Below are positions 1 through 34,300 of a DNA stretch of 34,300 nt, one piece after another. The position numbers were made by a program, and so were the translations under genes. Numbering within the stretch: position 1 is the stretch's first letter; the number at the start of each line of letters is the position of its first letter. A model generated the notes under the pieces. The model searched no databases, was not told the origin of the DNA, and was given only the letters and a program-made list of their open reading frames with translations. This stretch comes from an uncultured Opitutia bacterium (GTDB lineage Bacteria; Verrucomicrobiota; Verrucomicrobiia; Opitutales; UBA953): positions 1 to 34,300 of the forward strand of contig CAIPVK010000141.1 in assembly GCA_903868455.1 (NCBI GenBank). The letters are read 5' to 3'.

Positions 1-1
1 A

Positions 2-781
2 ATCCGCCGCCGGCCACTGCACGTCACCGGCCACGCGCGTGTGACTATCACTGCCGCCCGTCCGCAGCAACCCCAACTTGCCGGCCAACTCCCCATACTT
101 TCGCACCGCGCCCGCCGTGTGTTTCGGGTGCCACACCTCGATCCCGGCCAGCCCTTGGTCCACAAACTCCCGAATCACCTTGTCCACACCGGTCAACCCC
201 GGATGCGCCAACACCGCCACCCCGCCGGCCCGCCGCACGTGCCCGATCGCCTCGGCCACCGTCATCCGGTACCGTTCGATGTACGCCGCCCGGCCTTGTT
301 TCAAGAACCGCTCGAACGCCTCCTCCACCGTCTTCACGACGCCCCGTTTCTGCAACGCCCGCGCCACATGCGGCCGGCCCAACACCCCGCAATCCGAACA
401 CGCCTCCACTTCCGCCACCGTCAATTCGACGCCGAGTTCGTTCAACCGGCCGACAATCTTCGTCATCCGTTGCACCCGGACTTGCCGGCAATGATCGAGG
501 ACCAACCGCAACGGCTCGTGCCGCCAGCGGTCCCCGGCAAAGTAACCGAGCAGATGCACTTCCTGTCCACCCACCCGGCAAGTGATCTCCGCCCCCACCG
601 TTACCGGCAACCCTACGGACTCACCGGCGGCCAGCAGTTCTTCGGCGCCGGCCACGGTGTCGTGGTCGGTCAACGCGATCATCGGGCAACCGGCGACTTG
701 GGCTTGGGAGACGAGTTCGCCGGGCGGGAAGATGCCGTCGGAATACCGGGAATGCAGATGCAGGTCAGCCGAACACAACAT
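2..781 (-). CDS. PHP-domain phosphoesterase, 3',5'-nucleoside bisphosphate phosphatase-like (COG0613-type), partial: C-terminus runs off the window start
   Basis: Reverse-complement translation from ATG at 781: MLCSADLHLHSRYSDGIFPPGELVSQAQVAGCPMIALTDHDTVAGAEELL...GAEITCRVGGQEVHLLGYF...LGRPHVARALQKRGVVKTVEEAFERFLKQGRAAYIERYRMTVAEAIGHVRRAGGVAVLAHPGL... PHP motifs DLHLHS and TDHDT, and the LGRPHxARAL and GGVAVLAHPG blocks. Missing from the supplied ORF track because it has no stop inside the window. Confidence 0.85.
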   Translation of the reverse strand, partial: MLCSADLHLHSRYSDGIFPPGELVSQAQVAGCPMIALTDHDTVAGAEELLAAGESVGLPVTVGAEITCRVGGQEVHLLGYFAGDRWRHEPLRLVLDHCRQVRVQRMTKIVGRLNELGVELTVAEVEACSDCGVLGRPHVARALQKRGVVKTVEEAFERFLKQGRAAYIERYRMTVAEAIGHVRRAGGVAVLAHPGLTGVDKVIREFVDQGLAGIEVWHPKHTAGAVRKYGELAGKLGLLRTGGSDSHTRVAGDVQWPAAD

Positions 782-795
782 CGGCTCACCCGGCC

Positions 796-1500
796 GTGCG
801 CGCGGGCGGGGCGGCCGAGGTCGCCGCCGCCGTGCTCGAGCGCCGGCTCGCCTCGCCGCCCTGGACCCCCGACTGGTCCTCGACGCCCGTGGTCATCCTC
901 CTGCTGGGCGTCAACGGCGCGGGCAAGACGACGACCGCCGCCAAGCTCGCCGCCCGCCTCGGGGCCGAGGGGCACCCCGCCCTGCTCGGCGCCTGCGACA
1001 CCTTCCGCGCCGCGGCCGGCGCCCAGCTCGAGACCTGGGCCTCGCGCCTCGGCGTGCCCGTGGTCGGCGGCAAGCCGGGCGCGGACCCGGCGGCGGTGGC
1101 CTTCGACGCGGTGACGGCCGGCGCGGCGCGCGGCGCGCACGCCGTGCTGCTCGACAGCGCGGGGCGGCTCCACACCAAGGCCCACCTGCTGGAGGAGCTG
1201 CGCAAGCTCGTCCGCGTCGCGGGCAAGGCCCGCGCGGGCGCGCCCCACGAGCGCTGGCTGGTGGTCGACGGCTCGCTGGGGTCCAACTCGGTCGAGCAGG
1301 CGCGCGTCTTCCACGAGGCGGTCGGGCTCACGGGCCTGGTCGTCACCAAGCTCGACGGCGAGGGCCGGGGCGGCGCCGCGGTGGGCATCGCGCGCGAGAC
1401 GGGCGTCCCCGTGCGCTTCGTCGGCGTCGGCGAGGCGGCGGAGGACCTGCTGCCGCTGGACGCGCGCGCCTACGCCCGCTCGCTGGTGGGGCTGGACTGA
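796..1500 (+). CDS. ftsY: Signal recognition particle receptor FtsY (G domain intact, N domain apparently truncated)
   Basis: LLLGVNGAGKTTTAAKLAARL, DTFRAAAGAQLE, LLDSAGRLHTKAHLLEELRKLVRV, FHEAVGLTGLVVTKLDGEGRGG, VRFVGVGEAAEDLLPL are FtsY SRP-GTPase motifs; GTG start at 796. Confidence 0.87.
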   Translation: MRAGGAAEVAAAVLERRLASPPWTPDWSSTPVVILLLGVNGAGKTTTAAKLAARLGAEGHPALLGACDTFRAAAGAQLETWASRLGVPVVGGKPGADPAAVAFDAVTAGAARGAHAVLLDSAGRLHTKAHLLEELRKLVRVAGKARAGAPHERWLVVDGSLGSNSVEQARVFHEAVGLTGLVVTKLDGEGRGGAAVGIARETGVPVRFVGVGEAAEDLLPLDARAYARSLVGLD

Positions 1501-1546
1501 GGGCTCCGTCCTTGCCGCCCGCGGGGCCGAGGCCCTAGGGTCGGGC

Positions 1547-2641
1547 ATGGCCTGCGTCGTCGAGACCGTCCGCGCCGCCTCCGGCGCCTACCCCGTGCAC
1601 ATCGGGCCGGACGCCCTGTCGGCCGCGGCCGAGGCCGCCGCCGCGGCCCGCCGCGCCGGCGCGGGCGTGCTGACGGTCGCCGCGCCCGGGGTCCGCGCCG
1701 CGCTGCCCGCGGCGATGGCGCGCTTCGCCGCGCTCGGCCCCGTGCATGTGACGCGGGCCGACGGCGAGACGGCGAAGTCGCCCGCCGAGCTGGCCGACCT
1801 CTGGGAGGCGCTGGCGGAGGCCAAGCTCGGGCGCGACGGCGTGGTCGTCGCCCTCGGGGGCGGCGTGGTCGGCGACCTCGCGGGCTTCGCGGCCGCGAGC
1901 TACCTGCGCGGCGTCGCCGTGATCCAGGTCCCGACCACGCTGCTCGCGATGGTGGACAGCTCCGTCGGCGGCAAGACGGGGATCAACCTCGTCCATGGCA
2001 AGAACCTCGCCGGCGCCTTCCACGCGCCGGCGCTCGTCGCCGCGGACACCTCGCTGCTCGCCACCCTGCCCGCGCGCGAGCTCGCCGCGGGCATGGCGGA
2101 GGTCCTCAAGTACGGCCTGCTCGGCGACGCCGCGCTCCTCGCCGAGGTCGAGGCCGCCGGCCGCATGGCCTGGGACCACCCGGCGCTGCCGGGGATCATC
2201 CGCCGCTGCGTGCGGATGAAGGCCGAGGTCGTCGGCGGCGACGAGCGCGAGACGGCGCGAGCCGGCGGCCGGGCGCTCCTGAACCTCGGGCACACCTTCG
2301 GCCACGCCGTCGAGGCGGTGGCCGGCTACGGCGCCTACCTCCACGGCGAGGCGGTGGGCGTCGGCCTGGCGATGGCCGCGGCGCTCTCGCGGGACCTCGG
2401 CCTGGTCGGCGACGGCGACGTCGCCCGCGTCGTCGCGGCGGTCGAGGCGCAGGGCCTGCCTTCCCGCCTGCGCGCGCCCCTGCCGGCCGACGCGCTGGCG
2501 GCGGCGATGCGGCACGACAAGAAGGCGCGCGCGGGCCGCATCCGCTTCGTCGTGCTCGAGGCGCTCGGCCGCGCGGCGACGCGCGACGACGTGCCGGAGG
2601 ACGCCGCCCGGCGGGTGCTCCTCGCCCACGGCGCGGCCTGA
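1547..2641 (+). CDS. aroB: 3-dehydroquinate synthase
   Basis: VVALGGGVVGDLAGFAAASYLRGVAVIQVPTTLLAMVDSSVGGKTGINLVHGKNLAGAFH ... GMAEVLKYGLLGD ... LNLGHTFGHAVE ... LHGEAVGVG: AroB signature. Confidence 0.96.
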   Translation: MACVVETVRAASGAYPVHIGPDALSAAAEAAAAARRAGAGVLTVAAPGVRAALPAAMARFAALGPVHVTRADGETAKSPAELADLWEALAEAKLGRDGVVVALGGGVVGDLAGFAAASYLRGVAVIQVPTTLLAMVDSSVGGKTGINLVHGKNLAGAFHAPALVAADTSLLATLPARELAAGMAEVLKYGLLGDAALLAEVEAAGRMAWDHPALPGIIRRCVRMKAEVVGGDERETARAGGRALLNLGHTFGHAVEAVAGYGAYLHGEAVGVGLAMAAALSRDLGLVGDGDVARVVAAVEAQGLPSRLRAPLPADALAAAMRHDKKARAGRIRFVVLEALGRAATRDDVPEDAARRVLLAHGAA

Positions 2642-2642
2642 G

Positions 2643-2864
2643 TCAGGGCGCGGCGTCGGGGCCGACGGCCGGGCGCGCCGCCCGCCAGTCGCCGTCGCGG
2701 GCGCGCTCGGCGTTGCGGCGGTTTGCCGCCTCGATCCCGCCCTCGGGCGCGGGCTCGCCCGCGAGGGCGGCGGCGGCCGGGGTCTTCTCGAGCCGATGGC
2801 CGGGCTGGTCGGCGGGGCCGCCGGCGCAGCCGGCGAGCAGGAGGGCGAGGAAGGCGGGGCGCAT
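2643..2864 (-). CDS. Small putative lipoprotein
   Basis: 73-aa ORF MRPAFLALLLAGCAGGPADQ... with lipobox-like LAGC; starts 2 bp after the phosphohexomutase stop on the same strand. Confidence 0.5.
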   Translation of the reverse strand: MRPAFLALLLAGCAGGPADQPGHRLEKTPAAAALAGEPAPEGGIEAANRRNAERARDGDWRAARPAVGPDAAP

Positions 2865-2865
2865 G

Positions 2866-4791
2866 TCAGGGGGCGCGGCGGGCGGCGTCCTTGCCGGCCC
2901 AGGCGAGGAGGCCGTCGACCTGGGCGCGGGCGGCGGCGCGGGCGGCGGCGAGTCGGTCGGGGTCGTCGACCGCGACGCGGGCGAAGCCGTAGAACTTGAC
3001 CTTGGGCTCGGTGCCCGAGGGGCGGATGCCGAGGCGGCGGCCGTCGGCGAGGTCGACGAGGAGGAAGTCCTCGCGGGGAAGGAACTCGCCGTCGGCGTCC
3101 GTGGCCGAGCCGTCGGCGAGGTCCGTCACGGCGACGACCGCGGATCCGTCGACCTCGGCCGGGGGCGAGGCGCGCCAGGAGGCGAGCAGCTTGCGGATGG
3201 AGGCCGCGCCCGTCGCGCCCTCGCGGGCGAGGTTGAGGAGCCCCTCGGCGTGGGCCCCGTGACGCAGGTGGAGGGCGTCGAGGGCGTCGGCCAGCGTGCG
3301 GCCGCGCGCGCGGAGGGCCGCGGCGTACTCCGCCAGGAGGACGGCCGAGGCGTTGGCGTCCTTATCGCGCACGCCGTCGTCGGCGAGGTAGCCGTGGCTC
3401 TCCTCGAGGCCGATGAGGAAGAGGGTGGAGTGGCGGAGGGCGAGGGGGGCGCGACGGCGCAGGGGCAGGCCGGGCGCCTCCGGGCCGGCGCGCTCGGCGA
3501 GGCGGGCGGCCCAGCGCTCGGCCTTGCCCGCGATCCACTTGAACCCGACGAGCGTGCCGACGCAGCGCACGCCGTGGCGCGCGCAGAGGGCGTCGACGAG
3601 CGGGGTGGTGACGACCGACTTCACGACCGCGGCGGCGGGCGAGCCCTCCGGGGGCAGGATGCCCGCGTCCTTGAGCGAGGACAGGCGGTGCTCGCAGAGG
3701 AGGGCCGCGATCTCGTTGCCCGTCAGGACGCGGTACCCGTCGCCGACCCGGATGGCCGCGCCGACGCGGTCGGCGTCGGGGTCCGTGGCCAAGGCGAGGT
3801 CGGCGCCCTCGCGCGCGGCCTGGGCGAGCGCGAGCGCGAAGGCCTCGGGGTTCTCGGGGTTGGGCGAGCGGACGGTGGGGAAGGCGCCGTCGTGCTCGGC
3901 CTGCTCGGCGACGAGCGCGGGCTCCACGCCGAGCCGGCGAAGGGCGGGGACGACCATGACGTCGCCGGTGCCGTGCAGGTTGGTGAAGACGACGCGGGGG
4001 GCGTGCCGGCGCAGGACCTCGGGATCGGCCACGCCCGCGCACAGGCGGTCGAGGTAGGCGGCCTCGGCGGAGGCGGGAACGGGGCGCGCGGCCGAGCGGT
4101 CGGCGGCGGCCAGGGCCGCGACCGCGCCGGGGCCGAGCGCCTCGACGCGGGCGACGATCGCGGCGTCGTGGGGCGGCAGGACCTGGCCGCCGTCGCCGAG
4201 GTAGCACTTGAAGCCGTTGTCGTGGGGCGGGTTGTGGCTGGCGGTGATGACGACGCCGGCGTCGGCGCCGAGATGCCGGACGGTGAAGCTGAGCTGCGGC
4301 GTGGAGCGCGGGCCGTCGAACAGCCACGCCTCGCCGCCGAGGGCGCACCAGGCCGCGGCGACCGACTCGGCGAACGCGCGCGAGAAGTGCCGGACGTCGT
4401 GGGCGACGACCAGGCGCGGGGCGGCCTTGCCGAGCGACGCGAGATGGCCGTGCAGGCCGGCGGTGGCGCGGATCAGGTTGGTCTCGTTCAGGCAGGCGGC
4501 GCCGACGGCGGGATGGCGGGGCGCCGAGCCCGCGGGGGCGTCGCCGCGCTCGGAGGGAGCCACGACCTTGCCGATGGTCCTGCCGCGCATGCCGCCCGTG
4601 CCGAAGGCCACGCCCTTGTAGAAGCGGTCCTCGAGCTCGGACCATTCGCCGGCGTCGGCGAGCTCGGCCACGGCGGCGGCGGCCCAGGCGGGCAGGCCCT
4701 CGGCGCCGAGCCAGAGCCTCAGGTTGGCGAGGGCGGCGGGGGACAGCTTGCCGGAGGACTCGAGGCGGGCGAGGAGGGCGGCGGGGGACAT
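2866..4791 (-). CDS. Phosphoglucomutase/phosphomannomutase family protein (alpha-D-phosphohexomutase)
   Basis: GTGGMRGRTIGKV, VVITASHNPPHDNGFKCYLGDGGQV, ATDPDADRVG, FLIGLEESHGY, RPSGTEPKVKFYG. Start taken at the internal Met (MSPAALLARL); the ORF is open to 4827. Confidence 0.93.
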   Translation of the reverse strand: MSPAALLARLESSGKLSPAALANLRLWLGAEGLPAWAAAAVAELADAGEWSELEDRFYKGVAFGTGGMRGRTIGKVVAPSERGDAPAGSAPRHPAVGAACLNETNLIRATAGLHGHLASLGKAAPRLVVAHDVRHFSRAFAESVAAAWCALGGEAWLFDGPRSTPQLSFTVRHLGADAGVVITASHNPPHDNGFKCYLGDGGQVLPPHDAAIVARVEALGPGAVAALAAADRSAARPVPASAEAAYLDRLCAGVADPEVLRRHAPRVVFTNLHGTGDVMVVPALRRLGVEPALVAEQAEHDGAFPTVRSPNPENPEAFALALAQAAREGADLALATDPDADRVGAAIRVGDGYRVLTGNEIAALLCEHRLSSLKDAGILPPEGSPAAAVVKSVVTTPLVDALCARHGVRCVGTLVGFKWIAGKAERWAARLAERAGPEAPGLPLRRRAPLALRHSTLFLIGLEESHGYLADDGVRDKDANASAVLLAEYAAALRARGRTLADALDALHLRHGAHAEGLLNLAREGATGAASIRKLLASWRASPPAEVDGSAVVAVTDLADGSATDADGEFLPREDFLLVDLADGRRLGIRPSGTEPKVKFYGFARVAVDDPDRLAAARAAARAQVDGLLAWAGKDAARRAP

Positions 4792-4868
4792 CGCGGCCAG
4801 TCTCGCCTCCGAGGCCGGGCAGGACAAGCGCGGAAGGCCCGGGGCGGGCCGGCCGCGCGCCTCTCCCG

Positions 4869-4883
4869 GGGTTGACTCAACCC
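4869..4883. promoter_or_regulatory. Perfect palindrome GGGTTGA-C-TCAACCC between divergent genes
   Basis: Direct reading; contains TTGACT on + and TTGAGT on -, both resembling -35 elements, in the divergent intergenic region. Confidence 0.35.
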
Positions 4884-4907
4884 GCGTCCTGCCAAGGGTT
4901 GGGGGCT

Positions 4908-5612
4908 ATGTCGCAGGACCGCAACCCGAGCCCGAAGGGCGACGACCGCAACCTCGTCGTGGTGGACGAGGACTTCGCCCAGGCCGACGCCGAGGACCGC
5001 CTCTGGCTGTTCTGGGAGCGCCACCGCTCCAAGATCGTCGGCTCCGTCGTCGCCGTGGTCGCCGGCCTCGTCGCCTTCTTCGCCTACGTCGCATGGGAGA
5101 CCGCCCGCCGCGAGGCGGTCGGCGAGGCCTACGCCGCCCTCGCGGACGACGACGCGCGCCGGGCCTTCGCCCGCGAGCACGCCGGCGACCCGCTCGCCAC
5201 CGCCGCCCTGCTGACGATCGCCGACGAGCTCCTCGCCAAGGGCAAGGGCTCGTCCAAGGCCTACGCCGAGGCCGCCGCCTCCGACCCCGGCCCCTCGCGC
5301 GCCGGCCAGGCGCTGCTCTGGCGCGCCCGCCTTCACGCCGGCCTCCTCGCCCTCGACGAGGGCGCGACCGCCGACGGCCTCGCGCGCCTCGCCGAGGTGG
5401 CCGAGTCCGACGCGGCGCCCGACGCCCTGCGCGGCCCCGCCTTCCTCGCCCTCGCCCGCGCGGCGCTCGCGTCCAAGGACGCCGCCAAGGCGCGCGAGTG
5501 GCTCGACAAGATGGACCGCCTGCTCCGCCCCGACCACCCGTGGCGCGAGGAGCAGCGCCGCCTGATCGCCGCCGAGCCGGCCCTCCGGCCCGCGGCGACG
5601 CCGGGCTCCTGA
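4908..5612 (+). CDS. Membrane-anchored TPR-like protein (YfgM-like architecture)
   Basis: N-terminal cytoplasmic stretch, one TM (IVGSVVAVVAGLVAFFAYVAW), then an Ala-rich helical repeat region. ATG at 4908 (MSQDRNPSPKGDDRN). Confidence 0.6.
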   Translation: MSQDRNPSPKGDDRNLVVVDEDFAQADAEDRLWLFWERHRSKIVGSVVAVVAGLVAFFAYVAWETARREAVGEAYAALADDDARRAFAREHAGDPLATAALLTIADELLAKGKGSSKAYAEAAASDPGPSRAGQALLWRARLHAGLLALDEGATADGLARLAEVAESDAAPDALRGPAFLALARAALASKDAAKAREWLDKMDRLLRPDHPWREEQRRLIAAEPALRPAATPGS

Positions 5613-5619
5613 CCGAGGG

Positions 5620-6591
5620 ATGGGCGACGCGGCCTCCCAGACCGTCCCGGCGCTCGAGGTCCGCGGCCTCACGCGCCGCTATGGCAAGCTGACGGCGGTC
5701 GACGCGGTGAGCTTCGCGGTGGCGCCCGGCGAGATCGTCGGCTTCCTCGGCCCCAACGGCGCCGGCAAGTCGACGACGCTGCGCATCCTCGCCGGGCGGC
5801 TGCTCGCGACGGAAGGCAGCGCCTTCGTGGGCGGCGTGTCGGTCGCCGCCGAGCCCGCCGCGGCGCGGCGCCGGCTGGCGCACATGCCCGAGAACAACCC
5901 CTTGCCCGAGGACACGCGCGTGCGCGAGTACCTCGAGCTGCGCGCGCGCCTGAAGGGCGTGGACGAGGAGCGCGTCGGGCTGCGCGTCGACCAGGTGCTG
6001 CACGACTGCGACCTGCGCGAGCGCGCGGGGAGCCTGATCGGCCACCTCTCCAAGGGCTACCGCCAGCGCGTGGGCATCGCGGACGCGCTCGTGGCCGAGC
6101 CCGAGGTCGTGCTGCTCGACGAGCCCACCATCGGCCTCGACCCGCACCAGGTGCTCGGCATCCGCGACCTGCTCCGCCGCCTGCGCGGGAAGCTGGCCGT
6201 GCTCATCTCGAGCCACATCCTGAGCGAGGTGGAGCAGGTCTGCGACCGGGTGGTCATCATCCACCGCGGCAAGCTGGTCGCCCAAGGGCGCCCCGACGAC
6301 CTGCGGCGCGAGCTGCTGCCGCCGCCGGCGCTGGCCGTCGGGACGGACGCCGGCGCGGCCGCGGTCGGCGCCGTCGCCGCGCGGCTCGACCCCGCGGCGC
6401 GCGCGTCCGAGGACGGACCCGGGCGCGTGCGCGTGGAGCTGCCGCGCGGCTCACCCGCGCGCGAGCGCCTGCTCGGCGCGCTCGCCGAGGCGGGCGTGCC
6501 CGTGCGCTCGCTCTCCGAGGAGGCGGCGGGCCTCGAGGCGGTGTTCCTCGCCGCGACGCGGCGCGAGGCGCGGGAGGCGCCGGCCGCCTGA
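5620..6591 (+). CDS. ABC transporter ATP-binding protein (Gld/ABC-2 exporter type)
   Basis: Walker A GFLGPNGAGKSTTLRIL; LSKGYRQRVGIADALVAEPEVVLLDEPTIGLDPHQ; SSHILSEVEQVCDRVVIIHRGKLVAQG. Confidence 0.93.
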   Translation: MGDAASQTVPALEVRGLTRRYGKLTAVDAVSFAVAPGEIVGFLGPNGAGKSTTLRILAGRLLATEGSAFVGGVSVAAEPAAARRRLAHMPENNPLPEDTRVREYLELRARLKGVDEERVGLRVDQVLHDCDLRERAGSLIGHLSKGYRQRVGIADALVAEPEVVLLDEPTIGLDPHQVLGIRDLLRRLRGKLAVLISSHILSEVEQVCDRVVIIHRGKLVAQGRPDDLRRELLPPPALAVGTDAGAAAVGAVAARLDPAARASEDGPGRVRVELPRGSPARERLLGALAEAGVPVRSLSEEAAGLEAVFLAATRREAREAPAA

Positions 6592-7352
6592 TGCGCGCCT
6601 TCCGCACGCTGCTCGCGCACGAGCTGCGCACGATGTGGCTGGGGTGGACGACCTGGGCCGCCTGGTCGCTCTTCCTCGGGCTGCAGGCCTTCGTCTTCTG
6701 GTACGCCGCGCTCGCCTGCTCGCGCGGGCCCATGCCCTGGACGCCGGTCGAGGCGGTCTTCCGCTGGTTCCCCCTCCCGCTCCTCACCCTCCTGCCGCTG
6801 CTCACGATGCGCGCGCTGGCCGAGGAGCGCCGCAGCGGCACGCTGGGCGCGCTGCTCTCGACCCAGGCGGGGCCGGGCGCGGTGGTGATGGCGAAGGCCG
6901 CGGCGGTGTGGCTGACCTGGGTCGGCTTCTGGGCGTCCTTCGCCGCGCTGCCCCTCCTCGCGGCCGCGACGCTCGGGGCCTCGGCCGACCCGCGGCTCGC
7001 GGACCCGCTGGCGATCGGCGGCGGGCTCGCCTTCGTGGCGGTGAGCGGCACGCTCCACGTGGCGATCGGCATCCTCTGCGGCTCGCGCACCCGGAGCCCC
7101 TCGCTCGCCGCGCTGCTCACCTTCGTCTGCCTGCTCGGCCTCACGGTCTCGGGCGGGCTGCTCGACGCGCTGCCCACGGACGGCTGGGGCGGGGTCGACT
7201 GGCTGAGGTCCGCGGCCGCTCACCTGCGCAACCTCGCCCACCTCGACGACTTCGCCTCGGGCGTGGTCGACACCGCGCCGCTGGCGCTCTACCTGGGAGG
7301 CGCCGCCATCTGCCTGGGCGTCGCCTTCCGCAACGTGGAGGAGCCGGACTGA
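6591..7352 (+). CDS. ABC-2 type permease (GldF-like)
   Basis: Multi-TM protein, LLPLLTMRALAEERRSGTLGALLSTQAGPGAVVMAKAAAVW typical of ABC-2/GldF permeases; TGATG coupling to the ATPase. Confidence 0.85.
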   Translation: MRAFRTLLAHELRTMWLGWTTWAAWSLFLGLQAFVFWYAALACSRGPMPWTPVEAVFRWFPLPLLTLLPLLTMRALAEERRSGTLGALLSTQAGPGAVVMAKAAAVWLTWVGFWASFAALPLLAAATLGASADPRLADPLAIGGGLAFVAVSGTLHVAIGILCGSRTRSPSLAALLTFVCLLGLTVSGGLLDALPTDGWGGVDWLRSAAAHLRNLAHLDDFASGVVDTAPLALYLGGAAICLGVAFRNVEEPD

Positions 7353-7353
7353 G

Positions 7354-8820
7354 ATGGCCGACCGCGACGACTTCCGCGCCGCGCGCCACGAGCGCCGGCT
7401 CAACCGCTGGCTCCAGGCCGTCCTCGCGCTGGCCCTGGCCGTCGGCCTCAACCTGGTCGCGAGCCAGCCGGGCTTCCGCTGGCGGGCGGACCTGACGGAG
7501 GACCGCCGCCACTCGCTGGCGACCGAGTCGTCCGCCCTGCTCGCCGAGATGGGCGGGCGCGCGCCCGAGGGCGAGGCGGCGTGGGCGACCCTGGCCGTGG
7601 TGGAGGTGCCCGAGGGCGTCCTGGACCCCGCGGCCGAGCGCCGGCTGGCCCGGCTCGTCGACGCGGTGGAGCGCGGCTCCGCGGGCTGGCTGCGGGTGGC
7701 GCGCCCCGGCGCGGGCTCGGGGCCCGCCCTCACGGAGCTGGCGGCGCGGCACGGGCCGCTCCCGCCCGACGCCGCGGTGGTGCTGGCCTGCGGGCCGCGC
7801 CTGCGCGCGCTCGGGGTGGCCGAGCTCGGCGGCCTCGCCGAGGCGGGCCGGCTCGAGGAGGCGATCCTCTCGGCGCTGGTCGAGGTGACGGACGAGCGCG
7901 CGCTCGTCGCCTACGTCGTCCGCGGCCACGGCGAGCTCTCGGCCGAGGACTCCTCGCCCGCGCGCGGCATGAGCCAGCTGGCGCGCCAGCTGCGCCTGGC
8001 CAACGTCGAGCTCCGCCCCCTGCTGCTGACGGGACCCGTCCCGCGCGACGCCGGGCTCGTCATCGTCGCCGGCCCCGTGGCGGCGTTCGCGCCGGCGGAG
8101 GCGGAGGTCCTCCGGTCCTACCTCCACGACCGCAACGGCCGCGCGCTCCTGCTGCTCGACGCCGGCCGCGAGCACGGCCTCGACGGGTTGCTCGAGTCGT
8201 GGGCGGTGTTCTCGCCCGACGCGGAGGCGCGGGAGACCGACGCCTCGCGGCGCCTGCCCGACGGCGACATCGCCGTGCGCAACCTCGACTCCAAGCTCCA
8301 CCCCGTCGCCCAAGTCCTGGCCGACCTCGACTTGCCGCTCGTCGCCGGCCGCCTGCGGCCCGTGCAGTTCGACGTGGGCAGCGCGCCCGACTCGACCCTC
8401 GCCGTCTGGCAGATGGCCTACACCTCCGCCGAGTCCTGGGGCGAGGCCGACCCGCGGCGCGAGCCGGCGCGCTTCGACCCGGCGCGCGACTTCCCCGGCC
8501 CGCTCTGCGTGGCCGTCGCGGCGGAACGCCAGGCGGGCATCGGCGGAGGGGCGGGCGGGCGGCTGGTCGTCATCGGCTCCTCGGACCTCGCCGCGAACGC
8601 GCGCCTCGCGCGCGGCGGCAACCGCGCCCTGCTGCTCCAGGCCGTCCACTGGCTGGGCGGCCGCGAGCGCCGGGCAGCCGTGCCCCCGCGCCCGCTCGAG
8701 CGTTTCGCCCTGACGGCGACCGCGTCGCAGATGGGCACGCTGGCCTGGAGGCTCGCCCTGCCCTGCCTGGCGGTGGCGGCGGTCGGGCTTGCCGTCACGG
8801 CGTGGCGGCGCAGGAATTGA
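7354..8820 (+). CDS. GldG-like auxiliary component of the ABC exporter
   Basis: N-terminal TM, then FRWRADLTEDRRHSLATESSALL (GldG-type start), central receiver-like region, C-terminal TM followed by WRRRN. Confidence 0.75.
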   Translation: MADRDDFRAARHERRLNRWLQAVLALALAVGLNLVASQPGFRWRADLTEDRRHSLATESSALLAEMGGRAPEGEAAWATLAVVEVPEGVLDPAAERRLARLVDAVERGSAGWLRVARPGAGSGPALTELAARHGPLPPDAAVVLACGPRLRALGVAELGGLAEAGRLEEAILSALVEVTDERALVAYVVRGHGELSAEDSSPARGMSQLARQLRLANVELRPLLLTGPVPRDAGLVIVAGPVAAFAPAEAEVLRSYLHDRNGRALLLLDAGREHGLDGLLESWAVFSPDAEARETDASRRLPDGDIAVRNLDSKLHPVAQVLADLDLPLVAGRLRPVQFDVGSAPDSTLAVWQMAYTSAESWGEADPRREPARFDPARDFPGPLCVAVAAERQAGIGGGAGGRLVVIGSSDLAANARLARGGNRALLLQAVHWLGGRERRAAVPPRPLERFALTATASQMGTLAWRLALPCLAVAAVGLAVTAWRRRN

Positions 8821-8826
8821 GCCCGG

Positions 8827-10557
8827 ATGCGACTGACGCGCACAACCCTCCTGCTGCTGGCCGCGAACCTCGCGTGCGCGGTCGCCGTCTGGCGGAGCCT
8901 GCCCGACACCGAGGCGGCCGCCGTCCACGGCCTCGCCTTCCCCATCGCGCCCGCCTGGATCGAGGTCGAGGGCTCGGCGGGCAAGCTGCGGCTCGAGCGC
9001 TCGGAGGGCGGCTGGTCGGTCACCCATCCCTTCCGCTGGTCGGCGAACCGCTGGGAGGTCCAGCGCCTGCTGGGCGAGCTCGCGCTCGCGCGCGAGGCGC
9101 CGCGCGGCGCCACCCGCCCGCCCGCGGGCGAGCGCTGGACGGTCCGGGCCGGCGCCGAGGGCGGCCCCACGGTCGAGGCCCAGGTGCTCGCCGACGCCGC
9201 GCGCGGCGCCTTCCTCGACGGCGGCGAGCGCGGCAAGGCGCTCGCGGGCGAGGCGCTCGTGCGCGCCCTGGCGCAGCCGGCCGAGGCCTACCGCGTCGAC
9301 GCCGTCTTCTCCCTCGCCCCCTACGAGATCCGGTCCCTCGGCGTGCGCGTCTCGCGCCCCGGCGCGGAGGACCGACGCTGGGGCCTCGTGCTCGAGGCGC
9401 GCGAGACGCTCGGCCGCCAGGAGCAGGGGGCGGTCTGGCGCTTCGAGGCGCCGGACAACGTCGCGGCCGACGGCGAGCGCCTGCCGCGGGCCCTCGCCGC
9501 CCTCGCCGAGCTGCGCGTGACGCGCTTCCTGCCGCCGCGCTCGGCCCCCGCGACGGACAAGCCTTGGCTGCGGCTCTCGCTGGAAGGCGCGAGCCGCCGC
9601 GAGACGCTGCTGGTCTGGCCGGCCAAGGACGGCCGGTGCGAGGCGGCGCTCGAGGACAACCCCAACCAACCCTTCCTCATCGCCGCCGACGCCCTCCGGG
9701 CCTGGGCCGACCCGATGGCGGAGCTGCGCACGCGCTCGCCGTTCGACTTCGACCCCGCCCTCGCGCGCGGCCTCACGCTCCGCCACCTCGCCTCGGGGCG
9801 CTCGCTCACGCTGCACCGACTCGAGGGCGCCGAGGGGCGCTGGGAGATTCCGGTCGTGGCCGGCTCGACGGCGACCCGCCGGCTCGAGGTCGGCGTCGGG
9901 CGCGCGCGCCAGTTCCTCCGCCTGCTGACCGACCTGAGGTCCGACGGCTCGGAGGCGGCGGCGCCGCAGGCCGATTGGCATCGCCTGACCGTGGAGTTCC
10001 CCGGCGGCTCGCTCGTGCGCGAGCTGGCCCTCGACCCCGCGGGCGGACGCCTGCTCGTGCGCGCCCCGGGCGAGGCCGCGACGGCCTGCCCGACCGACCT
10101 TCCGCTCGCGCGCTGGCTCTCCGTCGAGACCGGCGCATGGCGCTCGGAGATCCTCACGCGGCTGCCCGTCGGTACCCGCGTGGCCCGGATCGAGGTGCGA
10201 GACGCCGCGGGGGCGACGGTGGCGAAGGCCGACCTCGCCGACGACGGCCGGTGGCTCGCCGAGGGCGAGGTCGACGCCGCCGCGGCCGCGCGCCTCGCGG
10301 AGCGCCTCGGCGTCGTGCAGGCGCTCGCCTTCCCGACCGACGCCGCGGCGAAGGACGCCGCGGGGTGGGCGCTCACGCTGCTCGTGACCGACCGATCCGC
10401 CGCGGGCGCCTCGGGCTCGACCGAGACCGTGCGCTCCTATCGCCTGGGTCGCCCGGCCGGAGCCGTCTCGCCGCGGATGCGCGACGAGACCGAGGGCGTG
10501 GTGTTCGTCCCGGAGCCCGGGCTGGCCGAGGCCCTCGCGCCTTGGACCACCCCCTGA
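8827..10557 (+). CDS. DUF4340-like protein associated with the GldG-type exporter
   Basis: Position directly after the GldG-like gene; N-terminal TM, then repeated beta-rich segments (AWIEVEGSAGKLRLERSEGGWSVTHPFRWSANRWEVQRLLGELA) typical of DUF4340. Confidence 0.7.
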   Translation: MRLTRTTLLLLAANLACAVAVWRSLPDTEAAAVHGLAFPIAPAWIEVEGSAGKLRLERSEGGWSVTHPFRWSANRWEVQRLLGELALAREAPRGATRPPAGERWTVRAGAEGGPTVEAQVLADAARGAFLDGGERGKALAGEALVRALAQPAEAYRVDAVFSLAPYEIRSLGVRVSRPGAEDRRWGLVLEARETLGRQEQGAVWRFEAPDNVAADGERLPRALAALAELRVTRFLPPRSAPATDKPWLRLSLEGASRRETLLVWPAKDGRCEAALEDNPNQPFLIAADALRAWADPMAELRTRSPFDFDPALARGLTLRHLASGRSLTLHRLEGAEGRWEIPVVAGSTATRRLEVGVGRARQFLRLLTDLRSDGSEAAAPQADWHRLTVEFPGGSLVRELALDPAGGRLLVRAPGEAATACPTDLPLARWLSVETGAWRSEILTRLPVGTRVARIEVRDAAGATVAKADLADDGRWLAEGEVDAAAAARLAERLGVVQALAFPTDAAAKDAAGWALTLLVTDRSAAGASGSTETVRSYRLGRPAGAVSPRMRDETEGVVFVPEPGLAEALAPWTTP

Positions 10558-10561
10558 GGCG

Positions 10562-13102
10562 ATGGCCCGGGAGGGAGCCAGGGGCGGTAAGCGGCGGCCT
10601 TGGCCGAGCACGCTCGCGCGCGCGGCGCTCATCCTCCTTCTCCTCCCCCAGCTGGCCGCGCTCTGGATCCTGCACCGCCCCGCCCCCACCGGCCTGCCGG
10701 CCGGGCTCGTCGCCGCCCTGACGGACGGCCTCCTGGGCGAGGCGACCGTGTCGGTCGCCCGCGCCAGCGTGGACAACCGGGGCGTCTTCCGGTTCGAGGG
10801 CCTGCGCGTCGCGCACGCGCGGCACGGCGTCGCCTTCGAGGGCGACGCGCGCGTGCTGCCGCCTTGGCAGGCGTGGATCGCGGGCAGGTTCTATGAGCCG
10901 AGCCTCGAGGCGCGCGGCCGGCTCGTGGAGCTCGCCGACGGCGCGGTCCTCGCCGAGGACGTCCTGCTGCGCGCGGGCGACCCGGACGGGGCGTGGTTCG
11001 ACCTCGCGGCGCGCGCCGGCGACCTCCGCCTGCGCCTCGAGACGCGCCGGCATGAGTTCCCGACCTCCGCGACGCCATCCCAAGCGGAGGGTGGCGAGGC
11101 GGGCCTCGACTGGCGTCGGCTGCGCAGGGAGCTTCCCCGCCTCAAGGGGGACGCCGAGCTGCGCCTCTGGACGGACGGATGGTCGGCCGAGGTCGCGCTC
11201 CGGGGCGACGGCGCCGCGGGGGCGGGATGGCGGTTCGGCGAGGTCGAGGGACGGATCACCGAGGACATGAAGGACCGCTGGGGCGGCCTCCGAGTGACGG
11301 GCCTCGGCCACGGCGACGTCGAGGCGGGGCTCGTCCGCGCCGAAGGGATCCAGGGGCGCGTGAGCGTCACGCTCGAGAACGCGCGCTGGGGCCGGCTCGA
11401 GGGCGTCGGCGGCGCCGCGCTCCTGCGCTGGCGCGGCGACCGCGGCAGCCTCGACCTTCGGCTCTCGGCCGGCGAGTCCCGCGCGCGGCTCCGCCTCCTC
11501 GACCCGCGAGGCCCCGAGGGTTGGCGCGTCGAGGGCGCCGCCGGCGCGCTGCGGGCCGCCGAGCTCCTGCGCGCGCCGGGCGTCGCCGAGGCGCTGCGGC
11601 GCGCGGAGATCGACCTCTCGGGCGGCGTGGAATTCGGCGACGTCTCGGTCGGGCTCGTCGACGGCCGCCCGGCCCGCGCCGAGGGCTGGGTCGCGGTGCG
11701 CGACGCCGGCTGGAAGGCGATCCGCCCCTGCGTCATCCGCCCGGACCGCCCGGCGGCGGCGCTGACGGGCCACGCCAGGGTGGACCTCCCCGCCGGCACG
11801 TTCGCCGCGACGTCGCTCGACCTCGCGGGCCTGGTCGGCTCGATCGAGGGCGGGCTCGCCGCCGGCGCGCCCTATGAGGTCCGTCTCGCCTCCACGGATG
11901 GCCAGCCCGTGCATCCCGGCTGCCTCGACTCCCTCCTGGGCGACTGGTGGATCGACCTCTGGAAGCGCTTCGACCTCAGCACGACCGGCACCTACCCGCA
12001 CGCGGACGTGTTGGTCAGGGGCAAATGGGGCGCCTTGGTCGCGGACGAGGTGCTCGTGGGCGCGAGCTTGGAGCGCTTCGGCTTCATGGGCGCGCGCTTC
12101 CGACGGACGGATGTCCGGGTGACGGCGACGCCCGGGCGCACCTCGGTCGCCATCGACCGTCTCGTGGGCGAGCTGGACGGCGCTCCCGCGGGTTCCGCCA
12201 AGGGCGCGGTCGAGTGGGACTGGACCTCCGGCAAGACCCAGCCGCTCATCCGGGCCGAGGGCGACCTCCACCCGCTGGTGGCCCTTCGCCTCCACGAGGA
12301 CGGCGCGGCCCAGGTCGCGCGCCTGCGCGGCGCCCGCTTCGGCGAGCCTTGGCTCAAGGTCGAGATCACCCCCGAGGGCGCCAGCGCGATCGAGCTGCGG
12401 ACCCGGGAGGTGTCCGAGATCCTCGGCGCCCGCCTGGGGCCGCTCGACCTCAGGATGGCCGGCGACGCCGGGGCCGACGGCGCCATGCGTCTCGTCGGCT
12501 CAGGCCAGATGGCGGGAGGAACCCTCCGCGTGGACCTCTCGGGGGACCTCGGCGGTCGCTGCGAGGTCCGGGCGTTCAAGGCCGAAGGCATCCGCTGGGC
12601 CCTCCTCCCCGAGGCCCTGCCCTTGCTGTTCAAGGACCCGCCGGCAGACCCCCCGTCGGCGGGCATCCTTTCCGGGACCTTCGAGGGAACGGTGGACCTG
12701 GGGGCGACTCCCGCCTTCGAGGGGGAGGGCGCGTTCCGCTTCTCCGACCCCCAGCTCCGCCGGGTCCGGCTCTTCGGGGTGCTCTCCCAAGGGCTCGACA
12801 CCCTCGGCCTCGGCTTCTCGGGTTATGACCTGACGGACGCCACCGGGGACTTCCGGATCAAGGACGGTCGCGCCACCCTCCCCCGGCTCGTCATCGGCGG
12901 GGAGGATGCCGAGCTCCGCTTGGCGGGCTACGTCGACCTCAAATCGGGCGGTTTGAACCTCCTCGGGACCTTTGAACTGAAGGATTCCCCCTGGGGTCCG
13001 CTCGGGTTTCTCAATCCCAACCGATTGATTACCAAGGTTATAAAGATAAAAGTGGGGGGCGACTTGGCCCAGCCGGTGACGAAGGTTCGCACCGGTTTTT
13101 GA
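10562..13102 (+). CDS. Large AsmA/TamB-like envelope protein
   Basis: N-terminal TM, long beta-rich body, AsmA-like C-terminus (RLFGVLSQGLDTLGLGFSGYDLTDATGDFRIKDGRATLPRLVIGGEDAELRLAGYVDLKSGGLNLLGTFEL...). Confidence 0.7.
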   Translation: MAREGARGGKRRPWPSTLARAALILLLLPQLAALWILHRPAPTGLPAGLVAALTDGLLGEATVSVARASVDNRGVFRFEGLRVAHARHGVAFEGDARVLPPWQAWIAGRFYEPSLEARGRLVELADGAVLAEDVLLRAGDPDGAWFDLAARAGDLRLRLETRRHEFPTSATPSQAEGGEAGLDWRRLRRELPRLKGDAELRLWTDGWSAEVALRGDGAAGAGWRFGEVEGRITEDMKDRWGGLRVTGLGHGDVEAGLVRAEGIQGRVSVTLENARWGRLEGVGGAALLRWRGDRGSLDLRLSAGESRARLRLLDPRGPEGWRVEGAAGALRAAELLRAPGVAEALRRAEIDLSGGVEFGDVSVGLVDGRPARAEGWVAVRDAGWKAIRPCVIRPDRPAAALTGHARVDLPAGTFAATSLDLAGLVGSIEGGLAAGAPYEVRLASTDGQPVHPGCLDSLLGDWWIDLWKRFDLSTTGTYPHADVLVRGKWGALVADEVLVGASLERFGFMGARFRRTDVRVTATPGRTSVAIDRLVGELDGAPAGSAKGAVEWDWTSGKTQPLIRAEGDLHPLVALRLHEDGAAQVARLRGARFGEPWLKVEITPEGASAIELRTREVSEILGARLGPLDLRMAGDAGADGAMRLVGSGQMAGGTLRVDLSGDLGGRCEVRAFKAEGIRWALLPEALPLLFKDPPADPPSAGILSGTFEGTVDLGATPAFEGEGAFRFSDPQLRRVRLFGVLSQGLDTLGLGFSGYDLTDATGDFRIKDGRATLPRLVIGGEDAELRLAGYVDLKSGGLNLLGTFELKDSPWGPLGFLNPNRLITKVIKIKVGGDLAQPVTKVRTGF

Positions 13103-13217
13103 TTTAAAAACATAATTATCAAGGCTTTAGGAAGTTATTCCCAGCCCCGAGAATAGGGGTTGATTTGCCCTCCCGCCTCCCTATCACCAACCCACCTCAC
13201 CCAACCCAAGCCCTCCC

Positions 13218-13691
13218 TTGGACATCCAAAAAATCAAGCAGGTCGTGGATCTCATGAAGAAGTCGGAGCTATCCGAGTTCGAGTTCCAGGAACAAGACTT
13301 CAAGCTCCGCATCAAGCGGGACACCCCCGGCCGCGTGGTCGCCCTCCCGGCCGCCGCGCCCGCCCCGGCGGTGGCCGCCGCCCCCGCGGCCGCCCCCGTC
13401 GCCGCCCCGGCTCCCGCCGCGGCGCCCGCCCCCGCGGCGGCGGACCCCAGCCTCAAGGTCATCACCTCCCCGATGGTCGGCACCTTCTACGCCGCCCCCT
13501 CCCCCGACGCCCCCCCGTTCGTGGGTGTCGGCAGCCAGGTGAAGGCCGACACGGTCGTCTGCATCATCGAGGCCATGAAGGTCATGAACGAGATCCAGGC
13601 CGAGCTCGCCGGCTCCGTCGTCGAGTGCCTGGTCGCCTCCGGGACCTCCGTGGAGTTCGGCCAGCCCCTCTTCCGCGTGAAGGTGAGCTGA
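13218..13691 (+). CDS. accB: Biotin carboxyl carrier protein of acetyl-CoA carboxylase
   Basis: TTG start giving (M)[22 protein letters not shown]; Ala/Pro linker; biotinyl motif [15 protein letters not shown]. Confidence 0.96.
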
Positions 13692-13701
13692 GCCCGCCCG
13701 C

Positions 13702-15078
<1,377 letters not shown>

Positions 15079-15085
15079 GGCGGCC

Positions 15086-16072
15086 ATGGGCGCCCGCCGC
15101 CTGCCCGAGACCGCGCTCCGGCGCCTCCGGACGGCCGCCGACTGGTCGGCCTTCGGCGAGCGCCTGCTCGCCCGGGAGGGCGCGTCGCACGGACAGGGCT
15201 TCCTCGACGCGCGCGAGGAGGTCTGGACCCTGCTCGCCCACGCCCTCGGCCTGCCGTGGGAGGCGCTCGGCGAGGCCCTGCCCCGCCCGATGCCCGCGCC
15301 GGCGGCGGCCCGCCTGCGCGACCTCCTCGAGCGGCGCGTGTACGACCGCGAGCCGACGGCCTACCTGACGGGCGAGGCCTGGCAGGGCGGCCTGCGCTTC
15401 CGCGTCGACCGCCGGGTGCTCATCCCTCGCTCCTACCTCATCGAGCACATCCCCCTGCTCGCCGAGCTCCTGGGCGCCGACAAGGTCCGGCGCGCGGCCG
15501 ACGCCTGCACGGGCTCGGGCTGCCTGGCCATCCACCTCGCGAAGGCCTTCCCGCGCGCGACGGTCGACGCCACCGACCTCTCCGCGGACGCCCTCGAGGT
15601 CGCCCGCCTGAACGTCGCCGACCACGGCCTGGAGGGGCGCGTCCGCCTCTCGCGCGGCGACGGCCTCGGCGACGCGCGCGGGCCGTTCGACCTCGTCGTC
15701 TCGAACCCGCCCTACGAGCCGGAGGAGCTGCGCGCGACGCTGCCCGACGAGTTCCGGCGCGAGCCCGACATGGCGCTCTTCTCGGGACGGGACGGCCTCG
15801 GCGTCGTGCGCACCCTCCTCGCCCAGGCCGCGGAGCGCCTCGCGCCCCGCGGGCTGCTGGCGATGGAGATCGGCGGCCTGCGCGGCGCCATCGAGGTCGA
15901 GTGGCCGCGCCTGCGGCTGGACTGGCTGCCCACCGCCGACGGGTCGGACTGCGTCCTGCTCGCCACGCGCGAGGCGCTACGCGAGGGCCTCACCAAGCCC
16001 GCGGCGCCGGCTCGCGCTCGAGCGCGTCCTGGGTCCGCGCGGGCAAGGCCGGGAAGAAGTCGAGGCCGGTGA
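15086..16072 (+). CDS. prmB: Protein-(glutamine-N5) methyltransferase, PrmB-like (ribosomal protein L3 type)
   Basis: RREPTAYLTGEAWQGGLRFRVDRRVLIPRSYLIEHI (RS rather than the PrmC-type RPET), NPPYEPEEL methyltransferase motif, YDREPTAYL block. Confidence 0.75.
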   Translation: MGARRLPETALRRLRTAADWSAFGERLLAREGASHGQGFLDAREEVWTLLAHALGLPWEALGEALPRPMPAPAAARLRDLLERRVYDREPTAYLTGEAWQGGLRFRVDRRVLIPRSYLIEHIPLLAELLGADKVRRAADACTGSGCLAIHLAKAFPRATVDATDLSADALEVARLNVADHGLEGRVRLSRGDGLGDARGPFDLVVSNPPYEPEELRATLPDEFRREPDMALFSGRDGLGVVRTLLAQAAERLAPRGLLAMEIGGLRGAIEVEWPRLRLDWLPTADGSDCVLLATREALREGLTKPAAPARARARPGSARARPGRSRGR

Positions 16073-16955
16073 GGCGCTCGACCTGGTCGACCGAGACGAG
16101 GTAGGCGGAGGGGTTGGGGTCGCGCCAGATCTCGCGGTGCGGCACGAGGAAGGCGAGGACGCGCAGGGCGCCGGCGTCGGTGCGCTCGGCCACGACCATC
16201 CAGAAGGCGTCGGGCACGCGCACCGGCGACTCCGGCGGGCCGATGCGGCGGGCGGTGGCCTCGGCGTCGAGCACCGGGCCGCAGGCGACCCAGACCTCGC
16301 CGTAGCGGCGAACGTAGCGATGGGCGACGCGCTGCTCGAGGTCGCGCCAGAGGCCGGCGTTGAGGCCGGGCAGCTGGGGGGCGACGTTCGACATGAGGAA
16401 GCTCGCCAGCTGGGCCTCGGGGCCGTGCGCGACCGCCAGGATATGGTTGGGGGCGAGGTGCCCGCGGTCGTAGCCGGAGCGGGCGTAGACCTCGGTGCGC
16501 ACCTGGGCCTGGGTGCGCCGGTCGACGCGGAAGCGCGAGGGGCGGTCGGGAGGGAGGAATTTGACGGGGAGCGCGCGGTAGGTCGCCCAGCGCGGCAGCC
16601 GCTCCGTCTCGTCGTAGCCGACGTTGAAGCCGGGGTTGGCGAGGGCGAGCCAGCCGCCGCCCGAGGGGTCGCCGTAGGGCGAGGGCGCGTCGGCGGACGG
16701 CGCGGGCGCGGGCACCGGGGTCCCGATGACGATCGGGAGCGTGTCGGCCCAGTCGTCGAGCGCGTCGACCACCGCGCGCGGGGCAAGGTCGGACTCGCGG
16801 ACCAAGTCGGCGACGTCGAGGAGCGCGTGCTCGATCTCGGCCTTGCCCTTGGTGTCGGCGAAGACGTGGGCGAGCCAGACCGACATCAGGCCGAGCCAGA
16901 CGACGCCGAGCGCGTAGGCCGACCAACGGAGGGTGCGGCTCAGCCAGCGGGGCAT
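15990..16955 (-). CDS. DNA/RNA non-specific endonuclease (NUC family), membrane-anchored or secreted
   Basis: Catalytic SGYDRGHLAPNHI motif, MSNVAPQLPGLNAGLWRDLE; C-terminal VSVDQVERLTGLDFFPALP; N-terminal hydrophobic segment. Start at 16955 gives a TGATG overlap with the upstream gene. Confidence 0.87.
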   Translation of the reverse strand: MPRWLSRTLRWSAYALGVVWLGLMSVWLAHVFADTKGKAEIEHALLDVADLVRESDLAPRAVVDALDDWADTLPIVIGTPVPAPAPSADAPSPYGDPSGGGWLALANPGFNVGYDETERLPRWATYRALPVKFLPPDRPSRFRVDRRTQAQVRTEVYARSGYDRGHLAPNHILAVAHGPEAQLASFLMSNVAPQLPGLNAGLWRDLEQRVAHRYVRRYGEVWVACGPVLDAEATARRIGPPESPVRVPDAFWMVVAERTDAGALRVLAFLVPHREIWRDPNPSAYLVSVDQVERLTGLDFFPALPARTQDALEREPAPRAW

Positions 16956-17377
16956 CAGCGAGGCAGGGTCCAAGCAAGCCACATCCAATGCAGAACGAGG
17001 GCGATGGCGAGCCCCCATCTCAGTCGCCGCTCGCCGCGGGCATCGGTGGCGAGGCGGACCCGCAGGGGGTCGCCGCGCAGGCGGGCGACGACCGACCAGG
17101 CCGTCCATGCCGTCGCCAGCGTCCCGGCGAGGAAAACCGCCGGATTATAGGCCAGGGCGGCGAGGATCTCGCCTTGGGTGAGGGCGCGGACGCAGCGGGT
17201 GCCGCCGCAGGCCAGGCAAGGGACGTCGGTCAGGCGGCGGAAAAGACAGCCCGGGGTGGACCCGACCCAGGTGAGGTAGGCCCAAGCCGCGGCGAGCCCG
17301 GCGACGAAGAGCGGCGGCAGCCAACGCTCGGCGTCGAACTCGCCGGGGATGAGCGGGCGGCGAACGAGCCGGATCAT
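16955..17377 (-). CDS. DUF2752 family membrane protein
   Basis: CLFRRLTDVPCLACGGTRCVRALTQGEILAALAYNPAVFLAG matches the DUF2752 CxxCGGTR-type signature. Confidence 0.8.
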   Translation of the reverse strand: MIRLVRRPLIPGEFDAERWLPPLFVAGLAAAWAYLTWVGSTPGCLFRRLTDVPCLACGGTRCVRALTQGEILAALAYNPAVFLAGTLATAWTAWSVVARLRGDPLRVRLATDARGERRLRWGLAIALVLHWMWLAWTLPR

Positions 17378-17386
17378 CGCCGGACC

Positions 17387-18298
17387 TTACGCCGCCGAGG
17401 CGGCGCCCGCCAACTCGATCAACAGGCTGATGCAGCAGCAGCAGGCGCAGAAGACCGCGAACAGGAGGAGCTTGGCGCCGAGCGCCCGCCAGAAGCCGCA
17501 CTGAAGGGCATGACCCAGGGCGCGGACCTGTAGGATCAGGAAGGCGAGCTGGAGAAGAAGACCGAGGAGGAGGCTACCGCCGGGCGAGACGAGGCCGAAG
17601 GCCGAGATCACCAGCGACAGCGGGAGAATGCCGGCGAACAGCCAGGTGAAGCTCAGCATCTCGGCCGAGGCCGCGCGCTCCACCGGGACCTTGACCCCGA
17701 AGAGGCGGAGCAAGGGCCACTGCACGAGGCCGAGGAGGGCGACGAGAAGGGGCAGGATAGCCAGGACGCAGGTGACGCCGCAGAGCATCGCGATGGCACC
17801 CGGGGCATCGGGGTCGTTGGCCTCGGCCTCGAAGCCCTCGCGCATGCCGGCGGCGACGTCGGGATTGAAGGACTCGGCGAGCGTGACGAGGACCTCGCGC
17901 TGGAGGGGCTCGACCGTCTGGTTGAGAAGGATGAGCCCGAGCAAGGGCAGCAGACCGACGAGGAGGGCCAGGTAGGCGCCGCCGAGGGAACGGCCGAAGC
18001 CGAGCTTGGCGGCGGCGAGCTCCGCGGGACGCAGGACCATCATCCAGATGCCGCGCAGGACCGAGCCGAGCGAGGGGCGCGTCTCCCACTCGATGCCGGC
18101 GAGCCCGGCCTCGTCGACCTTGGCGAAGGCGGTGACGGACCCGAACTCCGGCCACTCAGCGAGGGGCGTCCAGGCGCCCATGCCGGCGCGCCAGGCGAGG
18201 TCGGAGCCGCGGAAGCGACCCTCGGTCAGGCCGGCGCGCACCTCATCGGGTGAGAACACACCGAGGGCCGAGCCATCGCGGGCGACGTGAATTTCCAT
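17387..18298 (-). CDS. GYF_2 (DUF4339)-type N-terminus plus Yip1-like multi-TM protein
   Basis: MEIHVARDGSALGVFSPDEVRAGLTEGRFRGSDLAWRAGMGAWTPLAEWPEF (GYF_2 pattern), followed by several TMs. Confidence 0.75.
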   Translation of the reverse strand: MEIHVARDGSALGVFSPDEVRAGLTEGRFRGSDLAWRAGMGAWTPLAEWPEFGSVTAFAKVDEAGLAGIEWETRPSLGSVLRGIWMMVLRPAELAAAKLGFGRSLGGAYLALLVGLLPLLGLILLNQTVEPLQREVLVTLAESFNPDVAAGMREGFEAEANDPDAPGAIAMLCGVTCVLAILPLLVALLGLVQWPLLRLFGVKVPVERAASAEMLSFTWLFAGILPLSLVISAFGLVSPGGSLLLGLLLQLAFLILQVRALGHALQCGFWRALGAKLLLFAVFCACCCCISLLIELAGAASAA

Positions 18299-18307
18299 AA
18301 GGCATCC

Positions 18308-19120
18308 TCAGACGAGGCGCATCGTGAAGGCGAGCACGACCAGCAGGAGCGCGCCGAGGGCCGCGAAGGCCACGACCCCGGCGGCCAGGGTCAGCGCCAC
18401 GCCCACCCGCGGGCGCGAGGCCCCGTGGGCGGAGGCGAGCCCGGCCATCGCGCAGCCGAGGCCCCAGGGGCCGGCGAGGATGCCGAGGAAGGGGATGGCG
18501 AGGAGCAGGTTGGCCGAGCCGCCGACGTAGTTGAGCACCCGGAAGGTCGACCTCCAGCCGGCGGCCCCGGCGCCCACAAGGCGGAGGAAGCCGTGGAGGT
18601 AGAAGGCCGCGAGGAAGGCGCCGCCGAGCACGAGCACCGGCGTGGCCAGGGCCCAGAGCCCGAGGTAGCCGAGGATTGTGACCCATTCGGGCAGGAGCTC
18701 CCTGGTGAGCAGGCGCGCCTGCTCCCAGTAGGGGCGGACGAGCCAGTGCGCCCAGCCGAGGCCGAGGAGGTTGGCGAAGGTGGCGAGCAGGAGGTGCCAG
18801 GCGAGGGGCGGACCGAGGCGGAGGGGCTCCGGAGAGGGCGCGGGCGCGAAGGCCGCGGACGGCGCGAGCAGGGTGCGGCGGAGCGTGGGCAAGAGGGCGA
18901 CGTGCCAGCGGCGCGACGGGTCCTCCCAGGCGAGGGGCTCGGAGCGCGGAAGGACGCCGGCGACCCAGGGCCGGGCGCGGAGCGGGGCCCAGGCGGGCTC
19001 GCCCGGCGACCACGAGAGGTCGGACGGCCGGAACCGCCCGTCCGCCAAGCCCGCGAGGACCTCGCCCTGGGCGTGGATGCCGAGCGAGGCGCCGTCGCGC
19101 GCGAGATGGAGGGGCTCCAT
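18308..19120 (-). CDS. Second GYF_2-type membrane protein, paralogue of the downstream gene
   Basis: MEPLHLARDGASLGIHAQGEVLAGLADGRFRPSDLSWSPGEPAWAPLRARPW aligns to the N-terminus of the 17387-18298 product; multi-TM C-terminal part. Confidence 0.72.
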   Translation of the reverse strand: MEPLHLARDGASLGIHAQGEVLAGLADGRFRPSDLSWSPGEPAWAPLRARPWVAGVLPRSEPLAWEDPSRRWHVALLPTLRRTLLAPSAAFAPAPSPEPLRLGPPLAWHLLLATFANLLGLGWAHWLVRPYWEQARLLTRELLPEWVTILGYLGLWALATPVLVLGGAFLAAFYLHGFLRLVGAGAAGWRSTFRVLNYVGGSANLLLAIPFLGILAGPWGLGCAMAGLASAHGASRPRVGVALTLAAGVVAFAALGALLLVVLAFTMRLV

Positions 19121-19129
19121 GGAAAGGGG

Positions 19130-19204
19130 CGAGGGGGGCGGGACTCGAACCCGCGACCGGCGGTTTAGAAAACCGCTGCTCTAATCCGGCTGAGCTACCC
19201 CCTC
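19130..19204 (-). tRNA. tRNA-Arg (anticodon UCU)
   Basis: Minus strand GAGGGGGTAGCTCAGCCGGATTAGAGCAGCGGTTTTCTAAACCGCCGGTCGCGGGTTCGAGTCCCGCCCCCCTCG; acceptor GAGGGGG/CCCCCTC, anticodon stem GCGGT/ACCGC with loop TTTCTAA, T arm GCGGG-TTCGAGT-CCCGC. Confidence 0.96.
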
Positions 19205-19253
19205 CTAGGTCCGCAGGTTGCGCGGGCGGAGGGAGGGCGCAACGGCGGAAAGT

Positions 19254-20222
19254 TCAGCAGACGAGGTCTCTGAAGGCCTGGAAGTCGGCGGGGAGGCCGG
19301 AGGGCAGGCCCTTGTTGATCACCGAGACGGCGTCGTGGGAATGCAGGGACTCGAGGTGGGAGCAGGCCACGACGAAGTCGCGCACGCGGCCGTCGGCGTC
19401 GAGCTGCTCGTAGACCAGGCGGGCGGCGTCCTCCACGAACTTCGGGTAGGCGCCGTTGAGCTCGGCGAAGGCCTGCTCGTCCTCGCGCTTCACCATGACC
19501 TGGGTCTCGGTCTGGAGGGCGGCGAGGCAGAGCTCCTGGATGTCCTCGACGGACAGCGGCTTGCCGGGGTGGCTCTCGACGATGACGCGGGCCTTGGAGC
19601 GCTGGGAGTGGGGGATGCCGTAGACCTGGCGCACCTCGCGGGCGTGCTCGGTCAGGTCGGCCGAGCAGGGGCAGGCCGAGGAGTAGACGAAGTCGAAGTG
19701 CGTGCGGCGCTGGTAGCGGTCGAGGTCGTCAAGCCCGCCCTCGAGGACGACGCGGTAATACTGCCAGCCCTCGAGGCCGGAGCGGAGCGAGCGCTGGAGG
19801 ATCGGGTAGCGGAACTCGACGAGCAGGCGCGCGCGGCTGCAGCCCATCTCCCGCTTGTAGCGGAGGAGGATCTCCTCGAGGAGGGCGTGGTCGAGGGGGC
19901 GGTCCTTGAAGTCGTAGAAGGTCCGCAGGATGCGGGACATGTTGATGCCCTTGAGGTCGGCGGCGAGGGAGACGGTGCCGGTCACCGAGCACTCGAGGGT
20001 GTGGACCTTGCCGTCGCGCGAGCGCACGGCCATGGGCAGGCGGAAGCCGGAGATGCCGACGTGCTGGATGGGGACGTTGGCGCCCTGGATGAGGGAGGCG
20101 TCCGTGTTCTGCACGTCGGGGAGGCCGGCGCGGTAGGCGGCGTCGGAGCGGAACTGACGGTCGTAGGACCGGCTCAGGCCGTCGGCGCGTCGGGCGGAAG
20201 TCTGCTTGCTCATTCGACCCAT
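19254..20222 (-). CDS. folE2: GTP cyclohydrolase FolE2 (type IB)
   Basis: [29 protein letters not shown] ... [18 protein letters not shown] ... [13 protein letters not shown] ... [25 protein letters not shown]: FolE2 (COG1469) pattern. Start ATG at 20222 or 20213; the upstream part of the track ORF is tRNA sequence. Confidence 0.93.
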
Positions 20223-20272
20223 GAGGGGAGGAGGAAGGGTTGGGGGGGCAAGCGGGAGGGGAACTTCGCCGG

Positions 20273-20348
20273 TGGAGCCGCTTGTCGGACTTGAACCGAC
20301 GACCCTCTCATTACGAATGAGATGCTCTACCAACTGAGCTAAAGCGGC
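20273..20348 (-). tRNA. tRNA-Thr (anticodon CGU), CCA encoded
   Basis: Minus strand GCCGCTTTAGCTCAGTTGGTAGAGCATCTCATTCGTAATGAGAGGGTCGTCGGTTCAAGTCCGACAAGCGGCTCCA; anticodon stem TCTCA/TGAGA with loop TTCGTAA. Confidence 0.96.
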
Positions 20349-20449
20349 GTACCGGGAAGGGGTCGGAGGTTGCCGAGCCGCCGAGGGGGAATCAAGCCTC
20401 TTGGCGGCTTTCTCCTCGCCTCCGAGGGCGGAAAATCGGAAAAAAGCGC

Positions 20450-21235
20450 ATGGATTCGTGGACCTGGGCCCAGGCGCTGGCGATGGCCGCGTTCGTCCTT
20501 TGCCTCATCCTCGGCGCCCGTTCCGGCTACCGGCGCGGGCCGTTGCGGCAGTTGGCCGCCCCCTTGGCGGCGATCGGCGCCTTGGCGCTCGGGGCGTGGC
20601 TCGGGCCGGACTTGGGGCACGCCTGGCTCGGGCAGGTCGGGGTGCCTTGGATTCTGCGCGGGCCGGCCGGCTTCCTAACGGCCGCCCTCCTCTCGTGGCT
20701 GGTCCTGCTGTTCATAATCTGGAGGGCGGGCAAGCCGATCGCCGAGACCGGCGAGTCGGAGAACCCCGTGATGGGGGCGATGGTCGGCTGCTGGACGGGC
20801 GGGTTGGCGTGGCTCGCGGTGATGACCGCCTGGGGCCAGCACGCGGCCTGGGAGCGCGAGCTCCAACCCCGCCCCGCCCCGGCGCCGAGCGCGCTGGGGG
20901 AGATCGCCCAGCTGCCGGGGCTGGATTGGATAGGCTCGATGGAGGCCTGGCCCGAGACCCCCCGGGAAATCGTGAGGGCCGGGCGCAAGGTCATGGCCGA
21001 CCCTGCGGCCAACCGGCGACTGATGGATAACCCCCGGGTCAGGGCCCTCGCCTCGCACCCGACCTTCTACACAGCCTGGGGCGACCCGGAGGTGAAACGC
21101 CTCACCCGGAGCGGGGACTACCTCGCCTTGTTGGACCACCCCAAGGTGGAGGCCTTGCTGGCCGACGAGTCGTTTCAGCGGGAATTGGCGGCCTTCGACC
21201 TGCTGGGGGCGCTGAAAAAGGCCCTTGGTGAATAA
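20450..21235 (+). CDS. CvpA-like membrane protein with C-terminal soluble extension
   Basis: Four-TM N-terminal half with [11 protein letters not shown] and [21 protein letters not shown], resembling CvpA; C-terminal [25 protein letters not shown]...[21 protein letters not shown]. Confidence 0.6.
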
Positions 21236-21241
21236 CTCCGG

Positions 21242-21266
21242 GCCAAAAAAGCCGCTTTTTATTGGC
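21242..21266. terminator. Candidate stem-loop after the CvpA-like gene
   Basis: GCCAAAAAAG-CCG-CTTTTTATTGGC, 2-nt bulge, 7 bp after the stop codon. Confidence 0.4.
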
Positions 21267-21312
21267 ATCCGGCCCATCAACGGGCAGTCTTAAGACCTTA
21301 CCGCCTACCCCC

Positions 21313-22167
21313 ATGAGGACTCTCCTTGCCTGCCTTCTCACCCTGACGCTCTCGGCGCAGGACAAGCCCGCCGCCGCTCCGGCTCCCGCGCCCGCCGCGG
21401 AAGCGCCCAAGGCCGAAACCCAGACCCTCGAGGTCCTCGAGATCCAGGGTCGTCGCCTCGCCAAGGTGCGCGACATCAAGAGCCCGGCCGAGTTCGAGGC
21501 CTTCCAGCGCGACGTGCAGTCCATCTCCAACGAGCGCCAGACCGCCGCCCAGACCAAGCAGCTCCTCGACCTCGCCCTGACCAGCCCCGAGAAGGAGGCC
21601 CGCCAGCGCCAGCTCGAGGGCCAGCTCAAGAAGCTCTCCGAGTCGAACCAGTCGATGAACAAGGCCTACGGCTTCGACCTCACCCGCCAGTACCTCGTCG
21701 TGCCCACCAAGGTCGGCGTCTACAAGGTGCTGACCGAGGACGAGTACATCAAGCTGGCGGCCACCGCCAACTTCGACAAGGCCACCATCGTCGAGGCCTC
21801 GGGCAAGAAGCTCCAGCAGCGCGGCACGGTGACCGGCGCCGTCGAGGTCGAGACCTTCCAGCTCCAGCTCAAGTCCGTCGGCGAGGCCCGCCAGCGCCTG
21901 CAGCAGCTCCTCGAGCTCCAGCCCAAGCTCACCAAGGAGGACGACAAGCGCAAGGTGGCCGAGGCCATCACGCGCGTGCAGAAGGACGTCAACGAGGCCG
22001 AGGCGGACTTCGCCAAGGCCAACGGCTACGCCTACAGCGACGCCCTCGCCACCCAGGTCGCCGAGGCCAAGCTCTACGTCCTGCTCTCCGACGAGGAGAA
22101 CAAGCAGATCGACAAGGCCGCCGCCGACGCGAAGGACGCCGCCAAGCCCGCTCCCGCGGCCAAGTGA
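21313..22167 (+). CDS. Exported protein with two copies of a YGF-type helical module
   Basis: Signal-peptide-like MRTLLACLLTLTLSAQ; internal duplication (FQRDVQSI...NKAYGFDLTRQY...YKVLTEDEY and FQLQLKSV...AKANGYAYSDAL...YVLLSDEE). ATG at 21313, downstream of the track start. Confidence 0.7.
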   Translation: MRTLLACLLTLTLSAQDKPAAAPAPAPAAEAPKAETQTLEVLEIQGRRLAKVRDIKSPAEFEAFQRDVQSISNERQTAAQTKQLLDLALTSPEKEARQRQLEGQLKKLSESNQSMNKAYGFDLTRQYLVVPTKVGVYKVLTEDEYIKLAATANFDKATIVEASGKKLQQRGTVTGAVEVETFQLQLKSVGEARQRLQQLLELQPKLTKEDDKRKVAEAITRVQKDVNEAEADFAKANGYAYSDALATQVAEAKLYVLLSDEENKQIDKAAADAKDAAKPAPAAK

Positions 22168-22198
22168 TTTCCAACCCCCAACCCCCTACCCTACGCCC

Positions 22199-23011
22199 AT
22201 GAGCACCACCGAGACCCCCGCCGCCGAGCAGAAGCGCCCCAAGGCCGAGCGCATCGCCCTCAACAACATGCTCTTCGAGAGCGTGCTGCACATGCAGAGC
22301 GCCCAGGCCCTCGACCAGTTCCGCAACCAATTCACCTCCCTGGCCAACCAAGTCCGCCAGCTGCAAGGCGTGGAGCAGCGCATCCAGGGCGCGCTGACCA
22401 CGGCGGAGAAGGATGCCCTCGCCAAGGTGCGAGAGCAGGAAATCCGCGACCTCCAGGGCAAGGACGGCCTCTTCCAGAAGGTCTACGGCTTCTCGGCCGT
22501 CGCCCTCGCCCAACGCCCCAACTTCATCCTCAACACCGTGGTGCGCCTGCTCACGCCGGTGACCGACGAGGAGCTGACCAAGCACCGCGAGAACAAGGAG
22601 TTCAAGGAGGAGGAGGTCGTCGTGCGCGACAGTTCCAAGCTGCTCCACGTCTCGACCCTTCGCGGCCCCGCCGTCCAGTCCTTCGAGCGCGACGTCAAGA
22701 TCATCCAGGCCAATCGGGAGGCCGCCGTCCAACTCCGCGCCCAGGCCGAGCGCCTGCCCGAGGGCGAGGACAAGACGAAGGCCCAGGAGGCCTTCGCCGC
22801 CGCCGAGAAGAAGCTCAACGAGGACAACGCCACCATGGCGAAAACCTACGGCTTCTCCCTCACCCGCAACTACGTCGCCGACATCCAGGCCGGCATCTTC
22901 TTCGTCGCCCTGACCAAGGAGGAGGCCGAGCGGGCTCTCGCCCAGCAGCAGGCCGAGGCCGGCGAGGCCCCCAAGGCAGAGGCCAAGAAGGAGAAGGCCG
23001 CCAAGGCCTGA
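22199..23011 (+). CDS. Protein with two copies of the same YGF-type module, no signal peptide visible
   Basis: FRNQFTSL...QKVYGFSAVAL...LTPVTDEE and FERDVKII...AKTYGFSLTRNY...FVALTKEE; 31 bp after the preceding gene, same strand. Confidence 0.72.
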   Translation: MSTTETPAAEQKRPKAERIALNNMLFESVLHMQSAQALDQFRNQFTSLANQVRQLQGVEQRIQGALTTAEKDALAKVREQEIRDLQGKDGLFQKVYGFSAVALAQRPNFILNTVVRLLTPVTDEELTKHRENKEFKEEEVVVRDSSKLLHVSTLRGPAVQSFERDVKIIQANREAAVQLRAQAERLPEGEDKTKAQEAFAAAEKKLNEDNATMAKTYGFSLTRNYVADIQAGIFFVALTKEEAERALAQQQAEAGEAPKAEAKKEKAAKA

Positions 23012-23034
23012 TCCGGCTCCGGACCGCGAGACGA

Positions 23035-23060
23035 GGGCCCGCCGACCGGCGGGCCCTTTT
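23035..23060 (+). terminator. Rho-independent-type terminator
   Basis: GGGCCCGCCG-AC-CGGCGGGCCC followed by TTTT; lies between convergent genes. Confidence 0.8.
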
Positions 23061-23072
23061 CCTTGCCCGGGC

Positions 23073-23975
23073 TCAGAAGAGCTCGCCCTGGGCCTTGGCG
23101 GCGCGCTCGGCGGCGCGGCGACGAGCGACCTTGGCGCTCGACTGCATGCCCATGGACTCGAGGTAGGCCTCGAGGGCCGCGGGGTCGCCGGCGCCGCGCT
23201 CCGCGGGATCGAAGGGGAAGTCGTCCTTGAAGCGGACGAGCCCGAGGTTGACGCGGATGCGGCCGGCCTCGGCCGCGACCTGCTCCCGGAAGCGGGCGGG
23301 CTCGAGCCGGTCGGCGGCGGCGAGCACGCCCTCGAGGGAGCCGTGCTCCTGCAGCCACTTCACGGCGGTCTTGGGGCCGACGCCGCGCAGGCCGGGGATG
23401 TTGTCCGAGGTGTCGCCGACCAGGGCGAGGTAGTCGGGGATGAGCGCGGGGGGCACGCCGAACTTCTCCGTCACGCCCGCGGCGTCGAGGCGGCGCCAGC
23501 CGAGGGCGGGGTTGGCGGTGGGCGGGGGCAGGAGCTGGGCGACGGGGCCGCCGACGCACTGGCCGAAGTCCTTGTCGGCGCTGACGATGACGACCTCGTG
23601 GCCGTCGGCGACGAGGCGCCTGGCGGCGGAGGCGAGGAGGTCGTCGGCCTCGACGCCGGAGATCTCCACCACGCGCGGCCCCATGAGCGCGGTGAGGCGC
23701 TTGAGCTCCGGGATCTGCAGCACCAGGTCGGGAGGGGTCTCGTCGCGCTGCGCCTTGTAGTCGGGAAGCGCGGCGAGGTGGCGGTCGGAGCCGCCGAGGT
23801 CGAAGAAGACGACGGTGCGGTCGGGCTTCTCGGCGTCCTCGATCGACCACAGGGTGCGCACCCAGCCGTGCAGGGCGCCGGTCGGGAAGCCGTCCGGCCG
23901 CCGCAGGCCGATGCGCTCCATCGCGAAGTGGCTGCGGAACGCCAGGTTGAAGCCGTCGACGAGCAGCCACCTCAT
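23073..23975 (-). CDS. Standalone 5'-3' exonuclease (Pol I N-terminal / XNI-like)
   Basis: MRWLLVDGFNLAFRSHFAM ... GVEADDLLASAARR ... VSADKDFGQCV ... PDYLALVGDTSDNIPGLRGVGPKTAVKWL (FEN-type motifs and H3TH). Confidence 0.9.
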   Translation of the reverse strand: MRWLLVDGFNLAFRSHFAMERIGLRRPDGFPTGALHGWVRTLWSIEDAEKPDRTVVFFDLGGSDRHLAALPDYKAQRDETPPDLVLQIPELKRLTALMGPRVVEISGVEADDLLASAARRLVADGHEVVIVSADKDFGQCVGGPVAQLLPPPTANPALGWRRLDAAGVTEKFGVPPALIPDYLALVGDTSDNIPGLRGVGPKTAVKWLQEHGSLEGVLAAADRLEPARFREQVAAEAGRIRVNLGLVRFKDDFPFDPAERGAGDPAALEAYLESMGMQSSAKVARRRAAERAAKAQGELF

Positions 23976-24021
23976 GGCGCCATCATCCGCGGCGAGCCCG
24001 CGGCCGACCAGCCCAAACAAG

Positions 24022-24045
24022 GAGGCCCGCCTTTCGGCGGGCCTC
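24022..24045 (-). terminator. Stem-loop terminator for the pilus-like operon
   Basis: Minus strand GAGGCCCGCC-GAAA-GGCGGGCCTC, then CTTGTTTGG; 22 bp after the secretin stop. Confidence 0.65.
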
Positions 24046-24066
24046 GGTGTCGGGATCGCGCGGGGA

Positions 24067-27024
24067 TCAGCGCGAGCCGGCGGGCGCGGCGCCCTGGGCG
24101 GCGGGCGCGGCCTCGGTGACCTCGCGGTAGGCGGCGCCGCCGGGCGTCACGACCACGGGGTTCGAGAAGGTGGCGCCGTTGTTCACGCCGCCGACCTTGC
24201 TGCGGAGGGTGGAGCCGCCGGGCGAGATCAGGTTGGCGGTCACGAAGACCATGAGGTTGCGCTTGCTGGTGGTCTTGCCGTTGGAGCGGAAGGCCGCGCC
24301 GAGCAGCGGGATGTCGCCGAGCACGGGGACCTTGTCGTTGACGGTCTTGACCTCCTCGCGGGTGAGTCCCCCGATGACGACCGTCGCGCCGTCGAAGATC
24401 GTGACGTCGGTCGTGACCTCGCGGTGCGAGAAGATCGGCTGGAAGAAGCCCGAGGGGACGGTGACGGTGGTGTTGCCCTGGATGGCGACGGAGGTGCCGC
24501 CGTACTCCACGAAGCCCTCGAACTCGATGACGTGGGGCTTGAGGTTGAGGGCGATGGAGTCGTCCTGCTGGACGGCCGGGGTGACCTCGAGGATGACGCC
24601 GACGTCCTGCTCCTTGAAGTCCTGGGGCGTGCCCGCGGTGATGGTGACGCCGGCGCCGCCGCCGCCGTTCTGACCGCCGGCCTGGCCGACGTTGGACTGC
24701 ACGTCGCCGTAGGAGTCGGGGTAGCGGAGGGTCTGGACGATGCGGATGGTGGCGGTCTTGTTGTCCACCACCGTCAGGCTGGGCGCGGACATGAGGTCCG
24801 AGCCGTTGTTCTGCTCGATGGCGCGCAGGAAGAGCGAGAGGTCGTAGGAGCCGATCATGCCCACGAGACCCGCGCCGTTGGCGCCGCCGAAGGTGAAGTC
24901 GGGGGTGCCGAAGTTGCCGCGGGGGATGTTCGGGGGCGTGTTGGGGATCTCCAGGGCCGGGTTCTGGACGATGGTGACGACGCCGGTGACGGGGTCGGTC
25001 TGCGTCGAGGACGACAGGATGCGGCCGGGGTTGGCGACAGAGGTCTCGCCGAAGGCCTCGTTGACACCGCGCAGGCCGGTGCGGGCGCGGATGATCTCCT
25101 GGCCACCGACGGTCTGCGAGAGCTGCCAGTTGGCGGAGAGCTCGTTGAGGGTCTGCTCGTTGACCTCGATGAACTTGGCCTCGATGTGCACCTGCTTGGT
25201 GTCGGAGTAGCGGCGCAGGATGTTGCGGATGCGGTCGAGGTTCTTGCGGGTCTGGGTGGCGGTGAGCATCGCGCCGTCCCAGGCGAGGGTGGCGCCCTGG
25301 ACCTCGAAGTTCACGCCGGAGCGGGTGAAGAAGTTGCGGATCGCGACCTCGCGGGGGCTCGCGCCGCCGACATCACCGGGGCCGGCGCCGACGCCGGGGC
25401 TGAAGGGATTGGAGGCGCCGGAGTTGCCGGAGGAGGCGGCGGAGATGCCGGTCATCTTCGTCACGGCCGCGTCGGGCAGGGGGAAGAAGTCGGTCTCGAG
25501 GTCGCTCGAGCCGGAGTCGGGGCGGACCTCGATGATGCCGTCGTTGACGGTGAAGGTGTAGTTGACCTGGCGCAGGACGATGTCGATGGCCTTGTCGAGC
25601 GAGACGTTGCGGAGCGTGATGTTGACGCTCGGGTTGCGCTTCTCGGGGTCGATGAGGACGATGTTCACGCCCTTCTGGTCCTTGTCGTATGCCTGGGCGG
25701 CGGTCTGGATGACCTCGAGCGCGCGGTTGAGGGGGAAGTCCTTGATGGGGAGCTCGGGGACGGTGATGTCCTTGAGCTTCTGCAGGACGGGGTCGATGAC
25801 CTGCTTCTCGGTCGCGGTGCTCTCGCGGTTGTAGACCTCGGGGAGCTTCCAGGACTCGTCGAGCAGCTCGAGGAGCTTGCCCTTGGTCACGCCGCGGTTC
25901 CACTGGCCGGAGTTCTCGGAGAGGAGCTTGCGGATGCGGACCTGGTAGGCCTTGGCCTCGGGGTTCTGAGGCTGGTACTGCAGGACCTCGCGGTAGGTGT
26001 CGAGGGCGCCCTGGTAGTCGCCGTAGAGGTAGCGGGCGCGGCCCTTGACGAGCAGCTCCTCGACCTTGGCGTCCTTGGCCTGGAGGCCGGGCGAGATCTC
26101 GTCGATGCCGCGGTAGGAGGGGTCGCTGCGGCGGGCCTGGTAGAGCTTGAGGAGGCGCTGGTAGGCGAGGTCGTCGAGCTCGTTCTCCTTGTTGGTGACG
26201 AGCTTCTCGTACTCCTTGAGGAAGATCAGGGCGCGGGGCAGGTCGCGGGCGTCGATGGCCTGGGTGACGCGCTCGGCGAGGATGGTGGCGCGGAGGCCGA
26301 GGATCTCGCGGCGGAGGGGCTGGGTGGCGATGTTGCCGGGCAGCTCGGTGTTGGCCTTGTCGAGCTCCGCGTTGGCGGCGTCGAGCTCGTTGTCGCGGAT
26401 GAGGGAGCGGGCCTCGGAGATGTGGTCCTCGGCCTTGTCGACCTTGGCCTGGTTGCGGCGGGCGACCTCGCGCATGCGCTCGTTGACGAGGCGGTCGGAG
26501 CCGGACTCGCCGGCCTCGCGCGCGGCGAGGATCTGCTGGCGGGCGAGCTCGAGGCGGTCGCGGGTGGGCTTGGCGCCGGCGCTGGCGGGGAGGGCGGCCT
26601 CGGCCTGCTTGAGGAGGGAGAGGGCCTGGTCGTTGCGGCCGGCCTCGGCGAGGGCGAGGGCCTCGGAGACGGCGGCGTCGACCTCGGCGAAGAGGGCGGC
26701 GCGCTCCTGGGTGACGGCGTCGAGCAGCGGGGTGTTGGCCAGCTGCTTGGCGGCCTCGGCCTGCTCGGCGGCGCGGCGGGCGGCGGCGAGCTCGGCCTCG
26801 ATGCGGGCGATGGCCTCGCGCGCGCCGATGTCGTCGGCCTTGAGCTTGAGGATCTCCTCGTAGGCGGCCTTGGCGCCGGCGAGGTCGCCGCTCAGCGAGG
26901 CGGCGTCGGCCTTCTGGTGAAGCTGATAGAGCGCATCCTCAGGCGAGGAGGGGGCGTCCTGGGCCGTGACGGCGCAGGCGGCCGCCAAGAGGGCGAGGAG
27001 CGGGAAACGAGTGGGGGAGCTCAT
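24067..27024 (-). CDS. Secretin, Amuc_1098-like type IV pilus outer membrane protein with N-terminal TPR-like region
   Basis: Signal peptide MSSPTRFPLLALLAAACAVTAQ; TPR-like region; secretin core VHIEAKFIEVNEQTLNELSANW ... DVGVILEVTPAVQQDDSIALNLKPHVIEFEGF ... REVTTDVTIFDGATVVIGGLTREEVKTVNDKVPVLGDIPLLGAAFRS. Confidence 0.92.
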   Translation of the reverse strand: MSSPTRFPLLALLAAACAVTAQDAPSSPEDALYQLHQKADAASLSGDLAGAKAAYEEILKLKADDIGAREAIARIEAELAAARRAAEQAEAAKQLANTPLLDAVTQERAALFAEVDAAVSEALALAEAGRNDQALSLLKQAEAALPASAGAKPTRDRLELARQQILAAREAGESGSDRLVNERMREVARRNQAKVDKAEDHISEARSLIRDNELDAANAELDKANTELPGNIATQPLRREILGLRATILAERVTQAIDARDLPRALIFLKEYEKLVTNKENELDDLAYQRLLKLYQARRSDPSYRGIDEISPGLQAKDAKVEELLVKGRARYLYGDYQGALDTYREVLQYQPQNPEAKAYQVRIRKLLSENSGQWNRGVTKGKLLELLDESWKLPEVYNRESTATEKQVIDPVLQKLKDITVPELPIKDFPLNRALEVIQTAAQAYDKDQKGVNIVLIDPEKRNPSVNITLRNVSLDKAIDIVLRQVNYTFTVNDGIIEVRPDSGSSDLETDFFPLPDAAVTKMTGISAASSGNSGASNPFSPGVGAGPGDVGGASPREVAIRNFFTRSGVNFEVQGATLAWDGAMLTATQTRKNLDRIRNILRRYSDTKQVHIEAKFIEVNEQTLNELSANWQLSQTVGGQEIIRARTGLRGVNEAFGETSVANPGRILSSSTQTDPVTGVVTIVQNPALEIPNTPPNIPRGNFGTPDFTFGGANGAGLVGMIGSYDLSLFLRAIEQNNGSDLMSAPSLTVVDNKTATIRIVQTLRYPDSYGDVQSNVGQAGGQNGGGGAGVTITAGTPQDFKEQDVGVILEVTPAVQQDDSIALNLKPHVIEFEGFVEYGGTSVAIQGNTTVTVPSGFFQPIFSHREVTTDVTIFDGATVVIGGLTREEVKTVNDKVPVLGDIPLLGAAFRSNGKTTSKRNLMVFVTANLISPGGSTLRSKVGGVNNGATFSNPVVVTPGGAAYREVTEAAPAAQGAAPAGSR

Positions 27025-27968
27025 TGAGGACGTGCGGAAGGGAAGAGGGGGAAGGCGGCGGGCGTGCCGTTGGCGGCGGGGGCGGGGGGGGCGGGGGCGG
27101 TGGGGAGGGGCGCCGTGGCGGGTTTCGCGGGGGCGGCGGGAGCCAGCGACAGGGTCTCGGTGAAGGTGCGGGGACCCTTGCGCGGGTTCAACGTAAACGT
27201 TTTGTCAACTGTCACCGTGCCGGCGGCGAGGTCAACCCCTTTGACGACGAAGGTGGCGCCGTTGTGCTCGAAGGTGGCGCCGACCGCGGCGAAGGTCCAG
27301 GTGGGCTCGCCGGCGTCGGCCTTGAGCACGATGTCGATGCGGTCCTTGAACTCGAGCGGGGCGACGTCGTCGATCTCCAGGGTCTTGCCCAGCTTCGAGT
27401 CCTTGATGGTCAACACCTTGCGGCGGACGGGCACGCCCTGGGCATCGGGTGTCACGACTTCCTTGAAGGCCACGGGGGTGATCCCCAGCTCGGCGACCGG
27501 ACGGTTGAGGCGGGCCTCGAAGCCGGCCTTGGTCTCCAGGTTGTCGAGGAAGAAGATGCGCTCGGCCTCACCCTTGGGGGAGGCGAGGGTGGTGCGGAGC
27601 ATCACCGGGTAGCGGGGGTGCCCCAGCTTGACCAACTTGATCCCGAAATCGGGGACCACGGGAGGGGTGTAATCCCGGGGGAGGTATTCCTTGAGCTGGT
27701 CGTCCCAGACGGTGGGCACGGAGTCGAAGAGGTCGTAGTTCCAGCCGTCCTCGCCGTCCTCGGGGCGCGTCCAGTTGGCGCGCAGGGCGAGCTCGTCGTC
27801 GCGGGTGAACGCGGGATAGGCCGCGCCGGCGGGGGCGCCGGCGGGACCGCGCTGGGCGGCCTCCTTGGCCATGGGGCGGATCCAAAGCAGCCCGAAGACG
27901 AGGCTGCCGAGGAAGAGCGCGCCGGCGCCGGCAAGCTTCAGGATGTCGTTGCGCTGGGACATGGTCAC
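27021..27968 (-). CDS. Amuc_1099-like pilus-like system protein
   Basis: Single N-terminal TM, beta-rich body, Ala/Pro-rich tail; position between 1100-like and 1098-like genes with ATGA overlaps on both sides. Confidence 0.75.
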   Translation of the reverse strand: MTMSQRNDILKLAGAGALFLGSLVFGLLWIRPMAKEAAQRGPAGAPAGAAYPAFTRDDELALRANWTRPEDGEDGWNYDLFDSVPTVWDDQLKEYLPRDYTPPVVPDFGIKLVKLGHPRYPVMLRTTLASPKGEAERIFFLDNLETKAGFEARLNRPVAELGITPVAFKEVVTPDAQGVPVRRKVLTIKDSKLGKTLEIDDVAPLEFKDRIDIVLKADAGEPTWTFAAVGATFEHNGATFVVKGVDLAAGTVTVDKTFTLNPRKGPRTFTETLSLAPAAPAKPATAPLPTAPAPPAPAANGTPAAFPLFPSARPQ

Positions 27969-29053
27969 TTGGCGGGAGCCGCGGGGGTCTCGGTCACGGG
28001 GAAGAGGTACTCAAGGCGCACCGTGTATTCGGAGGCGCCGGTGGGGATGACGCTGAGACGCTCGGCCTTGGCGGGAGCCGCGGGAGCCTCGGCGGGCCCG
28101 GCCGCGCCGAGGGTCGGGAAGAAGGGCGCGGGGGCGGGGGCGGCCGCGGGGCCGGCGCCGAGGTTGGCGCCGTTGGAGACGAGCTCCTTGAGGGTCTCGG
28201 CCGAGGGCTGGGTGATCTCGATGCCGGAGATGGCGACGGGCTTGCCCGAGTTCTGCACGAGGTTGACGAAGGCGCGCAGGGTGTCGGAGCGGCCCACGAA
28301 GCGGACCCGGAAGGCGAAGGAACCGACGAGGCCGGGGCGGCGGAAGCTGTGGCCCGAGAGCACGAACTCGTCGGACTGCAGCCGCACGGCGAGCGCCTCG
28401 GCGGAGGGCGTGTCGAGGGTGAAGGCCTGGCTGTCGCCTGCGGGGCCCGCGACGGCGGGGAAGGTCTCGATCGGCTCGCGGTCGATGGACTGGATGAGCA
28501 GGGGCGCGGCGGGGGCCTTGGCCTCGACGAGGGTCTCGAGGATCCACTCGATCATCTTCCGCTGGCGGTCGACCTCGCGGTACAGGCGCTGCGGCTGGGT
28601 GCCGCGGTTGAGGACGTAGCGACGGAAGCCGAAGCAGGCCTCCTCGCGCGAGGGCAGGCGGACGTCCTTGGACTGGGCGAGGCGGCGCCAGCGGCTGACG
28701 GACTCCTGGATCTGGGTGCCGAGCTCGTTGGCGATGCCGACGAAGCGCGAGTCGATCTGGCTCTCGGGGGCGCCGGCGATGGCGTTGCGGAGGGCCTCCT
28801 GGCGGGCCTGGAGCGCGGCGAGGTCGGCCGAGGCGGCGGCGACGTTGTCGGCGTTGAGCGCGACGGGGTCGCCGCCCTCGGGCAGGGCGGCCCCGCTCAC
28901 GAGGGCGTTCACCGCCGAGGTCACGCGCCGCAGGTCGGCGTCGGCCTTGGCCTGGGCGGCGTAGGCGTTGTAGGCGAGCACGCAGCCGGCGGCGAAGACG
29001 AGGCCGAGCGCGCCGAGGGCGACCTGGAAGGGGAGATGGGGACGGTTGGCCAC
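27965..29053 (-). CDS. Amuc_1100-like pilus-like protein
   Basis: N-terminal TM (FQVALGALGLVFAAGCVLAYNAY), coiled segment, two alpha/beta domains; syntenic position next to the PilM-like gene. Confidence 0.78.
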   Translation of the reverse strand: MANRPHLPFQVALGALGLVFAAGCVLAYNAYAAQAKADADLRRVTSAVNALVSGAALPEGGDPVALNADNVAAASADLAALQARQEALRNAIAGAPESQIDSRFVGIANELGTQIQESVSRWRRLAQSKDVRLPSREEACFGFRRYVLNRGTQPQRLYREVDRQRKMIEWILETLVEAKAPAAPLLIQSIDREPIETFPAVAGPAGDSQAFTLDTPSAEALAVRLQSDEFVLSGHSFRRPGLVGSFAFRVRFVGRSDTLRAFVNLVQNSGKPVAISGIEITQPSAETLKELVSNGANLGAGPAAAPAPAPFFPTLGAAGPAEAPAAPAKAERLSVIPTGASEYTVRLEYLFPVTETPAAPAK

Positions 29054-29057
29054 GGCT

Positions 29058-30767
29058 TCAGAGGGACTTGTCCTGCTTGATCACGAGGGTCAGGGACAGG
29101 CGGGGGAGGTTGGGCTGCGAGGTGTCGGCGCGGATCTCCGAGTCGGGGATCGCCTCCACGAAGCTGTTCTTGCGGAGGGCCTCCACGAGCTCGCGCTGGC
29201 GGCGGCGGAAGACCTCGGCGTTGATCACGGCGTCCTTGCCGGGGGCGACCTCGGGCAACAGGAGGCGCACGCTGAGGACGACCTTCGTCACCGCGGGCGG
29301 CGGCGGGGCCGCGGGCTCGCCCTCGGCGGGCGCGGGGGCGGCGGGCTGGTCGCGACGGACGCGCAGCTCCTCGACCCACTGGTGGCGGGCGGAGAGCACC
29401 TGCGACTGCAGCTCGACGAGGAAGTCGTTCCAGTGGGAGCGGGAGACGACGACCGAGTCGAGCTGGGCGTTGGTGGCGGCGACCTCGGCGGCCTTCTGGC
29501 GCAGGCCGAGGATCTCGCCGCGGCGGCCGGTCAGCTCGACCTCGCGCGACTTCACCACGCCCACGCGGGCGGCGGCGGCGGACGCGGCGTCCTGGAGGAA
29601 CCACCAGGCCGGGATGGGCGCGAGCGCGAGGAGGGCGGCGGCGGCGAGCAGGATCGGCTTGCGGGCGTTGAAGGCGATCTGCTCGGCGATCGGGGCGGGG
29701 ATCAGGTTGACGCCGGCGGGGTCGGGCAGGACGAGGCGGGCGGCCTCGCCGATGGGCTCGGAGAGCTGGGCGCGGACGGCCTCGACGTACTCGGGGTTGA
29801 CGTTGGCGCCGAGCGAGACGGCGGCCAGGGGGTCGAGGGCGTCGACGGGCAGGCGGAGCGTCTCGGCGAGCTGCTCGCGGAGGCCGGGGAGCATCGAGCC
29901 GCGGCCGGCGAGGAGCACGCGCGCGGGCTGGCGGGCCGGATGGGTGCGCTTGAGGTTGATGAGGCGGCGGTTGATGTCCTGCGCGAGGCGGCGCGAGAAG
30001 GCCTGGGCGTTGGCGACGAGCGCGGCGGCCTGGGGGTCGCCCTCGGCGAGCTGGACGACGCCGGTGAAGAAGCCGACCTTGAGCGCCTCGGCGTTGGCGA
30101 AGGCGTTGCCGGTGTTGTCGGAGACGCCCTGGGTGACGGTGTTGCCGCCGAGCGTGGCGGTCTGGACGCTCATGCCGGAGGGTCCGGCGAAGGTCAGGTT
30201 CGTCGTGCGCGAGCCGACGTGGACGATGAGGACCTCCTCCGCGGCGTCGCCCGAGGCGAGGCGCCACGTCTGGCTGTCGAGGAGGGGCGCGGCCTGGATG
30301 CCCGCGGGGCGCAGCCCGGTGGCGGCGATCTCGTTGGCGAGGCGCGTGGCGACGTCGGTGCGCAGCGCGAAGAGGAGGACCTCGGCCTCGACGCCGTCGG
30401 AGGCGAGCACCTGGCTGCCCCAGACCACCTCGGAGAGCGGGTAGGGAATGGCGTTCTGGGCCTCGAAGGCGACGATCTGGGCCTGGCGCTCCTTCTCGAC
30501 CTGGGCGACCTTGAGGGGCTTGGAGAGGAGGAGGAAGCCGGGGACGACGACGGTGGCGACGCCCGAGAGCTCGTGCTGCTGGACGAGGCCGCGGAGGGCC
30601 TCGAGGGCGGCGGCGATCCATTCCTCCTCGCCGGCGAGGCCGGGGGGCAGGTCCTGGACGATCACGCGCTCGAGGGTCAGGCGGCCGGCCTGGGCGGAGA
30701 AGGTCGACACCGACACGTGGCCGGCGCCGAGGTTGACGACGGTGGAGGACTTGGCGCTCGCGCTCAT
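29058..30767 (-). CDS. Amuc_1101-like protein: PilM-type actin fold fused to a PilN-like C-terminal part
   Basis: VVNLGAGHVSVSTF, NAIPYPLSEVVWGSQVL, VLIVHVGSRTTNLTFAG, RVLLAGRGSMLPGLREQLAETLRLPVDALDPL, then TM and a soluble domain. Confidence 0.85.
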   Translation of the reverse strand: MSASAKSSTVVNLGAGHVSVSTFSAQAGRLTLERVIVQDLPPGLAGEEEWIAAALEALRGLVQQHELSGVATVVVPGFLLLSKPLKVAQVEKERQAQIVAFEAQNAIPYPLSEVVWGSQVLASDGVEAEVLLFALRTDVATRLANEIAATGLRPAGIQAAPLLDSQTWRLASGDAAEEVLIVHVGSRTTNLTFAGPSGMSVQTATLGGNTVTQGVSDNTGNAFANAEALKVGFFTGVVQLAEGDPQAAALVANAQAFSRRLAQDINRRLINLKRTHPARQPARVLLAGRGSMLPGLREQLAETLRLPVDALDPLAAVSLGANVNPEYVEAVRAQLSEPIGEAARLVLPDPAGVNLIPAPIAEQIAFNARKPILLAAAALLALAPIPAWWFLQDAASAAAARVGVVKSREVELTGRRGEILGLRQKAAEVAATNAQLDSVVVSRSHWNDFLVELQSQVLSARHQWVEELRVRRDQPAAPAPAEGEPAAPPPPAVTKVVLSVRLLLPEVAPGKDAVINAEVFRRRQRELVEALRKNSFVEAIPDSEIRADTSQPNLPRLSLTLVIKQDKSL

Positions 30768-30786
30768 GGTGCGGGGCGGCTCGGGG

Positions 30787-31479
30787 TCAGCGGGACGAGA
30801 GGTCCTCGCGGACGAACTCGGGGGAGAACCGGGCGACGTCCGCCTCGAGGTTGTCGACGAGGTAATGGGGGCGCAGGAAGCCGGCGTTGCCGAGGCAGCC
30901 GCGGTCGGCGAAGCCCTTCACGTTGTCGAAGGCGGCCTTCTCGGTGAGCAGCTTGGCCACCGCGGCCTTCTGGTCGGCGACGAAGGCGCCGCGCGCGTCG
31001 AACAGGGACTGGGGCGTGCCGGCGACCTCGAGCTCGACGAAATGGACGTCGGGGTCCTTGCGCAGCGCGTCGCGCTTCACGATGTCGCCTGGCAGGTAGA
31101 AGAACACCGAGCGCGCCGAGTTGACCTCCATGGTGAGGACCGTCGCGGAGGCGCGGTAGAAGCTCCACTCCTCGAGGTTCTTGGCGTTGTTCTTGTTGTT
31201 GAAGCCGAGCGTGACGGTGACCTTCACCCGGTCGACCCAGCGCTTGTTGAGGGCCTTGGGATCGGGATTGGAGCGGGCGTCCAGCACGACCTCCACCCGG
31301 TTCCAGGGGTTGGTGGCCATGCCGTTCATGCGGGTCTGGCTGAAACGGACGTCCTTGACCAGGACCGCCTTATCCGGGGCGCCCGCCGCCGCGTTGGCCG
31401 CGGGTTGCTGCGCCAGGAGCGGGGGGAAGGACAGGCAAAGCGCCAGCGCCGCCAGGCACGAGGGCAGGAGGGAGGGCAT
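30787..31479 (-). CDS. Amuc_1102-like pilus-like protein
   Basis: Signal peptide MPSLLPSCLAALALCLSFPPLLAQ; first gene of the operon; start placed at 31479. Confidence 0.72.
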   Translation of the reverse strand: MPSLLPSCLAALALCLSFPPLLAQQPAANAAAGAPDKAVLVKDVRFSQTRMNGMATNPWNRVEVVLDARSNPDPKALNKRWVDRVKVTVTLGFNNKNNAKNLEEWSFYRASATVLTMEVNSARSVFFYLPGDIVKRDALRKDPDVHFVELEVAGTPQSLFDARGAFVADQKAAVAKLLTEKAAFDNVKGFADRGCLGNAGFLRPHYLVDNLEADVARFSPEFVREDLSSR

Positions 31480-31544
31480 AGAACCTCTATGGGCTAGGTA
31501 AGCGGGGGGGGTTGGCAAACGCAAAAACTCGGCGAACCCCTGCT

Positions 31545-31563
31545 AACGCAAATGGTTTGCGTT
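31545..31563. promoter_or_regulatory. Candidate operator: perfect inverted repeat AACGCAAA-TGG-TTTGCGTT, Zur/Fur-family-like
   Basis: Direct reading; 28 bp upstream of the znuA-like ATG, in the divergent intergenic region. Extra half-site AACGCAAA at 31518-31525. Confidence 0.65.
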
Positions 31564-31591
31564 TGGCCATGGACCGGAAAGTCTGGGCCCG

Positions 31592-32524
31592 ATGCGTCCT
31601 CTCGCCGCGCTGCTGATGGCTTGCCTCACCTGCCTCGGGGCGGATGAGAGCCGGCCGCTGCGTCTGGCGACCAGCCACCCCTTCCTGGAGGAATGGGCCT
31701 CCCGGATCGCAGGCCCGGGCGCCGAGGTGGAATGCCTCACCCCGCGCGCGGCCGACCTCCATGTTTTCGAGCCCTCGCCCCTCACCGTCCGGAAGGTGCT
31801 CGAAGCCGACGCCATCCTCGCCTTCGACCCCTTGCTGGAGCCATGGTTGGCCCGACTCGTAAAGTCCAACCAATTGGAGGGCAAGGTCTTGTGGATTGGA
31901 AAGCCTTGGATCTCGGACCAAGGCACCACCTTGGCTTGCTGCCCCGAGACCTCGACGGGGAAGCATGCCCTCCTGAGGCGACCGGAACCCGTCGACCCCC
32001 ACCTTTGGACCGACCCCGCGCTCGTGCGCGAGCTGGTCACGCGCCTGCACGCCTGGCTGGAGCCCAAGCTCGGGGCGGCCGATGCGTCCGCACGGCAATC
32101 CAGGCTCGGGGCGCTTCGCGAGGAGGCGGCGGCGGTCGACCGGGAGCTGCGCGAGGGGTTCTCGCGCCTCGGCGACGACCGTCGCGGCCTCATCACGCAC
32201 CACGCCAACCTCTCGCGCTTCGCCGCGACCTACGGCCTTCGCATCGAGGGCGTCATCCTGGCCAGCGCCACGACCGAGGCCGCGGACCCGTCGGCGAGGG
32301 AGATGGCGCGGCTGATCGACAAGGCGCGCGCGGGCAAGGCGCGCTTGGTGGTGGTCGACAAGGGGAGCCGCGCGGCCGCGGCCGAGGTGCTGGCGAAGGA
32401 GTCGGGGCTGCCCCCTCCCCTGCCCCTGCGCGTCGACAACCTCGAGTCCGAGGGGCCCGGCTCGACGTGGGCTGGGATGATGCGCGAGGCGGGCGCGCGG
32501 CTTTCGGAGGCGCTGGCGCGATGA
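31592..32524 (+). CDS. Metal ABC transporter substrate-binding protein (ZnuA/TroA family)
   Basis: ADLHVFEPSPLTVRKVLEADAILAFDPLLEPWL, VDPHLWTDPALVRELV, ITHHANLSRFAATYGLRIEGVI; followed by ATPase and permease genes. Confidence 0.88.
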   Translation: MRPLAALLMACLTCLGADESRPLRLATSHPFLEEWASRIAGPGAEVECLTPRAADLHVFEPSPLTVRKVLEADAILAFDPLLEPWLARLVKSNQLEGKVLWIGKPWISDQGTTLACCPETSTGKHALLRRPEPVDPHLWTDPALVRELVTRLHAWLEPKLGAADASARQSRLGALREEAAAVDRELREGFSRLGDDRRGLITHHANLSRFAATYGLRIEGVILASATTEAADPSAREMARLIDKARAGKARLVVVDKGSRAAAAEVLAKESGLPPPLPLRVDNLESEGPGSTWAGMMREAGARLSEALAR

Positions 32525-33231
32525 GCTGCGCCTGCGAGCACCTGGCGCTCCGCACGCGGGGCCTCGCCCTGCGCCCGGCGCCGGGCGCGCCGCGGGTCCT
32601 CGAGGGCGCGGACCTCGAGGTGCCCGCGGGCTGCCGCACCGCCCTCGTCGGCCCCAACGGAGCGGGCAAGTCGACGCTCCTGCGCGCGCTCGCGGGGCTC
32701 ACGCCGGCCGACGCAGGGAGCCTCGAGGTCAACGGCGCGCCGCCTCGCGCGGGCCGGGCCGACGTCGCCCTGCTCGCCCAGCGCCCGCGCCTCGCGACCG
32801 GCGTGCCCTGCACGGTCGGCCGCCTGGCGGAGATGGGTCGGCTCGGTCGCGCCGCCTGGGGATTCTCCCTCGGGCGCGACGATCGCGAGCGCGCCCGGCG
32901 CGCCCTCCGGGCGGTGGGCCTCGAGGACCTCGCCGACCGCTCCGTGGCGACGCTCTCCGGCGGCCAGCTGCAGCGCGCGCTGGTCGCCCGCGCGCTCGCC
33001 CAGGGCGCGACGCTCCTTCTGCTGGACGAGCCCTACGTGGGGCTCGACGCGGCGAGCCGGCGCGCGCTCGACGAGCTGCTCTTCGGCCCGGCGCTCGCCG
33101 GGACCACCGTGGTCGTGTCGACGCACGACGCCGCCGACCTGCCGCGCTTCGACCGCATCCTCGCCATCGGCGACGGGCGGGCCGCGGTCACCCTGGCCTG
33201 CGACGGCCGCCACCCGCACCGCCATGCCTGA
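32521..33231 (+). CDS. Metal ABC transporter ATP-binding protein (ZnuC family)
   Basis: ATG in an ATGA overlap with the upstream gene; Walker A ALVGPNGAGKSTLLRALAGL; LSGGQLQRALVARALAQGATLLLLDEPYVGLD; STHDAADL. Confidence 0.92.
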   Translation: MSCACEHLALRTRGLALRPAPGAPRVLEGADLEVPAGCRTALVGPNGAGKSTLLRALAGLTPADAGSLEVNGAPPRAGRADVALLAQRPRLATGVPCTVGRLAEMGRLGRAAWGFSLGRDDRERARRALRAVGLEDLADRSVATLSGGQLQRALVARALAQGATLLLLDEPYVGLDAASRRALDELLFGPALAGTTVVVSTHDAADLPRFDRILAIGDGRAAVTLACDGRHPHRHA

Positions 33232-34033
33232 CGCCGGCGCCCTCTCGCACCCGTTCATGCAGCGCGCGCTCCTCGCCGCGGCGCTCTGCGGCGTCGCCTG
33301 CGCGTGCATCGGCACCCACCTCGTCGCGCGGCGCATGACGTTCGTCGGCTCCGCGCTCACGCACACGCTCCTGCCGGGCATCGCGGCGGCCTTCCTGCTG
33401 GGGCTGCCGCCGCACCTCGGGGCGCTCGCGGCGGCGGCGGCGACGGCGGCGCTCATCGCGCTCGCGGGAGGGAAGCGCGGCGGCGGCGAGGACGCGGCGA
33501 TCGGCGTCGCGCAGTCCGCGCTCTTCGCCGCGGGGGTCGTCCTGATGGCCTCGAGCGGCTCTTGGCGGGACTTCGGCGGGATGCTCTTCGGCAGCGTGCT
33601 CGGCGTGGGCGAGGGCGACCTCGCGTGGACGGGCGTCCTCGCCGCGGGGACGGTCGCGCTCCTGCTCGCCGGCCACCGCGCGCTCGAGGCCTCGGCGGTG
33701 GACGAGGACTACGCGCGGGCCGCCGGGCTGCGCCCCGCCCTGCTCCGCCTGGGGCTCGTGCTGCTCGCGGGCGCCGCGGCCGCCTCGGCCGTCAGCCTGC
33801 TCGGCGCGATGCTCACCTCCGCCCTGCTCATCGTGCCCGCCGCGGGCGGCCTGCTCCTCGGGCGCAGCCTGGCGGGCGCCATGCTCTGGGCCTCGGTCAT
33901 CGCCGTCGCCGGCTCGGCCGCGGGGCTCGTCGCCTCCTACCACGTCGAGGCCCTGCCCTCGGGCGCGGCGATGGTCGCCGGCTGCTGCGCGGGCTTCGCG
34001 CTCGCGCGACTCTGGCGCGCGCTGCGCGGCTGA
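33224..34033 (+). CDS. Metal ABC transporter permease (ZnuB family)
   Basis: HPFMQRALLAAALCGVACACIGTHLVARRMTFVGSALTHTLLPGIAAAFLLG, multi-TM; 8-bp overlap with the ATPase gene. Confidence 0.92.
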   Translation: MPDAGALSHPFMQRALLAAALCGVACACIGTHLVARRMTFVGSALTHTLLPGIAAAFLLGLPPHLGALAAAAATAALIALAGGKRGGGEDAAIGVAQSALFAAGVVLMASSGSWRDFGGMLFGSVLGVGEGDLAWTGVLAAGTVALLLAGHRALEASAVDEDYARAAGLRPALLRLGLVLLAGAAAASAVSLLGAMLTSALLIVPAAGGLLLGRSLAGAMLWASVIAVAGSAAGLVASYHVEALPSGAAMVAGCCAGFALARLWRALRG

Positions 34034-34039
34034 TGGAGA

Positions 34040-34143
34040 CTGCCGAGTCTCTAAGCTTCTAAGTGGCTGAGTCCCTAAGTCGCTTGGTCACTTAGCTACT
34101 TAGCAACTTAGTCTCTTCGTCTCTTAGTCTCTTCGTCCTTCTT
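34040..34143. repeat. Degenerate 8-nt-period array (nnn-CTWAG) arranged as an imperfect palindrome
   Basis: Units from 34048: tctctaag cttctaag tggctgag tccctaag tcgcttgg tcacttag ctacttag caacttag tctcttcg tctcttag tctcttcg tccttctt. Arms 34060-34080 and 34090-34110 are complementary at 17 of 21 positions. Confidence 0.85.
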
Positions 34144-34151
34144 CCCCCTTC

Positions 34152-34300
34152 TCAGCGCAAGCTGAGCGGCGGGCCTAGCACCTCGCGCGCGACCACCGCG
34201 CGGCGCAGCGCGGCGCGCGTGGCGAAGTCGCGGGCGTGGGCGGAGGGCGCGCGGCGCGCGACGGAAGGGGCGACCGAGGCCGCGGGGGCGGGCGGCGGCG
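34152..34300 (-). CDS. Partial CDS, C-terminus only (N-terminus beyond window), unknown function
   Basis: Minus-strand frame open to the window edge, ending ...SAHARDFATRAALRRAVVAREVLGPPLSLR*; not in the ORF track because it is truncated. Confidence 0.5.
   Translation of the reverse strand, partial: PPPAPAASVAPSVARRAPSAHARDFATRAALRRAVVAREVLGPPLSLR

Follow-up and report, generated by a model that had tools for sequence, protein, structure and literature searches.

For years there have been scattered reports of short, degenerate tandem arrays at the borders of bacterial genes, with no function assigned. In Xanthomonas, heptamer arrays of the type GGGAATC/(GGGANTN)n were read as G-quadruplex repeats (Rehm et al. 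2015, PMC4692102). They combine a fixed core with an N-T-N spacer, mostly in four units, are intergenic and lie close to the gene from which they are read away; many form inverted, convergent pairs, they are under-represented between divergent genes, and they vary widely between close relatives. Cyanobacterial STRR heptanucleotide repeats, which include the P6b hairpin of the Nostoc tRNA-Leu intron, are short, degenerate tandem repeats, mostly intergenic, hairpin-forming and of fast turnover, for which a role in transcript stability or termination was suggested (PMC2670836, PMC3488679). TAACTGA heptamer repeats were described in Beggiatoaceae, Cyanobacteria and some Bacteroidetes (MacGregor 2015, PMC4679880). 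The arrays considered here are built from 8-nt units with the core CTRAG, and no publication describing this unit was found in the open-access literature, sequence-based searches included. Units with the core CTAAG or CTGAG are called R-type; Y-type units, with CTTAG, CTTGG or CTTCG, are their reverse complement.

Nearly all of the Xanthomonas features recur in the CTRAG arrays: a core with a degenerate spacer, intergenic position, outward reading, inverted pairs, rarity between divergent genes and variation between close relatives. The differences are that the unit has 8 rather than 7 nt, that the lineages are unrelated, that the order of R-type before Y-type units is absolute and that the register runs through the junction in some arrays. 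A G-tract of three or more is missing; the core CTRAG has none and the spacers are rarely GGG. As CTAAG lacks a G-tract, G-quadruplexes are not the general reason for such arrays. With the STRRs, the CTRAG arrays share degenerate, hairpin-folding tandem repeats with fast turnover, whereas the STRR unit has 7 nt and another sequence, and outward polarity and matched edge cores are not stated in the passages of the STRR papers that were compared. The arrays belong to neither family, for want of a G-tract in the one case and of the unit length in the other, and their working likeness to both is strong. Like the TAACTGA repeats, they are intergenic, patchy over distant phyla, change in steps of one unit and carry stops in three frames, and relatives with shorter gaps lack them; TAACTGA, in contrast, is one perfect heptamer that lacks a variable spacer; its repeats are mostly in direct orientation, immediately before start codons, with a single inverted case in the main genome (PMC4679880). 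What the arrays have in common with REP/BIME elements with RAYT is that palindromes are scattered over intergenic regions, frequently as inverted pairs; REPs are single palindromes of 20-40 nt with tagged feet, whereas the CTRAG arrays are tandem octamers which the family PF01797 does not track.

The window, i.e. the whole 34,300-nt stretch of DNA that was analysed, comes from an uncultured Opitutia bacterium and has its array near one end. The array adjoins an ORF of 269 aa (33224-34033, forward strand, stop TGA at 34031-34033) for a znuB-like metal ABC transporter permease, with orthologues in 5/5 sister genomes at 59-74% identity; the name, taken from the original prediction and from the position after an ABC ATPase ORF, is putative. 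The facing gene is represented by its 3' end on the reverse strand (34152-34298) and runs past the end of the contig; the two genes are truly convergent all the same, since the same gene stands in the same place in the readable sister genomes (homologous stretch in L029-L032). Between the two convergent stops lies an inserted gap of 118 nt (34034-34151), as seen by direct reading and from the sister genomes. Direct reading of 34051-34135 gave 11 units of 8 nt in a single unbroken register, each made of a fixed 5-nt core and a changeable 3-nt spacer; in order, these are CTAAGCTT CTAAGTGG CTGAGTCC CTAAGTCG and, beyond the junction, CTTGGTCA CTTAGCTA CTTAGCAA CTTAGTCT CTTCGTCT CTTAGTCT CTTCGTCC. 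On the forward strand, the left arm (34051-34079) contains four R-type units (cores CTAAG, CTAAG, CTGAG and CTAAG) and the right arm (34083-34135) seven Y-type units (CTTGG, CTTAG, CTTAG, CTTAG, CTTCG, CTTAG and CTTCG). The junction triplet TCG (34080-34082), across which the 8-nt register is continuous, is the apex triloop of the minimum-energy hairpin, and a pyrimidine-rich tail (34136-34151) leads from the array to the convergent stop codon. CTWAG-N3-CTWAG with up to one mismatch has 10 matches across the window, every one inside the array, against an expectation of 0.13 from dinucleotide shuffles of the window (maximum 2). The GC content is 0.49 in the array and 0.74 in the window. The exact register and the shuffle control confirm the original prediction of an 8-nt periodic CTAAG/CTTAG array in a convergent gap, and the sharp difference in composition it had noted is also found; of its tandem array of about 12 units the tandem array stands and the number becomes 11.

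In the sister genomes read, the stops that are 118 nt apart here are separated by 0-5 nt. The same two convergent genes end stop against stop in G002 (CTGATCAG), and in three other sister genomes as TAA/TTTA with a gap of a few nucleotides; the comparison used these genomes, and the fifth locus was left out. A second case was found on contig C54, where a gap of about 200 nt with an array corresponds to a pyrimidine-rich sister gap of about 55 nt without one. Contig C65 was not counted among the gains, because the best match of its gene in G002 shares just 56% identity and could be paralogous. Among the five sister species, none has four exact units, and two-mismatch matches did not exceed the reversed control. 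In a sample of 390 genomes of the phylum, arrays with variable spacers occurred in no other genome and plain identical octamers in three others. The array next to znuB is, as judged from these sequence comparisons, a lineage-specific gain that arose by insertion or expansion exactly between two abutting stop codons.

Similar arrays occur elsewhere in the same genome. In a census made by pattern searches, a three-core pattern with two mismatches gave 55 matches, against 1 for the reversed pattern. About eight further array sites were recognized, on contigs C5, C54, C65, C111, C137, C154 and C189, where they occupy gaps between likely genes; a single two-mismatch match on C21 is probably a chance one. 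Wherever both arms are present in this genome (six loci), R-type units precede Y-type units. The contigs tested are native, as an AlaRS on C189 and a protein on C54 are 99% and 88% identical, respectively, to those of sister G002. A dispersed repeat family, one of the possibilities raised in the original prediction, is thus confirmed both here and in distant bacteria, so that the test named in that prediction as able to overturn it did not do so. On C5, the arms are about 330 bp apart and flank a tRNA-Arg (CCT). Several inverted repeats, built from different short units and set one inside another in mirrored order, enclose this tRNA over about 640 bp (L016 3694-4336). They include purine/pyrimidine inverted repeats around the arms, for example 3718-3747 with 4276-4305 and 3827-3855 with 4147-4175, both pairs being 90% complementary. 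Low-complexity purine or pyrimidine repeats such as GGGATGAAGGGATTGAAGG (8-9 nt) and CTCCCCACTCCTCACTCCCCG (7 nt) were also observed at L019 1370-1440, L022 4700-4765, L016 4230-4330 and in other gaps of this genome, the left side of these gaps being purine-rich and the right side pyrimidine-rich.

Scanning one genome per species gave at least 120 stretches. Among the matches listed, most were from Flavobacterium; others came from MAGs of Gastranaerophilales and Bacteroidales, and several were plain octamer repeats. In Duganella, Psychrobacter, Hymenobacter, G375 and others the octamers are plain and their spacers identical; these ordinary repeats were set aside as a different thing. Whole-genome counts with one mismatch were 186-349 per genome in Flavobacterium (control 9-42), 211 in the Bacteroidales MAG RGIG4154 (control 29) and 155 and 105 in Gastranaerophilales (controls 0 and 0); the lineages with arrays amount to few independent cases. 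Arrays of the Bacteroidales MAG resemble that of the window, with R units passing straight into Y units in the same 8-nt register. In Gastranaerophilales the units are present, and pairing and position are less regular. Several minor observations were made in these genomes. At four RGIG4154 loci (L085, L295, L297 and L299), the flank TGGGTGAAGTAG stands beside the array, as if a repeated gene end or a larger element were common to them. A Gastranaerophilales MAG has a 99-bp tandem repeat with CTAAGATACTAAGGCACTAAGATACTAAGAAG in each unit (L092 1-330). In a Thermoanaerobaculales MAG (L123, about 7680-7860), an CACGAAGACACGAAG array grades into CACTAAGACACTAAGG with the 8-nt period kept, so that the core goes from CGAAG to CTAAG within one array.

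The patchy distribution over phyla, the absence from sister species, the clean gains at znuB and C54 and the fixed orientation of the ends would all suit miniature mobile elements that a transposase inserts into gaps, with the tandem octamers as their terminal inverted repeats. This origin is nevertheless improbable: there are no identical copies, the spacers differ in every copy, no target duplication was seen at znuB, with few empty sites compared, and the arms bracket native content, namely ordinary terminators in Flavobacterium and the tRNA-Arg in L016. Nor did PF01797 (Y1/tyrosine transposase) correlate with the arrays, and a RAYT/REP origin was rejected on this ground; the own genome has PF01797 matches only below the cut-off, while array-free sister genomes have matches above it. 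A phage origin was likewise set aside, with only 29 viral contigs carrying four exact R units.

Comparison of many arrays revealed strict rules. Unit spacing peaks at 8, 16, 24 and 32 only, and the core positions are C (97%), T (96%), A (83%; G 14%), A (98%) and G (98%). The Flavobacterium arrays mostly have 4-5 units, with T as the middle base in 78% of spacers, and in the Flavobacterium set a T-run follows the arm. The distance of the arms from gene ends, 3' as well as 5', is mostly 0-20 nt, with ORFs called by length only. Of the 120 arms in the Flavobacterium set that stand no more than 30 nt from a gene, 117 read CTRAG outward and 3 towards the gene. Since the strand leaving a gene reads CTRAG-NTN on each side of the gap, the core of one arm is the reverse complement of the core of the other. 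R-then-Y order was found 40:0 at the selected loci, 11:0 in sampled Flavobacterium stretches of two genomes, 13:0 in the Bacteroidales MAG and 71:0 over seven core types; the same order holds for the other unit types, CARAG, TTTCARG (7 nt), TTGTGAA (7 nt), TTTTAGA (7 nt), CACGAATT and CACAGATT. In the sampled Flavobacterium stretches, arms were present in 10/73 convergent, 15/283 tandem and 0/92 divergent gaps; many Flavobacterium loci had been selected for arrays, so only these counts give near-unbiased rates, and the sampled stretches of G058 were chosen partly from matches.

The two edges of a gap also match. The core type is the same on both in 65 of the 75 typed gaps, and the same gap of a sister species can have switched to another core (CAAAG at L090, CACGAATT at L172 and CATAG at L121). 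At L090, L172, L121 and L145, for example, the core changed on both edges together, which is covariation at the level of the helix. A hairpin alone fails to explain the outward CTAAG, since the opposite order would pair equally well. The strict polarity (117:3) is unexplained by pairing and could be explained by a sequence-specific binder, for which CTRAG would be a candidate site, a protein, or an RNA-binding protein, coating 4-5 units and marking the gene border; the mirror symmetry would then follow from each border needing its own outward array. Conservation of 96-98% at the five core positions (the third as A/G) beside free spacers, the exact 8-nt spacing and the usual 4-5 units agree with such an array of binding sites. 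Such a protein-binding array, also raised in the original prediction, is still unlikely, because core types vary between gaps of one genome and switch on both edges together, which would require many proteins under binding and is a direct consequence of pairing; moreover, no candidate protein was found, and the presence of RAYT transposases does not go with that of the arrays.

When orthologous gaps are compared between sister species, identity is 94-99% for the cores (third base 85%), 57-80% for the spacers and 87% for the gene-side (upstream) flank. The last core has the same offset in 92 of 125 orthologous pairs, and 18 of the other 33 differ by multiples of 8. Such changes by unit length, together with the high turnover, the lineage-specific gain and the abundance of other low-complexity inverted repeats in mirrored order in gaps of the own genome, are what functionless products of replication slippage and template-switch copying across the gap would show. 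Under neutrality, however, the cores should not surpass the coding-side flank in conservation when the spacers fail to do so, the inverted order should not be absent from 71 pairs and divergent gaps should not be avoided; purely neutral slippage is hence quite improbable. Another proposal concerns translation: CTAAG has TAA/TAG on opposite strands, and units repeated every 8 nt pass through each frame in turn, which might make the array a six-frame stop cassette for translation from either side. In 17 arms the core does supply the neighbouring gene's own stop codon (distance -4), and CTGAG keeps TGA. Against this, the C and G of the core are conserved as well as TAA, and the same gaps of sister species carry CAAAG/CAGAG or CACGAATT arrays, whose cores are stop-free. 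Stop codons were therefore rejected as the general reason, and the cassette is scarcely credible. Outward polarity, matched edge cores, core switching and lineage-specific gain were hidden from the original prediction, which had a single copy in view.

The pairing of 34060-34080 with 34090-34110 is exactly as claimed, with 17/21 Watson-Crick pairs. The minimum-energy register lies one unit away and pairs 34051-34079 with 34083-34111 around the TCG triloop (22 Watson-Crick and 3 G.U pairs of 29); registers displaced by 8 and 16 nt pair nearly equally well. Folding as RNA, proposed earlier as a check, gave -39.9 kcal/mol for the forward strand (z -4.6, 0/200 shuffles as good) and z -1.2 for the reverse strand. 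In the own genome, C65 and C137 fold with z < -3 on both strands, as does C5, in a stretch that includes a tRNA, and two of the six arrays are little better than shuffles (C54 on both strands, C189 weakly). Shuffling of the spacers leaves the fold energy of own-genome arrays undiminished; the figure for C5 is unusable because of its tRNA. Spacer complementarity was 0.674 within pairs and 0.633 ± 0.015 (sd) in cross-locus pairs, and in junction arrays it was not above shuffles. Spacer covariation was accordingly rejected as proof of structure. With spacer pairing at or barely above chance and shuffling harmless, it is the cores that pair, and the covariation consists in one edge matching the other by its whole core type. 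The palindrome of the original prediction stands, its self-complementarity lying in the cores. On the strand read, the central core pair is 28% Watson-Crick and 51% G.U. Most arrays of the Bacteroidales MAG have G in the left core (CTGAG) or C in the right one (CTCAG), a pattern to be expected of a one-strand RNA stem that tolerates G.U pairs. In Flavobacterium tandem gaps the preference is the opposite (p 0.02), so that a strand-specific G.U preference is taken as a hint only and is not claimed.

No intrinsic terminator (GC-rich stem and T-run) was found at 33900-34300. An ordinary terminator stands next to the array on contig C65, and there and in Flavobacterium the arms lie outside or beside ordinary terminators. 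With no site at the array and real terminators beside arms elsewhere, a simple terminator was rejected, and the suggested bidirectional terminator is unsupported as a general function. Rfam gave no match above the gathering score, the only one being to a microRNA model (18 bits, gathering 89).

The explanation preferred, held tentatively and at slightly less than an even chance, is that of a border repeat: mirrored arrays which gain and lose units by slippage and are selected for a core-paired stem at the end of the transcription unit. Slippage would multiply units into arrays, and selection would keep those which give such a stem across or beside that end. The stem would be a modular hairpin with 5-bp core helices every 8 nt and loosely paired spacers, able to slip by whole units. 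If it forms in cells and acts on the RNA, it may shield transcript 3' ends or slow read-through into the facing gene.

A broader proposal, which is possible and rather more to be doubted, is that gene borders of many unrelated bacteria bear one general mark, a single unnamed system. Its arrays would have outward cores of 4-5 nt with short degenerate spacers and the same core mirrored on the other edge; the core would be exchangeable en bloc, pairing and polarity being kept and not the sequence. CTRAG, CARAG, TTTCARG, CACGAATT and the GGGA of Xanthomonas could be cores within it. The CTRAG variant gives sharp, countable rules for such arrays (outward polarity, matched edges, a conserved core with a fast spacer, avoidance of divergent gaps), and these apply in Flavobacterium, where genetics is possible. 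If en-bloc core switching holds, it would be natural compensatory evolution at the scale of a whole helix, and the hairpin idea would be directly testable. In Flavobacterium, gaps with 7-nt arrays (GTTTCAAGTTTCAGG, AATTGTGAATTGTGA, TTTTAGATTTTAGA and TTGATAGTTGATGG) were also observed at L160, L164, L177, L195, L199, L209 and L211, often with the reverse complement at the opposite edge of the gap.
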